Assembly: GCF_020179475.1 (NCBI RefSeq)
Contig: NZ_JAILXZ010000003.1
Coordinates: forward strand, 124,001 to 188,000
DNA: 64,000 nt
Source of the DNA: Novosphingobium huizhouense
GTDB lineage: Bacteria > Pseudomonadota > Alphaproteobacteria > Sphingomonadales > Sphingomonadaceae
Reading direction: 5' to 3'
Shown here: positions 1 to 64,000 of the stretch, piece after piece
Numbering within the stretch: position 1 is the stretch's first letter
Layout of the letters: each line of letters begins with the position of its first letter
Position numbers and translations under genes: made by a program
The notes under the pieces: model-generated
The model's input: only the letters and a program-made list of their open reading frames with translations
The model's database searches: none
Told to the model about the DNA's origin: nothing

Positions 1-395
1 GTGGCGGTGGCGACGCCGTGCTGGCCGGCGCCGGTTTCGGCGATGATGCGCGTCTTGCCCATGCGCATGGCGAGCAGGATCTGGCCGACGCAATTGTTGA
101 TCTTGTGCGCGCCGGTGTGGTTCAGCTCGTCGCGCTTGAACCAGATCTGCGCGCCGCCCAGTTCGGCGGTGAGGCGCGGCGCGAAATAGAGCGGACTCGG
201 GCGGCCGACATAATGCTCGAGCAGGTCGTCGAACTCGGCGTGGAAGGCGGGATCGGCCTTGGCCGTGCGGTACTCCGCCTCGAGATCGAGGATCAGCGGC
301 ATCAGCGTTTCCGCGACGTAGCGGCCACCGAACTGGCCGAAGTGGCCGCGCTCGTCGGGCAGGGTGCGGAAGCTGTTGGGCATCGTCTGGGTCAT
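1..395 (-). CDS. trpB: Tryptophan synthase beta chain, N-terminal part (cut by window edge)
   Basis: TrpB condenses indole with serine to make tryptophan, in an alpha2-beta2 complex with TrpA in the cytoplasm. The visible 131 residues start [20 protein letters not shown] and contain [10 protein letters not shown], the PLP-lysine motif HTGAHKINN (Lys98) and [11 protein letters not shown] (Glu120 on). All match the family's N-terminal third, and the rest lies beyond base 1. The ATG at 395 gives the usual N-terminus. The gene follows trpF in direction but is separated from it by a convergent outer-membrane gene, so it probably has its own promoter in 396-756. Confidence 0.95.
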
Positions 396-756
396 GGCTC
401 GGGCGTTGGCAGAGTGGGCTGCGAATGTCCAGTTTGCAGCCCTCGGGGGCACGGCGAGGGGCCGGCGCAAATTTCAAACCATTCAGGTTCGTTCATCTTG
501 CTGCAATGCGGCGTGGCTAGGGAGGCGGCGTTACGTCGTGGAAGGCGGTTCCGGCAACGGGGCCGTCTTTCTGCGTGTCTGGGCGATTACTGCTAAATAC
601 TGGCAGTTACTGTCGAAACCTGCTGTTGTATTTATAGCACAACCGCAGTTTTATTGCAGTTTCTTTGCAATGCGAGGGTTGCTCCCTCGTCTCGCCGCTC
701 CTAGCTCACGCCTCGCCCCCAAGCAAGAAGGGGCTTGTGTTTCAGGAGTTTACATT
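396..756. promoter_or_regulatory. Intergenic region between divergent trpB and an outer-membrane protein gene
   Basis: No gene is supported in these 361 bases. The right part (about 590-690) is clearly richer in A+T than the surroundings, with several GCAGTT words and the run TGTTGTATTTATAGC. That fits a promoter for the barrel gene at 757, whose AGGAG ribosome site lies at 744-748. The trpB promoter should also lie here on the minus strand. I cannot fix -35/-10 boxes with confidence. Confidence 0.4.
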
Positions 757-1215
757 ATGCGTACGATCCTTCTCGCAGCTGCGGCATCGCTTGCCGCCGC
801 CACCCCCGCGCTTGCCAACGAAGCCCGCGTCGAAGCGCGCGGCGGCGTCGTGTGGAGCCAGGGTGACAGCGAAGCGATCGCCGGCATCGCCGCCGGTTAC
901 GACTACGACCTCGGCTCGGCCGCGTTCGTCGGCGCCGAAGTCTCGGCCGACAAGATCCTCACCGATGGCACCCGCGTGACCTTCGGCTTCAACGGCCGCG
1001 GCGGCGCCAAGCTCGGCGACAACGGCAAGCTGTATGTGGTCGGTGGCTACAACACCAAGAACTGCGAGTTCTGCGACGGCACCTGGACGCTCGGCGCCGG
1101 TTACCAGCACGCGTTCGGCAACCTCTACGGCAAGGTCGAATACCGCCACTTCTTCGTCAAGGACGGCCTGCCCGACTTCGACGCGGTGGCCGTGGGCCTC
1201 GGCACCAAGTTCTGA
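757..1215 (+). CDS. Small outer-membrane beta-barrel protein (unknown role)
   Basis: This 152-residue protein has a cleavable signal peptide (MRTILLAAAASLAAATPALA, then NEARVEARGG). The mature part alternates short polar and aromatic/hydrophobic stretches (AGYDYDLGSAAFVGAEV, YGKVEYRHFFV) and ends VAVGLGTKF with a C-terminal Phe. These are hallmarks of small eight-strand barrels of the opacity/OmpA type. Two cysteines lie close together (NCEFCDG) and may form a disulfide. The ATG is set by AGGAG at 744-748. The gene sits between trpF and trpB on the opposite strand and ends at a strong terminator. Function and ligand are unknown. Confidence 0.8.
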   Translation: MRTILLAAAASLAAATPALANEARVEARGGVVWSQGDSEAIAGIAAGYDYDLGSAAFVGAEVSADKILTDGTRVTFGFNGRGGAKLGDNGKLYVVGGYNTKNCEFCDGTWTLGAGYQHAFGNLYGKVEYRHFFVKDGLPDFDAVAVGLGTKF

Positions 1216-1250
1216 TCCGGGCGGCTTCGCGCCGCTCCGTCAGGATCGAT

Positions 1251-1281
1251 GGGCGGTCTCCTGCGGGAGGCCGCCCTTTTT
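1251..1281 (+). terminator. Intrinsic terminator of the outer-membrane gene
   Basis: GGGCGGTCTCC pairs with GGGAGGCCGCCC around a short TGC loop, followed by five T. It lies 35 bases after the barrel gene's stop and just before the trpF stop codon, so on the other strand the same stem also lies directly after trpF. Confidence 0.85.
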
Positions 1282-1290
1282 CTTGTGCGG

Positions 1291-1950
1291 TCAGGCGCTG
1301 CGAACCGCTGCGGCGAAGGCGGCGATGCGGCTCTCGTCCTTGACTCCCGGCGCGCTTTCCACGCCCGAGGAGACATCGACCAGCGGCGCGCCGGTCTCGC
1401 GGATCGCGTGCGCGACGTTGTCCGGCGACAGGCCGCCGGCAAGGCCCCAGGCGAAGGGGGCGCGGTAGCCGGCCAGCAGGCTCCAGTCGAAGACGAGGCC
1501 GAGCCCGCCGGGCAGGTCCGCGCCCTTAGGCGCCTTCGCGTCGAACAATACGAGATCGGCGGCCCCGGCATAGCGCGCGGCGCCCTCGATGTCGGCACGG
1601 GCCGCAACCGAAATCGCCTTCCACACCGGCAGGCCGAGCCGCGCGCGCAAGGCGGCGACGCGCTCGGGGCTTTCCGCGCCGTGCAACTGGACGGCATCGA
1701 GGCGCGCGGCGGCGACGGCTTCGGCGATGGTGGCGTCGTCGGCGTCGACGAACAGCCCGACCGCCCTGGCGCGGCCGGCGAGGCGCGCGCCGAGCGCGGC
1801 AGCATCGCGCAGGGCAAGGTTGCGCGGGCTCCTGGCGAAGAACACGAAGCCGAGGTAGTCGGCGCGGTGGCGCACGGCGGCGTCGAGCGCCGCCGGGGTG
1901 TTGACTCCGCAGATCTTCATTTGGGCAGAGGGGCGTGCAGGCGTGCTCAT
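1291..1950 (-). CDS. trpF: Phosphoribosylanthranilate isomerase
   Basis: TrpF converts N-(5'-phosphoribosyl)anthranilate to CdRP in tryptophan synthesis. The sequence shows the family signature KICGVN near the N-terminus, GFVFFARSPRNL, LDAVQLHG, and the phosphate-binding end GLAGGLSPDNV ... VDVSSGVESAPGVKD. At 219 residues it is normal in length. I chose the ATG at 1950 (MSTPARPSAQMKICGV); the ATG at 1920 would start directly at MKICGV. It lies downstream of the SIMPL gene on the same strand. The usual partner trpB is separated from it by the inserted barrel gene. Confidence 0.95.
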   Translation of the reverse strand: MSTPARPSAQMKICGVNTPAALDAAVRHRADYLGFVFFARSPRNLALRDAAALGARLAGRARAVGLFVDADDATIAEAVAAARLDAVQLHGAESPERVAALRARLGLPVWKAISVAARADIEGAARYAGAADLVLFDAKAPKGADLPGGLGLVFDWSLLAGYRAPFAWGLAGGLSPDNVAHAIRETGAPLVDVSSGVESAPGVKDESRIAAFAAAVRSA

Positions 1951-2001
1951 GCGCGCAGCCGATAGGACGGCGGCGCGCACGAGGTCAATCGGCCCGGCCG
2001 G

Positions 2002-2763
2002 TCAGGGGGCGAGTTCGTAGGTGACGGTGACGTTGGCGCGCATCTCGAGCTCGCCGGCGGCGACCGGGCTCGGCGGCGGGGCGGCGGCCATCATCTTCTC
2101 GGCGCGGGCGAACAGGATCGGCTGGGGCGGGCTCCAGCCGCCGCTCTCGCTGATCGTCAGCACGCGCACGACGCGCAGGCCAGCCGCCCGCGCATAGAGG
2201 TCGGCCCGGGCGCGGACCTTCTTCATCGCCTCGATCCGCGCTTCGTCCATCGCCGCGTCGCTGTCCTCCAGCTCGAAGCTGGGGCCATTGACCTGGTTGG
2301 CGCCGGCGTTGACGAGGGTGTCGATCACCTTGCCGTACTGGTCGAGCTTGCGCTGGCGCACCTGGACCTGGTTGGTCGCCTGGTAGGCGACGATCACCGG
2401 GTCGCCCTCGGTGGTGCCATCGGCGAGACGGCGCGGCTGGCCATAGACCGGATTGACCGACAGGTTGCTGGTCTGGATGTCGCGATCGGCGATGCCGGTC
2501 TTCTTGAGCGCGGCGATGACCGCGTTCATCTTGGCGGCGTTTTCGGCAAGCGCGGCGCTGGCGGTCTGGGCCTGGGTGGTGACGCCGGCGTTGAAGGTCG
2601 CAAGGTCGGGCGTGCGGCTCGAGCGGCCATCGGCCGAGACGGTCAGCACGCTGTTGCCCGGAGCGACCACGGGGGCGGCGGACAGTTGCTGGGCATTGGC
2701 GGCGACCGGCACGGCGCAGAGCGGCAGCGCGGCGAGCGAGGCGGCGAGGATCAGGCGGTTCAT
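2002..2763 (-). CDS. SIMPL (DUF541) domain protein, exported
   Basis: A 253-residue protein with a signal peptide (MNRLILAASLAALPLC...ANAQQ). The rest is one SIMPL/DUF541 domain: NSVLTVSADGRSSRTPDLATFNAGV at the start, the conserved NAAKMNAVIAALKKTGI helix, DIQTSNLSVNPVY, and the C-terminal ANVTVTYEL strand. Such proteins are periplasmic or membrane-attached. Known relatives include BP26 and YggE, linked to oxidative stress and channel-like oligomers, but no enzymatic role is established. It lies between the GNAT gene and trpF on the same strand. The ATG at 2763 is the only one giving a sensible signal peptide. Confidence 0.85.
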   Translation of the reverse strand: MNRLILAASLAALPLCAVPVAANAQQLSAAPVVAPGNSVLTVSADGRSSRTPDLATFNAGVTTQAQTASAALAENAAKMNAVIAALKKTGIADRDIQTSNLSVNPVYGQPRRLADGTTEGDPVIVAYQATNQVQVRQRKLDQYGKVIDTLVNAGANQVNGPSFELEDSDAAMDEARIEAMKKVRARADLYARAAGLRVVRVLTISESGGWSPPQPILFARAEKMMAAAPPPSPVAAGELEMRANVTVTYELAP

Positions 2764-2830
2764 CGGGTCGGTCTCCCTGTCTTGGTCCTGCATAGTGTGG
2801 ACGAGACGAAGTTGCGCGGCGATGAACCGT

Positions 2831-3334
2831 TCAGGCGAGCGGACGTTCCAGCACCACCATGGCGAAGGGAAACTCGCCCGGCATGGGGAAGGGCCGCGTC
2901 TCGCCGGTGCGGGCATAGCCGCGCCGTTCGTACCACGCGATCAGTTCCGGGCGCTTGTCGATGACGGTCATTTCCATGAACGCAGCGCCGAAGTCGCGCA
3001 CCGCCTGCGCTTCGGCCGCGGCGATCAGCCGTCGCCCGAGCCCTGCTGCCTGCAGCGCGGGATCGACGCAGAGCATGCCGAGGTAGGCGCGGGCATCGCT
3101 CTTGCGGGTGATCGTGACCGTGCCGGTAAGGCGGCCTTCGTCTTCGGCGACGAGGATGTGGCAGGCAGGGTCGGCGAGCGTTGCCGCCAGCTCTTCCTCG
3201 TCGGTGCGCTCGTCGTCGAGCAGGTCGGCCTCGTGGGTCCAGCCGCCGCGCGCGCTGTCGCCGCGATAGGCGCGCTCGACCAGCAGGCGCAGCGCAGGCA
3301 CGTCCGCCGCAGTGGCGAGCCGGATCGTGGTCAC
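2831..3334 (-). CDS. GNAT-family N-acetyltransferase
   Basis: A 167-residue single-domain GNAT protein. It opens with TIRLATAADVPALRLLVERAY, has the acetyl-CoA pyrophosphate loop in LQAAGLGRRLI (QxxGxG type), and continues with PELIAWYERRGYARTGE, the usual C-terminal GNAT helix-strand. The substrate cannot be read from the sequence. It is closest in pattern to small-molecule or amine acetyltransferases such as YhbS. The start is a GTG at 3334, only 4 bases after the pyrF stop, so it is almost certainly co-transcribed and translationally coupled with pyrF. Confidence 0.85.
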   Translation of the reverse strand: MTTIRLATAADVPALRLLVERAYRGDSARGGWTHEADLLDDERTDEEELAATLADPACHILVAEDEGRLTGTVTITRKSDARAYLGMLCVDPALQAAGLGRRLIAAAEAQAVRDFGAAFMEMTVIDKRPELIAWYERRGYARTGETRPFPMPGEFPFAMVVLERPLA

Positions 3335-3338
3335 GGCG

Positions 3339-4013
3339 TCAGAGCGTGGCTTCGATCGCGCGGGCGGCGGCGACCGGATCTTCGGCGCGGCTGATCGGGC
3401 GGCCGATGACGAGCACGCTGGCGCCGCCGTCGCGCGCGGCGCGCGGGGTGACAGCGCGCTTCTGGTCGCCGAGCGCGGCGTCGGCCGGGCGCAGACCGGG
3501 CACGACGAAGAAGCCGTTCTTCCAGCGCTTGTGGATCGCGCCCACCTCGTGACCCGAGCAGACGATGCCGTCGAGCCCGGCTTCCTGCGCGAGATCGGCA
3601 AGGCGCAGCGCCTGGTCGTGGGCGTTGCTGCCCACGCCGACCGCGGCGAGGTCGCCGTCGTCGAGGCTGGTCAGCACCGTGACCGCGACGACCTTGCAGC
3701 TCTCGCCCGCGGCGGCCTTGGCGTCCTCCATCATCGCGCGCCCGCCGGCGGCGTGGATGGTGACGATCGCGGGCTGGAGCACATGGATCGACTGCATGGC
3801 CGCGGCGACGGTGTTGGGGATGTCGTGCAGCTTGAGATCGAGGAAGATCGGCAGGCCGACCTTGGCGACTTCGTGGACGCCGTGGTGGCCGTGGGCGCAG
3901 AAGAATTCGAGCCCGAGCTTCAATCCGCCGACATGGCCGCGCACCTTCTGGGCGAGCGCGACGGCGGCGTCGAGGCGGGGCAGGTCGAGGGCGAGGTAGA
4001 TCGGGTTGCTCAC
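3339..4013 (-). CDS. pyrF: Orotidine 5'-phosphate decarboxylase
   Basis: PyrF decarboxylates OMP to UMP, the last step of pyrimidine synthesis. The 224-residue protein has the catalytic tetrad motif FLDLKLHDIPNT (Asp59, Lys61, Asp64), GVGSNAHDQ, and the phosphate-gripper end VLVIGRPISRAEDP. Its start overlaps the end of the LapA-like gene by 4 bases (ATGA type) and its stop is 4 bases from the acetyltransferase start, so it is the middle gene of a tight operon. Confidence 0.95.
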   Translation of the reverse strand: MSNPIYLALDLPRLDAAVALAQKVRGHVGGLKLGLEFFCAHGHHGVHEVAKVGLPIFLDLKLHDIPNTVAAAMQSIHVLQPAIVTIHAAGGRAMMEDAKAAAGESCKVVAVTVLTSLDDGDLAAVGVGSNAHDQALRLADLAQEAGLDGIVCSGHEVGAIHKRWKNGFFVVPGLRPADAALGDQKRAVTPRAARDGGASVLVIGRPISRAEDPVAAARAIEATL

Positions 4014-4315
4014 GGCGTCTCTGTCGATTGCTGGGCAGCCTGGTCGAGCTGCGTGGAACTGAGGGATGCGGTCGGGGCTGAAAGGTTCGCCTCGAGCGTG
4101 GCGATGCGCTTCGCGAGCCGCCAGCGGGTGGCGCGATAGACCAGCCAGGTCGGCACCAGCCCCGCGAGGAAGGCGAAGATCACCAGCGCGGGCAGCTTGG
4201 TATCGAGCACCAGCCCCTGCCAGATGCGGACTTCGACCGGCACCCAGTTGGCGACGGTGAAGGCGACGAGCACCGCGATCGCGAGAACCCAGATGATGCT
4301 GCGCAGGACCTTCAT
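4010..4315 (-). CDS. lapA: LapA-domain (DUF1049) inner-membrane protein
   Basis: A 101-residue protein with two hydrophobic segments (about residues 5-25 and 40-62), separated by the typical NWVPVEVRIW stretch, then a cytoplasmic helix rich in Lys/Arg and Leu. This is the LapA/DUF1049 layout. E. coli LapA works with LapB in controlling lipopolysaccharide synthesis through LpxC turnover, but no lapB is visible here. In alphaproteobacteria a lapA-like gene commonly precedes pyrF/trpF, as here. It overlaps pyrF by 4 bases. Confidence 0.85.
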   Translation of the reverse strand: MKVLRSIIWVLAIAVLVAFTVANWVPVEVRIWQGLVLDTKLPALVIFAFLAGLVPTWLVYRATRWRLAKRIATLEANLSAPTASLSSTQLDQAAQQSTETP

Positions 4316-4397
4316 GCTTCCCCTTCCGGACCCCCTCCGGCCGTCACGACCTTATGTCGCATCGGCGCGGAAGGCGAGTCCGGAGCGAAAGATGCGC

Positions 4398-5711
<1,314 letters not shown>

Positions 5712-5793
5712 GGTTCGACTCCGATTGATCGTGTGCCCGCGCCGCTAGGGAAGGGGGCGCGCGGATGCAAGCGCGGGCTGTCTCCGGAAGATA

Positions 5794-5848
5794 ACTGACG
5801 CGTCAGTCATGAAAGATCGCGTGGATAATAACTGACGCGTCAGTTATT
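5794..5848. promoter_or_regulatory. Twin palindromes ACTGACGCGTCAGT, possible operator pair
   Basis: The 14-base perfect palindrome ACTGACGCGTCAGT occurs at 5794-5807 and again at 5831-5844. The second copy extends to a 22-base perfect palindrome (5827-5848). Centres are 37 bases apart. They lie between the end of the NRDE gene (its stop codon is inside the second copy) and the start of purB. Such symmetric sites with a GACGCGTC core resemble TetR-family operators. No run of T follows on the minus strand, so a terminator is less likely. Confidence 0.45.
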
Positions 5849-6566
5849 TTTGCGCCCGGAAGCGGATCTCGACCTCGCCCGTCGCCGCTCCGCCGGCATC
5901 GAAGCTGCGCTCGAATGCGGTGCCGGCGCCCTCGCGATCGAGCAGGAACACGCTCGAACAGCGCGTGCCGTAGACCGGATTGGCGATGAACACGGGCGAA
6001 AAGCCGGGCAGGGGACCCGCGCCGCTCGGCGGGGGCGGGAGCGGCGTTTCGTCGCGGAGCGCGGCGAGGAGCGGCGCGATCGCGTCGCTTCCGCTCGCCA
6101 GCCAGTCGGCCAGCACCGCCTCGAGCCGCAACGTCTTGGCCCAGCGGTCGTCGAAGCCGCCGTTCGACAGGCCGTGGATGCCGGAGGCGAGCGCGGTGCG
6201 GACGGGCGCGGGGTAGTTGCTGCGGTGCCAGGCGCCCTCGGGCGACGCCTCGATCAGGTGAAACGGGTTCATCGCCGCGATGTCGCCCGGCGCGCGGCCC
6301 GCGAGCCAGTCGGTGACGAGGCTGCCGCGCGAGGGGGCACCGGGGCGCGGATAGCCCTCGACGCGGTAGTTGGTGACCAGCGCCAGTCGTCCGGCGGCAT
6401 TCGCGCCGAGCCAGGTGCCGCCCGCGAGGAGGTCGCGCCCGGCGATGGTGCCGTCGTCCCAGCGCGCCAGCGGCGCTGCGGCGCGGTCGTGGAATTCGTC
6501 GCGGTTGCCGATGACGACCAGCCGCCAGCGCGGGTGCGCGTCCCAGGCGAGGGCGGCGACGCACAT
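5844..6566 (-). CDS. NRDE-family protein (TANGO2-like)
   Basis: A 240-residue protein beginning MCVAALAWDAHPRWRLVVIGNRDEF. Cys2 would become an N-terminal nucleophile after Met removal, and the NRDE motif (21-24) defines the family, followed by GGTWLGANAAGRLALVTNYR. Human TANGO2 is the best-known member; the bacterial role is not settled (haem handling has been proposed). The gene ends in the 22-base palindrome and lies just downstream of the carotenoid-like gene, 19 bases away on the same strand, so the two may be one operon. Confidence 0.88.
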   Translation of the reverse strand: MCVAALAWDAHPRWRLVVIGNRDEFHDRAAAPLARWDDGTIAGRDLLAGGTWLGANAAGRLALVTNYRVEGYPRPGAPSRGSLVTDWLAGRAPGDIAAMNPFHLIEASPEGAWHRSNYPAPVRTALASGIHGLSNGGFDDRWAKTLRLEAVLADWLASGSDAIAPLLAALRDETPLPPPPSGAGPLPGFSPVFIANPVYGTRCSSVFLLDREGAGTAFERSFDAGGAATGEVEIRFRAQK

Positions 6567-6585
6567 CGGACCGGTCCCGTCGCGA

Positions 6586-7458
6586 TCAGCGCCGCGCCGG
6601 GGCGCCGATGCTGCCGAGCACGACGAGCAGCGCGGCGAGCGCGGGCGGCGCCATGGCGAGGAGGCCGACGATCACGCCGCTCTCGACGATGTCGGAAACG
6701 AGGAAGGTGCGCCCTGCCACGGTGGCTGTCGCGGCGCCGGCACGCATCAGGTCGGGCACGAACTGGACCGCGCTGACCAGCCAGACGAGCGGTGGCAGGA
6801 TGCGCAGGCGCAGCGGCATCGCGGCATGGCGCATCCGCCGGTCGAACAGCGCTTCGGCAAGGGCATAGGCCTGGATCATCGCCCACGAGGTGACGATCCA
6901 GCCGAGGAAATTGCTGAGCGGCACGCCGAAGAAGCCCGACGGGTGCGCGTAGGTCCAGGTGCCAGCGACGGTCGAGCCGAGCGCATCGCCGGCAAGGTCG
7001 ATGCCCGGAACGATCAGCCCGGCGAGCAGCGGCGCGCCGAGCAGGCGCTGCGCCGATGGCCCCGCCTCCTCGCAGTGGAGCAACGTGCAGGCGATTCGCC
7101 AGCCGAGGTAGCCGTAGGCGGCGTAGGTCGGCGGCACGATCAGCGGCACGCCCAGCGGCTTGGGCATCGCCGCGTGGTGGACATAGAAGCCGAACGGAAA
7201 GCCGGTGGCGATGCTCAGCGCCTCGAGCAGGAAAGAGACCAGCACGGCAAGGACCACGAACAGCGCCATGCCGCGCGCGCCGAGCGTGGCGCCGCCGTGG
7301 GCGAGCACGAGGGCGATCAGCACCAGCAGCGAAAGCCCGGGCAGTCCCGCAAGCTTTTCGGCGGCGAGCGCGAGCAGCCAGGCGCCGGCGAGGACGATCG
7401 CGAGCGGGCCGCTGCGGCCTGGACCGTGTGTCCGCCTGCCGTCGTCGAGCCGTGTCAT
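6586..7458 (-). CDS. Carotenoid biosynthesis membrane protein (DUF422/CruF-like)
   Basis: A 290-residue integral membrane protein with seven or eight hydrophobic segments. Conserved features of the DUF422/CruF group are visible: SIATGFPFGFYVHH, VPPTYAAYGYLGW, IDLAGDALGSTVAGTWTYAHP and FFGVPLSNFLGW. CruF-type members hydrate the psi-end group of carotenoids (1',2'-hydratase). Sphingomonads are yellow from carotenoids such as nostoxanthin, so the exact step here is uncertain. The ATG at 7458 is preferred over the TTG at 7473 because GGGGGA lies just upstream of it. Confidence 0.78.
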   Translation of the reverse strand: MTRLDDGRRTHGPGRSGPLAIVLAGAWLLALAAEKLAGLPGLSLLVLIALVLAHGGATLGARGMALFVVLAVLVSFLLEALSIATGFPFGFYVHHAAMPKPLGVPLIVPPTYAAYGYLGWRIACTLLHCEEAGPSAQRLLGAPLLAGLIVPGIDLAGDALGSTVAGTWTYAHPSGFFGVPLSNFLGWIVTSWAMIQAYALAEALFDRRMRHAAMPLRLRILPPLVWLVSAVQFVPDLMRAGAATATVAGRTFLVSDIVESGVIVGLLAMAPPALAALLVVLGSIGAPARR

Positions 7459-7531
7459 CGCGTCGTCCCCCAAGTGTGTCTTGTTTGCCGGGGGTCATGG
7501 CGCGGCGAGGGGGCGCTTGTCTACAGCGCGT

Positions 7532-8275
7532 TCAGATCAGCCCCTGCGCCTTCAGCGAGACGTGGCCTTCGCGCCCGATGATCACGTGGTCGTGGACCAT
7601 GACGCCGAGCAGGCGGCCGGCCTCGATGATCTTCTGCGTGATCTGGATGTCGGCGCGGCTCGGCTGGGGGGAGCCCGAGGGGTGGTTGTGGACGAGGATC
7701 AGCGCGGCGGCGCCGATGTCCATCGCCTTGTGGATCACGCGGCGCGGGTGGATCGCGGCTTCGTCGATATCGCCATCGGCGACCTTCTCGTCGAGGATCA
7801 GGCGGTTCTGGGTGTTGAGGTAGAGCACGCGCACGCGCTCGTGCGTCAGGTGTGCCATGTCGATCGTGAGGTAGTCGATCAGCGCCTGCCAGCTGCCGAG
7901 AACGGGCAATTGCTGCACCCCGGTGCGGGCGAGGCGGCGCGCGGCGACGCCGACGATCCTGAGCGCGGCGGCAGCGGTTTCCTTCACGCCGGGGGTTTCG
8001 ACCAGCGCGCGCCAGTCGGCGTTGAACACCCCGGCGAGCGAGCCGAAGCGCTGGAGCAGCAGGCGCGCCTGCGGCTTCACGTCCTTCTGCGGGATCGCGG
8101 TCATCAGCAGGTATTCGATCAGTTCGTGATCGGCGAGGGCATCGTCGCCGCCATCGAGCAGGCGCTGGCGCAGCCGGGCGCGGTGGCCCGAGGGATCGTG
8201 TCCCGCTTCGCGCACGCGATCTTTTCCGCGCCGGTCGGACTCCCGTTCAGGAAAGAGTCGGGGTTCGTCGGGCAT
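7532..8275 (-). CDS. radC: RadC/JAMM-domain protein
   Basis: A 247-residue protein with an N-terminal helix-hairpin-helix region (ALADHELIEYLLMTAIPQKDVKPQARLLLQRFG) and a C-terminal JAB/MPN domain. The metal motif HNHPSGSPQPSRAD is complete (His-x-His-x7-Ser-x2-Asp) and a Glu (LDEKVADGDIDE) lies upstream. RadC was once linked to DNA repair; its true role is unresolved. I use the ATG at 8275 (MPDEPRLFPE), which has AGGCGG upstream. It is divergent from ydbH. Confidence 0.9.
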   Translation of the reverse strand: MPDEPRLFPERESDRRGKDRVREAGHDPSGHRARLRQRLLDGGDDALADHELIEYLLMTAIPQKDVKPQARLLLQRFGSLAGVFNADWRALVETPGVKETAAAALRIVGVAARRLARTGVQQLPVLGSWQALIDYLTIDMAHLTHERVRVLYLNTQNRLILDEKVADGDIDEAAIHPRRVIHKAMDIGAAALILVHNHPSGSPQPSRADIQITQKIIEAGRLLGVMVHDHVIIGREGHVSLKAQGLI

Positions 8276-8361
8276 CGATCCGCCTGTGGGCACCAATCCG
8301 GGCTTTGCGCGTTGCGCGACCGTGCATTGCCCATGCCGGGGTAGTGCGCAAGAAGGGGCCG

Positions 8362-11300
8362 ATGGGGGACGCGACCGATTTGGCGGAAGATGGCGGGGCG
8401 ACCGACGGCGGCGAAGGGCTGCCGCCGCGCCGGCCGCGCCGTGCGCGCGCCGCCGCGCTGGTGGCGGGGACCGCGCTGGTCGCGGCGATCGGCGGGTTCT
8501 GGCTGGCGCGCGAAGAGATCGCCGACCGGGTGATCAAGCGCCAGCTCGCCGCGCTCGGCCTTCCCGCCGCCTACGAGATCGACACGATCGCGCCCGGCGT
8601 CGAGGTGCTGAGGCACATCGTCATCGGCGATCCCGCGCATCCCGACCTCACCATCGAGCGGGCCGAGTTCCGCGTCGTCTACGGGCTGGGCCTGCCGGAG
8701 ATCGGCAAGGTCGTGCTGACCCGGCCGCGGCTGCACGGCGTGCTGCGCGATGGTGCGGTCCGGTTCGGCGCGCTCGACCGGCTGATCTATCCCGAAAAGC
8801 CTTCGGGCGAGCCGTTCCGCCTGCCGCGGCTCGATCTCGAGATCGTCGACGGCCACGCGTTGATCGACAGCGCGATGGGCCCGATCGCCTTTGTCGGGCG
8901 CGGCAAGGGCCGGCTGCGCAACGGTTTTGCCGGGACGCTGGCGGGCGCCGCGCCGCGCCTTGCCGGCACGGGCTGCAGCTTGCGCGACGCCACCTTGTCG
9001 GCGCGCATCGCCACCAGCGGCGAGCGCCTGCGGCTGACCGGGCCGCTCGAGGTGGCGCGGCTCGATTGCCAGGGCGCGCGCATCGCCGATGCGGTGCTCG
9101 CGCTCGACGTCACATCCGACCGCGACTTCAAGGGCTTCGTCTCGAAGAGCAGCCTGCGCACCGGCGACATCGCCTCGGGCACGCTCGCGGTCGAATCGCT
9201 CGCGCTCGATTCGGCGCTGACCTGGCGCGACGGGCGGCTCGGCGGGCGGCTCGCCGCCAATGCCGGGGGCGCCCACGCGGGCGGGACCACCATTGCTCTC
9301 CTCACCGTCGACGGCCGGGTCGCCGCACGCGACGGCTTTTCGACCGTCGAGTTTCGTGGCGGGATCGACGGGCAGGGGCTGCGCCGCGGCGCGGTGTTCG
9401 ACCGCGCGCTGCTGTCGACCCAGGACAAGGTTGCGGGCACGCTGCTCGCGCCGATGGTCGCGCAAGTCCGCCGCGCGCTGGCGAGCGAGGAGCGCGGCAG
9501 CCGCCTCGGCGGCGAGGTCGCCTTCCGGCGGCAGGACGAGGGCTGGAGCCTCGTCGTCCCGGCGGCGGCGGTGAAGGGCGGCAGCGGCGCGCCCTTGCTG
9601 ACCGTTTCACGCTTCCAGCTCGCAGCGAAAGGCGGGCGACTGCCGCAGATGGCGGGTGCCTTCCGCACCGGCGGGCGCGGCCTGCCGCAGGTGAGCGCCC
9701 GGCTCGAGCAGTCGCTGCCCGGGCGCGCGGTGTTCCGCGTGGGCATGGACGAATATCGCGCAGGCGGGGGCCGGGTCGCGATCCCTGCGCTGACCGTGGC
9801 GCAAGTGGGCGACGGCTCGCTCGGGTTCTCGGGGCAGGCGCGGGTATCGGGCGCGATCCCCGGCGGGCGGGTCGAGGGGCTCGAACTGCCGCTCAGCGGC
9901 GCTTACTCCGCGCGGGGCGACCTCGCGCTGTGGCGGCGCTGCGTGACGCCGCGCTTCGAACGGCTCGAACTGGGCGCGGTCGCGCTCGATGCGCAGAGCC
10001 TGGTCGTCTGCCCGGTGGGCGGGCAGGCGATCGTGCGCAACGGGCCGGGCGGCCTGCGCATCGCCGGCGGGACCGACGCGCTGTCGCTCGCCGGCAAGCT
10101 GGGCGAGACGCCGGTGCAGGTGAGCAGCGGCCCGGTCGGGTTCTCCTGGCCGGGCGTCGTGACCGCGCGCAAGGTGGACGTCGCGCTGGGGCCGGAGGCG
10201 ACCGCGACGCGGCTCAAGCTCGAGGAGCTCGTCGCGCGGCTCGACGGCGAGACCGCCGGGACGTTCGCCGGGGTCGAGGCGCGGCTCGCCGCGGTGCCGC
10301 TCGACGTGACCGGCGCAAGCGGCGACTGGCGTTTCGCCGACGGCGCGCTGACGCTGTCGAACGCGGCGTTCGACCTTTCCGACCGGCAGGGGCCGCCGCG
10401 CTTCGAGAAACTGACCGCGCGGGGCGCGACGCTGAGCCTGGTCGACAACCGCATCACCGCCGAGGCGCTGCTGCGCCACCCGGAAACCGACCGCGAGGTG
10501 GTGCGGGTGAGCCTGCGCCACGACCTGACCGACGCCAGCGGCCGCGCCGACCTCGACGTCGGGCAACTCGCGTTCGATTCGCGGCTGCGGCCCGACCAGC
10601 TGACCCGCCTCGCGCTCGGCGTGGTCGCCAATGTCTCGGGCGCCGTCACGGGCAAGGGCCGGATCGACTGGAACGGGCAGCGGGTGACCAGTCGCGGCAC
10701 GTTCGGCACCGACAGCATGGACCTTGCCGCCGCCTTCGGGCCGGTGCGGGGGCTTTCGGGCAAGCTCGTCTTCACCGACCTGCTCGGCATGGTCACCGCG
10801 CCGCACCAGGTGCTCAAGGTCGCCTCGGTCAATCCCGGGATCGAGGTCAACGACGGCACGATCGACATCCAGGTGCTGCCCGACCAGGTGCTGCGGCTGA
10901 ACGACGCGCGCTGGCCGTTCCTCGGCGGCACGCTGACGATGGAGCCGACCGAGCTGCGGCTGGGCCTTGCCGAGACGCGGCATTACACGCTGGTCGTCGA
11001 CGGGCTCGACGCGGCGCGGTTCCTGGCGCGGCTCGAGATCGGCAACCTTTCGGCGACAGGTATCTTCGACGGGCGGCTGCCGCTGCTGTTCGACGCCAAC
11101 GGCGGGCGGATCGAAGGCGGAACCCTGGTCGCGCGCGCGCCGGGCGGCAACGTCTCCTATGTCGGCGCGCTGACCTACAAGGACCTTTCGCCGATGGCGA
11201 ACTACGCCTTCGACCAGCTCAAGTCGCTCGACTACCGGGCGATGACCATCGCCATGCAGGGCGATCTCGAGGGCGAGATCGTGACCAACGTCAAGTTCGC

Positions 11301-11568
11301 CGGGGTGAAGCAGGGGGCCAAGGTCAAGCGCAACTTCATCACCCGGCAGCTCGCCAACCTGCCGATCCAGTTCAACGTCAACATCCGCGCGCCGTTCTAC
11401 CAGCTGATCACCTCGGTGAAGGCGATGTACGACCCCGCCTTCGTCAAGGACCCGCGCACGCTCGGTCTCGTCGACGACAAGGGCCGGGCGGTGCCGCGCC
11501 TGTCCGCCGGCCCGGGTGCCGGCGCGGCGGGGGGCATTCAGCCTCCAGCAAGCGGAACCATGCCATGA
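8362..11568 (+). CDS. ydbH: YdbH-like AsmA-type intermembrane lipid-transport protein
   Basis: A 1068-residue protein with one N-terminal membrane segment (about 30-46) and a long, regularly beta-stranded remainder that would lie in the periplasm. The C-terminal third (GDIDIQVLPDQVLRLNDARWPFLGGTLTMEP...) matches the YdbH domain. In E. coli YdbH, YhdP and TamB are redundant AsmA-like proteins that move phospholipids to the outer membrane. Its stop overlaps the ynbE-like gene, and ydbL follows, exactly as in the E. coli ydbH-ynbE-ydbL operon. I use the ATG at 8362, with AAGGGG just upstream. Confidence 0.87.
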   Translation: MGDATDLAEDGGATDGGEGLPPRRPRRARAAALVAGTALVAAIGGFWLAREEIADRVIKRQLAALGLPAAYEIDTIAPGVEVLRHIVIGDPAHPDLTIERAEFRVVYGLGLPEIGKVVLTRPRLHGVLRDGAVRFGALDRLIYPEKPSGEPFRLPRLDLEIVDGHALIDSAMGPIAFVGRGKGRLRNGFAGTLAGAAPRLAGTGCSLRDATLSARIATSGERLRLTGPLEVARLDCQGARIADAVLALDVTSDRDFKGFVSKSSLRTGDIASGTLAVESLALDSALTWRDGRLGGRLAANAGGAHAGGTTIALLTVDGRVAARDGFSTVEFRGGIDGQGLRRGAVFDRALLSTQDKVAGTLLAPMVAQVRRALASEERGSRLGGEVAFRRQDEGWSLVVPAAAVKGGSGAPLLTVSRFQLAAKGGRLPQMAGAFRTGGRGLPQVSARLEQSLPGRAVFRVGMDEYRAGGGRVAIPALTVAQVGDGSLGFSGQARVSGAIPGGRVEGLELPLSGAYSARGDLALWRRCVTPRFERLELGAVALDAQSLVVCPVGGQAIVRNGPGGLRIAGGTDALSLAGKLGETPVQVSSGPVGFSWPGVVTARKVDVALGPEATATRLKLEELVARLDGETAGTFAGVEARLAAVPLDVTGASGDWRFADGALTLSNAAFDLSDRQGPPRFEKLTARGATLSLVDNRITAEALLRHPETDREVVRVSLRHDLTDASGRADLDVGQLAFDSRLRPDQLTRLALGVVANVSGAVTGKGRIDWNGQRVTSRGTFGTDSMDLAAAFGPVRGLSGKLVFTDLLGMVTAPHQVLKVASVNPGIEVNDGTIDIQVLPDQVLRLNDARWPFLGGTLTMEPTELRLGLAETRHYTLVVDGLDAARFLARLEIGNLSATGIFDGRLPLLFDANGGRIEGGTLVARAPGGNVSYVGALTYKDLSPMANYAFDQLKSLDYRAMTIAMQGDLEGEIVTNVKFAGVKQGAKVKRNFITRQLANLPIQFNVNIRAPFYQLITSVKAMYDPAFVKDPRTLGLVDDKGRAVPRLSAGPGAGAAGGIQPPASGTMP

Positions 11569-11831
11569 GGAGCCTCGAATTGACCAGTCACGCGAACCCT
11601 GCGACCCTGCGGATGATGAGGGACAGCGCGATCAGGTCGAAACGCGGAAGGCGCGCGCTGCGGCTCCTTCCAGTGATGGGCGCGACGGCGGTGCTGGCGG
11701 GGTGCATTTCGGTGAAGGCGCCCGACAAGCCGATCGTCATCGAGCTCAACATCAACATCAAGCAGGAAGTGGTCTATCGGCTGGCGGCGGACGCTGCGCA
11801 GACGATCGACAAGAACGCGGGGATTTTCTGA
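11565..11831 (+). CDS. ynbE: YnbE-family lipoprotein
   Basis: An 88-residue protein with a basic stretch (RSKRGRRALRLL) followed by the lipobox VLAGC. The mature lipoprotein of about 40 residues has the family core PIVIELNINIKQEV. YnbE is an outer-membrane lipoprotein that completes the YdbH bridge by beta-strand augmentation. The ATG overlaps the ydbH stop (ATGA-like). The tandem ATGs at 11613/11616 would give a more usual signal-peptide length and are a real alternative start. Confidence 0.85.
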   Translation: MRSLELTSHANPATLRMMRDSAIRSKRGRRALRLLPVMGATAVLAGCISVKAPDKPIVIELNINIKQEVVYRLAADAAQTIDKNAGIF

Positions 11832-11833
11832 TC

Positions 11834-12217
11834 ATGGCACGCATCGGGACCAGGATTGTTGCAGCCGCGGCGCTCGCCGGGCTGGTGCTGCCCGCCGTCG
11901 CCTTCGCCCAGCGCGACCCGGCCTATGCCGCGGCGCGCGCGGGCGGCCAGGTGGGCGAGAAGATGGACGGCTACCTCGGCTACGTGGTGCCGCCGAGCCC
12001 TGCGTTGCGCGCGGTGGTCGAGGACATCAACATCAAGCGCAAGGCGGTCTACGCCGACAAGGCCAAGGCCAACAGCGCCACCGTCGAGGAGTATGCGCTC
12101 ACGTCCGGCTGCCTGCTGATCGCGCAGACCAGGCCGGGCGAGAAGTACCAGGCGCCCGACGGATCGTGGCAGACGCGCACCGCCGCGCCGCCCTTGCGCG
12201 ATGCGCGTTGCCCCTGA
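11834..12217 (+). CDS. ydbL: YdbL-like periplasmic protein (DUF1318)
   Basis: A 127-residue exported protein: signal peptide MARIGTRIVAAAALAGLVLP...AFA, then QRDPAYAAARAGGQVGEKMDGYLGYV and VEDINIKRKAVYADKAKA, the DUF1318/YdbL core. The C-terminal extension has two Cys (SGCLL, DARCP). YdbL is thought to be a chaperone-like helper that prevents over-association of YdbH and YnbE. It starts 2 bases after the ynbE stop, and a terminator follows, closing a three-gene operon. Confidence 0.85.
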   Translation: MARIGTRIVAAAALAGLVLPAVAFAQRDPAYAAARAGGQVGEKMDGYLGYVVPPSPALRAVVEDINIKRKAVYADKAKANSATVEEYALTSGCLLIAQTRPGEKYQAPDGSWQTRTAAPPLRDARCP

Positions 12218-12259
12218 AGCCGCGCCGCCCAGCGCATACGTAGCAAACCACGAGATTCC

Positions 12260-12290
12260 GCCCCTTCCTGCACCCGCGGGAAGGGGCTTT
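12260..12290 (+). terminator. Intrinsic terminator after ydbL
   Basis: GCCCCTTCC (12260-12268) pairs with GGAAGGGGC (12279-12287) over a 10-base loop, followed by TTT. It lies 43 bases after the ydbL stop. Confidence 0.75.
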
Positions 12291-12319
12291 CATTTCGGAT
12301 CGTGACGGCCCTGTAGCGG

Positions 12320-12348
12320 TTGACTTGAACAAACCCCCCGCCTAAGGG
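12320..12348 (+). promoter_or_regulatory. Possible promoter of the atp (F0) operon
   Basis: TTGACT at 12320-12325 is followed after 17 bases by TAAGGG (12343-12348), about 80 bases before atpI. The -35 box is good and the -10 box weak. It is the only clear candidate in the gap between the ydbL terminator and atpI. Confidence 0.35.
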
Positions 12349-12426
12349 GCAGGCGCCCTCGGCGGACAGCCGTTGGTTGCGCAGCGCTCCAAGGTCGGGA
12401 TAAACCGCGACTTTAGGGAGAGCAGC

Positions 12427-12747
12427 ATGACCGACGACACATCCGACGTGGCGCCCATCGGCGAGGATCCGCGGATCTCCACGCTCGACGAGCGGCTGAA
12501 AGCCGCCCGCCAGCGCGAGGAAGAGCGGGTCAACAAGCCGGCACCGGATGGGTCCGACGCGAACTATCGCCTTGGTAACCGAGTGCTGGCCGAACTTGTG
12601 GGCGGCATGGTGGGGGGTGCGTTCATCGGCTGGGTCATCGACCAGTTTGCCGGAACGTCGCCCTGGGGGTTGTTGGTGATGCTGTTCGTGGGGGTCGCAG
12701 TTGCCTTCCGCAATATCATCAGGATTTCGAGCCGGCCGCCCGAATAG
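12427..12747 (+). CDS. atpI: ATP synthase-associated protein AtpI
   Basis: A 106-residue protein with an acidic/basic N-terminal tail and two membrane segments (VLAELVGGMVGGAFIGWVI and WGLLVMLFVGVAVAF), ending RNIIRISSRP. This is the AtpI layout. AtpI helps assemble the c-ring and may take part in Mg2+ uptake. It is first in the F0 operon, 40 bases before atpB, with AGGGAGAG as ribosome site. Confidence 0.88.
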   Translation: MTDDTSDVAPIGEDPRISTLDERLKAARQREEERVNKPAPDGSDANYRLGNRVLAELVGGMVGGAFIGWVIDQFAGTSPWGLLVMLFVGVAVAFRNIIRISSRPPE

Positions 12748-12787
12748 GGCGCCGTGGTGATGTTTTGAGTCTGACGGGGACAAGCGC

Positions 12788-13570
12788 GTGGCCGAAGGCA
12801 AGGTCGATCCGGTTCACCAGTTCACGATCGAGCCGCTGTTCGGCACCGATCACTGGTCCATCGCCGGTTACAACGTGGCGTTCACCAATTCGGCGCTGTG
12901 GATGGCGATCACCGCCGTCGTGCTGATCGTGTTCGTGGCGGGCGGCGCCAAGCGCGCCGTGGTGCCGGGCCGCTGGCAGATGGCGGTCGAAGGCTTTACC
13001 GGCTTCGTCGACAACCTGCTGCAGTCGAACATCGGCGCGGCCGGGCGCAAGTACCTGCCGTACATCTTCTCGCTGTTCATGTTCATCCTCTTTGCCAACC
13101 TGCTCGGCCTACTGCCGCTGGCGCTGGTCGGCCTGCACCCGTTCACCGCGACCAGCCACTTCACCGTGACCGGCGTGCTGGCGGTGATGAGCTTCGCGAT
13201 CGTGCTCGCGGTCGGCTTCGCCAAGCACGGCCTGCACTTCTTCTCGCTGTTCGTGCCCCACGGCACGCCGCTGCCGATGATCCCGATCATCTTCCCGATC
13301 GAGCTGATCTCGTTCATGGTGCGTCCGTTCTCGCTCGGCCTGCGTCTGTTCGTCGCGATGATGGCCGGCCACGTCCTTCTCGAAGTGCTGTCGGGCTTCG
13401 TCATCTCCGGCACCAATGCCGGCGCGCTGACCTTCGGCATCGCCGCGCTGCCCAGCTTCCTGCTGATGATCGGCATCTGCGCGCTCGAACTGCTGGTCGC
13501 GGGCATCCAGGCTTACGTCTTTGCCCTGCTTACCTGCGTCTATCTCAACGACGCCGAAAACCTTCACTGA
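12788..13570 (+). CDS. atpB: F0F1 ATP synthase subunit a
   Basis: Subunit a forms the proton half-channels next to the c-ring. The 260-residue protein begins with GTG (VAEGKVDPVHQFTIEPLFG) and has five or six membrane helices. The conserved MVRPFSLGLRLFVAMMAGH carries the essential Arg, and the end VYLNDAENLH is typical of alphaproteobacteria. Order atpI-B-E-b'-b is standard, and the F1 genes are elsewhere, as usual for this class. Confidence 0.97.
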   Translation: MAEGKVDPVHQFTIEPLFGTDHWSIAGYNVAFTNSALWMAITAVVLIVFVAGGAKRAVVPGRWQMAVEGFTGFVDNLLQSNIGAAGRKYLPYIFSLFMFILFANLLGLLPLALVGLHPFTATSHFTVTGVLAVMSFAIVLAVGFAKHGLHFFSLFVPHGTPLPMIPIIFPIELISFMVRPFSLGLRLFVAMMAGHVLLEVLSGFVISGTNAGALTFGIAALPSFLLMIGICALELLVAGIQAYVFALLTCVYLNDAENLH

Positions 13571-13617
13571 ACAGTTTCAACCTTTCCACTACGGATTTGA
13601 AAGAGGGAGTTTTTATC

Positions 13618-13845
13618 ATGGACGCACAGAGCGCAAAGCTTCTCGGCGCTGGTCTGGCCGCCATCGGTGCGGGTCTCGCCTCGCTCGGCGTGGGCAACGT
13701 CTTCGCCAAGTTCCTCGAAGGCGCGCTGCGCAACCCCGGCGCTGCCGACGGCCAGCAGGGCCGCCTGTTCATCGGCTTCGCGGCCGCGGAACTCCTCGGC
13801 CTGCTCTCGTTCGTCGTCGCGATGATCCTGATCTTCGTCGCCTGA
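13618..13845 (+). CDS. atpE: F0F1 ATP synthase subunit c
   Basis: A 75-residue two-helix protein. Helix 1 is LGAGLAAIGAGLASLGVGNVFAKFL, the polar loop is RNPGA, and helix 2 FIGFAAAELLGLLSFVVAMILIF carries the proton-binding Glu58. This ring subunit rotates with proton flow. A strong GAGGGAG ribosome site (13603-13609) fits its high copy need. Confidence 0.97.
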   Translation: MDAQSAKLLGAGLAAIGAGLASLGVGNVFAKFLEGALRNPGAADGQQGRLFIGFAAAELLGLLSFVVAMILIFVA

Positions 13846-13929
13846 TCGAACGTTTCGAATACTGTTGATGCAACGGCCGGGGCGCGCAGATCGCGTTGAT
13901 CCCGGCCGCAAGAAGCGCGGACCAACGCG

Positions 13930-14424
13930 ATGCCTCAGATAGCACAGCTTGCCACCACCTATTCGAGCCAGATCTTCTGGCTGCTGGTGTGCTTCGGCCT
14001 GGTCTTCTTCGTCGTGGGCCTCGGGCTCCTGCCCAAGGTGACCTCGACCGTCGACCTGCGCGACAAGCAGATCGCCGACGACCTCGCCGCGGCCGAAGCC
14101 GCCCGGGCCGCCGCCGATGCCGAGGAAGAGGCATGGAAGGTCACGGCCGCCAAGCAGCGCGCCGAGGCCCAGGCGCTGATCGCCCAGGCCAAGGCCGATG
14201 CCGCCAAGTCGACCGAAGCGGCGCTCGCCGCGGCGGGCGCCAAGGTGGACGAAACGCTCGCCGCCGCCGAAGCGCGGATCGGCGCTGCGCGCGCCGCAGC
14301 GCTCGGCGAGATCGAGGCCGTCGCCGCCGAAGCGGCCCAGGACATCGTGGCCCGCCTTGCCGGCATCTCGGTGCCGGCCGAACAGGCGCAGGCCGCCGTG
14401 AAGGGAGTTCTCGCCCATGGCTGA
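13930..14424 (+). CDS. atpF': F0F1 ATP synthase subunit b'
   Basis: A 164-residue protein with one N-terminal membrane helix (FWLLVCFGLVFFVVGLGLLPKV) and a long Ala/Glu/Lys-rich coiled coil. The IFWLLVCFGLVFF start and DLRDKQIADDL identify the b' form found in alphaproteobacteria and phototrophs. It pairs with b as a heterodimeric peripheral stalk. It overlaps atpF by 8 bases. Confidence 0.93.
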   Translation: MPQIAQLATTYSSQIFWLLVCFGLVFFVVGLGLLPKVTSTVDLRDKQIADDLAAAEAARAAADAEEEAWKVTAAKQRAEAQALIAQAKADAAKSTEAALAAAGAKVDETLAAAEARIGAARAAALGEIEAVAAEAAQDIVARLAGISVPAEQAQAAVKGVLAHG

Positions 14425-14968
14425 AGCCGGCGCAACCACCGCTACCGTCGAACAGCCGCACGGCGGCGAGCACGAAGTCGAACCCACCGCACTGGGCCTC
14501 ACCCCCGGCATGTGGGTTGCGGCGGCGATGCTGGTTTTCCTCCTGATCCTCGTGGTCAAGAAGGTGCCGGCAGCGATCGTCGGCGGGCTCGACAAGCAGA
14601 TCGGCGCGATCCGCCAGCAGCTCGACGAGGCCAAGGCGCTGCGCGCCGAAGCCGAGAAGCTCCGCGCGGAGTATGCGACCAGGATCGCCAATGCCGAGAA
14701 GGACGCGGTCGCCATGCTCGCGCATGCGCGCCACGAAGCGGACCTGATCGTGGCCAAGGCGACGCAGGACACCGCCGACGTGATCGCCCGTCGCGAAAAG
14801 ATGGCGGCGGACAAGATCGGCGCGGCCGAACGCGCGGCGGTCGACGAACTGCGCGCCCGGGCGGTCAGCGCCGCTGCGGCTGCCGCCAGCCAGCTCATCG
14901 CGACCAACCATGGCGCGAGCGCGGACAAGGCGCTGGTCGACGGGGCGATCGCCGGGCTGTCGCACTGA
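14417..14968 (+). CDS. atpF: F0F1 ATP synthase subunit b
   Basis: A 183-residue stalk subunit. An extended hydrophilic N-terminus is followed by one membrane helix (GMWVAAAMLVFLLILVV) and a charged coiled coil (LDEAKALRAEAEKLRAEYATRIANAEKDA). It is the last gene of the operon; a terminator follows 33 bases after its stop. Confidence 0.95.
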   Translation: MAEAGATTATVEQPHGGEHEVEPTALGLTPGMWVAAAMLVFLLILVVKKVPAAIVGGLDKQIGAIRQQLDEAKALRAEAEKLRAEYATRIANAEKDAVAMLAHARHEADLIVAKATQDTADVIARREKMAADKIGAAERAAVDELRARAVSAAAAAASQLIATNHGASADKALVDGAIAGLSH

Positions 14969-15001
14969 TCGCAAGGCGCTTCCCGCCTTCCCGGACAAGA
15001 A

Positions 15002-15027
15002 CCCCGCCGGAAACGGCGGGGTTTTTT
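15002..15027 (+). terminator. Intrinsic terminator of the atp operon
   Basis: CCCCGCCG-GAAA-CGGCGGGG forms an 8-bp stem with a GNRA tetraloop, followed by six T. Confidence 0.92.
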
Positions 15028-15032
15028 GTTGT

Positions 15033-15515
15033 CTAAAGGAAGCGGTGCAGGACCAGCGCGTCGACCGGCCCCAGCGCCGGATGGTCGAAGGCGCGCGGCA
15101 GGCGCCCGACCTCGACGAAGCCGAACGAGCGCCACAGGGCGAGCGCGCGGACATTGCTGCTGACGACGAAGTTGAACTACATCGCGGTGAACCCGGCCGC
15201 ACGCGCCCGTTCGAGCGAATCCGCGCACATCGCGCGGGCCACCCCGCGACCGGTGGCGTCGGCCGCGGTCATGTAACCACAGTTGCTAACGTGCGCGCCG
15301 CCGCCGGCCTGGTTGGCGCGCAGGTAGTAGGTGCCGAGGACGAGGCCTTCGGCCTCCGCGACGAAGGTCTGCTTGTCCGGCGCGAACCAGGTGGCGAGCG
15401 CCGCATCGCGGGGCATCGCGCGATCGAGCGCATAAGTCTCGCCGGCGCGGATGACCGGCTCGAGGATCGCCCAGATGCGATCGGCGTCGCGCGCAACCGC
15501 CGAGCGGATCCGCAC
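15033..15515 (-). pseudogene. GNAT acetyltransferase gene broken by an in-frame amber codon
   Basis: Read from the GTG at 15515, the gene encodes VRIRSAVARDADRIWAILEP ... GRGVARAMCADSLERARAAGFTAM. A TAG at 15177-15179 then interrupts it, and the same frame continues as FNFVVSSNVRALALWRSFGFVEVGR ... ALVLHRFL to a stop at 15033. Related GNAT proteins read MQFN at this point, so CAG (Gln) has become TAG. The downstream part holds the NxxAxxLWxxxGF motif needed for acetyl-CoA binding, so the truncated product should be inactive. Its start is 1 base after the LacI stop, so it was co-transcribed with that gene. A sequencing error is possible. Confidence 0.8.
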
Positions 15516-15516
15516 C

Positions 15517-16542
15517 TCAGTCGCGGGTCGAGCCACGCACGACGAGGCGCACCGGCGCCCGGCGCGGCGAGGGCGCGTCGCCACCGATCGTTGCGATCAG
15601 CCGGTCGACCAGCAACGAGCCGGCGACCTCGAAATCGGATTCGACGGTGGTCAGCGGCGGCACCGACCATTGGCCCGCGCGCACGCCGTCGAAGCCGACC
15701 ACGCCGATGTCTTCGGGCACCTTGTACCCGCGCCGGGTCAGTTCCTTGAGCGCGCCCAGCGCGATCTCGTCGCTGACGCCGAACACGGCGTCGAACGGGC
15801 GGCCGCTGTCGATCAGCGCGGCAGCGGCGAGGCGGCCCTGCTCCTCGCGCGGGAGGCCGCGTTCGATCTTCTGCAGGACGGGCTCGAGCCCTGCCTCGCG
15901 CATCGCCGCGGCATAGCCGTCGAAGCGCTCCTTGAACTGGCGCTGCGGCGAGGTTTCGGACCCCAGGCAGACGATCCGGCGATAGCCGCGCACCAGCATG
16001 TGCCGCGTCGCCAGCGCGGCGCCGGCGGCGTTGTCGCTGCGGATCCAGGGGAAATCGTCGTTCGGCGCGCCCCAGCAGACCCAGTTGGTGCCTTCGGGCA
16101 GGCGGCCGAAGTAGTCCCAGGCCTCGGTGTTCTCGCTGGTGCCGATGACGATCATGCCGTCGGCCTTGCGGCGCTCCTGGTAATGACCCCAGAAGTTCTC
16201 CGGGCTGTCCTGGAAGGCGACGAGCACTTCGTAGCCGCGCGCCGAGGCGGCGGCGCAAGTGCTGCCGAGCAGCGCGAAGTAGAACGGGTTGAGGTCCTTG
16301 CGGTCCTGGCCCGGGCGGCAGATCATCACCAGCGCGAGCGTGCCGGTCTTGCCCCGGCGCAGGCGGGCGGCGTTCTCGTCGACCTGGTAGTTGAGCTTCT
16401 GCGCCGCCTCGATCACCCGCTTGCGGGTCGGCTCACTGATCGAGGTGTCGCCCGCGAGCGCGCGGCTGACGGTCGACTGGCTCACGCCCGCCGCCTCGGC
16501 CACGTCGAACGAGGTAACGCGGGTCAGGCGCTTTTCGGTCAT
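15517..16542 (-). CDS. LacI-family transcriptional regulator
   Basis: A 341-residue regulator with an N-terminal helix-turn-helix (SFDVAEAAGVSQSTVSRALAG, 11-31), a hinge (KLNYQVDENAARLR) and a periplasmic-binding-protein-like sensor domain (GTLALVMICRPG ... FDAVFGVSDEIALGALKEL ... DIGVVGFDGV). Such proteins usually repress sugar-use genes and leave DNA on binding a sugar. No transport or sugar gene is next to it; its only partner is the broken acetyltransferase, so the target is unknown. Confidence 0.92.
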   Translation of the reverse strand: MTEKRLTRVTSFDVAEAAGVSQSTVSRALAGDTSISEPTRKRVIEAAQKLNYQVDENAARLRRGKTGTLALVMICRPGQDRKDLNPFYFALLGSTCAAASARGYEVLVAFQDSPENFWGHYQERRKADGMIVIGTSENTEAWDYFGRLPEGTNWVCWGAPNDDFPWIRSDNAAGAALATRHMLVRGYRRIVCLGSETSPQRQFKERFDGYAAAMREAGLEPVLQKIERGLPREEQGRLAAAALIDSGRPFDAVFGVSDEIALGALKELTRRGYKVPEDIGVVGFDGVRAGQWSVPPLTTVESDFEVAGSLLVDRLIATIGGDAPSPRRAPVRLVVRGSTRD

Positions 16543-16575
16543 CGGCTTGTCGATCCCCTCAGGTCCGCGCAGAGC

Positions 16576-17340
16576 CTAGCGGAACGCATCCTTGGCGGCA
16601 CGTAGCGCGGCAAAGGTTTCCACTGCATTCGTGCCCCCCCAGCGCGCCTGCATGGCAGGATCGTCGGCGCGAAGGAAGGGATTGGTGGCAAGTTCGCGAT
16701 CGAGGGTGGTGGGCACGGTCGGCAGTTCGGCTGCACGCCGCTGCTCCACCTCTGCGGCATAGGCGGCGAGCGCGCCGTTGTCGGGATCGGCATGGACGGC
16801 AAAGCGCGCGTTCGAGGCGGTATATTCGTGCGCGCAGTAGATGGTCGTCGCGGTCGGCAGCGCCTTGAGCCGCAGCAGGCTCGCCCAGAACTGGTCGGGC
16901 GTGCCTTCGAACATGCGCCCGCAGCCGAGAGCAAAAAGGGAATCGCCCACGAAGGCGATGCCGGCTTGGGGAAGGTGGTAGGCGACATGGCCCAGCGTAT
17001 GCCCGCCGACGTCGATCACCTCGGCCTCGGAAGCGCCCAGCCGCACCCGATCGCCCTGCGCGACGGCGCGGTCGACGGCGGCGATGCGTGGCGCATCGAC
17101 CGCAGGCGCGACGATCGTGCAGCCGGTCGCGGCCTTGATCGCCTCGTTGCCGCCAGCGTGATCGGGGTGCCAGTGCGTGTTCCAGATCTGCGTGATCTTC
17201 CAGCCCTTGGCCTCGGCCGCACGGAGATAGGCCGCGGCATCGGGGGTATCGATCGCCACCGTCGCGCCGCTGTCGCGGTCGTGCAGCAGGTAGCCGTAGT
17301 TGTCGGACAGGCACGGGAACTGGTGGACTTCGAGCGACAT
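16576..17340 (-). CDS. gloB: Hydroxyacylglutathione hydrolase (glyoxalase II)
   Basis: GloB hydrolyses S-lactoylglutathione to lactate and glutathione in methylglyoxal detoxification. The protein is a metallo-beta-lactamase fold with the two-metal motif THWHPDH (55-61), GGHTLGHVAYHLP and GDSLFALGCGRMFEG, and a C-terminal substrate domain with NPFLR. Length of 254 is normal. Two adjacent ATGs (17343, 17340) exist; I choose the second because GAGGGG is too close to the first. It is 8 bases after the GFA gene, another glutathione-linked protein. Confidence 0.93.
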   Translation of the reverse strand: MSLEVHQFPCLSDNYGYLLHDRDSGATVAIDTPDAAAYLRAAEAKGWKITQIWNTHWHPDHAGGNEAIKAATGCTIVAPAVDAPRIAAVDRAVAQGDRVRLGASEAEVIDVGGHTLGHVAYHLPQAGIAFVGDSLFALGCGRMFEGTPDQFWASLLRLKALPTATTIYCAHEYTASNARFAVHADPDNGALAAYAAEVEQRRAAELPTVPTTLDRELATNPFLRADDPAMQARWGGTNAVETFAALRAAKDAFR

Positions 17341-17348
17341 CATACCCC

Positions 17349-17747
17349 TCAACTGCGGCCACGCGGAAAGTGGGGGATCGCGCCGGGAATGGCAACCCAG
17401 TCGTGGCGGGTCTCTTCCCACACCGAGCGCACCGGCGCGGGATAGCCGGGATCGGCAAAGGCGCCGACCGGAATGCCGATCGCATCGGGCTTGAACGGCG
17501 TGTCGCACCAGACGGTCGCGCCGCAGGTGGGGCTGAAGTGGTTGACGAAAGCGGCGCCGCTCGCGCCGGCGCGCGCGAAGTCTCGCGCCTCTCCGGAAAG
17601 CGTCACGGCGCCAGCCGGGAAATAGGCGAGGACGCCGAACGGCGATCCGCTGCGCTTCTGGCAGGCGCGGCAGTGGCAGGCGACGATCTGGTCGGTTTCG
17701 CCCGTGATCTCGGCAACGAGCTGGCCGCACTGGCAGGTGGCGCGCAT
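17349..17747 (-). CDS. GFA-family (glutathione-dependent formaldehyde-activating-like) zinc protein
   Basis: A 132-residue Mss4-like fold protein with zinc ligands in CQCG (6-9), CHCRACQKRSG and SPTCGATVW. The family was named for Gfa, which speeds the reaction of formaldehyde with glutathione, though many members have no proven activity. Co-orientation with gloB supports a role in aldehyde or glutathione-adduct handling; this is inference. Confidence 0.85.
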   Translation of the reverse strand: MRATCQCGQLVAEITGETDQIVACHCRACQKRSGSPFGVLAYFPAGAVTLSGEARDFARAGASGAAFVNHFSPTCGATVWCDTPFKPDAIGIPVGAFADPGYPAPVRSVWEETRHDWVAIPGAIPHFPRGRS

Positions 17748-17784
17748 CGCGGCAGGCTAGCGCGCGGGCGCGGAGAAAGCAAAA

Positions 17785-17876
17785 GCCCGCCCGGATCGCT
17801 CCGGACGGGCCTTGCTTTGGTGCGTGCGGCGGGCGTTGTGCCCTCCGGCCCCGTCACGGGAGTAAATCCCGTGACG
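17785..17876 (-). terminator. Terminator of rpsA with a second hairpin
   Basis: On the minus strand, past the rpsA stop, a perfect hairpin forms from 17852-17861 and 17867-17876 (CGTCACGGGA with its complement, 5-base loop). It is followed by a longer stem at 17785-17795/17800-17810 (GCCCGCCCGGA, one mismatch) and then CTTTTGCTTT. The second stem with its T-rich tail is the likely terminator. The first may be a dispersed repeat or RNA-stabilising stem. Confidence 0.65.
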
Positions 17877-17972
17877 TCAGTCGGCCCTGCGGGCCGCTGG
17901 CCGGCCTTCGCGCCGGGCGGTGGGCAGGCTGCCGTATGCGTTGCAAACGTCGCCTGCTCACCTGCGCTCGGC

Positions 17973-19679
<1,707 letters not shown>

Positions 19680-19985
19680 GCTATGCTTCCTGTATCGTGT
19701 TATTCCGGCCAGGCGGTTGTCTCCGCCGGTCTTTCCTCCGCCGTCCGCACCATGCGGGAAAGCGGGCCAAAAAGGGCCGATCCGCCCGCCGGGCCTCATG
19801 CCGTGGCGGGCATCCGGGCGAAGGGCTCTGCAGCCGTCCGGCGGACCCGCGGCCCCTATGTCAGGCGCGCGCGAAACGCAAGCAAAACCGTGTCTTTCGC
19901 AAGCGGGCGATTGCGCTGGATCAAGGTCGCGCGTGCTGCGGGCGCTAACGTGTCTCCATCACCCCAAATCGACGGAGATCCCGCC
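19680..19985. promoter_or_regulatory. Divergent promoter region between rpsA and a GNAT gene
   Basis: No gene is supported in these 306 bases. The rpsA leader lies on the minus side. On the plus side an FNR-like box (19911-19924) is followed at a suitable distance by TAACGT (19946-19951), a fair -10 box for the acetyltransferase gene at 19986. Confidence 0.4.
19911..19924 (+). promoter_or_regulatory. Imperfect FNR-type box upstream of a GNAT gene
   Basis: TTGCGCTGGATCAA matches the FNR/FixK pattern TTGAN-N4-NTCAA well in the right half and in part on the left. Its centre is about 41 bases before the start point expected from the -10-like TAACGT, which is the class II activator position. Confidence 0.35.
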
Positions 19986-20525
19986 ATGACGCTGACCACC
20001 ACCACGCTTGCGGAGCTTGCCCCGATGACCCAGATGACCACCCGCGACGGCACCGTGCTGACCGTGCGCGCCGCCTATGCCGAGGACGAGGGCGCGCTCG
20101 CCGATTTCTTCGACAAGGTGAGCGCCGAGGACCGGCGCTTCCGCTTCCTCACCGCGGTCAAGCATCTCGAGCACGAGCAGCTCCAGCCGCTGACCCATGT
20201 CGACCACTGGCGCACCGAAAGCTTCGTCGCGTTCGATGCGGCGACGGGCGAAGTGGTCGCATCGGCGATGCTCGCCTGCGACGGGCGGATGGACACCGGC
20301 GAGATCGCCGTCTCGGTGCGCAGCGACTATCGCGGCCGGGGCGTGGGCTGGACGATGCTCGACCTGCTGGCGGCCGAGGCGGACAAGCGCGGCCTTGCCC
20401 GCGTGATCTCGATTGAGGACCGCGACAACCACGCCGCGATCGAACTGGAGCGCGAGAAGGGTTTTGCAGCGCACGGGCTCGACGGCGACCCGCACCTGGT
20501 GCTGCTGGAGAAGCGGTTCGGGTGA
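19986..20525 (+). CDS. GNAT-family acetyltransferase (Pat-like domain)
   Basis: A 179-residue acetyltransferase. The stretch ALADFFDKVSAEDRRFRFLTAVKHL resembles the GNAT domain at the C-terminus of Pat/PatZ protein lysine acetyltransferases. The acetyl-CoA loop is RSDYRGRGVGWTMLDLL, followed by ISIEDRDNHAAIELEREKGF. It stands alone with its own promoter region. An imperfect FNR box upstream suggests low-oxygen control. The substrate, protein or small molecule, is not determined. Confidence 0.82.
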   Translation: MTLTTTTLAELAPMTQMTTRDGTVLTVRAAYAEDEGALADFFDKVSAEDRRFRFLTAVKHLEHEQLQPLTHVDHWRTESFVAFDAATGEVVASAMLACDGRMDTGEIAVSVRSDYRGRGVGWTMLDLLAAEADKRGLARVISIEDRDNHAAIELEREKGFAAHGLDGDPHLVLLEKRFG

Positions 20526-20552
20526 GAGGGGATGGGCGGATGTCCATCCGTC

Positions 20553-20689
20553 ATGCCAGCGAAAGCTGGCATCGCTATCGATTTACGGAACGGTCAATGT
20601 TTCTGCGTGCAGTGCAGTGAGTTCGTCGAAAGGCTGCCGTGACGTTGATGGTCCGCTCGACCGCCAGCGATCCCAGCTTTCGCTGGGAT
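20553..20689. repeat. Pair of inverted CCAGC-type palindromic repeats
   Basis: ATGCCAGC-GAAA-GCTGGCAT (20553-20572) and ATCCCAGC-TTTC-GCTGGGAT (20670-20689) are two related hairpins in opposite orientation, 97 bases apart, in the gap between the GNAT gene and the convergent Mur-ligase gene. This is the arrangement of REP/BIME-like dispersed elements. They may also help end both transcripts. Confidence 0.75.
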
Positions 20690-20718
20690 GACGGAAGCTG
20701 GCGAAAGTTGCCCTTGCC

Positions 20719-22137
20719 CTAGACCCGCGCGAGGATGGCTTGGGCGAAGGTCGACAGGGTGTCGTCGCGGGCGCCCATGACGACGATGCGGTCGCCGGGG
20801 CGGGCGAGGGCGACGATGCGGTCGGCGCAGTCGGCGCGCTCGGGGATGTGTTCGGCGTGGCCGCCGTGCGCCTCGATCAGCGCGACGATGCGTTCGGAGC
20901 CGACCGAGCGGTCGACGGTGCCGCCGAAGTAGACCGGGTCGCACAGGATGGTGAGGTCCTCGCTGCCGAGGCGCGTGGCGAGGACTTCGGCGAGTTCGGC
21001 GCCCATCTGGCGCAGCGGGCCGTAGCCGTGGGGCTGGAAGAAGGCGATCACGCGGCCGGGGTGCGCCTTGAGCGTGGCGAGGGTGGCGGCGACCTTGTCG
21101 GGGTTGTGGCCGAAATCGTCCATCACGGTGACGCCCGATCGGCTGGTGCCGACAATGTCGAAGCGGCGGGCGAGGCCGGTGAAGGTTTCGAGCGCGCTTG
21201 CAGCTTGCGCGAGTGGCAGGCCGGCGGCGCTGGCGGCGGCGAGCGCGGCCAGCGCATTGGCGAGATTGTGGCGGCCGGGGACCTGCAGCGCGAGCGGGAT
21301 GGCGGCGCCGTCGCGGCGGTCGACGATCACGGCGGTTATGCCGGTGGGAGCTTCGATCACGCTGTCGGGATCGATCGAGATCTGCGCTTGCGGTGAAACG
21401 CCAAAGGTGAGCGAAGTGCGGGCGCGGGGCAGCAGCGCGAGGCTTTCGGCGTCGTCGGCATTGACCACGGCGATCGCGGCGCGGGCGAGGAAATCGCCGA
21501 ACAGTTCGCGCAATTCCTCGAGGCTTTTGTGGTCGAGGCTGACGTTGTTGAGCACCGCGATCGTCGGCGTGTAGAGCGCGATCGAGCCGTCGCTTTCGTC
21601 GACTTCGGACACGAACACGTCGCCATTGCCCACGCGGGCCGAGGCAAAGGGCGCATCAGGGGCGCGGAAGTTCTTCATCACCGCGCCGTTCATGATCGTC
21701 GGGTCCTGTCCGGCCAGGGTCATGATCCAGCCGATCATGCCGGTGACGGTCGACTTGCCGCTGGTGCCGCCGACGGCGATGCCTGTCCTGCTCGCGTTGA
21801 ACAGGCGCGAGAGCAGTTCGGCGCGGCTCATGCGCGGACAGCCCAATTCGCGGGCGCGGACCATTTCGGGCACGGTGTCTTCGACCGCGGCGGAGGCGAC
21901 CAGCACCTGTTCGCTCGAAGTGACGCCGCTGCCGTCCTGCGGAAAGAGCTGGAAGCCGAGGCTTTCGAGCCAGGCGAACTTTTCAGGGCTCCGGCCCTGG
22001 TCGCGGCTGCGGTCCGAGCCTGCGACCTGCGCGCCGAGGCCGCGCAGGATCAGGGCGAGGGGCAGCATGCCCGATCCGCCGATGCCGCAGAAGAACCAGG
22101 GTCGCGAAGTGAGGTCGGTGGCGGTCGGAGAGGTCAT
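20719..22137 (-). CDS. MurC/Mpl-like Mur ligase
   Basis: A 472-residue ATP-dependent ligase of the Mur family: N-terminal Rossmann motif CGIGGSGMLPLA (17-28), P-loop GTSGKST (124-130), VSEVDESDGSI, LNNVSLDHKSLEEL, VPGRHNLANALAALAAA, and C-terminal DDFGHNPDKVAATL. MurC and Mpl carry GTHGKTT, so GTSGKST marks a separate subgroup. It is divergent from an LD-carboxypeptidase. That pairing suggests murein-peptide recycling, ligating free peptide to UDP-MurNAc as Mpl does, rather than the essential MurC step, whose gene is normally in the dcw cluster. This is inference. Confidence 0.8.
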   Translation of the reverse strand: MTSPTATDLTSRPWFFCGIGGSGMLPLALILRGLGAQVAGSDRSRDQGRSPEKFAWLESLGFQLFPQDGSGVTSSEQVLVASAAVEDTVPEMVRARELGCPRMSRAELLSRLFNASRTGIAVGGTSGKSTVTGMIGWIMTLAGQDPTIMNGAVMKNFRAPDAPFASARVGNGDVFVSEVDESDGSIALYTPTIAVLNNVSLDHKSLEELRELFGDFLARAAIAVVNADDAESLALLPRARTSLTFGVSPQAQISIDPDSVIEAPTGITAVIVDRRDGAAIPLALQVPGRHNLANALAALAAASAAGLPLAQAASALETFTGLARRFDIVGTSRSGVTVMDDFGHNPDKVAATLATLKAHPGRVIAFFQPHGYGPLRQMGAELAEVLATRLGSEDLTILCDPVYFGGTVDRSVGSERIVALIEAHGGHAEHIPERADCADRIVALARPGDRIVVMGARDDTLSTFAQAILARV

Positions 22138-22240
22138 GGGGGCAGGGCGATACAGCAACCGGCGCGCCAGTCCAGCCTCAGTGCCCCGAACGCCGGCCCA
22201 TTGCTTTGCGCCGGCGCGGGGTTGTCGCTATGGCAGGGCG

Positions 22241-23062
22241 ATGCGTGTCGCTATCTGCGCTCCCTCGACCCCGTTCACCCGTGACGATGCGGCGCGCGTG
22301 GTCGCGCTGGCGGCGGCGGAGTTCCCGCAGGTTGCGCTCGATTTCCACGAGCAGTGCTTTGCGGTGGAGGGCCACTTTGCCGGGAGCGACGCGGTGCGGC
22401 TGGCGGCCTTCCTCGATTGCGCCAACGATGCCGCGTTCGACGCGGTGTGGTTCGTGCGCGGCGGTTATGGCGCAAACCGGATCGCGGCCGGCGCCGTGGC
22501 GCAGGCGGGCGTGGGTGCGCGCAACAAGCTCTATCTCGGCTATTCGGACGGCGGCACGCTGCTCGGCGCGCTTTATGGCGCGGGGGTGGGGCAGCAGGTC
22601 CATGCGCCGATGCCGACCGATATCCGGCGCAGCGGCGGCGAGGCGGCGGTGCGGCGCACGCTCGGCTTCCTGAGCGGCGCGCGCGACGGGATCGAGCCCT
22701 CGGCGGCAGCGCGCCCCCGCGTTGCGTTCAACCTGATGACGCTGGCCATGCTGCTGGGCACGCCGCTGATGCCCGACCTTGCGGGCCACGAGGTGCTGGT
22801 CGAGGAAGTGGCCGAATACGACTATGCCGTCGACCGGCTGCTGTTCCACGTCTGCCATGCCCTTGCCGCGCACGGGGCTGCCGGGCTTCGCCTCGGCCGC
22901 GTCAGCGACGTACCCGAGAACGACCGGCCGTTCGGCTTTGCGCCAGACGCCATGGCGCGGCACTGGTGCGCCGCTGCCGGCCTCGCCTTCCTGGGTTCGG
23001 CCGACATCGGCCACGATATCGACAACAAGATCGTCCCGTTCGGGCTTGCCCCGCGCGAGTGA
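22241..23062 (+). CDS. ldcA: LD-carboxypeptidase (S66 family)
   Basis: This enzyme removes the terminal D-Ala from murein tetrapeptides in the cytoplasm during recycling. The 273-residue protein has VRGGYGANRI, the nucleophile motif LGYSDGGTLL (Ser102), VEEVAEYDYAVDRLLFH with the Glu, and the C-terminal SADIGHD with the His of the Ser-Glu-His triad. The start ATG at 22241 gives MRVAICAPSTP, the usual S66 N-terminus. It is divergent from the Mur ligase, 103 bases apart. Confidence 0.9.
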   Translation: MRVAICAPSTPFTRDDAARVVALAAAEFPQVALDFHEQCFAVEGHFAGSDAVRLAAFLDCANDAAFDAVWFVRGGYGANRIAAGAVAQAGVGARNKLYLGYSDGGTLLGALYGAGVGQQVHAPMPTDIRRSGGEAAVRRTLGFLSGARDGIEPSAAARPRVAFNLMTLAMLLGTPLMPDLAGHEVLVEEVAEYDYAVDRLLFHVCHALAAHGAAGLRLGRVSDVPENDRPFGFAPDAMARHWCAAAGLAFLGSADIGHDIDNKIVPFGLAPRE

Positions 23063-23099
23063 CGGCAATAGGGCGCGCGCCCAAAGGAGCGTAGAGGAC

Positions 23100-24035
23100 A
23101 TGAGAGCTTTCGTTTTCCCGGGGCAGGGCAGCCAGAAGGTCGGCATGGGGCTGGAACTCGCCGAAGCGAGCGCCGCCGCGCGCGAAGTCTTCGAGGAAGT
23201 CGACGACGCGCTTGGCCAGAAGCTGTTCCAGATCATGAAGGAAGGGCCGGAAGACGCGCTGACGCTGACCGAGAACGCTCAGCCCGCGATCATGGCCAAC
23301 GCCATCGCCGTGTTGCGCGTGCTGGAAAAGGAAGGCGGCATTGCCCTCGCTGACAAGGCGGACTTCGTCGCGGGCCACAGCCTTGGCGAATATACCGCGC
23401 TCTGTGCCGCGGGCGCGTTCAGCCTTGCCGACACCGCGCGGTTGCTGAAGCTGCGCGGCCAGTCGATGCAGGCGGCCGTGCCGGTGGGCGTGGGCGCGAT
23501 GGCGGCGCTGCTGGGTGCCGATATCGAAAAGGCCTCGGCGCTGGCCGAAGCGGCGGCGGAAAGGGAAGTCTGCACCGTCGCCAACGACAACGACCCGACG
23601 CAGGTCGTGCTGTCCGGCCACAAGGGCGCGATCGAGCGCGCCGTGGCACTGGTCAAGGACCACGGCATCAAGCGCGGCGTGCTGCTGCCGGTTTCCGCGC
23701 CGTTCCACTGCCCGCTGATGCAGCCGGCGGCCGATGCCATGGCCGAAGCCTTCGAAAAGACGCCACCGGCCGCGCTGCGGGTGGCACTCTTCGCCAACGT
23801 GACTGCAGCGGTCGTCACCGACCCTGCCGAAGTCAAGCGCCTGCTGGTCGAGCAGGTGACCGGCCGCGTGCGCTGGCGCGAAAGCGCGATCGCCATGAAG
23901 GACGCCGGCGTCGAACAGTTCATCGAACTGGGCGGCAAGGTCCTTTCGCCCATGATCAACCGCACCGTGGCCGATGTCTCGGTTACCAGCGTCGTCGGCA
24001 TGGCCGACATCGAAGCCATCCTGAAGGATATTTGA
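23100..24035 (+). CDS. fabD: Malonyl-CoA:ACP transacylase
   Basis: FabD loads malonyl groups onto acyl carrier protein. The 311-residue protein has FPGQGSQ (6-12), GHSLGEYTAL with nucleophile Ser94, and SAPFHCPLM with His203. Length is normal. fabG follows, but a 459-bp inverted-repeat cassette lies between them, so the usual close fabD-fabG spacing is interrupted. Confidence 0.96.
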   Translation: MRAFVFPGQGSQKVGMGLELAEASAAAREVFEEVDDALGQKLFQIMKEGPEDALTLTENAQPAIMANAIAVLRVLEKEGGIALADKADFVAGHSLGEYTALCAAGAFSLADTARLLKLRGQSMQAAVPVGVGAMAALLGADIEKASALAEAAAEREVCTVANDNDPTQVVLSGHKGAIERAVALVKDHGIKRGVLLPVSAPFHCPLMQPAADAMAEAFEKTPPAALRVALFANVTAAVVTDPAEVKRLLVEQVTGRVRWRESAIAMKDAGVEQFIELGGKVLSPMINRTVADVSVTSVVGMADIEAILKDI

Positions 24036-24042
24036 TTTTTTG

Positions 24043-24072
24043 GTTCGCGCAGAGGCCGCAGAGAGCGCAGAG
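24043..24072 (+). repeat. Left 30-base arm with three GCAGAG iterons
   Basis: The arm contains GCAGAG at 24049, 24058 and 24067, a strict 9-base period. It is the exact reverse complement of 24472-24501. Confidence 0.95.
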
Positions 24073-24080
24073 GGGGCGTC

Positions 24081-24470
24081 ATGAGGATCGATGACCTTAG
24101 CGCAGTCGTTGTGCGCGAGGCTATCAAGATACATCGCGAACTTGGGCCTGGCCTGCTAGAAAGCGTTTACGAAACGGTGCTTGCGGCAGCGCTGTCGAGA
24201 AGCGGGTTGGACGTGTCGCGGCAGGTTTCGGTTCCGATCCAGTACGATGGAATGCAGATAGAAGGCGCATTCCGCATCGACATTTTGGTGGAGGGCACGC
24301 TCGTCCTGGAGGTCAAGGCGGTGGATCAATTGACCAAGGTTCATGCGCGCCAGCTTTTGACGTATCTCCGCTTGATGAAGCAGCCCGTTGGGCTGCTTTT
24401 GAATTTTTCCGGTCTGACGATGAAGGAAGGTATCCGCCGGCTGGTGAACGACTATCGTCCGGAGCAGTAG
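24081..24470 (+). CDS. GxxExxY protein, small RecB-like nuclease fold
   Basis: A 129-residue protein of the GxxExxY family. The name motif is GLLESVY (24-30). I also see a complete PD-(D/E)XK pattern: Asp67 in FRIDILV, then Glu77-Val-Lys79 in LVLEVKAV. A QxxxY motif (Gln91 to Tyr95, QLLTY) follows, as in RecB/Cas4-type nucleases. The family has no firm function in what I know; nuclease action on the flanking repeats is a hypothesis. No membrane segment or signal peptide is present. Stop and right repeat arm are almost touching. Confidence 0.9.
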   Translation: MRIDDLSAVVVREAIKIHRELGPGLLESVYETVLAAALSRSGLDVSRQVSVPIQYDGMQIEGAFRIDILVEGTLVLEVKAVDQLTKVHARQLLTYLRLMKQPVGLLLNFSGLTMKEGIRRLVNDYRPEQ

Positions 24471-24471
24471 T

Positions 24472-24501
24472 CTCTGCGCTCTCTGCGGCCTCTGCGCGAA
24501 C
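24472..24501 (-). repeat. Right 30-base arm, inverse copy
   Basis: CTCTGC words recur with a 9-base period, mirroring the left arm without mismatch. The arm ends 18 bases before the fabG start and just before its GGAG ribosome site. Confidence 0.95.
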
Positions 24502-24519
24502 TACAAATGGAGCAACATC

Positions 24520-25284
24520 ATGGAAAATCGCCTGTTCGATCTTAGCGGCATGACCGCCCTCGTGACCGGCGCGGCCGGTGGCATCGGCTCGGCGATCAGC
24601 CATGCGCTGGCGCGGCAGGGGGCGCGGCTGGCGCTGTCGGGGACCAATCCGGCCAAGCTGCGCGCCTTTCGCGAGGAGCTGAACGACACCTACGGCCACG
24701 ATCATGTCGAGATCACCTGCGACCTTTCGAACACCGAGCAGGTCGAGCACCTGGTCCCCGCAGCGATCGACACACTGGGCAAGATCGACATCCTGGTGAA
24801 CAACGCCGGCATCACGCGCGACAACCTCGCCATGCGCATGAAGGACGAGGAATGGGACGCGGTGATCAAGGTCAACCTCGAGGCCGCGTTCCGCCTGATG
24901 CGCGCGGCGACCAAGCCGATGATGAAGGCGCGCTTCGGCCGCATCGTCACGGTGACGAGCGTGGTCGGCGCCACCGGCAATCCGGGGCAGGTCAACTATG
25001 CCGCGGCCAAGGCCGGCCTCGTCGGCATGAGCAAGTCGCTGGGCCAGGAACTCGCCAGCCGCAACATCACCGTCAACTGCGTCGCGCCGGGGTTCATCCG
25101 CACCGCCATGACCGACGTGCTGCCCGATGCGCAGAAGGACGCGCTCAACGCGCGCATCCCGATGGGCCGGATGGGCGAGGGCAGTGACATCGGCGCGGCC
25201 GTGGCCTACCTCGCCAGCAAGGAAGCGGGCTACGTCACCGGGCAGACGTTGCACGTCAACGGCGGCATGGCGATGCTTTCGTGA
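24520..25284 (+). CDS. fabG: 3-oxoacyl-ACP reductase
   Basis: FabG reduces 3-oxoacyl-ACP with NADPH in fatty-acid elongation. The 254-residue SDR protein has the cofactor motif GAAGGIG (17-23), NNAG (94-97), catalytic Ser147, Tyr160 and Lys164 (NYAAAK), and the end TLHVNGGMAM. It starts with ATG at 24520 behind GGAG and overlaps the next gene by 4 bases. Confidence 0.96.
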   Translation: MENRLFDLSGMTALVTGAAGGIGSAISHALARQGARLALSGTNPAKLRAFREELNDTYGHDHVEITCDLSNTEQVEHLVPAAIDTLGKIDILVNNAGITRDNLAMRMKDEEWDAVIKVNLEAAFRLMRAATKPMMKARFGRIVTVTSVVGATGNPGQVNYAAAKAGLVGMSKSLGQELASRNITVNCVAPGFIRTAMTDVLPDAQKDALNARIPMGRMGEGSDIGAAVAYLASKEAGYVTGQTLHVNGGMAMLS

Positions 25285-25811
25285 CGCTGCGCGCGCTCCT
25301 TGTCGCGCCGGCGCTGCTGTTGGCCGGCGCACAAGGGGCGCAGGCGCGCTCGCCCGAGGCGCTGGCCTGCGCGGTCAAGGCCGCGCCTGCCGGGCTCGAC
25401 GCGCAAGTCGCCGACGTGATCGTGATGCAGGACCCTGCGCGCGGCAAACCGACGCTCGACGCGCTGCGCGCCGTGGTCGAATCCTGCGCGCGCGACCAGT
25501 TCCTGAACGACAAGCAGACCGACGCCTACTTCGACTACACGCTGGGGCGGATGGGGCGCGACGTGCTCGACGCGCGGCTCGCGGCCATCGGTATCCGGGT
25601 CGCGCTGATCGACGAGGCGCTCGACATCGGTCCGGGCCGGGCCAACAACCCTGCCGAGAAGGTCACCCAGGGCGATCTCAACCGGATCACGGCGGCCTTG
25701 CGCGAGGCGGGCACCGATCCGGCGGCGATCGATGCCGATGGCTGGCGGCTGGTCACCGCGTGGATCGCCGCGACGGCGACCATGTTCGATGGCCTGCGCC
25801 GCACCGACTGA
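25281..25811 (+). CDS. Exported protein of unknown function
   Basis: A 176-residue protein starting with GTG inside the fabG stop (GTGA overlap), so translation is coupled. Residues 1-22 (TLRALLVAPALLLAGAQGAQA) are a signal peptide. The mature part is mostly helical, with two Cys (LACAVK, ESCARDQ) that could form a disulfide. I do not recognise a family. The position after fabG says little, as an exported protein would not act in cytoplasmic fatty-acid synthesis. Confidence 0.7.
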   Translation: MTLRALLVAPALLLAGAQGAQARSPEALACAVKAAPAGLDAQVADVIVMQDPARGKPTLDALRAVVESCARDQFLNDKQTDAYFDYTLGRMGRDVLDARLAAIGIRVALIDEALDIGPGRANNPAEKVTQGDLNRITAALREAGTDPAAIDADGWRLVTAWIAATATMFDGLRRTD

Positions 25812-26019
25812 GGCGGGATTCCGGCAATTTATGCACAGCTTCGCACCATCGGGCGCGCGCGGCGCTTGCCCGCGCTTGTCGGCGCGCTAAGGAAGGTAGT
25901 CCGAATTGACCTGCGTTTCCGGGCGATTCCGCTGGAAACCTTAGCTGACACCGACCGGCAGGGCCGCCGTGGCATCAGGCCCGCGTGGCACCGGCCGACT
26001 GGGGGGACGAGAGACGAAC

Positions 26020-27138
26020 ATGAAGGCGACGATCGAACGCGCGACGCTCCTGCGCTGCCTGTCCCATGTCCAATCGGTGGTCGAACGGCGCAACACCATC
26101 CCGATCCTGTCGAACGTGCTGATCGAGGCCGCGCCCGACAATTCGGTGCGGCTGATGGCGACCGACCTCGACCTGCAGATCGTCGAATCGATGCCGGCAG
26201 TCACCGTCGACGGCCCCGGCGCGATCACCGTTTCGGCGCACCTTCTGTTCGACATCGCGCGCAAGCTGCCCGACGGTTCGCAGGTGAGCCTCGAAACCGC
26301 CGACAACCGCATGGTGGTCAAGGCCGGGCGCAGCCGCTTCCAGCTGCCGACGCTGCCGCGCGACGACTTCCCGGTGATCGTCGAGGGCGACCTGCCGACG
26401 AGCTTCGAGATCCCGGCGCGCACGCTGGCCGAACTGATCGACCGCACCCGCTTCGCGATCAGCACCGAAGAGACGCGCTACTACCTCAACGGCATCTTCT
26501 TTCACGTCGCCGACGACGTGCTCAAGGCAGCGGCGACCGACGGGCATCGCCTTGCGCGCTATACGCTGCCGCGTCCCGACGGCGCCGAGGGCATGCCCGA
26601 CGTGATCGTCCCGCGCAAATGCGTCGGCGAGCTGCGCAAGCTGCTCGAAGAAGTGCTCGACACGGCCGTTCTGGTCGACCTGTCGGCAAGCAAGGTGCGC
26701 TTCACCCTCGGCGGCGAGCACGGCGTGGTGCTGACCAGCAAGCTGATCGACGGCACCTTCCCCGACTACAACCGCGTGATCCCGACCGGCAACGACAAGC
26801 TGCTCAAGCTCGATCCGCGCTCGTTCTTCCAGGGCGTGGACCGCGTGGCGACGATCGCCACCGAAAAGACCCGCGCGGTGAAGATGGCGCTCGAAAGCGA
26901 CCGCGTGACGCTGTCGGTGACGAGCCCGGACAACGGCACCGCCGCCGAGGAACTGCCCGCCGATTATCGCGCCGACGGGTTCGAGATCGGCTTCAACGCC
27001 AATTACCTCAAGGACATCCTCAGCCAGATCGACGGCGATACGGTCGAACTGCACCTCGCCGATGCGGGCGCGCCGACGCTGATCCGCAAGGACGACAAGG
27101 CGCCCGCGCTCTACGTGCTGATGCCGATGCGGGTCTGA
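26020..27138 (+). CDS. dnaN: DNA polymerase III sliding clamp (beta subunit)
   Basis: The clamp encircles DNA and holds polymerase III. The 372-residue protein starts MKATIERATLLRCLSHVQSVVERRNTIPILSNV and has the three-fold clamp layout (ATDLDLQIVES; ATDGHRLARYTLP; YVLMPMRV at the end). Length is standard. dnaN stands alone here without dnaA, gyrB or recF next to it, so this locus does not mark the replication origin. The 208 bases upstream hold no other gene. Confidence 0.97.
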   Translation: MKATIERATLLRCLSHVQSVVERRNTIPILSNVLIEAAPDNSVRLMATDLDLQIVESMPAVTVDGPGAITVSAHLLFDIARKLPDGSQVSLETADNRMVVKAGRSRFQLPTLPRDDFPVIVEGDLPTSFEIPARTLAELIDRTRFAISTEETRYYLNGIFFHVADDVLKAAATDGHRLARYTLPRPDGAEGMPDVIVPRKCVGELRKLLEEVLDTAVLVDLSASKVRFTLGGEHGVVLTSKLIDGTFPDYNRVIPTGNDKLLKLDPRSFFQGVDRVATIATEKTRAVKMALESDRVTLSVTSPDNGTAAEELPADYRADGFEIGFNANYLKDILSQIDGDTVELHLADAGAPTLIRKDDKAPALYVLMPMRV

Positions 27139-27262
27139 CGACCAGGCTCGCCCGGGGGGCGGCAAGCCGGCCTTTGGGGAGACGTATTCGTACCTAGCAG
27201 CCGGGCAGTCTTGTTTGAGGATGGTCTGACATAACGCGACAACCAACCCTGGATGTCCCGTC

Positions 27263-28693
27263 ATGTCCCAGTCTCCGCCCTCGTTGTCGCGAACGCTCGA
27301 ATTCTTCACGCTGACCGACGCCGATTATGGGCGTTTTCCGGCGATCGCGGCGGCGATGGCCAAGCTCGCGCCGTCTGCGCTCGAGCGGCTCTACGATCGC
27401 ATTGCGGTCTCGCCCGAAATCTCCGGGCTCTTCGGCTCGCGCGCGGCGATGGCCCATGCGCGCGAGAAGCAGCTGCTGCACTGGCAGAAGATGTTCTCGG
27501 GTCGCCCCGATGCCACCTACCTCGACAGCGCCCGCACGATCGGGCGCGTCCATGCCCGCATCGGCTTGTCGCCCGACTGGTACATCGGCGCCTATGCCAG
27601 CGTGATCGACGAAGTGATCGTGGGGCTGGCGGGCGCCTTGCCGACGCTTTCGCCCCGGCGCAAGGCGCGCATGGTGGGCACGATGGTCAAGATGGCCCAG
27701 CTCGACATGAACATCGCGCTGTCGACGTATTTCGAGATCGCCGAGAAGGCGCGGCTCGCGGTCATCGACCATCTCGGCGCGGCGCTGCAGCGGATGACCA
27801 ACGGTGATTTCCATTCGCCGATCGACACGCTGCCGCCCGAGTTCGCCTCGATCCAGTCCGATTTCGAGATGATGCGCGGCAAGGTCGCGGCGGCGCTGAC
27901 CGAGGTTTCGCAGGCCTCGGGCGCGGTCGATACCGGCGCCAAGGAAATCCGCCAGGCCTCGGACGACATGGCGCGCCGCACCGAGCACCAGGCCGCGAGC
28001 CTCGAGGAAGCCTCGGCGGCGATGACCGCGCTCGCTGCCAGCGTGCGTTCCACCGCCGACGATTCGGGCAATCTCCACAATGCCGTGCGCCAGACCCATG
28101 CCGATGCGCAGACCGGCGGCGCCGTGGTCGGCGAAGCGGTCCAGGCGATGACCGACATCCAGCAGTCGGCGCAGGAGATCGGCAAGATCATCGCGGTGAT
28201 CGACGGGATCGCCTTCCAGACCAATCTGCTCGCGCTCAACGCCGGGGTCGAAGCGGCGCGCGCCGGGGATGCCGGCCGCGGCTTCGCGGTCGTCGCCAAC
28301 GAAGTGCGGGCGCTGGCGCAGCGATCGGCCGACGCTGCACTCGACATCAAGAACCTGATCGGCGCGAGCTCGGCGCAAGTCGACCGCGGCGTCGCCATCG
28401 TCGGCCAGACCGGCGAGACCTTCTCGCGCATCGTCGGGCGGGTCGGCGAGATCGCCGAGCTGGCGAGCAGCATCGCCGCCTCGGCGCGCGATCAGGCGAC
28501 CAACATCGGCCAGATCCGCGAGACGGTGGGCGAGCTCGACACGATGACGCAGCAGAATGCGGCGATGGTCGAGCAGGCGACGGCGGCGGCGCGCAACCTC
28601 GCCGGGCAGGCCGACCGCATGGCGGAGCTGGTGGACCGCTTCCAGCTCGGCAACGAAGGCCGCCCCTCGCGCGGGATGCGCCGCGCCGCCTGA
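27263..28693 (+). CDS. Globin-coupled chemoreceptor (HemAT-like)
   Basis: A soluble 476-residue sensor. Residues about 10-165 form a sensor globin with the proximal His97 in [18 protein letters not shown] short linker follows, then a methyl-accepting domain (about 210-460) with the hairpin tip [41 protein letters not shown]. No membrane segment is present. Proteins of this build bind O2 at haem and steer aerotaxis through CheA/CheW, which are not in this window. Location after dnaN seems incidental. Confidence 0.9.
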
Positions 28694-28719
28694 CGGCCTT
28701 GCGCCGTCGCGCGGCGCGT

Positions 28720-29736
28720 TCAGATATCCACGACGATCTTGCCGAAGTGCGCGCCGCTGATCTGGTGGCGGAAGGCATCGCCGAGCGCTTCGAGGTCGAA
28801 GTGGCGGTCGATCACCGGGTGGATGCCGTTGACTTCGATCGCCGCGATCATGTCGAGCTGGCTCGCCCGCGATCCCACCGTCAGGCCCTGGACCCGCAGG
28901 TTCTTGTTCATCAGCAGCGCGGTGTTCACCGGCCCGGCAAACCCGGCCAGCACGCCGATCACCGCGATGTGGCCGCCGACCCGCGTCGCCACCATCGACT
29001 GTTCGAGCGTGCCGGCGCCGCCGATCTCGACCACGGTGTCGACGCCGCGCCCGCCGGTCAGCTCCGCCGCCTTGACGCCCCAGGTTTCGACCCGGCGATA
29101 ATTGATCACTTCGTCCGCGCCCATCGCGCGCAGCCGCTCGAGCTTCCCGTCCGACGAACTGGTGGCGATGACCCGCGCGCCGGCCGCCTTGGCGAACTGC
29201 AGCGCGAAGATCGAGACGCCGCCGGTGCCCTGGACCAGCACGGTCGAACCAGGACCGGTGGCGCCATCGACGAACAGCGCGCGCCAGGCGGTGAGGCCGG
29301 CGCAGGTCAGCGTCGCCGCCTCGGCGTGGCTGAACCCTTTGGGTGCGCGGGTGAACCAGCGCGCCGGGACGACGACCTCGCTGCGGGCGTAGCCGTCGGT
29401 GCTGTCGCCGGGCACGCGGAACTGCATCGGCTGGTGGAGCGTGCCATCGTCCCACAGCGGGAAGAACACCGAGACGACATGATCGCCCACCGCGAACTCG
29501 CCGACGCCATCGCCGACCGCGACGACTTCGCCCGCTCCGTCGGACATCGGGATGCGCTCGGCAGGCGCGGGGATCATCCCTGCGACGACCGCGTAGTCGT
29601 GGAAATTCAACGAGGAGGCGTGGATGCGCACGCGGATCTCGCCCGCGCCAGGGGCGCCAGGGTCGCCTAGCTCCACCGCCTTGAGGCTGTCCAGCGTCGC
29701 GGGCTGCGCGCCCAGCTGCATCGCGCGAATGGTCAT
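28720..29736 (-). CDS. Medium-chain dehydrogenase/reductase (quinone oxidoreductase-like)
   Basis: A 338-residue MDR protein: substrate domain with SSLNFHDYAVVAG and GAGEVVAVGDGV, then the NAD(P) Rossmann part VLVQGTGGVSIFALQFAKAAGARVIATSSS. The catalytic zinc Cys of true alcohol dehydrogenases is replaced (SSLNFHDY, as in zinc-free quinone reductases), so a zinc-independent NADPH reductase is more likely. The ATG at 29736 has AGGGAGAG before it. A 16-base symmetric site lies 23 bases upstream. Confidence 0.85.
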   Translation of the reverse strand: MTIRAMQLGAQPATLDSLKAVELGDPGAPGAGEIRVRIHASSLNFHDYAVVAGMIPAPAERIPMSDGAGEVVAVGDGVGEFAVGDHVVSVFFPLWDDGTLHQPMQFRVPGDSTDGYARSEVVVPARWFTRAPKGFSHAEAATLTCAGLTAWRALFVDGATGPGSTVLVQGTGGVSIFALQFAKAAGARVIATSSSDGKLERLRAMGADEVINYRRVETWGVKAAELTGGRGVDTVVEIGGAGTLEQSMVATRVGGHIAVIGVLAGFAGPVNTALLMNKNLRVQGLTVGSRASQLDMIAAIEVNGIHPVIDRHFDLEALGDAFRHQISGAHFGKIVVDI

Positions 29737-29758
29737 CCGGTTCTCTCCCTGCCGTCGC

Positions 29759-29774
29759 TTAGTCAACCGATTAA
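29759..29774. promoter_or_regulatory. Imperfect palindrome TTAGTCAACCGATTAA, possible operator
   Basis: The 16-base site is symmetric apart from purine-purine or pyrimidine-pyrimidine changes and lies just before the MDR reductase gene. Its outer letters match the perfect palindrome at 40227-40242 before the acyl-CoA dehydrogenase pair. Confidence 0.3.
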
Positions 29775-29801
29775 GTCAGAGTCCCGGGGAACGGTCAACT
29801 G

Positions 29802-31100
29802 CTAGCCGCGCGCGCGGATCATCTCCGCGACATCGACGAACTTTTCGCGCGGGGCGCCTTCGCGGGCGCGCGCGGCCTCGGCTTCCTCGATCCGTTTCCA
29901 GTCGCGGAAGGTGACAACGTCGATTCCGCGCGCCGCGGCCAGCGCGTCGAACCCGGCGCGGCCCTGATTGTGCGCAAAGGCGGGCATGTCCTCGGCAATC
30001 TTCTCGATCACCGCGAAGCCGTCTGGACGGTTGGTGCCGATGGTGCCCGACGGACCCCGCCGCGCCCAGCCGACGCAGTAGAGGCCGGGCAGGATGCGCC
30101 CTTCGTCGTTGGCGAAGCGACCGGCCCGCTCGTCGAACGGCACGCCCGGGATCGGCGCGGTGCGATAGCCGATGCAGGCGACCACCAGGCTTGCCGGAAT
30201 CTCGTAGAATTCGCCGGTGCCGACAGCGCGGCCCGCCTCGATCCTCGTGCGCTCGACCTCGATCGCCTCGACCCGGCCTTGCCCGAGCAGCCCGCGAGGT
30301 GCGGCGAAGAAGTCGAACTCGACCGCGATGTCGGCGGGCGCGTCTTCGCCGTGCTCGGCAAAGTTGCGCAGGTGGGTCACCGACTTGCGCAGGCCCGGCT
30401 CGAGCAGCGCGTCCTCGGCAATGTCGGGCAGGTCGGCAGGATCGACGCGCGGCGTCGCCCGGGCAAGGTGGCCGAGTTCGCCCAGTTCCTTGGGCGTCAT
30501 CATGATCTGGTGCGGCCCGCGCCGGCCGAGCACGACGATGCGGCGGATCTTCGAGCCGGCGAGCGCATCGAGCGCGTGGCCGACGATGTCGCTGCCGGCG
30601 AATTCCTCGCGCGTCTTCGACAGGATCCGCGCGACGTCGAGCGCGACGTTGCCCATGCCGATGACCACCGCGGTCTCGCCCGACAGGTCGGGATCGAGCG
30701 CGGCGAATTCGGGGTGGCCGTTGTACCAGCCGACGAAGGCGGCGCTGCCGTAGACCCCGCGCAGGTGGTCGCCCGGCAGGTCGAGACCGCGGTCGCGCGG
30801 CGCGCCGGTGGCGAGCACGACCGCGTCGTAGAGGTCGCGCAATTCGTCGATCGAGACATCCTCGCCGATCGTCACGTTGCCTACGAAGCGGACGTTGTCG
30901 GACAGCGCGGTCTGCTCGTAGCGGCGCGAGACGCCCTTGATCGACTGGTGATCGGGCGCGACCCCGGTGCGGATCAGGCCGTAGGGAACGGGCAGGCGGT
31001 CGAAGATGTCGACGCGGACGTCATCGCCCCACTGCTTCTGCGCCGCCTCGGCGGTATAGTACCCGGCCGGTCCGGACCCGATGATCGCGATGTGCCGCAT
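29802..31100 (-). CDS. Ferredoxin-NADP+ reductase, adrenodoxin-reductase type
   Basis: A 432-residue flavoprotein: FAD motif IIGSGPAGYYTAEAAQ near residue 5, RLPVPYGLIRTGVAPDHQSIK (typical of adrenodoxin reductase/FprA), VVLATGAPRDR, NADP motif VVIGMGNVALDVARIL, and the end WARRGPSGTIGTNRPDG. It would pass electrons from NADPH to a ferredoxin, for example for cytochrome P450s; neither is adjacent. Length matches the family. Confidence 0.9.
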   Translation of the reverse strand: MRHIAIIGSGPAGYYTAEAAQKQWGDDVRVDIFDRLPVPYGLIRTGVAPDHQSIKGVSRRYEQTALSDNVRFVGNVTIGEDVSIDELRDLYDAVVLATGAPRDRGLDLPGDHLRGVYGSAAFVGWYNGHPEFAALDPDLSGETAVVIGMGNVALDVARILSKTREEFAGSDIVGHALDALAGSKIRRIVVLGRRGPHQIMMTPKELGELGHLARATPRVDPADLPDIAEDALLEPGLRKSVTHLRNFAEHGEDAPADIAVEFDFFAAPRGLLGQGRVEAIEVERTRIEAGRAVGTGEFYEIPASLVVACIGYRTAPIPGVPFDERAGRFANDEGRILPGLYCVGWARRGPSGTIGTNRPDGFAVIEKIAEDMPAFAHNQGRAGFDALAAARGIDVVTFRDWKRIEEAEAARAREGAPREKFVDVAEMIRARG

Positions 31101-31176
31101 GCGCTCTCCCGCGCTTCGTTGTGATTCTGCGGGTGATGCTAACGGACCGGCGGCAAAAGGAAAGCGTTGCGCGCAA

Positions 31177-32034
31177 TCAGGTCGGGCCAGGCGGTTCGTC
31201 GAGGAATCCGGTGAGCCGTTCGCCGAACTCCTCGGCCTTCGACAGCATGAACAGATGGCCGCCGCCGCTGAACATCTCGAGCCGGCTGCCGGGAATGGCA
31301 TTGTGCAGGAAGTGCGAATTGACCGGCGGGATCAGCTGGTCCTCCTCGTCGGCCATGACCATCGTCGGCACGCCGATCAGCGGCAGGAACGGCACGCTCG
31401 ACCAGGCGGCGAAGGCGGCGAGCTGGCAGGCCCAGCCGGTGGGCGAGGGCGCGCGCGCGGCGTTGAGCGAGACCCGGCCCGAGCCGCCGCCGTTGTAAAG
31501 CATCGCGAGGTTGCGCCGCAGCGTCTTTTCCACGGTGTATTCGCGCGGGTCGGCCATCTTGCCGAGCAGCGCGACGTTGCCCGGGACCATCGTCGCCCCG
31601 CCGCTGGCCGTCGCCGCCAGCACCAGCTTGCCGAGCCGGGCGCGATGCTGGAAGGCGAACTGCTGCGCCACCGCGCCGCCCCAAGAGATTCCGAGCAGGT
31701 CGATCCGCTCGATCCGCAGGCGGTCGAGCAGCGCGGCCAGCGCCAGCGCCATGCACGGGATGGTATAGGGAAACACCGGGTCGGGCGAGCCGCCGATGCC
31801 GGGCATGTCGAGCGCGATGATCCGCCGGTCGGTGACGGCCTGCGCGATCGGTTCGAGCAGCTCGATGTTCATGCCGATGCCGTTGAGCACGACCAGCGGG
31901 TGCGGCTCGCCGGGACGGCCATGGCCCGAGGCCGCGCGCCCCGATCCGGCGGGGCCGCGCCCGATGTCCCACTGGCCGACCCGCAGCCGCCGCCCGGCCA
32001 CGCCGATCAGGGAATAGGATGCCGTCGAAGCCAA
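31177..32034 (-). CDS. Alpha/beta hydrolase, similar to intracellular PHA depolymerase
   Basis: A 285-residue hydrolase with oxyanion segment VVLNGIGMNIELLEP, nucleophile elbow GISWGGAVAQQ, ADEEDQLIP with the Asp and GGGHLFML with the His. GIGMNIELLEP and ISWGG resemble medium-chain PHA depolymerase PhaZ. No PHA synthase is near, so another ester is possible. I choose the TTG at 32034 because GAGGA stands at the right distance; a TTG at 32052 is an alternative. Confidence 0.78.
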   Translation of the reverse strand: MASTASYSLIGVAGRRLRVGQWDIGRGPAGSGRAASGHGRPGEPHPLVVLNGIGMNIELLEPIAQAVTDRRIIALDMPGIGGSPDPVFPYTIPCMALALAALLDRLRIERIDLLGISWGGAVAQQFAFQHRARLGKLVLAATASGGATMVPGNVALLGKMADPREYTVEKTLRRNLAMLYNGGGSGRVSLNAARAPSPTGWACQLAAFAAWSSVPFLPLIGVPTMVMADEEDQLIPPVNSHFLHNAIPGSRLEMFSGGGHLFMLSKAEEFGERLTGFLDEPPGPT

Positions 32035-32171
32035 TCGTTCCTCGCGCCTCAAAAGTTGCGTCGCGCAGCGGCCTAGCAGCTTCGCTCCATCGGCAAAAGT
32101 CGCGCGATCCGCGAGGGGCGAAGCGTGTGCACTTAACCTTTTTTCAAAGCAAACCCGGCAATTGGTCAGTC

Positions 32172-34844
32172 ATGTCCGAAGAATTGGCGACGACCCTGGC
32201 CGAACCACCCGCCAAGCCCTTGTCCGGCCGCGATTTCGCCCGCACGCAGAGGCGGCGCGACCGGTCGGCGACGACCCCGCCGGGGGCCGCGTTCCTGTTC
32301 GGGGATCGGCGCAACCAGCAGATCGTCGGGCAGGAATGGCCGAACATGGGCCTGCCGATGGCCGGCGGGATTGCAGGGCTGCTGGTCGTCAACGCGGCGT
32401 TTACCTCGTGGACCGCGCCGGTGATGGCGCTGGTCGCGGCGGTGCTCGTGGTCGGCGCGCGCTTCGCCATCCGGGTCGAGCGCGAGGCGCGGCTCACCAC
32501 CGGGCTGCGCGCCGGCCTGCTCGCGCTCGTCGTCGCCTTGCCGATGTTCGTGTATGGCGCGGCGGTCGGGCTGTGGGCCCAGTCCGGGCACGTGCCCTGG
32601 ACCCAGTCGCTGGCGCTTCTGGTAACCATATCGCTGTTCGCGACGGTCACCCAGTCGGGCCGGCTTGCGGCGATGCTCGCGGCGCAGGTCGCGCTGTGGG
32701 CGGGGGTGACTTGCGTGGTCAGCCCGCAGGGCGGGGCGGTGGTGCTGGTGCTCGGCGGCGCGATCGCCGCGGTCGCCTACGTGCGCCAGCGCGAGATCGA
32801 CTTCAGGGCGCAGGAGCGCGCGCAGGAAGAGGCGCGCGTCCAGACCCGCGCGCAGGAAATCCTCGCCGATTACGAGGAGACCGGGCAGGGCTGGTTCTGG
32901 GAGACCGACCGCCGCGGCCAGCTCACCTATCTCTCGCCGCCGGTCGCCGAGACTCTGGGGCGTGCGGTCGAGGACCTGGTCGGCCGTCCCTTCTCCGACT
33001 TGTTCAACCTCGCCGACCAGTCGGGCGAGGGCGAGCGGACGCTCGCCTTCCACCTTTCGGCGCGGTCGAGCTTCTCCGACCTCGCGGTGCGCGCCGCAAC
33101 CAGTGGAGAGGAGCGCTGGTGGTCGATCACCGGCCGGCCGACCTACGACCTGTTCAACAACTTCCAGGGTTTCCGCGGCTCGGGCACCGATCTCACCGAA
33201 AAGCGCCGCTCGCAGGAGCACGCCAGCCGGCTGGCGCACTTCGATTCGCTCACCGGGCTGTCGAACCGCTTCCGCATGTCGCAGTCGCTCGAGAAGATCC
33301 TCAACGCGCCCCAGCTCAGCCATCGCACCTGTTCGGTGATGCTGCTCGATCTCGACCGCTTCAAGCAGGTCAACGATACGCTCGGCCATCCCGCGGGCGA
33401 TGCGCTGCTCAAGCAGGTGGCGCAGCGGCTCGAGCGGGTGGTCGGCAACAACGGCCGGGTCGGTCGCCTCGGCGGCGACGAGTTCGAGGTGATCCTGCCC
33501 GGCAAGGTCGAGCGCGAGAGGCTCGCGGCGCTGGCTGGCCAGGTGATCGAGACGCTGTCGCAGCCCTATTCGATCGACGGCAGCCGGGTGATGATCGGGG
33601 CCTCGGTCGGCATCGCGCTCGCCCCCGACGACGGCGTGACCAGCGAGGCGCTGATCCGCAATGCCGATCTTGCGCTCTATGCCGCCAAGGACGGCGGGCG
33701 CGGGCGTTACCACTTCTACGCGCCCGACCTGCACAGCGATGCCGAGGAGCGCCGCCAGCTCGAGGAAGACCTGCGTGATGCCGTCGCCCACGGCGGGCTC
33801 GAGCTCTACTACCAGCCCGTCGTCCAGACCGCGACCGAGCGGATCACCGGGTTCGAGGCGCTGCTGCGCTGGCACCACCCCGAGCAGGGCTACATCTCCC
33901 CGGCCAAGTTCATCCCGATCGCCGAGGATACCGGGCTGATCACCACGATCGGCGAATGGGCGCTGCGCACCGCGTGCCAGGACCTGTCGAAGTGGCCGGC
34001 CAACGTGCGCGTCGCGGTCAACGTCTCGCCGCTGCAGTTCTCGAACCCGTCGCTGCCGTCGATCGTCACCAGCGCGCTGGCGCACGCACAGGTCGATCCG
34101 CAGCGGCTCGAGCTCGAGATTACCGAAAGCGTGTTCCTCAACGACGATTCGGACACCGAGGCGATGTTCCGGGCGCTCAAGTCGGTCGGCGTGCGGCTCG
34201 CGCTCGACGATTTCGGCACCGGCTATTCCTCGCTCGGCTATCTGAAGAAGGCGCCGTTCGACAAGATCAAGATCGACCAGTCGTTCGTGCGCGGCGCGAC
34301 CCAGCCGGGCAGCCGCAACGGTGCGATCATCGCCTCGATCGTCAGCCTGGCCGAGGCGCTGGGAATGGAGACCACCGCCGAAGGGGTCGAGACGCTCGAC
34401 GAGCTCGACCTCATCCGCGTGCTTGGTTGCAGCCATGTCCAGGGCTATATCTACGAACGCCCGCTCTCGGCGGAATCCGCCGCCGCGCGCCTGTCCTCGG
34501 GCCTCGTCGCGATCGCGCAAGGGCCGCGCTCGGCGCGCGCCAGCCGCCAGACGATGCTGCGCAAGGTCGTGCTCGACCATGCCGGGCACCGCTATCACGG
34601 CACGATCCGCAACATCAGCCGCACCGGCGCGCTGATCGAAGGGCTGTGGAACGTGCCGCCCGGCACGATCTTCCGCGTGCTGCTGTCGGAAAGCTATCCC
34701 GTCACCGCCACATGCCGCTGGTCGAACGACGACCGCCTCGGCGTCGAGTTTTCGATGCCGCTCGAACTCGACGAGGAAGGCCGCATCGCCGCGGTCACGC
34801 TGCGCAATCCCGCGCTCGAAATGGCGCAGCGCAAGGTCGGCTGA
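32172..34844 (+). CDS. Membrane PAS-GGDEF-EAL-PilZ cyclic-di-GMP protein
   Basis: An 890-residue protein with five or so membrane segments (about 60-205), a PAS domain (about 230-345), GGDEF (motif RLGGDEF, 432-438), EAL (FEALLRW, 561-567, with LDDFGTGYSS further on) and a C-terminal PilZ-like domain (LRKVVLDHAG ... RNISRTGALIEG). GGDEF makes and EAL breaks cyclic-di-GMP; both motifs look intact. The RxxD inhibitory site expected five residues before GGDEF is absent. PilZ at the end could read out the same signal. It stands alone in its transcription unit. Confidence 0.92.
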   Translation: MSEELATTLAEPPAKPLSGRDFARTQRRRDRSATTPPGAAFLFGDRRNQQIVGQEWPNMGLPMAGGIAGLLVVNAAFTSWTAPVMALVAAVLVVGARFAIRVEREARLTTGLRAGLLALVVALPMFVYGAAVGLWAQSGHVPWTQSLALLVTISLFATVTQSGRLAAMLAAQVALWAGVTCVVSPQGGAVVLVLGGAIAAVAYVRQREIDFRAQERAQEEARVQTRAQEILADYEETGQGWFWETDRRGQLTYLSPPVAETLGRAVEDLVGRPFSDLFNLADQSGEGERTLAFHLSARSSFSDLAVRAATSGEERWWSITGRPTYDLFNNFQGFRGSGTDLTEKRRSQEHASRLAHFDSLTGLSNRFRMSQSLEKILNAPQLSHRTCSVMLLDLDRFKQVNDTLGHPAGDALLKQVAQRLERVVGNNGRVGRLGGDEFEVILPGKVERERLAALAGQVIETLSQPYSIDGSRVMIGASVGIALAPDDGVTSEALIRNADLALYAAKDGGRGRYHFYAPDLHSDAEERRQLEEDLRDAVAHGGLELYYQPVVQTATERITGFEALLRWHHPEQGYISPAKFIPIAEDTGLITTIGEWALRTACQDLSKWPANVRVAVNVSPLQFSNPSLPSIVTSALAHAQVDPQRLELEITESVFLNDDSDTEAMFRALKSVGVRLALDDFGTGYSSLGYLKKAPFDKIKIDQSFVRGATQPGSRNGAIIASIVSLAEALGMETTAEGVETLDELDLIRVLGCSHVQGYIYERPLSAESAAARLSSGLVAIAQGPRSARASRQTMLRKVVLDHAGHRYHGTIRNISRTGALIEGLWNVPPGTIFRVLLSESYPVTATCRWSNDDRLGVEFSMPLELDEEGRIAAVTLRNPALEMAQRKVG

Positions 34845-34897
34845 CCGCTTGAATCGCCGGCGGCGATTCGCCAGCATGGCGGGTGGAGGGCCTGGCG

Positions 34898-35164
34898 ATG
34901 AAATGGGTGATCCGCGCATATCTGCTTGCTTATGCGATAGCGCTCGGCGTGTTCGCGCTGTCGTTGGTCGGCCCGGTATCGCAACGGTCCGCTTTCGGGG
35001 CGATCTACCTCGTCGCGCTCGGCCTGCCCTGGGTCGCCATGACCGGCGCGGGCGATGTGACCGCCGGCACGGGAAGCCTGGTCGTCGTGCTCTGCCCGCT
35101 GGTCAATCTCGCGGTACTGGTGGTCCTGGCGCGCTGGCTCAGGGCGCGGAGCGCAGTGCGGTGA
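34898..35164 (+). CDS. Small membrane protein, unknown
   Basis: An 88-residue protein with three hydrophobic segments: WVIRAYLLAYAIALGVFALSL, FGAIYLVALGLPWVAM and LVVVLCPLVNLAVLVVLARW. I recognise no family. The ATG at 34898 is favoured by GGAGG at the right distance; a GTG 15 bases upstream is also in frame. Its 3' end overlaps the convergent PrsW-like gene by 26 bases. Confidence 0.6.
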   Translation: MKWVIRAYLLAYAIALGVFALSLVGPVSQRSAFGAIYLVALGLPWVAMTGAGDVTAGTGSLVVVLCPLVNLAVLVVLARWLRARSAVR

Positions 35165-36296
35165 TCCGCGCGCGATAGCGGGTCGCCACCGGGTCGGCCC
35201 TGTCGTCGATCCCGATCCGGGCGAGGAACTCCTTGCGGAACGCCAGCGCATCCTGCGCGCGGCGGATGTGCTTGCGAGCGCGGGCGGTCGACGCCGTGAT
35301 CATGCGCCTGTGGAAGCGCGTGGCCCGGTTGGCGTCGGCAAGCTCCTCAGGGGTCACGATGGTGCCGTCCTCGCCCGAAAGGGCCGCAGCCAGCGCCTTG
35401 CGCTCCTCGTGCCCGCTGCGAAGCAGGGCGAGCGCCAGAAGCGGAAGAATGACCATATTGATCGCGATGACCTCGAGCCCGGAGGCCGTGGGCAGCCAGC
35501 GTTCGGACATCGCCACCTGCGCCTTCGTCGGCGTGCCCACGATGGAGACACCTGATGTTCTCTGGACGATCCCAGCGAGGATCAGCACGAGAAGCACGGG
35601 GCCGAGCAGGAAATCCTGCGCCATGTGGGTCACCGCGGCGAGGAGGTAAGTGCCGAGCGGAATCAGCCACCGCCGCCCCGAGCGGGTGTGGATCGCATGG
35701 CCGATTCCCGCTCCGACGAGGGCGCTCCAGACGACGTGATTGTCGACGCCCCACAGCCCGAGGCGACCGAGCTGTGCGTCGAGACCGCGGAACAGGCCCT
35801 GCTGCGGGTAGGACATGCGGATGTAGTAGACCGCAAGCTCGATCACGTTGAAGCCGACCCCGCCGAGCGCGCCCATGAGCAGCCCGTCGCGCGTGCCGCG
35901 CAGCGACCAGGGCACGAACCAGGCGGCGAGCAGCAGCGGCGTAACCTTCCAGAACTCCTCGTTGATCCCGACGGTCAGCGCGGTCGCGGGGCTGTGGCTG
36001 TTGAAGAAGGCGGCGCAGGCGGGAGTGACTGCGGCGGCCCAGAGGAATACGAGCCAGCGCACCGGCCAGGTGGCGCGACGCCGCCGGCCGAGGAACGCGA
36101 TCGCAATCAGAGTCCAGGACGAGCCCAGCAGTCCCGCCCCGATGCCGAGGACGAGGAGCGGCGCATTGGAGACGGGATGGACCCATCCGTTCCACGCCCA
36201 GGTGGCAAGCGCTCCCTGGGCGGCGAGCAGGCCTGCCAGCATCAGCTTGCCACGCGCGGTGGCAAGTGGTGTGTGGTCGAGATGGTCGGCAAGCAT
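35139..36296 (-). CDS. PrsW-family intramembrane metalloprotease
   Basis: A 385-residue membrane protein with about nine helices. The PrsW/CAAX-like protease motifs are visible: GINEEFWKVTPLLL (paired Glu), GALGGVGFNVIELAVYY, WSALVGAGIGHAIH and AAVTHMAQDFLLG. B. subtilis PrsW cleaves an anti-sigma factor. No anti-sigma gene is adjacent, so the substrate is open. The C-terminal 90 residues are soluble and basic. It is convergent with the small membrane gene. Confidence 0.83.
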   Translation of the reverse strand: MLADHLDHTPLATARGKLMLAGLLAAQGALATWAWNGWVHPVSNAPLLVLGIGAGLLGSSWTLIAIAFLGRRRRATWPVRWLVFLWAAAVTPACAAFFNSHSPATALTVGINEEFWKVTPLLLAAWFVPWSLRGTRDGLLMGALGGVGFNVIELAVYYIRMSYPQQGLFRGLDAQLGRLGLWGVDNHVVWSALVGAGIGHAIHTRSGRRWLIPLGTYLLAAVTHMAQDFLLGPVLLVLILAGIVQRTSGVSIVGTPTKAQVAMSERWLPTASGLEVIAINMVILPLLALALLRSGHEERKALAAALSGEDGTIVTPEELADANRATRFHRRMITASTARARKHIRRAQDALAFRKEFLARIGIDDRADPVATRYRARITALRSAP

Positions 36297-36461
36297 GATC
36301 GGCGCACCCCCCGTCAGATCCCGTGACCGTTCGTACGCGCGGAGGCGCCCGGGGCCAAACGGGGCGGGCGTGATGCCCTTTGCAGGCGAACCTTGTGGAT
36401 CAGCGACTTGGATCGCGGCGATCGCCGAACAAGTGCAGGTCCTGTGGAAAAGCTGTGGACA

Positions 36462-37169
36462 TCACGACCGCGGTTCGAGGCCCGCATCGTCGAGCATGCC
36501 GCGCGCGCGCAGGCCAAGGAACAGGCGGTTGATCACCGGGTTGGACCAGCCGCAATTGGTGGCGAAGTCGCGACGCAGCGTATCGTGGTGGATCTGGTGG
36601 GCCTGTGGCGTCATCAGCAGTCCCGCCCGGCGCAGGGCAGTCACGAACCCGGGGTTCTCGCGCCGGTGCAGCGTGCCGTGGAAGTATTGCGCGAAGCCGC
36701 CGCCGACGAGCATCGCGGTGGCGAAGGCCATCACCCAGCCCGGCACCGCCGTCAGCAGCACCAGCGCGTTGCCCAGCAGCGAAAGCGGCAGCGCAGCGGC
36801 GATCACGGTCGATCCGATCAGCCGCCAGACCGACCGGCGCCCCAGCGCGTCGGGCCGCGGGTGGTGGTTCTTGAAGTCGTAGGAAATGCGCTCGAAGACG
36901 CTGATCTTGCGCATCGTATCGCGAAACTGCGCCTGGTATGCGGGCATCCCGCGCCGCCCCTCGTAGAAGTAGAGCGCGGCAAGGCCCTTGCCCTCGGGGC
37001 AGGGCCGGTAGTCCATGACCATGTGGACGAGGCCCGAAAGCAGGTCGGCGAGGTACCACCCACCGAGCGCCGCCGGGATCGCGAGCAGCGATGGATCGCG
37101 CAGCGCGCCCCAAAGGTTGACCCCGAGCGAGGCGCAGAACGCCGCCAGCACGAGACGTTGCCAGATCAT
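36462..37169 (-). CDS. CarF/TMEM189-like membrane desaturase
   Basis: A 235-residue membrane protein with the His-box set of the CarF/PEDS1 family: LVHMVMD (49-53), FKNHHPRP (His102/103), QYFHGTLHRRENP (164-173) and PQAHQIHHDTLRRDFATNCGWSNPV (189-212). CarF and human TMEM189 are plasmanylethanolamine desaturases that make the vinyl-ether bond of plasmalogens. All His residues of the visible boxes are kept. No ether-lipid synthesis gene is nearby. The substrate here is inferred from the family only. Confidence 0.82.
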   Translation of the reverse strand: MIWQRLVLAAFCASLGVNLWGALRDPSLLAIPAALGGWYLADLLSGLVHMVMDYRPCPEGKGLAALYFYEGRRGMPAYQAQFRDTMRKISVFERISYDFKNHHPRPDALGRRSVWRLIGSTVIAAALPLSLLGNALVLLTAVPGWVMAFATAMLVGGGFAQYFHGTLHRRENPGFVTALRRAGLLMTPQAHQIHHDTLRRDFATNCGWSNPVINRLFLGLRARGMLDDAGLEPRS

Positions 37170-37221
37170 TCGTCCCTCATCCTGCCTGCCGCGCCTTCTC
37201 TAGGACAGGCTTGCCGGGCGT

Positions 37222-37620
37222 TCAATCAGGCGCTGCGGCGTCGGGCTGGTTGCCCATGTGCCAGGCTAGCGCTTCGACCTTTGCCATGATCGCGTCCGCA
37301 AGCGGCGAGGGCGCGATCACTTCGCCCCACGCCTGACGGAAGCAGAGCAGCCAGCCTTCGATCTCGGCCCGGCCGATGGGGGCGACGAAGTGGCGCATGC
37401 GCAACCGCGGGTGGCCATGCTTGTCGGTATAGAGCGGCGGGCCGCCGAGCCAGCCGGTCAGGTAATCGTAGAGCTTCACCTCCGCATTCGCCAGCGACGG
37501 CGGATGGACCGCGCGCACCGCGTGGGCCTCGGGCAGGGTGTCCATCAGCGCGTAGAAGCGGGCGCACAGCGCGCGCACGGTGCTCTCGCCGCCGAAGAGT
37601 TCGTAAGGGGTCTGCTCCAT
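37222..37620 (-). CDS. Truncated haemoglobin, group II-like
   Basis: A 132-residue 2-on-2 globin: TPYELFGGESTVRALCARFYALMD at the start, GGPPLYTDKHGHPRLRMRHF with the proximal His77, and IEGWLLCFRQAW (Trp90, typical for group II). Such proteins bind O2 or NO and may protect against nitrosative stress. The ATG at 37620 gives the usual short pre-A segment. It stands alone, downstream of the acyl-CoA dehydrogenase terminator. Confidence 0.88.
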   Translation of the reverse strand: MEQTPYELFGGESTVRALCARFYALMDTLPEAHAVRAVHPPSLANAEVKLYDYLTGWLGGPPLYTDKHGHPRLRMRHFVAPIGRAEIEGWLLCFRQAWGEVIAPSPLADAIMAKVEALAWHMGNQPDAAAPD

Positions 37621-37673
37621 GGCGGCGCCTTGGCGCAGGATGGCCCACGCTGCAACACGCGCCACACGAAGAA

Positions 37674-37701
37674 GGGCGCCCCGTTCCGCAAGGGGGCGCC
37701 C
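37674..37701 (-). terminator. Terminator of the acyl-CoA dehydrogenase operon
   Basis: GGGCGCCCC (37674-37682) and GGGGCGCCC (37693-37701) form a 9-bp stem; on the minus strand it is followed by TTCTTCGT. It lies 26 bases after the dehydrogenase stop. Confidence 0.6.
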
Positions 37702-37726
37702 TCCGTTCGTTCGTGCCCGGCCCTTA

Positions 37727-39001
37727 TCAGGCGGCGGCGGCAGCCTTCTTTCGGCCGCTGGTCGGGATGTCCTTGAACGCCACGTCCTTGTCGACGCGGA
37801 TGTCGCCCGGAAGCCCCAGCACGCGTTCGCCGATGATGTTGCGCAGGATCTCGTCCGAGCCGCCTTCGATGCGGGTGGCGGGCGAGCGCATCAGGATCGC
37901 CTGGAAGCGGCCATCGTGCGGGCCGTCCTTCTCCCAGATCACGCCCGACTGGCCCTGCAGATCAAGCGCGAACATCGCGAGGTCCTGCATGGTGGCGCCG
38001 GCGACGAGCTTGCCGATCGAGTTTTCCGGCCCCGGCGTTTCGCCCTTCGACAGCGCGGTGATGGCACGCATGCCGGTGTACTTGAGGCCCATCTCGCGCA
38101 CCGCGAACTGCGCGAGCTTCGAGCGCACGTTCGAATCCTGCACCGCCGGCTTGCCGTCCACTTCGACGTCCATGCACAGCGACAGCAGCTGCGGGAACCC
38201 GGTCGACATGCCCGCGCCAATCGACAGGCGCTCGTTCATCAGCGTGGTCAGCGAGACTTCCCAGCCCTGGCCGACCGCGCCGAGGCGCTGGCTGTCGGGG
38301 ATGCGCACGTCGGTGAAGTAGACTTCGTTGAACGAGGACTGGCCGTTCGCCTGCTTGATCGGGCGGACCTCGACCCCCGGCGACTTCATCGACAGGAAGA
38401 ACATGGTCAGCCCCTTGTGCTTGGGCACGTCGGGGTCGGTGCGGGCGATCAGCAGGCCCCAGTCGGAGTTCTGCGCGCCGCTGGTCCAGATCTTCTGGCC
38501 GTTGACGATCCAGTCGCCCGAACCGTCCTCGGCCTTGACCGCGCGGGTGCGCAGCCCGGCAAGGTCCGAGCCGCTGGCGGGTTCGGAGAACAGCTGGCAC
38601 CACACTTCCTCGCCCGAGGCGAGCGGGGGCAGCATGCGGCGCCTGGTCTCTTCATCGGCCCAGGCCATCACCGTCGGGCCGCACATGCCCTGGCCGATCG
38701 TGAACAGGCCGCCGAGCGCGCGGAAGATGCCCTCTTCCTGGTTCCAGATCACGCGTTCCATCGGCGTGCGGTTGCCGCCGCCGTATTCCTTGGGCCAGTG
38801 CAGGCAGGCCCAGCCGGCCTCGGCCTTCTTCTTCTGCCAGGCCTTGCACGCCTGGATCGGGTCCTCGCTGGTGATGCCCATGTCGCCGAAGTTGGCGCGC
38901 TTCAATTGGTCCTCGAGGTGCTTGGGGGCGTTGGCGTCGATCCAGCTGCGCACTTCGGCGCGGAAGGCGGCTTCTTGCGGGGTATCTTCGAAGTCCATCA
39001 T
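37727..39001 (-). CDS. Acyl-CoA dehydrogenase (larger of a pair)
   Basis: A 424-residue flavoprotein dehydrogenase. Visible features are the N-terminal helical domain (FEDTPQEAAFRAEVRSWI), VWCQLFSEPASGSDLAGLRTRAV in the FAD/substrate strand region, WTSGAQNSDWGLLIARTD, and the C-terminal MRSPATRIEGGSDEILRNIIGERVLGLP. It would insert the C2-C3 double bond of an acyl-CoA. It lies 20 bases after a second, dissimilar acyl-CoA dehydrogenase. Such FadE pairs often form alpha2-beta2 enzymes acting on bulky substrates such as sterol side chains. Confidence 0.9.
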   Translation of the reverse strand: MMDFEDTPQEAAFRAEVRSWIDANAPKHLEDQLKRANFGDMGITSEDPIQACKAWQKKKAEAGWACLHWPKEYGGGNRTPMERVIWNQEEGIFRALGGLFTIGQGMCGPTVMAWADEETRRRMLPPLASGEEVWCQLFSEPASGSDLAGLRTRAVKAEDGSGDWIVNGQKIWTSGAQNSDWGLLIARTDPDVPKHKGLTMFFLSMKSPGVEVRPIKQANGQSSFNEVYFTDVRIPDSQRLGAVGQGWEVSLTTLMNERLSIGAGMSTGFPQLLSLCMDVEVDGKPAVQDSNVRSKLAQFAVREMGLKYTGMRAITALSKGETPGPENSIGKLVAGATMQDLAMFALDLQGQSGVIWEKDGPHDGRFQAILMRSPATRIEGGSDEILRNIIGERVLGLPGDIRVDKDVAFKDIPTSGRKKAAAAA

Positions 39002-39021
39002 TGCTCTCCGAATGAAAGGGG

Positions 39022-40146
39022 TCAGGCGGCGGCAGCGACGTTGCCGGTGGTCATGCGGTCGACAAGCATGTCCTCCCAGGTCGAGACCGAACCGAGCGCG
39101 AGCGCGAGGGCGTTGGCGCGGCGATAGAACAGGTGGCAGTCGTACTCGAACGTGAAGCCCATGCCGCCGTGCACCTGGATGTTGTTCTTGGCGCAGTGCT
39201 GGAAGGCCTGGCTCGCCGAAACGCGCGCGGTGGCGGCGGCGACCGGCAGCTCCGATGCGCCGGAAGCGAGCGCCCAGGCGCCGTAGTAGCAGTTCGAGCG
39301 CGCGAGCGTCGCCGAAACGTACATGTCGGCCAGCATGTGCTTGATCGCCTGGAACGAGCCGATCGGCCGGCCGAACGCCATGCGCTCCAGCGCATAGTCG
39401 CGCGCCATTTCCAGCGCGCGGTCGGCGCCGCCCAGCTGCTCGTAGGCCATCAGGATCGCCGCGCGGTCCATCACCTGCGTCGCGATGTGCCAGCCATCGC
39501 CTTCGCCGCCGAGCAGTTCGGCCGGCGCGCCGCTGAACGTCAGCACCGCCTGCCCACGGCTCGGGTCGATCGAACCCAGCGTCCGGCGCTCGACGCCCGG
39601 GCCGTTGAGATCGACGACGTAGAGCGAGACAGCGCCGCTGTCCGACTTGGCGGCGACAATGGCGACATCGGCGCAGTCGCCATCGGCGACCGGGCTCTTG
39701 GTGCCGGTGAGCTTGCCGCCCGAAACGCTGGCCTTGATCTTTTCAGGCCCCATGCGCCCTTCGCCTTCGTTCAGCGCGAAGGCGCCGATCGCTTCGCCGG
39801 CGGCGAGCTTGGGCAGCCAGGCTTCCTTCTGCGCCTGCGATCCCGCCTGGAGCAGGAATTCGGCGGCGAGGTAGATCGACGAGGCGACCGGCACCGGCGC
39901 GATCACGCGCCCCAGTTCCTCGGCCACCACGCACAGGTCGAGGTGCGACAGGCCGACGCCGCCGAATTCCTCCGGGATCGCCGCGCCGAGCACGCCCAGT
40001 TCGGCGAGGCCCTTGTAGAGATCCTTGTCGTAGCTCGCATCGCTGGTCAGCACGGCGCGCATCTGCGCCACGCCGCCACGGTCCTCGAGGAACCGCCGCA
40101 CCTGGTCCTTGAGCGCCTTCTGCTCGTCGGAGAAATCGAGATTCAT
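39022..40146 (-). CDS. Acyl-CoA dehydrogenase (smaller of a pair)
   Basis: A 374-residue partner protein starting MNLDFSDEQKALKDQVRRFLEDRGG, with IPEEFGGVGLSHLDLCVVAEELGR, ALNEGEGRMGPEKIKA, ERMAFGRPIGSFQAIKHMLADM and IQVHGGMGFTFEYDCHLFYRRA. The region where FAD-binding residues (TEP or SEP type) are expected reads NEGEG, so it may not bind flavin alone, as in known heteromeric FadE pairs. First gene of the operon; a 16-base palindrome lies 80 bases upstream. Confidence 0.87.
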   Translation of the reverse strand: MNLDFSDEQKALKDQVRRFLEDRGGVAQMRAVLTSDASYDKDLYKGLAELGVLGAAIPEEFGGVGLSHLDLCVVAEELGRVIAPVPVASSIYLAAEFLLQAGSQAQKEAWLPKLAAGEAIGAFALNEGEGRMGPEKIKASVSGGKLTGTKSPVADGDCADVAIVAAKSDSGAVSLYVVDLNGPGVERRTLGSIDPSRGQAVLTFSGAPAELLGGEGDGWHIATQVMDRAAILMAYEQLGGADRALEMARDYALERMAFGRPIGSFQAIKHMLADMYVSATLARSNCYYGAWALASGASELPVAAATARVSASQAFQHCAKNNIQVHGGMGFTFEYDCHLFYRRANALALALGSVSTWEDMLVDRMTTGNVAAAA

Positions 40147-40226
40147 GCCGCCACTCCCATGGGCAATGTTCTTGAGCCTTGCGCGGAATCGCGCTGGGCC
40201 ACATCCGCGACGCTGCGACATCTGCC

Positions 40227-40242
40227 TTAATTGATCAATTAA
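40227..40242. promoter_or_regulatory. Perfect 16-base palindrome TTAATTGATCAATTAA, likely operator
   Basis: It lies between the divergent acyl-CoA dehydrogenase operon and lepA, in an otherwise GC-rich gap. Perfect dyads of this kind are typical sites for TetR-family regulators, which often control fatty-acid or CoA-ester genes. The dehydrogenases are the more likely target. Confidence 0.5.
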
Positions 40243-40320
40243 AAAATGCGCTGGGGACAGATGGCCCTCCGGGAATCGGGGCAGATGACAGCATGGCGGC
40301 GCGCTGCTAACGCGCGCGGC

Positions 40321-42138
<1,818 letters not shown>

Positions 42139-42358
42139 TCCGCTCATCGGGAGCGTGAGCGAGCCCGGCGCAGGCTTTGCATGCGCCGGGGCGTCGCGCC
42201 CCTTGAACCCGCTCCAATCGTCCCTATCTACGCTACTGCTAACAGTCGCATACTGACGGTCTTTCGGCGCTTTGCGGCTGCTGCGTTTCCTTCACTCCCT
42301 GCCCTTGCAGCAAGAGGATCGCCGACTCTCGGCCGTCCGCCAATCGAAGGAACGCATC

Positions 42359-42577
42359 ATGAGTTCGACCATCACCGGCACCGTCAAGTTCTTCAACGCC
42401 GACAAGGGCTATGGCTTCATCGCCCCTGAAACCGGCGGGCAGGACGCTTTCGTCCACATCTCGGCCGTCGAGCGCGCAGGCCTCGCAACGCTGAGCCAGA
42501 ACGAGCGCGTGAGCTACGAACTGGCAACCGACCAGCGCGGCAAGACCAGCGCGGTCAACCTGCAGTCGCAAGGCTGA
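42359..42577 (+). CDS. Cold-shock domain protein
   Basis: A 72-residue CspA-type RNA/ssDNA-binding protein: GTVKFFNADKGYGFIAPE holds RNP1 (KGYGFI) and DAFVHIS holds RNP2. It starts behind GAAGGA. The roughly 110-base stretch between its likely promoter near 42240 and the ATG would give a long leader, as in cold-inducible csp genes. A strong terminator follows. Confidence 0.93.
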   Translation: MSSTITGTVKFFNADKGYGFIAPETGGQDAFVHISAVERAGLATLSQNERVSYELATDQRGKTSAVNLQSQG

Positions 42578-42624
42578 CCTGAAGGGGCGGACGCCGCGTG
42601 GCATCCGCACCCGAATGCAAAAAT

Positions 42625-42656
42625 GGGGCTGCTCCATCTCGGAGCAGCCCCTTTTT
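42625..42656 (+). terminator. Intrinsic terminator of the cold-shock gene
   Basis: GGGGCTGCTCC (42625-42635) pairs with GGAGCAGCCCC (42641-42651) over ATCTC, followed by five T. It is preceded by a run of A, so it may also work from the other strand. Confidence 0.92.
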
Positions 42657-42672
42657 CGTAGGTCTATCAAGT

Positions 42673-42912
42673 TCAGCGCGAGCGCGCGCGTGCCTCGTCG
42701 TGCCGCAGGAAGGCGAAGCGAGGCACTGGCCCGGACATGATCGCCTTCTTGAAATGCGCGCGTGCGTCGTCGGCGCCCTCGATCGTCAGACAGACGAGAT
42801 GGGTTCCCCCCGACGGAAGCGTCTCCATCGCGCTTACCTTGATCTTGCGCGCGTCGCAGCGGCTGCGCACTTCCTGTTCAGGAAGCGCAAGGTTGATGGC
42901 TCTCGTGATCAC
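42673..42912 (-). CDS. Small protein of unknown function (79 residues)
   Basis: Starting with GTG at 42912 behind a clear GGAGAG site, it reads VITRAINLALPEQEVRSRCD ... VSAMETLPSGGTHLVCLTIEGADDARAHFKKAI. It looks like a small alpha/beta fold. I do not recognise a family. The good ribosome site and codon pattern support it as real. It precedes the cold-shock terminator in convergent orientation. Confidence 0.6.
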   Translation of the reverse strand: MITRAINLALPEQEVRSRCDARKIKVSAMETLPSGGTHLVCLTIEGADDARAHFKKAIMSGPVPRFAFLRHDEARARSR

Positions 42913-42967
42913 GTGTCTCTCCGGAATAGGCATCGGGGGATGCGGGAAAGTTGCGCTGGCGCGGGCT

Positions 42968-43159
42968 TCATGCGAGCATGCCGGGGCCAGCGGCGCACCA
43001 TTCCGGCCAGCCGGTTGCGCCCAGGTCTTCGCGAAGCCGGTCGATACGACGCTGGTAATGGCGAACGAGGTCAAACCCGGCGCTACAGCGGGCAGGGGTC
43101 TCTTCGCTCTTCCGCAGGATCGCGACCTGCTGCTGATAGAGAAGATGGTTGAGGTCCAC
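42968..43159 (-). CDS. Small helical protein of unknown function (63 residues)
   Basis: Reads VDLNHLLYQQQVAILRKSEE ... DLVRHYQRRIDRLREDL from a GTG at 43159 with AGGAG seven bases before. Two amphipathic helices are likely. It lies 55 bases before the 79-residue gene on the same strand, so the two may be co-expressed. No family recognised. Confidence 0.55.
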   Translation of the reverse strand: MDLNHLLYQQQVAILRKSEETPARCSAGFDLVRHYQRRIDRLREDLGATGWPEWCAAGPGMLA

Positions 43160-43295
43160 GGGCGTGCTCCTAACATGCGGGAGCGCGCGGGGTCTCTCAG
43201 CCGCCTGGATGCATGAAGGCGCAGGCGATGGTCCGGATGTGGGGTCCGCCGGACGCGATTACAAGGGGTGTGGCAAGGCTCCGCGAATTGCGCGT

Positions 43296-43544
43296 TCAAA
43301 GACTGCCGGTGGCGGCCGGCGTGGTCGCTCCCGTCGCGGCCGTGTTGGGGCCTTGCGTGGCCGGCACGGCGGTATCGCTTGCACCTGTGCTGCCGCCCGG
43401 CGCGCCGTCGCCCACGCTGCTGCCTATGCCCTGGTTTTCCGGCACGTCCTGCTGCGTCCCGCCGCCGCCGCCGCTGTCACAGGCCGAGAGGGCCAGCGCG
43501 GCGAGGATGGGCAAAGCCCCGGCCGGGAGAGTCTTGAATTGCAT
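43296..43544 (-). CDS. Small lipoprotein, low-complexity
   Basis: An 82-residue protein: signal peptide MQFKTLPAGALPILAALALSAC with lipobox LSAC, then a mature part of Gly, Ser, Thr, Ala and Pro (CDSGGGGGTQQDVPENQ...). No folded domain is visible; it is probably a short, flexible, lipid-anchored envelope protein. Only the lipobox and start context support it. Confidence 0.6.
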   Translation of the reverse strand: MQFKTLPAGALPILAALALSACDSGGGGGTQQDVPENQGIGSSVGDGAPGGSTGASDTAVPATQGPNTAATGATTPAATGSL

Positions 43545-43807
43545 CGGGTCGGTCCTCGTGCTGGTTGCAGGTGCAGCGTACGGGCGGCGCCCCGGTTCCG
43601 TGCCCGCGGCCAGGGCGCCATTCCAGCGCGACGGGTGCCTTGGGCGCGGCTCATGCGTTGATGAGCATATTGCATTGGCGCAGCCGCGCGGATTGGCCTA
43701 GCGGCAGCGATCCCGCCGACCGACCTTCAGGGGCAGCGGCCAAGGAAGGTGTTGCATCGGCGCGTGCGGCGGCGGAAGGGCATCGGCGAAGTGAAACGGG
43801 GTAATCA

Positions 43808-44293
43808 ATGATCGAACCGCGCCAGTTCCGCGACGTGCTGGGATCCTATCCAACCGGGGTCTGCGTGATCACCGCGCTTGGCGAGGACGGCGCACGCCAT
43901 GGGCTGGTCGTCGGCTCGTTCACCTCGATCTCGCTCGACCCGCCGCTGGTCGGGTTCTTTCCCGACAAGCGTTCGACCACCTGGGCCCGCATCGAGGCGA
44001 CGGGGCGCTTCTGCGTCAACGTGCTCGGCGCCGACCAGATCGGCCTGTGCCGCCGCTTCGCCGCGCGCAGCGACGACAAGTTTGCCGAACTCGCGCACGG
44101 GCACAGCCCGGCCGGCCTGCCGCTGCTCGACGATGCGGTGGCGTGGATCGACTGCGCGATCGAGCGCGTCGTCGGGATCGGCGATCACTGGCTGGTGGTC
44201 GGCGCCGTCGAGGCGCTGGGGCACCGCGAGGGCGGGGCGCCGCTGCTGTTCTTCCGCGGCGGTTACCACGACCTGTCCCGGCTCGAGGGCTGA
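43808..44293 (+). CDS. Flavin reductase family protein
   Basis: A 161-residue FMN-binding split-barrel protein: FRDVLGSYPTGVCVITALGEDG, LVVGSFTSISLDPPLVGFFPDKRSTTWARI, FCVNVLGADQ, and the end LLFFRGGYHDLS. This is the HpaC/ActVB-type flavin reductase pattern; it would supply reduced FMN to a monooxygenase or act as an FMN-containing oxidoreductase. No partner oxygenase is adjacent. It is upstream of the FNR locus. Confidence 0.88.
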   Translation: MIEPRQFRDVLGSYPTGVCVITALGEDGARHGLVVGSFTSISLDPPLVGFFPDKRSTTWARIEATGRFCVNVLGADQIGLCRRFAARSDDKFAELAHGHSPAGLPLLDDAVAWIDCAIERVVGIGDHWLVVGAVEALGHREGGAPLLFFRGGYHDLSRLEG

Positions 44294-44339
44294 GGCCTGG
44301 CCCGGCCAGCCGTCGACCGGCCTGCGTATTTTTTCCTGT

Positions 44340-44353
44340 TTGACCTCGATCAA
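44340..44353 (+). promoter_or_regulatory. FNR/FixK box
   Basis: TTGACCTCGATCAA matches TTGAN-N4-NTCAA in full. It lies after the flavin reductase gene and 162 bases before fnr, and points to a transcript starting near 44388 if the activator sits at -41. Confidence 0.7.
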
Positions 44354-44387
44354 GGCGCGTTTGCCGCACCTGCGCGAGTAAGCAGGC

Positions 44388-44477
44388 GTCGACAGGACGA
44401 GGGGCCCGATGGCCCGTCCTCCTCTCGCCGATTTCTCCCCAACTCGGGCGGCCAGGTCCTGGCCGCCCGATTTTTTT
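44388..44477 (+). ncRNA. Candidate FNR-activated small RNA
   Basis: Between flavin reductase and fnr an FNR box is followed, with no reading frame between, by a stem (GGACGAGGGGCC-CGAT-GGCCCGTCC, about 44396-44419, one bulge). Next come a single-stranded C/U-rich stretch (CTCCTCTCGCCGATTTCTCCCC) and a strong terminator. The stretch could pair with Shine-Dalgarno sequences. The start is a guess from the box position. E. coli FnrS is a functional parallel, but no sequence likeness is claimed. It could instead be the 3' end of the flavin reductase mRNA. Confidence 0.45.
44444..44477 (+). terminator. Strong intrinsic terminator before fnr
   Basis: TCGGGCGGCCA (44444-44454) pairs perfectly with TGGCCGCCCGA (44460-44470) over a 5-base loop, followed by seven T. 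It is 151 bases after the flavin reductase stop. Confidence 0.95.
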
Positions 44478-44514
44478 GCGCCGTCGCCACGTGCGATGAC
44501 ATTGTGACCGCTGC

Positions 44515-45234
44515 ATGATTTTGATACGCGATCGGACCATGTCGTCTTGCGATACCTGTGTCGTCCGCAACCGGGCGATCTGCGCCGGCCTGGACAACCA
44601 GGAGATCGCCGCGTTGAGCGCGATGGGCCGTCGCCGCGCGGTCGCCGCGGGCGAACCGCTGATCTGGGAGGACGACGACTCGCTGCTCGTCGCCAACGTC
44701 ATCGAAGGCGTGCTCAAGCTGACCACCTCGACCGAGGACGGACGCGAGCAGATCGTCGGCGTCGCCTATCCGTCGGACTTCATCGGCCGCCCGTTCGGCC
44801 AGACCAGCAAGGCGAGCGTGGTCGCGCTCACCGATGCGCGGGTCTGCGTCTTCGCCCGCAACGACTTCGACCGCTACGCGCGCGAACACCCCGAACTCGA
44901 GCACAAGCTGCTTGAGCGCACGCTCGCCGAACTCGACCGGACGCGCGCATGGATGATGCTGCTCGGCCGCAAGACCGCGCCCGAGAAGATCGCGACCTTC
45001 CTGCTCGAGATGAGCGAGCGGCTGAGCGAGACCGGCTGCGCGGTCAAGCTCGGCCCGGCGCGGCGCTTCTCCTTGCCGTTCAGCCGCCAGCAGGTCGCCG
45101 ACGTGCTCGGCCTGACGATCGAGACGGTCAGCCGCCAATTCACCAAGCTGAAGAACGAGGGCGTGATCGAACTGCCCTCGCGCCGCGAGGTCGAGATCCT
45201 CGACCGCCCCGCGCTGGTGGCGCTGGCGGGCTAG
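44515..45234 (+). CDS. fnr: FNR-family oxygen-sensing transcription regulator
   Basis: A 239-residue CRP/FNR protein. N-terminal Cys12, Cys15 and Cys23 (SCDTCVVRNRAIC) plus Cys111 (ARVCVF) are the expected [4Fe-4S] ligands, so it should sense O2 directly. The C-terminal helix-turn-helix FSRQQVADVLGLTIETVSRQF has the E-xx-SR recognition pattern for TTGAN4TCAA sites. Such sites are found at 44340 and 47098. The ATG at 44515 is used; the ATG at 44539 (MSSCDTC) is equally possible, and neither has a clear ribosome site. Its 3' end overlaps the convergent transglutaminase gene by 4 bases. Confidence 0.92.
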   Translation: MILIRDRTMSSCDTCVVRNRAICAGLDNQEIAALSAMGRRRAVAAGEPLIWEDDDSLLVANVIEGVLKLTTSTEDGREQIVGVAYPSDFIGRPFGQTSKASVVALTDARVCVFARNDFDRYAREHPELEHKLLERTLAELDRTRAWMMLLGRKTAPEKIATFLLEMSERLSETGCAVKLGPARRFSLPFSRQQVADVLGLTIETVSRQFTKLKNEGVIELPSRREVEILDRPALVALAG

Positions 45235-46004
45235 GCTGCCGCGACCGCCACCCGCTGGTCGACGTAGCGGGCAAAGCCGAAGGCGGTGAGGAAGGCGACG
45301 TCGGCGGCATCGCGGCCGACGCCGATGATCGCCGTCTCGTCGCACCGGGCCATGCCGGTGGCGTCGACGATGTGCCATGCGCCTTCGAGCCAGACTTGCG
45401 CCACGGCGTGGAAGTCCTGTGGCTTGACCCCGGCGGCATAGACGCTGGCGAACCGCGCCGGCAGACCAGCGGCGCGCGCCAGCGTGACCATCAGGTGGGC
45501 GTAGTCGCGGCAGACGCCCTGGCGCGTGACGAAGGTGTCGGTGGCGCAGGTGCCGCTGTTGCTGACCCCGGCGACGTAGTCGAGGTGGCCGGCGATCCAG
45601 TCGCGGATCGCGAGCACGCCCGCGCCGTTGCCGATCTCGCCGAAGGTGCGCAGCGCAAAGGCCTGGAACCGGTCGGACGGGCAATAGCGCGAGGGCATCA
45701 GGTAGGGGATCGTCTCGCCGGGCAGGTCGCGGTGCGCGACGGCCGCGAGCGGGGCGAGGTCGATGCCGGCGCGGGTGATCTCGACGCTGGCGCGATAGTT
45801 GACGCGCATCCGGCCCGAGCGGTGCAGCCAGATCCGCTCGCCCACGCCGTCGAGCGCCGCGACGCGCACGCCATCGGCAAGGTCGAGGCTGCTTTCGACG
45901 ATGGTCTGGTCGGGCAGCGGCGCGGCTTCGATCTGGAGCAGGACGTCGGCCGGCTCGTCGAACTGGTAGTCGAGCAGGACGTCGATCGAAAGCTGGCGCG
46001 GCAA
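45231..46004 (-). CDS. Transglutaminase-like protein
   Basis: A 257-residue protein with an N-terminal beta domain (about 1-90, the usual bacterial transglutaminase N-domain) and a papain-like core: TRQGVCRDYAHLMVTLARAAGLPARF with the catalytic Cys, PQDFHAVAQVWLEGAWHIVDAT with His and Asp. Members are often peptidases or amide-acting enzymes rather than true transglutaminases. It starts with TTG at 46004, supported by AGGAG. Confidence 0.88.
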   Translation of the reverse strand: MPRQLSIDVLLDYQFDEPADVLLQIEAAPLPDQTIVESSLDLADGVRVAALDGVGERIWLHRSGRMRVNYRASVEITRAGIDLAPLAAVAHRDLPGETIPYLMPSRYCPSDRFQAFALRTFGEIGNGAGVLAIRDWIAGHLDYVAGVSNSGTCATDTFVTRQGVCRDYAHLMVTLARAAGLPARFASVYAAGVKPQDFHAVAQVWLEGAWHIVDATGMARCDETAIIGVGRDAADVAFLTAFGFARYVDQRVAVAAA

Positions 46005-46208
46005 GGGTTGCTCCTGGGTCCCGGGGATGGTGCAGGGGCAACCGCCATGGCAGGCGAAGGTTTCGCTTTCGAGAGCGGCGGGGACGTGATGCCCCGAAAA
46101 ATTAAGCGGGCGGGCCGTGCAGGAGTGATCCCAGAACCCCGGCAGACCCGCCCGCCGATCCCCGCTCCCGCCCAGATTTGGGGAAGGGCGGGAACGGGGA
46201 AAGCGAGA

Positions 46209-46931
46209 TCAGAAGCGGTAGCTTACCCCGGCGCTGAGCACCCAGGGATCGAGCTTGTGCTTGGTTTCCAGCGCCAGCGTGCCGTTGTCGTAGAACTTGG
46301 CGGTCGGCTTGATGAAGTACTTCTTGGCGTCGAGCGAGAGGCCGAAGCCCTTGTCGCCCAGCGCGATGTCGACGCCGCCCTGCAGCGCTACGCCGAGCGA
46401 ATTGCTCATCTTCACCTTGTCGACGCCGAGCGCCTTCGCGGTGTCGCCGGGCTTTTCGCCGAACACGAAGAACAGGGCGGGGCCGGCGCCGACGTAGGGC
46501 TTGATCGGCCCGAGCGGCAGGTGCGCCTTGGCGGTGACCGTGGCGGGCAGGATCAGCACGTGGTCGACGAGGTGGCCCGCGCCGGCAAGGCCCTTGTCGC
46601 CTTCGACATGGTGGCCGGTGAAGCAGCAGATCGTCTCGACCGAGACGTTGGGGCTGAAGAAATACTCGACCGCGAGCGTGGGCACGACGTTGTCGTTGGC
46701 GCGGGTGTCGGGGCCGGTCACGGCGGCGAGCGTCGAGCCCAGCGTGGTCGTCGTGTCGATCGACTTGATCTCGTCGATCTTGCCGTCGGGCAGCACGGCG
46801 GTGCCGAGCACCTTGACCTGCCACTTGCCGTCGGCCGAGCCGGCGTGCGCGGCGACCGGGGCGACCAGCGCGGTGGTGGCGAGGGCCGCCGCCAGGGCGA
46901 CGTGCGGGGCGACGCTGAAGAACTTGTTCAT
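46209..46931 (-). CDS. ompW: OmpW-family outer-membrane protein
   Basis: A 240-residue exported barrel: signal peptide MNKFFSVAPHVALAAALATT...AHA, then KWQVKVLGTAVLPDG, DNVVPTLAVEYFFSPNVSVETICCFTGHHV, IKPYVGAGPALFFVFGE, and a C-terminal Phe (AGVSYRF). This is the OmpW pattern, an eight-strand barrel for small hydrophobic molecules. Three in-frame ATGs stand together (46940, 46937, 46931); the last has the best distance to AGGA. It is divergent from ccoN across an FNR box; OmpW is oxygen-regulated in E. coli. Confidence 0.9.
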   Translation of the reverse strand: MNKFFSVAPHVALAAALATTALVAPVAAHAGSADGKWQVKVLGTAVLPDGKIDEIKSIDTTTTLGSTLAAVTGPDTRANDNVVPTLAVEYFFSPNVSVETICCFTGHHVEGDKGLAGAGHLVDHVLILPATVTAKAHLPLGPIKPYVGAGPALFFVFGEKPGDTAKALGVDKVKMSNSLGVALQGGVDIALGDKGFGLSLDAKKYFIKPTAKFYDNGTLALETKHKLDPWVLSAGVSYRF

Positions 46932-47097
46932 GGTCATCATGTCCTGCGACCGCGGGTGGCCTGCCCCTCGCAGGCCTGTATTTCGGCCTCGCGGTGTGAG
47001 ACGCTGATGCTGCGGGAGCGAATCGCAAGCATTGACGAAGCGCAAAAATAACGGGGCGCGTCGACTGACTTGTCGAACAATCTGATTCTCCGCAATT

Positions 47098-47111
47098 TTG
47101 ACGTTCGTCAA
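47098..47111. promoter_or_regulatory. FNR/FixK box between ompW and ccoN
   Basis: TTGACGTTCGTCAA is a perfect TTGAC-N4-GTCAA dyad 62 bases before ccoN. A weaker partial site (TTGACGAAGCGCAA, 47032-47045) lies nearer ompW. This fits low-oxygen induction of the cbb3 oxidase. Confidence 0.85.
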
Positions 47112-47172
47112 TGTTCTGCCTTCCCTCCCGTCGCACGGGCACTGTCACATCATGCATGGAAGGGAAGGGTCC

Positions 47173-48858
47173 ATGGTCTCGTTAGTGACGCGCAGCGGCG
47201 TCTGGCTCGCTGTACTTTTTTTCACCGTCATCGCAGTCGCGCTCGCCAAGGATGCGCCCTTTGCGATCCACATGACCATCTGCGCTTTCGCCGCGCTGAT
47301 CGGCCTCGTCGTCTCGCTGCGCCAGGCCGACGTCGATGCGCTGGTGCGCGGCGCGCTGCGGATGCCCGACCAGGGCCGCTATGACGACGACCCGATCCGC
47401 TGGGGGGTCATCGCCACGGTGTTCTGGGGCATGGCCGGGTTCCTCGCCGGGCTCTACATCGCGCTCGAACTGACCTGGCCGCAGCTCAACCTCGGGCTCG
47501 AATGGATCAACTTCGGCCGCCTGCGCCCGTTGCACACCAGCGCGGTCATCTTCGCGTTCGGAGGCAATGCGCTGATCGCGACGTCCTACTACGTCGTCCA
47601 GCGCACCTGCCGGGCGAGGCTGGCCTTCCCCGGCCTCGCCCGTTTCGTCTTCTGGGGCTACCAGCTGTTCATCGTGCTCGCGGCCACCGGCTACCTGCTC
47701 GGCGTGACGCAGGGCAAGGAATATGCCGAGCCCGAATGGTACGTCGACCTGTGGCTGACGATCGTCTGGGTCGCCTACCTCGCGGTCTTCGTCGGCACGA
47801 TCCTCAAGCGCACCGAACCGCACATCTACGTCGCCAACTGGTTCTACCTCTCGTTCATCCTGACCGTGGCGATGCTCCACCTGGTCAACAACACCGCGGT
47901 GCCGGTCAGCTTCTTCGGCTCGCACTCGATCTCGGTGTTCGGCGGGGTGCAGGGCGCGCTGGTGCAGTGGTGGTACGGCCACAACGCGGTGGGCTTCTTC
48001 CTCACCGCCGGCTTCCTCGCGATGATGTACTACTTCGTGCCCAAGCAGGCCGAGCGCCCGATCTACAGCTATCGCCTGTCGATCATCCACTTCTGGGCGC
48101 TGATCTTCCTCTACATCTGGGCGGGTCCGCACCATCTCCATTACACCGCGCTGCCCGACTGGGCGCAGACGCTGGGCATGGTCTTTTCGGTCATGCTGTG
48201 GATGCCGAGCTGGGGCGGCATGATCAACGGCCTGATGACGCTCAACGGCGCCTGGGACAAGATCCGCACCGACCCGATCATCCGCATGTACGTGATGAGC
48301 CTCGCCTTCTACGGCATGAGCACGTTCGAAGGCCCGATGATGTCGATCAAGAGCGTCAATTCGCTCTCGCACTACACCGACTGGACCATCGGCCACGTGC
48401 ATTCGGGCGCGCTCGGCTGGAACGGCATGGTGACCTTCGCCACGCTCTACTACCTCGCGCCGCGCCTGTGGAACCGCGAGCGGCTCTACAGCCTGCGCCT
48501 GGTCAACTGGCACTTCTGGCTCGCGACCACCGGCATCGTGTTCTACGCCGCGAGCATGTGGGTGGCGGGCATCACCCAGGGCCTGATGTGGCGCGAATAC
48601 GGGCCGGACGGCTACCTCGTGAACTCGTTCGCCGAGACCGTCGCCGCGCTCCACCCGATGTATGCGCTGCGCGCCTTCGGCGGGCTGCTCTACCTCGCCG
48701 GCGCCAGCATCATGGCCTACAACATCACCCGCACGATCCTCGGCTCGCCGCTGCGCGAAGAAAAGCCGATGACCGAGACCCCCTACGACGCGAACCGCGA
48801 CGTGCCGCTCGTCGGCGCCGCCACCGCAGCCCCGGCCGCGGCCGCGGTCCACGCCTGA
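47173..48858 (+). CDS. ccoN: cbb3-type cytochrome c oxidase subunit I
   Basis: CcoN is the haem b/b3-CuB catalytic subunit of the high-affinity terminal oxidase. The 561-residue protein has about 14 helices and conserved segments [47 protein letters not shown] and [14 protein letters not shown] with haem and CuB His. The N-terminal 70 residues add two helices, and the C-terminus ends in an Ala-rich tail. First gene of the cco operon, with an FNR box upstream. Confidence 0.97.
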
Positions 48859-48881
48859 CGCTCAGGGGAAGGAGACGAACA

Positions 48882-49634
48882 ATGGCATTCTCCATCATGG
48901 AGCGTCACAAGAAGCTCGAACGCAACGTCACCCTGCTCGGCGTGCTCGCCTTTGCCGCGGTGACCGTCGGCGGCATCGTCGAGATCGCGCCCCTGTTCTG
49001 GATCGACAACACCATCGAGAAGGTCCAGGGGATGCGGCCCTACACCCCGCTCGAGCAGGCGGGCCGCGACATCTACATCCGCGAAGGCTGCTACGTCTGC
49101 CACAGCCAGATGATCCGTCCGTTCCGCGACGAGGTCGAGCGCTACGGCCACTACAGCCTCGCCGCGGAATCGATGTACGACCATCCGTTCCAGTGGGGCT
49201 CGAAGCGCACCGGGCCGGACCTTGCGCGCGTGGGCGGCAAGTATTCGGACGAGTGGCACGTCCAGCACCTCAAGGACCCGCGCTCGGTCGTGCCGGAATC
49301 GATCATGCCGACCTACCAGTTCCTCGCCGAGAAGGAGCTGAACGCGGGCGACATGACCGCCGAGCTGCAGGCGCTCTACCGCGTCGGGGTGCCTTATTCG
49401 AAGGCCGACATCGCCAAGGCCAACGACGACCTCAAGGCCCAGGCCGATCCCGAGGCCGATACCGCCGACCTCAGGAAGCGCTATCCCAAGGCTCAGGCGC
49501 GCGACTTCGACGGCGATCCCAAGCGCCTGACCGAGATGGATGCGCTGGTCGCCTATCTCCAGGTGCTGGGCACGATGGTCGACGTCAATGCGCCCGCCGC
49601 GCAGGAGGATTTGGCCAAGGAGAAGGGACGATGA
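48882..49634 (+). CDS. ccoO: cbb3 oxidase subunit II (monohaem cytochrome c)
   Basis: A 250-residue membrane-anchored c-type cytochrome. One N-terminal helix is followed by the haem site [14 protein letters not shown] (Cys70, Cys73, His74), and Met in [10 protein letters not shown] is a likely axial ligand. It passes electrons to CcoN. Its stop overlaps the ccoQ start (ATGA). Confidence 0.96.
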
Positions 49635-49819
49635 GCCTCTTCGCCCTCTCCACCCACTCCACCTACGACATGCTGCGCCACCTCGCGGACAGCTGGGGCC
49701 TGCTCGCGATGGGGATCGTGTTCGTCGGCCTGTGCCTCTGGCCGTTCCGGCCCGGCGCACGCGACGCGAACACGCAGGCGGCGACCTCGATCTTCAAGGA
49801 TGAGAACGATGGCCAATAA
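49631..49819 (+). CDS. ccoQ: cbb3 oxidase small subunit CcoQ
   Basis: A 62-residue protein with one membrane helix ([18 protein letters not shown]) followed by [19 protein letters not shown], the typical FixQ/CcoQ form. It stabilises the complex. It overlaps ccoO by 4 and ccoP by 11 bases. Confidence 0.9.
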
Positions 49820-50732
49820 GCGCATCGACGACGCCACGGGCGTCGAAACCGTCGGCCACGAATGGGACGGCATCGAGGAATTGAACAATCCGCTGCCGCG
49901 CTGGTGGCTGTGGACGTTCTACGCCACCATCGTCTTCGCGGTGGCCTATTGCGTGGTCTACCCGGCGATCCCGGGCCTGCACAAGGCCAGCGCCGGCACC
50001 TTCGGCTGGTCGAGCCGCGGCGCGCTGGCGCACGAGATGAAGGAGGCCGACGCCGCCCGCGCCGGCATCCGCGCCGAGATCGCCGCGACGCCGGTCGAGC
50101 AGCTCGCCGGCAACGAGAAGCTGCTGCGCGCCTCGATCGAAGGCGGCCGCGCCGCGTTCAAGGTCAACTGCGTGCAGTGCCACGGCGCGGGCGCGGCGGG
50201 GGCGAAAGGCTATCCCAACCTCAACGACGACGACTGGCTGTGGGGCGGCGACATTGCCACGATCCACCAGACGCTGGTCCACGGCATCCGCCAGCCCGGC
50301 GACGATGCCACGCGGATGAGCCAGATGCCCGCCTTCGGGCGCGACGGCATCCTCACCGCAGCGCAAGTGCAGGACGTGGTCAGCCACGTCCGCGTGATCA
50401 GCGGGCAGGAAAAGCCCTCCGGTTCCTCGCAGCGCGGCGCGGCCATCTTCGCCGCCAACTGCGCGGTGTGTCACGGCGCCGGTGGCGAGGGCGGCCGAAC
50501 CGTCGGCGCGCCGCGTCTGAACGATGCGATCTGGCTCTATGGCGGCGACCGCGCGACGCTGACCGAGACGGTGACCAACGCCCGCTACGGCGTGATGCCC
50601 GCCTGGGGCAGCCGGCTCGATCCGGTGACGGTCAAGATGCTCGCCGCCTACGTCCATTCGCTCGGCGGTGGCGAAAAGGCGCGAGCCCCGGCCGCGGCGC
50701 CCGCACCGGCAGCTTCGGCGGCAGCCAAATGA
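49809..50732 (+). CDS. ccoP: cbb3 oxidase subunit III (dihaem cytochrome c)
   Basis: A 307-residue subunit with one helix (WWLWTFYATIVFAVAYCVVYP) and two haem sites, NCVQCHGAGAAG (121-125) and NCAVCHGAGGEG (218-222), each with a later Met (SQMPAFG, GVMPAWG). HEWDGIEELNNPLPRWW is the family N-terminus. It takes electrons from soluble cytochrome c. Confidence 0.96.
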   Translation: MANKRIDDATGVETVGHEWDGIEELNNPLPRWWLWTFYATIVFAVAYCVVYPAIPGLHKASAGTFGWSSRGALAHEMKEADAARAGIRAEIAATPVEQLAGNEKLLRASIEGGRAAFKVNCVQCHGAGAAGAKGYPNLNDDDWLWGGDIATIHQTLVHGIRQPGDDATRMSQMPAFGRDGILTAAQVQDVVSHVRVISGQEKPSGSSQRGAAIFAANCAVCHGAGGEGGRTVGAPRLNDAIWLYGGDRATLTETVTNARYGVMPAWGSRLDPVTVKMLAAYVHSLGGGEKARAPAAAPAPAASAAAK

Positions 50733-50793
50733 TCGGGCGCGGCCGCCGGACCCGGGCAGCGGGACGGCGGCCGCCCCTAGCAGGACAGCCAAG

Positions 50794-52281
50794 ATGAACC
50801 TCGCGCACGATCCCAAGCTCACCCGCGCGGACCATTCCGAAGACATCGGCCTCTACGAGAAGCGCAAGGGGGTCTTCCCCCGCGGCAGCGACGGCGCCTT
50901 CCGTCGACTCAAGTGGGCGATCATGGCGTTCTGCCTGGTCGTCTACTGGGGCACGCCCTGGCTGCGCTGGAACCGCGGGCCCTATGCGCCCGACCAGGCG
51001 GTGCTGGTCGATCTCGCCCACCGCCGCTTCTATATGTTCCAGATCGAGATCTGGCCGCACGAATTCTACTTCGTGGCGGGGCTGCTGATCATGGCGGGGA
51101 TCGGCCTGTTCCTCGTCACCAGCGCGGTCGGGCGCGCATGGTGCGGTTATGCCTGTCCGCAGACGGTGTGGACCGACCTGTTCCAGCACGTCGACCGGCT
51201 GATCGACGGCGATCGCAACGCCCAGATCCGCCTGCAGAACGCCCCGTGGACGCCCGCCAAGATCGCGCGGCGCACCTTCAAGTGGGGCGTCTACCTTGCC
51301 ATCAGCTTCCTCACCGGCGGCGCGTGGATCTTCTACTTCGCCGATGCGCCGACGCTCCAGCGCGCGTTCTGGACCGGCACGGCGGCGCCGGTCGCCTATG
51401 CCACCACCGCCGTGCTGACCTTCACCACCTTCTGGCTCGGTGGCTTCATGCGCGAGCAGGTGTGCATCTACATGTGCCCCTGGCCGCGCATCCAGACCGC
51501 GATGCTCGACGAAAAGTCGCTGACCGTCACCTACAAGGACTGGCGGGGCGAGCCGCGCGGGTCGGTCAAGGCGGCGGCAAAGCGCGTGGAGCAGGGGCTC
51601 GATCCGCTGGGCGACTGCATCGATTGCCGGCAGTGCATCGCGGTCTGTCCCACCGGGATCGACATCCGCGAGGGGCCGCAGGTCGGCTGCATCACCTGCG
51701 CGCTGTGCATCGATGCCTGCGACAAGGCCATGGCCGACGTCGGCCGGCCGCGCGGGCTGATCGACTACTTCACGCTCGACGATGCCGAAAAGGTCGCGCG
51801 CGGCGAGGCGCCGACCCCGGTGCTGCGGACGATCTTCCGCCCGCGCACGCTGGTCTATTTCGGGATCTGGGCGGGGATCGGCATGGCCATGCTGTTCCTG
51901 CTCGCCTCGCGCACCCGGCTGGACCTGTCGGTCGCCAAGGACCGCAATCCCGAATACGTGATGCTGTCGAAGGGCGAGGTGCGCAACGGCTTCACCGTCA
52001 AGCTGCGCAACATGGAAGACCGTCCGCGCCCCGTCGCGCTGGCGATCGCCGGGCTGCCGGGCGGCGCGATCTACACCGACGAGATGGACGCAAGCCTTGC
52101 ACGGCAGGCGCTGTCGGTCGAGGTGCCGGCCGACACGACCCGCCGGATGCGCGTCTACGCGATCGTTCCCGAGGGCGCGAGGCCCACCGAATTCTTGTTC
52201 CAGGTCAAGGCGCTGGACAAGGAAGGCGGGCAGGACAGCGTCCGCACCACGTTCACCACAGCGGAAGGAAACGGCCAGTGA
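50794..52281 (+). CDS. ccoG: cbb3 assembly ferredoxin-like protein CcoG
   Basis: A 495-residue membrane protein with about five helices and two ferredoxin clusters, CIDCRQCIAVCP and CITCALCIDACD, plus WCGYACPQTVW and CIYMCPWPRIQ. CcoG (FixG/RdxA) reduces Cu(II) to Cu(I) for delivery to the oxidase. The C-terminal part (about 370-495) is an Ig-like periplasmic domain. The stop overlaps the ccoH start by 4 bases. Confidence 0.95.
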   Translation: MNLAHDPKLTRADHSEDIGLYEKRKGVFPRGSDGAFRRLKWAIMAFCLVVYWGTPWLRWNRGPYAPDQAVLVDLAHRRFYMFQIEIWPHEFYFVAGLLIMAGIGLFLVTSAVGRAWCGYACPQTVWTDLFQHVDRLIDGDRNAQIRLQNAPWTPAKIARRTFKWGVYLAISFLTGGAWIFYFADAPTLQRAFWTGTAAPVAYATTAVLTFTTFWLGGFMREQVCIYMCPWPRIQTAMLDEKSLTVTYKDWRGEPRGSVKAAAKRVEQGLDPLGDCIDCRQCIAVCPTGIDIREGPQVGCITCALCIDACDKAMADVGRPRGLIDYFTLDDAEKVARGEAPTPVLRTIFRPRTLVYFGIWAGIGMAMLFLLASRTRLDLSVAKDRNPEYVMLSKGEVRNGFTVKLRNMEDRPRPVALAIAGLPGGAIYTDEMDASLARQALSVEVPADTTRRMRVYAIVPEGARPTEFLFQVKALDKEGGQDSVRTTFTTAEGNGQ

Positions 52282-52763
52282 CGCAAGCGCGCCGTGCACA
52301 GGCGCCCCGGCAGCCGGGGCAATTCACCGGCAGGCACATGGCCGCGATCATGGTCGCGTTCTTCGGCGTCGTCATCGCGGTCAACGTGCTGATGGCGCGG
52401 CTCGCCACCTCGACCTTCGGCGGGGTGGTGGTCGAGAACTCCTATGTCGCGAGCCAGCACTTCAACACCTGGCTCGACGAGGCGAGGGCGGAAAAGGCGC
52501 TCGGCTGGAAGGCGCGCTTCGAGCGCACGTCGCGCGGCGCGCTTCGCGTCGTCCTGCGCGATGCGGGCGGCCGGGCGCTGACCGGGGCGCGCGTCGGCGT
52601 GGTCGCGGAACATCCGCTCGGCCTGCGCGACGATGAAACCCTGACGCTGCGCGAGACCGCGCCCGGCCTCTACGAAGCGCCGCTTGCCGCCGGGCGCTGG
52701 CGGCTGCGGATTTCCGCGCGCGCGCAGGGTCACGAATGGCGCGCGGTCGGGGACGTGCAGTGA
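52278..52763 (+). CDS. ccoH: cbb3 assembly protein CcoH/FixH
   Basis: A 161-residue protein with one membrane helix (HMAAIMVAFFGVVIAVNVLMA, 20-40) and the FixH pattern VVENSYVASQHFNTWLDEARAEKALGW, then a periplasmic beta domain. It starts with GTG inside the ccoG stop. It helps CcoN maturation together with the copper ATPase. Confidence 0.92.
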   Translation: MTQARRAQAPRQPGQFTGRHMAAIMVAFFGVVIAVNVLMARLATSTFGGVVVENSYVASQHFNTWLDEARAEKALGWKARFERTSRGALRVVLRDAGGRALTGARVGVVAEHPLGLRDDETLTLRETAPGLYEAPLAAGRWRLRISARAQGHEWRAVGDVQ

Positions 52764-54886
52764 GCGCCGCCGCGCGCCTCCCGGCGGCCGCCGCGCCAGC
52801 GCCGGTGCGCAGCGTCCTGGCGGTGCCCGGGATGCATTGCGCCGGCTGCATGGGCAAGGTCGAGCGCAGCCTCGGAGCGCTTCCCGGCGTCGCCTCGGCG
52901 CGCACCAACCTGACCGCGCGCACCGTCGAGGTGGTCCACGACGAGGCGCTCGAGACGCCGCAGCTCGTCGCCGCGCTCGCCGCCGCCGGGTTCGAGGCGC
53001 AGCCGCGCGTCGCGGCCGAGGACACCCCCTCGGCGGTGCGGCCGCTGCTCGCGCCGCTTGCCGTCGCGGCCTTCGCCTGCATGAACGTGATGCTGCTCTC
53101 GGTCAGCATCTGGTCCGGCGCCGAAGGCACCACGCGCGAAATGTTCCACTGGCTATCGGCGGCGATCGGGGTTCCGGCCATCGCCTATGCCGGCAAGCCG
53201 TTCTTCGCCTCGGCGCTGGCGGCGCTGAAGCGCGGGCGCACCAACATGGACGTGCCGATCTCGATCGGCGTCACGCTCGCCACCTGCCTGTCGATCTACG
53301 AGACCATGACCGGCGGCGCCGATGCCTGGTTCGACGGCACGCTGATGCTGCTGCTGTTCCTGCTCGCGGGCCGCGCGCTCGATGCGATGATGCGCGACCG
53401 CGCGCGCGCCGGGGTCGATGCGCTGCTGCGCCAGGCGGCGAGCGGCGCGATGGTGGTCGAGGCGGGCGGCGCGACGCGCTGGCTCGCGGCGGCGGCGCTC
53501 GCGCCCGGCATGGTCATGCGCGTCGCCGCCGGCGAGCGGCTCGCGGCCGACGGCCGGGTGGTGCGCGGCGCCAGCCGTTTCGACCAGTCGCTGCTGACCG
53601 GCGAGAGCGAACCGGTCGCCGCGCGCGCGGGCGAGGCGGTCCACGCCGGCACGCTCAACGTCGACGCACCGGTCGATGTCGAGGTGACGGCGGCGGGCAC
53701 CGATACCGCGCTCGCCGAGATCGCCCGGCTGATGGAAGCGGCGGGGCAGTCGCGCTCGGCCTATGTCCGCATCGCCGACCGCGCCTCGCGGCTCTATGCC
53801 CCGGCGGTGCACACGCTCGCCGCGCTGACGTTCGCGGGCTGGATGCTGGCCGGCGCGGGGCTCTACCACGCGCTCGTCGTCGCCATCGCGGTGCTGATCA
53901 TCACCTGTCCCTGCGCCCTGGGCCTGGCCGTGCCGGTGGCGCAGGTCGTGGCGGCGAGCGCGCTGATGAAGCGCGGCGTGCTGGTCAAGGACGGCGCCGC
54001 GATGGAGCGTCTCGCGCAGGTCGACCGCGCGCTGCTCGACAAGACCGGCACGCTCACGCTCGGCCGGCCCGTGCCCGACGAGGCCGCGCTCGACGCGCTG
54101 TCGGCGGCCGAAGCGTCGGTCGCGCTCGCGCTCGCCAGCCACAGCCGACACCCGCTCTCGCTCGGCCTCGCGCAGGCGCTGGCGGCGCGCGGCGTTCAGG
54201 CGGCGAACCTTGCCGACGTGGTCGAGGAGCCGGGCCGGGGGGTCAGCGGGACCTGGCAGGGCATGCGCGTTGCGCTCGGCCGCCCGGTCGCCGCCGAAGG
54301 CATGGCGAGCGCGCTCGACGCCGGGCTCGGCCCGGTCCGCGTGATCGGCTTTGCCGACCGGCTGCGACCCGATGCGGCGCAGGCGCTGGACGAGTTGAAG
54401 GCGCTCGGCGTCGAGTGCTCGATCCTGTCGGGCGACGGCATCGCCGCGGTCGCGCAGGTCGCGCGCAGCACCGGGCTGACCGCGCGCGCCTCGGCCTCGC
54501 CCGCCGACAAGCAGCAGAACATCGCCAGCCTGCAGGCCACCGGGCGCCGCGTGCTGATGGTCGGCGACGGGCTCAACGACGGGCCCGCGCTCGCCGCCGC
54601 CGACGCCTCGATCGCGCCGGGCAGCGCCAGCGACGTCGGGCGCCAGGCCGCCGACTTCGTGTTCACCGGCGAGAGCCTGCTGGCGCTGCCCCGCGCGGTG
54701 CGGGCGAGCCGCCGGACGATGCGCGTGGTGCGGCAGAACTTTGCGCTGGCGATCGGCTACAACGCGCTCGCGGTGCCGCTGGCGATGGCCGGCCTCGTCA
54801 CCCCGCTGATCGCGGCGGTGGCGATGTCGACCAGTTCGCTGATCGTCGTCGCCAATTCGCTCCGCCTGCAGGGAGCCGCACGATGA
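52760..54886 (+). CDS. ccoI: Copper-type P1B ATPase CcoI/FixI
   Basis: A 708-residue metal-transporting ATPase. An N-terminal heavy-metal domain has GMHCAGC (24-30). Membrane helices include TCPCALGLAVPVAQ, the CPC metal site. The catalytic parts are LDKTGTLTLG (phosphorylated Asp), SHSRHPLS and GDGLNDGPALAAAD. CcoI supplies copper for oxidase assembly. Start is GTG overlapping ccoH. Confidence 0.95.
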   Translation: MSAAARLPAAAAPAPVRSVLAVPGMHCAGCMGKVERSLGALPGVASARTNLTARTVEVVHDEALETPQLVAALAAAGFEAQPRVAAEDTPSAVRPLLAPLAVAAFACMNVMLLSVSIWSGAEGTTREMFHWLSAAIGVPAIAYAGKPFFASALAALKRGRTNMDVPISIGVTLATCLSIYETMTGGADAWFDGTLMLLLFLLAGRALDAMMRDRARAGVDALLRQAASGAMVVEAGGATRWLAAAALAPGMVMRVAAGERLAADGRVVRGASRFDQSLLTGESEPVAARAGEAVHAGTLNVDAPVDVEVTAAGTDTALAEIARLMEAAGQSRSAYVRIADRASRLYAPAVHTLAALTFAGWMLAGAGLYHALVVAIAVLIITCPCALGLAVPVAQVVAASALMKRGVLVKDGAAMERLAQVDRALLDKTGTLTLGRPVPDEAALDALSAAEASVALALASHSRHPLSLGLAQALAARGVQAANLADVVEEPGRGVSGTWQGMRVALGRPVAAEGMASALDAGLGPVRVIGFADRLRPDAAQALDELKALGVECSILSGDGIAAVAQVARSTGLTARASASPADKQQNIASLQATGRRVLMVGDGLNDGPALAAADASIAPGSASDVGRQAADFVFTGESLLALPRAVRASRRTMRVVRQNFALAIGYNALAVPLAMAGLVTPLIAAVAMSTSSLIVVANSLRLQGAAR

Positions 54887-55032
54887 CTTCGATCGCCTTC
54901 CTGCTCCCCATCGCGCTCGGCATGGGCCTTTGCGGTCTCGCCGCGTTCTTTTGGGCCTTGAAGCGCGGGCAGTTCAGCGACCTCGACGGCGCGGCGGCGC
55001 GGATCCTGATCGACGAGGACGACGCCGGATGA
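54883..55032 (+). CDS. ccoS: cbb3 assembly protein CcoS
   Basis: A 49-residue protein with one helix (SIAFLLPIALGMGLCGLAAFFWALKRGQFSDLDG). The sequence FFWALKRGQFSDLDGAAARIL is the CcoS signature. It is needed for cofactor insertion into CcoN. It overlaps ccoI and the next gene by 4 bases each. Confidence 0.92.
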   Translation: MTSIAFLLPIALGMGLCGLAAFFWALKRGQFSDLDGAAARILIDEDDAG

Positions 55033-55301
55033 GCCGCGCGCTCGCTCTCCTCGCGCCGTTCGCGGTCCTGCAGATGGCGCTCCCCGCGCCGGCGCAGGCG
55101 GCCTTCGTGCTCGTGCCGATCTGCGGCGAGCCCGGCCATTCCGCGCCGATCCGGGTGCCCGGACGCAACGACGCGCCGGGCGACGGACCGGGCGGCGCGC
55201 CGTGCTGCAAAGTTTGCCATATCGCAATGCGCAAGCGGATCGGCGGCGATAGCACCTGCTGCCATGACGACCATTGTGAGGACGAAGCCGATGGCGGCTG
55301 A
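55029..55301 (+). CDS. Cys/His-rich exported protein in the cco operon, unknown
   Basis: A 90-residue protein with signal peptide MSRALALLAPFAVLQMALPA..AQA. The mature part carries Cys32 (ICGEPGH), then CCKVCH (59-64) and CCHDDHCED (77-85), eight Cys and several His in all. CKVCH fits a c-type haem site on paper, but paired Cys and the second CCHxxHC cluster suggest metal binding, perhaps copper for the oxidase. It overlaps ccoS by 4 bases and hemN by 11, so it belongs to the operon. I recognise no named family. Confidence 0.72.
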   Translation: MSRALALLAPFAVLQMALPAPAQAAFVLVPICGEPGHSAPIRVPGRNDAPGDGPGGAPCCKVCHIAMRKRIGGDSTCCHDDHCEDEADGG

Positions 55302-56637
55302 TGCGCTCGCGAGCGAAAGCTTCGGCGACTGGACCTATCACCCCGCGCTGCTGGCGCGGCCGGTGCCGCGCTACACCAGCTACCCCACGGCGGCCGAATT
55401 CGTCGAGGACAGCTTCGAGCAGGCCCAGCGAACCGCCCTGCAAGCGGTCCGCGGCACCGCCTCGCTCTACATCCACATCCCCTATTGCCAGGAAATCTGC
55501 TGGTACTGCGGCTGCAACACCGGCGCCGCCAACAAGCGCCAGCGGCTCGCCGCCTACCTCGAGGCGCTCCACCGCGAGATCGAGCTGGCCGGCGCGCTGC
55601 TCGACCCTTCGGTGCGGATCGGGCGCATCGCCTTCGGCGGCGGCTCGCCCAACGCGATCAAGCCCACCGACTTCGTCCGGCTGATCGACGCGCTTACGCT
55701 CAATTTCCGGATGGAGCGGCCGGTGCTGTCGATCGAGCTCGATCCGCGCAGCGTCACGCCCGACTGGTTCATGGCGATCCGCGGCATAGGCGTGATCAAG
55801 GCGAGCATGGGCGTGCAGACCTTCGACCCGCGCGTCCAGGCCGCGATCGGCCGCGTCCAGCCCGCCGCGATGATCGAGCGCTCGGTCGAGGGCCTGCGCA
55901 AGGCCGGGGTCGAATCGATCAACTTCGACCTGATGTACGGCCTCCCGTTCCAGACCGACGAGGCGCTGGCCGACAGCCTCGATCGCAGCGCGGCGATGGG
56001 CGCCGACCGGGTGGCGCTGTTCGGCTATGCCCACGTGCCGCACCTGATCCCGCGCCAGCGCCGGATCGATGCGAGCGAACTGCCCGACCAGCGCGCGCGC
56101 TTCCGCATGGCGGCGCAGGGGCACGCCCGGCTGGTCGATGCAGGCTACCAGGCGGTCGGCTTCGACCACTTCGCCCGGCCCGGCGACGACCTTGCCCGCG
56201 CCGCGCTCGCCGGCACGCTGCGGCGCAATTTCCAGGGCTTTACCGATGATGCGGCAGAGACGCTGATCGGCCTGGGCGCAAGCGCGATCAGCGAATTCGA
56301 CGGCCTGCTCGTGCAGAACGAGAAGAATGCCGGGCGCTATCGGATGCTGGTCGCAGCCAGCCTCCTGCCCGGGCGCAAGGGGGTTGTCCGCACGGCGGAG
56401 GACCGGCGGCGCGGGCGCGTGATCACCGACCTGCTGTGCCGGGGCCATGCGCGCATCGAGCGCGACCTCCTGCTCGCCGCGCGCGACCGGCTCGACGCCT
56501 TCGCCGAGCGCGGCATCGTCCGTCTGGAGGGAGACCTGCTCGTGCTCGAGCGCGGCAGCGAGCCCTATGCGCGCTCGGTCGCGGCGCTGTTCGACGCCTA
56601 CCGCGACGGCGCGCACCAGTTCAGCTCGGCGGTCTGA
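55291..56637 (+). CDS. hemN: Oxygen-independent coproporphyrinogen III oxidase
   Basis: HemN is a radical-SAM enzyme that makes protoporphyrinogen IX without O2. The 448-residue protein has YIHIPYCQEICWYCGC (Cys66, Cys70, Cys73, Cys75), IAFGGGSPNAI, DPRSVTPDW, VQTFDPRVQAAIGRVQP and the DLMYGLPFQT stretch. The ATG at 55291 has GAGGA nine bases upstream; an ATG at 55264 is possible. Its place at the end of the cco operon links haem supply in low oxygen to oxidase assembly. Confidence 0.94.
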   Translation: MAADALASESFGDWTYHPALLARPVPRYTSYPTAAEFVEDSFEQAQRTALQAVRGTASLYIHIPYCQEICWYCGCNTGAANKRQRLAAYLEALHREIELAGALLDPSVRIGRIAFGGGSPNAIKPTDFVRLIDALTLNFRMERPVLSIELDPRSVTPDWFMAIRGIGVIKASMGVQTFDPRVQAAIGRVQPAAMIERSVEGLRKAGVESINFDLMYGLPFQTDEALADSLDRSAAMGADRVALFGYAHVPHLIPRQRRIDASELPDQRARFRMAAQGHARLVDAGYQAVGFDHFARPGDDLARAALAGTLRRNFQGFTDDAAETLIGLGASAISEFDGLLVQNEKNAGRYRMLVAASLLPGRKGVVRTAEDRRRGRVITDLLCRGHARIERDLLLAARDRLDAFAERGIVRLEGDLLVLERGSEPYARSVAALFDAYRDGAHQFSSAV

Positions 56638-56752
56638 AGGGGGCGCTTCGCCGAGTAATAGCTATGCGCGCGCACGGTTAGCGGCTGCACAATAAGGTCT
56701 TGCGCGTTACTCGTCCGGCAGACCATCCTCTGTCGGAAAGAGCAGACCTTCC

Positions 56753-57370
56753 ATGAAGCCGATCGAAACCATCATGCGCACCGCGCCGGTCATCCCGGTG
56801 CTGGTGATCGACGCGGTCGAGCACGCGGTGCCGGTCGCGCGCGCGCTCGTCGCGGGCGGCCTGCGCGTGCTCGAGGTGACGCTGCGCACGCCCGCCGCGC
56901 TCGAGGCGATCCGCGCGATGAAGGGTGTCGAAGGCGCGATCGTGGGCGCCGGGACGGTCGTCAATCCCGACCAGCTCAAGGCTGCGATCGACGCGGGCGC
57001 CGAATTCGTCGTCTCGCCCGGCCTGACCCCGCGCCTCGGCGAAGCCGCGGTCGCCTCGGGCATCCCGTTCCTGCCGGGCACCGCCAATGCCGCCGACATC
57101 ATGCTCGGCCTCGACCTTGGCCTTGCGCACTTCAAGTTCTTCCCGGCGGCAACCTCGGGCGGGCTTCCGGCGTTGAAGGCGCTGGCGGGGCCGTTCCACC
57201 AGGCGCGGTTCTGCCCGACCGGCGGGATCACGCTCGACACCGCGTCCGACTGGCTCGCGGCCGAACCGGTGCTCTGCGTCGGCGGCAGCTGGCTGGTGGG
57301 CAAGGGCGCACCCGACGAGAACAAGATCGAGGCGGCGGCGCGCGCGGCATCCGCGTTGCGGCAGGACTGA
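56753..57370 (+). CDS. eda: KDPG aldolase
   Basis: Eda splits 2-keto-3-deoxy-6-phosphogluconate into pyruvate and glyceraldehyde 3-phosphate in the Entner-Doudoroff pathway. The 205-residue protein has RVLEVTLRTPAALEAI (catalytic Glu), VGAGTVVNPDQL, FLPGTANAADIM, and the Schiff-base Lys in HFKFFPA. The end CVGGSWLVGKG binds phosphate. edd and zwf are not adjacent. The 115 bases before it hold no gene but an A/T-rich stretch near 56690 that may be its promoter. Confidence 0.95.
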   Translation: MKPIETIMRTAPVIPVLVIDAVEHAVPVARALVAGGLRVLEVTLRTPAALEAIRAMKGVEGAIVGAGTVVNPDQLKAAIDAGAEFVVSPGLTPRLGEAAVASGIPFLPGTANAADIMLGLDLGLAHFKFFPAATSGGLPALKALAGPFHQARFCPTGGITLDTASDWLAAEPVLCVGGSWLVGKGAPDENKIEAAARAASALRQD

Positions 57371-57381
57371 CAGCAGCGTCC

Positions 57382-60237
57382 GTGGCGAAAGCGGCGCGCA
57401 AAGGGGGCAAGCGGGCGATGAAGACGGGTGAAGCCTTGCGCGAGCGCTTGCAGGCGCTGCACCAGCGGACGGCGGAAACGCCGCTGTTCAATCCGGTGTT
57501 CCAGCTGAGCCACGACCTGTCGCGCCAGCTCGAAAGCGGCGCGCTGACGCTCGACGGCGTGGAAGCGCTGGTTGCCGAGCTCGAGTGCGAGGCGTTGCAG
57601 AGCCGCGCCGCGCGGCTGCGCCGCCTGGTCGCGCCGACCGAGCCTGCGCAGAACCTCGACCGGGTCGCGGCGCTGCTCAACGAGGAGGACGGCTTCTCGC
57701 AGTTCCGCGCGCGCTGGGAAAAGCCGCTGCTCCACGCGGTGTTCACCGCGCACCCGACGTTCCTGCTCAACCCGGTCGAGGCCGATGCGGTCGCCACCGC
57801 CGCGCTCGCCGAGGACCCGCTGGCGGCGACGGTCTGCACCGTGCCCGCACCGGGCCCTGCGATCACGCTCGATTTCGAGCATGTCGAGGCGATGGACGCG
57901 ATCGCGCGGGCAGGGGCCGCGCGCGACCGGATCGTCGCCACGCTGCTCGGCCATGCGCGGGGGCGCTGGCCGGGCCGCTGGCTCGATTTCCGCCCGCTGC
58001 CGTTCCGCTTCGCCACCTGGGTCGGCTACGACATGGACGGGCGCACCGACATCGGCTGGCACACCTCGATCTCCTATCGCCTCGCCGAGAAGGCGCGGCG
58101 GCTGGCGGGCTATCTCGCCGCGCTCGAGGACATCGACGCCGCGCATCCGCTGGTCGCGACGCTCGCGGCGGCGCAGGCCCACGCGGCCGAGATGGCGGGC
58201 CTGTTCGCGCGCCCGCTCGACGCGCCCGAGGCGCTGTCGGCCGCGGCCAACCGGCTCACCGCCGACGATCCGGGCAAGCTGCTGAGCCTTGCCCCGCTGA
58301 TCGCGACGCTGGAGGCCGATGCCAGGGCGGCGGACGGTGAAGGCGCAGGCGACAAGGCTCTGGCGCTCGCGACGCTTTCGGCGGCGATGCGCGCCGACGG
58401 TCTCGGCATGGGCTGGATCCACTTCCGCGTGAACGCCAGCCAGCTGCACAACGCGCTGCGCCGCCGGATCGACCCCGACGCCACGCTCGACCTGTCGAGC
58501 AAGAGCGCGATTTCGCGGCTGCGTGAACTGCTCGCCGAAGTCAGGCCGCTGCGGGTCAATTTCGCCGCGCTGGCGATCGAGACCAGCACCGCGATGCGCC
58601 AGTTCCTGGCAATGGCGCAGATCCTGCACCACATCGACGCCGACGCGCCGATCCGCATGCTGATCGCCGAATGCGAACAGCCACAGACGGTGCTTGCCGC
58701 GCTCTATTTCGCCAAGCTGTTCGGCATCGAGGGCAAGGTCGACGTCTCTCCGCTGTTCGAGACCGAGACCGCGCTCGAACACGGCGGCCGCTTCCTCGAA
58801 GCGCTGCTCGCCGAGGAGAGCTATCGCAGTTACGTGCGCGGGCGCGGACGGGTGTCGATCCAGACCGGCTTTTCCGATGCCGGCCGCTTCATCGGCCAGC
58901 TTCCCGCCGCGCTTGCGATCGAGCGCCTGCAGGGGCGGCTGGCCGAAGCGATGAAGAGCAATGGCCTGACCGACGTCGCCGCGCTGATCTTCGACACGCA
59001 CGGCGAATCGATGGGGCGCGGCGCGCATCCGGCAGGCTTTGCCGACCGCCTGACCTGGCCGCTGTCGCGCTGGGCGCGGGCGCGCTTTGCCAGGGCCGGA
59101 ATCGCGCTCGAACCCGAGGCGAGCTTCCAGGGCGGCGACGGCTACCTGTTCTTCCGCAACGACGACCTCGCGCTCGCGACGCTGACCCGCATCGCGGAGG
59201 CCGAGGCGCAGATCGCGGGCGAGCTGGACGAGGGCGCGCGCGATCCGTTCTACGACCGCACCGACCTCAGCCTCGATTTCTACCGCTCGATCCGCCGGGT
59301 CCAGCGCGAACACCTCGAAAGCGCGACCTACGCGCGCGCGGTCACCGCCTTCGGCCTCGGGCTGCTCAAGGCGACCGGCAGCCGCGTCTCGCGCCGCCAG
59401 TCCGACGTCGGCGCGGACCGGACGATGAGCCTGCGCCAGATCCGCGCGATCCCGCACAACGCGATCCTCCAGCAGATCGGCTATCCGGTCAACGTGGTCG
59501 CCGGCGCCGGCACCGCCGCGGGCGACGAGATGGAGGCGCTTGCCGAACTGCTCGGGCGTTCGGGGCGCGGCCGCCAGCTGGTGCGCCTGCTGCGCAGCGC
59601 CAACGGGCTCGCCTCGATCAAGACCGTCGCCGCCTATGGCGAGCTGTTCAACTCGGCCTACTGGGCGAGCCGGCCCTATCGCGGCACCGAGACCCAGCTC
59701 GAGACCGCGTGCATGACCCTGGCCGAGCACCTGACCAAGGACGACCGCGCCGGGGTGTTCCGCCGGCTCGTCTCGCGGCTGCGGGTCGACTGGATGAAGC
59801 TGCACCGCTTGCTGGCGCTGACTGCCGGATCGGCGTCCGGCGCGGGTTCCGCCGCGCGCGATCCCGCCGCCGATGCCGAACGGCGCAACATCGGCCTGCT
59901 CCAGTCGGTGCGCCTCGCGTTGCTGATGCACATGTTCCTGCGCGCGGTGCAGGTGCCGCCGTTCGCGCGCTCGAACGACGTCAGCCGCGACGACGTGCTC
60001 GAAATGGTGCTGTCGCTCCGCGTCGAGGATGCGCTGGCGCAGATGCGTCGCGCCTATCCGGTGGTCGAGCCGGAAATCGCCGACTTCGCGGTCGACGAGC
60101 CGACCGACTTCCCCGACAGCCAGGGCGAGGACTACGGCGCGATCCGGGCGCGGTTCATCGACCCGATCGAGCGCGCCCATGCGCTCAACCTGCGCATCGC
60201 CGTCGCCATCGCCAACATCTTCGGCGCGCACGGCTGA
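57382..60237 (+). CDS. Phosphoenolpyruvate carboxylase-like protein with altered active site
   Basis: A 951-residue PEPC-superfamily protein. Landmarks in order are FTAHPTF (121-127; canonical TAHPTE), GYDMDGRTDIG (215-225; canonical GGDRDGNP), PLFET (457-461), TGFSDAGRFIG (495-505; canonical GYSDSxKDxG) and HGESMGRGAHP (540-550; canonical HGRGGxxGRGG). By E. coli numbering, from memory, His138, Glu506, Asp543, His579 and Arg587 have counterparts, Lys546 is Arg, and catalytic Arg581 is Glu with the loop two residues shorter. Carboxylase activity is therefore doubtful. It follows eda by 11 bases and starts with GTG; an ATG at 57418 is an alternative. Confidence 0.8.
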   Translation: MAKAARKGGKRAMKTGEALRERLQALHQRTAETPLFNPVFQLSHDLSRQLESGALTLDGVEALVAELECEALQSRAARLRRLVAPTEPAQNLDRVAALLNEEDGFSQFRARWEKPLLHAVFTAHPTFLLNPVEADAVATAALAEDPLAATVCTVPAPGPAITLDFEHVEAMDAIARAGAARDRIVATLLGHARGRWPGRWLDFRPLPFRFATWVGYDMDGRTDIGWHTSISYRLAEKARRLAGYLAALEDIDAAHPLVATLAAAQAHAAEMAGLFARPLDAPEALSAAANRLTADDPGKLLSLAPLIATLEADARAADGEGAGDKALALATLSAAMRADGLGMGWIHFRVNASQLHNALRRRIDPDATLDLSSKSAISRLRELLAEVRPLRVNFAALAIETSTAMRQFLAMAQILHHIDADAPIRMLIAECEQPQTVLAALYFAKLFGIEGKVDVSPLFETETALEHGGRFLEALLAEESYRSYVRGRGRVSIQTGFSDAGRFIGQLPAALAIERLQGRLAEAMKSNGLTDVAALIFDTHGESMGRGAHPAGFADRLTWPLSRWARARFARAGIALEPEASFQGGDGYLFFRNDDLALATLTRIAEAEAQIAGELDEGARDPFYDRTDLSLDFYRSIRRVQREHLESATYARAVTAFGLGLLKATGSRVSRRQSDVGADRTMSLRQIRAIPHNAILQQIGYPVNVVAGAGTAAGDEMEALAELLGRSGRGRQLVRLLRSANGLASIKTVAAYGELFNSAYWASRPYRGTETQLETACMTLAEHLTKDDRAGVFRRLVSRLRVDWMKLHRLLALTAGSASGAGSAARDPAADAERRNIGLLQSVRLALLMHMFLRAVQVPPFARSNDVSRDDVLEMVLSLRVEDALAQMRRAYPVVEPEIADFAVDEPTDFPDSQGEDYGAIRARFIDPIERAHALNLRIAVAIANIFGAHG

Positions 60238-60250
60238 GGCGCGCCGCCGC

Positions 60251-60754
60251 TCACATCAGCGTCGGGCGCACCAGCGGGAAGTGGAGCAGCGCGGCGAGCG
60301 GCGCGGCCGGGTCGGGCACGCCTTGCGCGACGTTGTCGGCAAGCTGCAGCACGGCGCGCTCGTGCTCGCCGATGAAGCGCGCGATCGCCGCCGCCTCGGC
60401 ATCCTCCTCGGGCGTGACCAGCGTGGCGAGTTCGAGGTAGCGCGGCAGGTAGGTCGCGCGGATCATGTCGCCCAGCGCGTCGAAGCGGTCGGTCCAGGGC
60501 AGGGCGGACAGCTGGTTCGCCGCCGCGGCGCCGCCGACGCTGGTGCCCTCGCTGTCGGTGATCGGCAGGCCGAGCCGCGACAGCAGCGGGCGCATCACCA
60601 CCTTGGCTTCGGTTTCGCCCTGGAGCAGGGTGGAGAGGACGTAGCGCTGCTCGGCGCCCTGCGCGCGCACCAGCATGACCTCGAACACCGCTTCGGCCGC
60701 ATGGACGGCGAGGTAGACGTCGAGCAGGCATTCCCTGAATTGCGGCGAGACCAT
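60251..60754 (-). CDS. Helical protein of unknown function
   Basis: A 167-residue, mostly alpha-helical cytoplasmic protein: FRECLLDVYLAVHAAEAVFEVMLVRAQG ... TEAKVVMRPLLSRLG ... AAAIARFIGEHERAVLQLADN. Acidic and His residues recur on the helices, as in four-helix bundles, but no known metal motif is complete. The start has a good GGAGGA site. It ends 13 bases from the convergent PEPC-like gene. No family recognised. Confidence 0.65.
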   Translation of the reverse strand: MVSPQFRECLLDVYLAVHAAEAVFEVMLVRAQGAEQRYVLSTLLQGETEAKVVMRPLLSRLGLPITDSEGTSVGGAAAANQLSALPWTDRFDALGDMIRATYLPRYLELATLVTPEEDAEAAAIARFIGEHERAVLQLADNVAQGVPDPAAPLAALLHFPLVRPTLM

Positions 60755-60846
60755 CGGTTGTCCTCCCTCGAGGTAACATGATGCGGGGGCGGAACCGGCT
60801 CTAGTGGCCTCAAGGGCGAACGTTCCGCCCCAGGTCTGTCCAGTTC

Positions 60847-60925
60847 GTCATCCCGGGCTTGACCCGGGATCCCGCTTCTTCCTTTGCAACAAGGCAGCGG
60901 GACCCCGGCTCAAGGCCGGGGTGAC
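60847..60925. repeat. Dispersed palindromic repeat (CCCGGG type)
   Basis: The left half from 60847 (GTCATCCCGGG...) and the right half ending at 60925 (...CCGGGGTGAC) are inverse copies with a few changes, and each holds its own inner stem (e.g. ATCCCGGG/CCCGGGAT). Such about 80-base elements are scattered in alphaproteobacterial genomes. It lies between two minus-strand genes. Confidence 0.75.
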
Positions 60926-60970
60926 GGATGTGGTGCAGGGGGAAGGCACGCGCGCAACGGTCACGAACGT

Positions 60971-62074
60971 TCAGCTCCAGGTCCGGCCCTGCTTCACCGG
61001 GCGGGCGGGCGTGGTGAAGATCGCGCCGGCCGAAAGGCGGCTGCCGCGCACCACCAGCATGACCTGGTCGCCCGCCTCGATCCGGACGTCCTCGCCCGGG
61101 TGCTCGATCGACTGGCCATTGGCGCGCTCGATGCGCACGATGAAGAACGCGCCGTTGCCGCGCCGCTCGGCCTCGCCCACGCTCTCGCCGGTCAGCGCGC
61201 CCTTCTCGGCGGCGCGGACCACTTCGAGGTCGAGTCCGAAATCGTGGAGGTTGCGCTTGAACGTGCCCATCTCGGCGCCCTGCGTCACCGCGTCGGTCGC
61301 GGGGTAGAGGATCAGCTCGGTGATCCGCTCGGCGCCGATGTGGGTGGGCAGCACGACCTTGTCGGCGCCGGCGTGGAACAGCTTGCTCTCGGTGCTCGGC
61401 GCCTCGCCGCGGGCGATGATCTGCACGCCGGGGTTGAGGTTGCGCGCCGAGAGCGTGATGAACACGTTCGCGGCATCGTCGGGCAGCACCGAGGCGAGCA
61501 CGCGGGCGCGGGTGATCCCCGCCTCGCGCAGGGTTTCCTCCTGCGTCGCCTCGCCGACGAGGGTGAGGTAGCCGTGGGCCTTGGCTTCCTCGGCCTTGGC
61601 CGGGCTGCGCTCGAGGATCAGGAAGGGCGCGCGCGCCTCGGTCAGCGCCTTGGCCAGCTGCACCCCGATCCGGCCATAACCGCAGATGATGATGTGCCCG
61701 GTCAGCTTTTCGATTTCGGTCTGCATCTTGTCGAGCCCCAGCAGGCGACGGAACTGGAAGAGGGTGAAGACCTGCACGAGCGCGCCGGTCAGCACGATCA
61801 TGCCGGTGCAGCCGAGCACGATCGTCATCGTCGTCCACAGCCGCAGGAAGGTGGTGTCGATCGGGCGGACTTCGCCGTAGCCGACCGAGAAGATCGTCAG
61901 CAGCACCATGTAGGCGGCATCGCCGAGCGGCCAGCCGGCGCGGACGTAGCCCATGGTCGAGACGAGGAACAGCGCGGCGACGTAGGTGACCGTGCCCGAC
62001 AGCAGCCGCAGCGGCGAGCCGAGCACGGAATTGGCGCCCGCCGAAAGCGCCGAGGGTTCCCCGTTCCTGTCCAT
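60971..62074 (-). CDS. Potassium channel with RCK (TrkA) domains
   Basis: A 367-residue channel protein. Two membrane helices (about 27-44 and 80-105) flank a pore loop with filter SVGYGEV (63-69). An RCK domain follows with the Rossmann motif HIIICGYGRIGVQLAKAL (127-144), and a TrkA-C domain lies at the end (DVRIEAGDQVMLVVRG). This is the Kch/MthK build, gating K+ flow by a nucleotide or ion bound to RCK. I use the ATG at 62074. Confidence 0.92.
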   Translation of the reverse strand: MDRNGEPSALSAGANSVLGSPLRLLSGTVTYVAALFLVSTMGYVRAGWPLGDAAYMVLLTIFSVGYGEVRPIDTTFLRLWTTMTIVLGCTGMIVLTGALVQVFTLFQFRRLLGLDKMQTEIEKLTGHIIICGYGRIGVQLAKALTEARAPFLILERSPAKAEEAKAHGYLTLVGEATQEETLREAGITRARVLASVLPDDAANVFITLSARNLNPGVQIIARGEAPSTESKLFHAGADKVVLPTHIGAERITELILYPATDAVTQGAEMGTFKRNLHDFGLDLEVVRAAEKGALTGESVGEAERRGNGAFFIVRIERANGQSIEHPGEDVRIEAGDQVMLVVRGSRLSAGAIFTTPARPVKQGRTWS

Positions 62075-62173
62075 CCCGCCACCGGTTGTGGCGGATCGGG
62101 GCGGCGCTTGTCCAGCGTGTCTCGACGTCGCTCGACACGAACGGGGAGGGGGCGGGCTTACGATGGCCGCCTC

Positions 62174-62230
62174 GATCCGTCCGCCCCGATCCGTCCGCCC
62201 CGATCCGTCCGCCCCCGATCCGTCCGCCCT
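62174..62230 (+). repeat. Four tandem copies of a 14-15-base unit
   Basis: The unit GATCCGTCCGCCCC starts at 62174, 62188, 62202 and 62217; the third copy is one base longer and the last differs at its end. It joins directly to the next inverted repeat. Confidence 0.9.
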
Positions 62231-62310
62231 GAGCCTGTCGAAGGGCTGTCCTTCCTGTCGGTCAGGGAAGGGGTGCAACGAAGAAGGGCAGCCCTTCGAC
62301 AAGCTCAGGG
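62227..62310. repeat. Inverted repeat, CTGAGCCTGTCGAAGG type
   Basis: The 22 bases at 62227-62248 (CCCTGAGCCTGTCGAAGGGC...) and 62289-62310 are inverse copies with a single change. Elements with this core are frequent between genes in sphingomonads. The whole 298-base gap 62075-62373 holds only these repeats and no gene. Confidence 0.88.
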
Positions 62311-62373
62311 CAACGGAAGCGGGAGACTGGCCTTCGTTCCCGGCGAGCGAAGTCGAGACAGGTTGGTACAGGC

Positions 62374-63636
62374 CTAGACCGCGTCCAGTGCCTGCGCGAA
62401 GTCGGCGATCAGGTCGTCCGGGTCCTCGATGCCGATCGACACGCGCACGAGGTTGTCGGTGATGCCGAGCGCGGCCTTGCGCGCGTCGGGCACGGAAAGG
62501 TGGGTCATCGCCGCGGGATGGCTGGCGAGCGTCTCGGTGCCGCCGAGACTGACCGCGAGCTTGGCGATGCGCAGGGCGTCGAGGAAGCGGAAGGATTCCG
62601 CCTCGCCGCCCCTGATGAACAGGGAGAAGGTCGAGCCCGCGCCGGTGCAGTGCCGGTCGAAGATGTCCTGCTGGCGCGGATCGGCGATCATGCCGAGGTA
62701 GCCGAGCCCTTCGACCTTGGGATGGTCCTTGAGGAAGGCGCAGACCCTGGCGGCGTTCTCCCCGGCGCGCATCATGCGCAGTTCGACCGTCTCGAGGCTC
62801 CGCAGCAGCATCCACGACGAGTGCGGATCGAGGATCGTGCCCATCACGTTGCGCAACGAACGGATCGGGTCCATCCACCGCTTCGCGCCCGACAGGCCGC
62901 CGGCGACAAGGTCGGAATGGCCGCCGACATACTTGGTCAGCGAATAGACCACCACGTCCGCGCCGTGGCGCAGCGGCTGCTGCCACAGCGGGCCGAGGAA
63001 GGTGTTGTCGATCGCGATCGGCGCGCCGTCGGCGCCCAGCACGGCATCGCGCGCGGCGCGCACCGCTTCGATATCGACCAGCGCATTGGTCGGGTTGGCC
63101 GGGCTTTCGAGATAGACCAGCGCGAGCTTGCCGCCCTGTTCCGCCGCCTGCGCCTTGCCCTGTTCGAGCAGCGCCTCGATCTCGGCGCGCGTGGCCCCGG
63201 CGGGGAAATCGAGGTAGGTCACGCCGAACCGGCCCAGCACCTTGGCGATGAAGGTTTCGGTCGCGGCATAGAGCGGGCCGGAATGGACCACGACATCGCC
63301 CTGGCCGCACTGCGCCAGCAGCAGCGTGGCGATCGCCGACATGCCGCTCGAGAAGACGAGGCTTTCTTCCGCCTCGTCCCAGATGGCGAGGCGGTCCTCG
63401 AGGATCTCCTGATCGGGTCCGTTGAAGCGGCCATAGACGAGGCCGTCGGCGCCGCCGGGGCGCTTGCCGGTGATGCCTTCGAAGTGGCGCTTGCCCGCCG
63501 CCGCGCTTTCGAACGCGAAGGTCGAGGTGAGGAAGATCGGCGGCTTCAATGCGCCTTCGGAAAGCCGCGGATCGTAGCCCGCGCCCATCATCCGGGTGGA
63601 AGGCTTGAGCGGGCGGTCGGGCGGGCTGGCGGTCAT
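62374..63636 (-). CDS. Cys/Met-metabolism PLP enzyme (cystathionine synthase/lyase or methionine gamma-lyase type)
   Basis: A 420-residue fold-type I PLP enzyme: VYGRFNGPDQEILEDRL, FSSGMSAIATLLLA, SGPLYAATETF, YLESPANPTN, AIDNTFLGP, and YSLTKYVGGHSDLVAGG with the PLP Lys. The family includes MetB, MetC, MetZ and MGL. The sequence alone does not settle which; YLESPANPTN and GRFNGPD fit the cystathionine gamma-synthase-like group. ATG at 63636 is backed by GAGGA. No SAM riboswitch is seen upstream. Confidence 0.9.
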   Translation of the reverse strand: MTASPPDRPLKPSTRMMGAGYDPRLSEGALKPPIFLTSTFAFESAAAGKRHFEGITGKRPGGADGLVYGRFNGPDQEILEDRLAIWDEAEESLVFSSGMSAIATLLLAQCGQGDVVVHSGPLYAATETFIAKVLGRFGVTYLDFPAGATRAEIEALLEQGKAQAAEQGGKLALVYLESPANPTNALVDIEAVRAARDAVLGADGAPIAIDNTFLGPLWQQPLRHGADVVVYSLTKYVGGHSDLVAGGLSGAKRWMDPIRSLRNVMGTILDPHSSWMLLRSLETVELRMMRAGENAARVCAFLKDHPKVEGLGYLGMIADPRQQDIFDRHCTGAGSTFSLFIRGGEAESFRFLDALRIAKLAVSLGGTETLASHPAAMTHLSVPDARKAALGITDNLVRVSIGIEDPDDLIADFAQALDAV

Positions 63637-63691
63637 CGGGCGGTCCTCTCGAAGATCGTGACTGGTTGCGAGTGTAACCAGCGGCGGCGCT

Positions 63692-64000
63692 TCAGGCGAG
63701 CCCGATCCGCTGTGTGAGCCAGACCAGTGCGGCAAAGCCCGTCGCGCCCGCCAGAACGAGCCGGACCGCCGCGGCGTTCCGCAGCCGGGGCAGCGCCATC
63801 AGCAGCGGCAGCGCGGCGAGCACGACCAGCAGCTGCACCGCCTCGATGCCGAGGTTGAAGCCGAGGATCGCGGTCGTCCGCGTCGCGAGGTCGAGCCCGA
63901 AGTTGGCGATGGTGGTGGCGAAGGCGAGGCCGTGGACGAGGCCGAACAGCGCGGCGACGACCGCCTCGCGCCCCGGGAACAGCGGCCGCGCCGCGTGGAC
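63692..64000 (-). CDS. HupE/UreJ-like membrane protein, C-terminal part (cut by window edge)
   Basis: The visible 102 residues show AVVAALFGLVHGLAFATTIANFG, ILGFNLGIEAVQLLVVLAALPLLMAL and a last helix (RLVLAGATGFAALVWL). HGLAFA and FNLGIEAVQL match the HupE/UreJ family, whose members are nickel or cobalt permeases. The start lies beyond base 64000. It is 55 bases upstream of the PLP enzyme on the same strand. Confidence 0.75.
   Translation of the reverse strand, partial: VHAARPLFPGREAVVAALFGLVHGLAFATTIANFGLDLATRTTAILGFNLGIEAVQLLVVLAALPLLMALPRLRNAAAVRLVLAGATGFAALVWLTQRIGLA

Follow-up and report, generated by a model that had tools for sequence, protein, structure and literature searches.

The DNA analysed here, a stretch of 64,000 nt from Novosphingobium huizhouense that we call the window, contains a small nuclease-like gene that is enclosed by two inverted repeats and lies between two genes that we take to be fabD and fabG. 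This arrangement raises the question of what gene and repeats are to each other. An earlier note on this DNA had suggested that both together form a mobile unit without a transposase, whose nuclease recognises its own ends, or else a selfish or defence element. Here, we compare the cassette with related genes, with their flanking repeats and with copies of such repeats that lack a gene, in genome collections holding one genome per species.

A single PD-(D/E)XK gene between matching arms

The exact reverse complementarity over 30 nt that had been reported for the two arms (24043-24072 and 24472-24501) was confirmed in the sequence, and the full arm pair (Table 1) is the longest inverted repeat in the interval 23000-25600 (36 nt, 94%), followed by one named I2 with 27 nt at 74%. 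Each arm consists of three tandem 9-mers, CGCAGAGNN, a point absent from the earlier note, in the layout CGCAGAGGC CGCAGAGAG CGCAGAG, which points inward on both sides. Neither a GTAG nor a CGTC tag is present in these arms. As described before, the arms enclose one gene only, a PF13366 member, with no transposase, integrase or other gene beside it, and the gene cluster around them is entirely on one strand.

Table 1 Positions of the cassette, its repeat units and its neighbours in the window
Feature	Position	Strand	Basis
fabD, on the left of the home site	23100..24035	+	ATG at 23100; orthologue adjoins fabG in relatives
Left arm	24037..24072	+	36-nt inverted repeat at 94%, 24043-24072 perfect
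CGCAGAG units of the left arm	24048-24054, 24057-24063, 24066-24072	+	pattern search
GxxExxY / PDDEXK_3 gene, predicted nuclease, 129 aa	24081..24470	+	ORF, profile matches, invariant catalytic residues, model pLDDT 94
Right arm, inverted copy of the left	24472..24507	-	inverted-repeat search
CGCAGAG units of the right arm	24472-24478, 24481-24487, 24490-24496	-	pattern search
fabG, on the right of the home site	24520..25284	+	ORF; orthologue beside fabD in relatives

The gene product matches PF13366 (PDDEXK_3; E 9e-39, 132.9 bits against a cut-off of 22), its sole Pfam match at E up to 0.001, and is a full-length member of TIGR04256 (GxxExxY; E 4.4e-38, 130.2 bits against a cut-off of 35). 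S23 (PF05635), the protein of 23S rRNA intervening sequences, was not matched in the Pfam search. Across 28 aligned homologues Gly22, Gly24, Glu27, Tyr30, Asp67, Glu77, Lys79, Gln91 and Tyr95 are invariant; Gln91 and Tyr95 belong to the motif called QxxxY. The nuclease assignment made from motifs thus held, with an invariant core of Asp67, Glu77 and Lys79 and a predicted restriction-endonuclease-like fold in the AlphaFold model (pLDDT 94). The top PDB match of this model was Cas4 SSO0001 (Foldseek E 1.6e-3); the comparison with 4ic1, which we take to be a Cas4, gave Z 9.5 and rmsd 3.7 over 103 residues, and that with the archaeal Holliday junction resolvase Hjc (1gef) gave Z 7.2 and rmsd 3.3 over 86 residues, where a structural Z below 8 may reflect merely a common arrangement. 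By sequence and model the 129-aa protein is a member of the PD-(D/E)XK superfamily and a predicted nuclease. Codon comparisons showed purifying selection on the gene, with dN/dS of 0.05-0.16 in six of eight pairs (dS 1.3-3.2) and saturation in the other two. A search with PADLOC returned weak matches only, to Cas4 and to an RT-associated PDDEXK (best E 2.6e-5), at a home site that is a fatty-acid gene pair, and a PHROG search of the protein returned no match.

Inverted arms accompany many GxxExxY genes

Loci of GxxExxY genes were sampled from the bacterial family of the window, from other Proteobacteria and from named genomes including Verrucomicrobia, Planctomycetes, Cyanobacteria, Bacteroidetes, Chloroflexi, Acidobacteria and Methanosarcinales. 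After removal of near-duplicates, 137 of 143 loci could be used in a strict search for tandem CRCRRAG (short flanks were dropped), and the motif was found on the plus strand upstream in 84, on the minus strand downstream in 95 and on both sides in 67 of them, compared with 10, 6 and 0 of 524 shifted control frames of the same size. In the wrong orientation it occurred in 13/137 and 9/137. Prior to the removal of near-duplicates the two-sided count was 69/141 against 0/540 controls (141 of 147 loci used). The two-sided strict motif was failed by 70/137 genes, and as the units vary (CGCAGAG, CGCGGAG, CGCAAAG, CACGAAG and CACAGATGAA), it undercounts the arms. Inward tandem arms were found at GxxExxY genes in several phyla, and arms like those of the cassette accompany about half or more of these genes (both-sided 67/137 against 0/524), a point that the earlier note had proposed to check. 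These comparisons show that many GxxExxY genes have inverted arms of their own, built of tandem 8-10-bp units.

For the analysis of the arms themselves, 118 of 167 distinct loci were kept, 38 being left out for lack of an inverted repeat scoring 16 or for short flanks and 11 for lack of the motif; 115 of the 118 share no 60-mer, and the loci L104, L185 and L186 lie outside this set. The element has a median length of 462 bp, the left arm ending a median of 7 nt before the start codon and the right arm starting a median of 2 nt after the stop codon, with an overlap of the right arm and the end of the ORF in 44 of the 118. When a left arm was compared with all right arms, its best match was its own right arm in 98/118 elements, and in one genome (G168) eight paralogues have eight different private arm pairs. 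At the DNA level, arms differ between elements but agree within one. A cross-locus control of the arms was weak (48/80 loci significant), because the unit is common to unrelated elements and flanks recur between loci. Mismatches between the arms of gene-bearing elements were compatible with G-U pairing in 101 cases and incompatible in 103, and in the absence of such a bias nothing points to selection for an RNA stem.

Arm sequences covary with the protein

Protein distance and arm distance were correlated over all 118 loci (r 0.48, 0/500 permutations), in the family subset of 49 (r 0.64, 0/1000), in the 47 named loci L114-L184 (r 0.44, 0/1000) and, as the weakest of the four sets, in the eight G168 paralogues (r 0.40, 34/1000). 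Of all alignment columns, that of residue 7, located in the N-terminal helix, tells most about base 5 of the unit. Among the 69 elements with G-type arms, Ser or Thr stands at this position in all 66 that have a residue there (three have a gap), and among the 46 with A-type arms Ala, Cys, Val or Ile, mostly Ala, was found in 39, the seven exceptions all being Ser. On a single FastTree tree of 234 branches, built without that column, five of ten changes in arm class share branch and direction with one of seven changes at residue 7, and the other five do not. The coincidence has an uncorrected p of 9e-7 in a scan of about 390 column-position tests and makes residue 7 the top column, V103 and D4 coming next. 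In none of the 118 elements does the left arm extend to codon 7, so the link between residue 7 and base 5 is not an artefact of shared nucleotides. Single cases go both ways: one element (L018, in G013) combines CGCTAAG/CGCAAAG arms with Ala7 as a single tip beside Ser/Thr relatives, and L106 has kept Ser7 despite A-type arms. The suggestion that the nuclease recognises its own ends is well supported by this covariation, and the GxxExxY protein probably recognises its flanking arms.

Residence of the gene between fabD and fabG

Among 30 fetched congeneric fabD-fabG loci, our own included, seven hold the GxxExxY gene and three hold remnants (arms or a truncated gene); fabD and fabG abut or overlap in 11, and unrelated DNA lies between them in nine. 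The gene is present in 40/199 genomes of the family, with one match in 30 of these 40 and more than one in 10. The gene is located between fabD and fabG in 15/30 fetched family loci, always in the same orientation, and in 15/80 named loci. On a midpoint-rooted tree of 34 proteins, the 21 genes from fabD-fabG require 4 label changes (mean of shuffles 10.7; 0/500 as low) and make up the backbone, within which 6 of the 13 genes from other sites are nested. Taken together, this distribution reads as a long, mainly vertical residence at fabD-fabG with repeated loss and occasional escape. The earlier description of the cassette as inserted between the two genes holds in the long term, given the empty sites in relatives, but related genera carry the gene there too, and a recent insertion was rejected in view of its presence at the same site in other genera despite the empty sites among congeners. 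One fabD-GxxExxY-fabG locus of Sphingomonas-like character (L109) is on a contig titled Arthrobacter sp. TPD3018, a genome that is probably mislabelled or contaminated.

With the window protein as query, the gene was found in 8/72,556 plasmids and in 0/50,697 phages, and three loci were located in viral contigs; given this near-absence from plasmids and phages, plasmid or phage cargo was rejected. A direct flank match of at least 5 nt, as expected of a target duplication, was seen at 1/117 gene elements compared with 2.7% in shuffles, with junctions that are uncertain by a few nt and no exact junction definable. A unit whose main lifestyle is to move together with its gene, as had been envisaged, does not agree with the predominance of fabD-fabG in the family, the tree backbone and the plasmid and phage counts. 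The earlier note had named two observations as jointly speaking against its reading: the common place with vertical descent was largely found, and the lack of such repeats at other GxxExxY genes proved false. Among what is dispersed, arm pairs that lack the gene predominate.

Gene-free hairpins with arms of the same kind

In the genome of the window, the arm pattern with up to 2 mismatches occurs at 13 sites, compared with one for a reversed control pattern. The cassette's own arms account for two of them. Among the remainder, two are single and most are arranged as four inverted pairs with no PF13366 gene between them. The family pattern GCAGAGN{1,3}CGCRRAGN{1,3}CGCRRAG, which favours GCAGAG-type repeats, was found in 29/199 genomes (reversed control, 8), namely in 22/40 genomes with PF13366 and 7/159 without (p 8.5e-13). 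After subtraction of two arms per gene-bearing genome, 12/40 and 7/159 remained (p 1.7e-5). Within the genus, at least four repeats were present in 7/7 gene-bearing and 6/30 gene-less genomes (p 1.7e-4). A gene fragment in G031 is scored as gene-less in these counts. Gene-free hairpins with such arms were thereby shown to be dispersed, chiefly in gene-bearing genomes. For Y1_Tnp, the RAYT-type enzyme, there was no association with the repeats (5/32 against 24/167 genomes, p 0.79), and a RAYT as their general driver was rejected on this ground, the composites with REPs in G168 described below notwithstanding.

The gene-less congeners that hold repeats (G002, G004, G007, G018, G020 and G034, with 4-85 repeats each) argue against a simple dependence of the repeats on the gene. 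This applies above all to G007, in which 85 CGCNNAG-type 8-mer repeats occur and no PF13366 gene; gene loss, or another driver of the repeats, may account for such genomes.

The fit of the dispersed repeats to the resident gene was examined in 21 genomes on those listed repeats that fit one rule, the list giving the first places per genome. These repeats were closer to the arms of the resident gene than to those of other genomes (mean score 14.03 against 12.84 when permuted, 61/20,000), and among them the own gene's arms ranked first in 6/21 genomes, among the top three in 10/21 and in the lower half in 7/21 (G114, G224, G195, G220, G102, G182 and G252). A hand-picked partial list (12 genomes typed, 11 used, with G182, G220 and G028 omitted) gave 0/20,000, a cleaner result than the rule-based test. 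In G009, G023, G028, G182 and G220 9-mer repeats occur although gene arms are mostly 8-mer. By this comparison, dispersed repeats do match the arms of the resident gene, but loosely.

The arms within gene-free pairs also agree beyond chance, with 38/10,000 shuffles as low for 27 pairs chosen by rule (G209, whose two pairs differ in length, lies outside this comparison) and 0/10,000 for 44 hand-picked pairs from seven genomes. The matching is strong in G023 and G168 and was not found in G011, G139, G154 and G231. Three gene-free elements, as single strands, fold far better than shuffles (z -6.8, -8.3 and -4.0). In 81 loci, 53 further inverted arm pairs were present, 50 of which span less than 200 nt, while the three longer ones (more than 250 nt) hold a GxxExxY gene (L177) and two HsdS-like stretches (L137). 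In the latter locus (L137:4863-6563), which belongs to a type I restriction system, arm-like inverted units are in frame within the HsdS-like stretches and could shuffle or extend specificity subunits.

Other arrangements were observed as well. G168, which has a Y1_Tnp match, contains many hairpins with CGCAAAG or CGCGGAG arms inside REP-like palindromes that mostly start with CGTCGGCCCCGC (L294-L301 and L306-L310). The composite of such a hairpin and a CGTC-tagged REP pair occurs in many copies, two repeat systems being stacked in it, and these hairpins may have spread along with the REPs. In a group of four loci, L220, L225 and L226 have closely spaced outward-facing arms with cores 21 nt apart and L223 has an inward pair with a 15-nt loop, a spacing that may reflect how breaks are joined.

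Sites that differ between relatives

Outside the window, the same genome carries a nested hairpin pair (L230:270-505; contig C33, about 87970-88205) in frame within an error-prone polymerase-type gene, whose best NCBIfam match is NF004225 (E 2.1e-121, 466 residues read). The insert lies between '...WDCTLE' and 'IALRLGLRQ...'. The same polymerase gene has no insert in G009, G003 and G011, and in G028 and G018 similar outer arms surround another inner hairpin, placed at roughly the same codon. The CGCGGAG units of the inner hairpin in G028 are the units of that genome's own fabD-fabG gene. At another site, an arm in G009 has the same unusual 11-nt spacer as the arms of its own gene, 9-mer arms are present in G011 and in the genome of the window, and none in six relatives. 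A hairpin nested in a hairpin was seen also in G126. Filled, emptied and empty states occur at fabD-fabG, in the polymerase gene and at this third place.

A possible mode of action and its alternatives

Judging from the sequence comparisons and by analogy, we lean towards the view that a nuclease-repeat system, REPIN-RAYT-like in its logic, has its resident master copy in the cassette. The 129-aa PD-(D/E)XK protein would bind the tandem units, with residue 7 of the N-terminal helix reading base 5, and would cut DNA at inverted arm pairs. Through breakage and repair there, short arm-loop-arm hairpins would be copied or moved elsewhere, often landing in older elements of like kind, and this spread would leave no target duplication. 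The same process would keep the two arms of each element similar. Movement of the gene would be rare, and mainly vertical descent would keep it at its home site, here fabD-fabG. Arm breaks filled by repair agree better with nested insertion and with the lack of target duplications than transposase-type strand transfer does. Binding, cutting, and cutting as the cause of spread and homogenisation are what we infer. A wider generalisation is offered tentatively, with a little less than even confidence: GxxExxY proteins would be sequence-specific nucleases of an undescribed dispersed-repeat class in several bacterial phyla and archaea, which read 8-10-bp tandem units, choose G or A at base 5 through residue 7 and drive palindrome spread and arm homogenisation in trans, their own gene being a domesticated resident.

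A minimal autonomous transposon, in which the nuclease cuts both arms and the whole cassette moves, appears unlikely to us. The arms do touch the gene, with median gaps of 7 nt to the start codon and 2 nt from the stop codon, six genes from elsewhere nest in the fabD-fabG clade, and in other phyla the gene occupies many other sites. Along the family tree, however, it is found mainly at fabD-fabG, with a single match in 30 of 40 gene-bearing genomes; 8 of 72,556 plasmids, none of 50,697 phages and three loci in viral contigs had it, target duplication (1/117 against 2.7% in shuffles) gives no support, and the cassette has neither integrase nor transposase. Rather improbable, too, is a model in which arm binding only controls the protein's own gene or tames breaks and another enzyme, for example a RAYT, spreads the hairpins. 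An operator needs no matching inverted copy behind the stop codon, and the repeats, which are unassociated with Y1_Tnp (p 0.79), are strongly associated with PF13366; what the model can draw on is the left arm ending a median of 7 nt before the start codon, the composites inside CGTC-tagged REPs in G168 with its Y1_Tnp match, the 85 repeats of G007 with no gene, and the loose fit of repeats to resident arms.

We give little credence to a defence or housekeeping nuclease for branch or cruciform cleavage whose arms would be incidental. The fold is nearest to Cas4 SSO0001 and, with a lower score, to archaeal Hjc, and the weak PADLOC matches to Cas4 and RT-associated PDDEXK point the same way, but there is no PHROG match, no partner gene lies between the arms here, and the arms are private to each paralogue and covary with the protein. 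Least credible of all is a function of the complementary arms as an RNA stem, for processing, for stability or as an intron-like insert of the kind seen in the intervening sequences of 23S rRNA: complementarity itself and the position of the home-site arms within a one-strand gene cluster would suit it, whereas the mismatches lack a G-U bias (101 against 103) and the arms vary together with the sequence of the protein itself.

The reading as a resident nuclease with dispersed repeats ties the GxxExxY family to a visible candidate substrate, its arms, and offers a testable recognition code in the form of residue 7 and base 5. It also provides a candidate cause for genome repeats of the CGCAGAG/CACGAAG type that otherwise resemble noise, and the family may be a source of small DNA-binding nucleases with selectable specificity.

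Comparison with known systems

We know of no role for GxxExxY, an annotated family to which the profile libraries used attach no function under this name or as PDDEXK_3. In literature that leaves most subscription journals outside its coverage, no paper with 'PDDEXK_3' was found, GxxExxY is mentioned in passing only, with no link to repeats found, and six arm unit sequences occur only in unrelated papers, with no link to GxxExxY. Cassette and dispersed arms, as compared here, suggest an undescribed kind of repeat-spreading DNA system.

Cas4 carries an iron-sulphur cluster held by four cysteines. The cassette protein shares its predicted fold with Cas4/RecB-type nucleases and archaeal Hjc, as well as the QxxxY motif, but in contrast to Cas4 its 129 residues include no cysteine and hence it would have no iron-sulphur cluster, and its neighbours are fabD and fabG rather than cas genes. 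From a classical IS or MITE the cassette differs in having no transposase between its inverted repeats and no target-site duplication seen. With MITEs and with the Rickettsia palindromic elements, which according to one report insert in frame within coding genes (PMC10969869), the system has short gene-free hairpins in common, one of them here in frame in a coding gene; it differs from both in that no target duplication was seen and a candidate dedicated nuclease has been identified.

The closest likeness is to the REPIN-RAYT system or 'REPtron'. RAYTs are described as single-copy genes beside REPINs of their own flavour, with several flavours that each have their enzyme (PMC3116915), as coevolving with their REPs (PMC8266576), and REP hairpins as tagged with GTAG or CGTC (PMC3733652). 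Similarly, a mostly vertically inherited enzyme gene, single-copy in 30/40 genomes, resides here alongside dispersed inverted doublets of its own type, and the enzyme-repeat coevolution described for RAYTs has its counterpart in the covariation of protein and arms. The enzyme, in contrast, is a predicted PD-(D/E)XK nuclease instead of an HUH/Y1 transposase, and tandem 8-10-mers on both sides take the place of tagged REP palindromes. By analogy, the GxxExxY system is thus a counterpart of REPIN-RAYT but no member of it and unrelated to it, and, if the proposed mode of action is true, it would accomplish the task of RAYTs and REPINs in a second way, by an enzyme unrelated to theirs.
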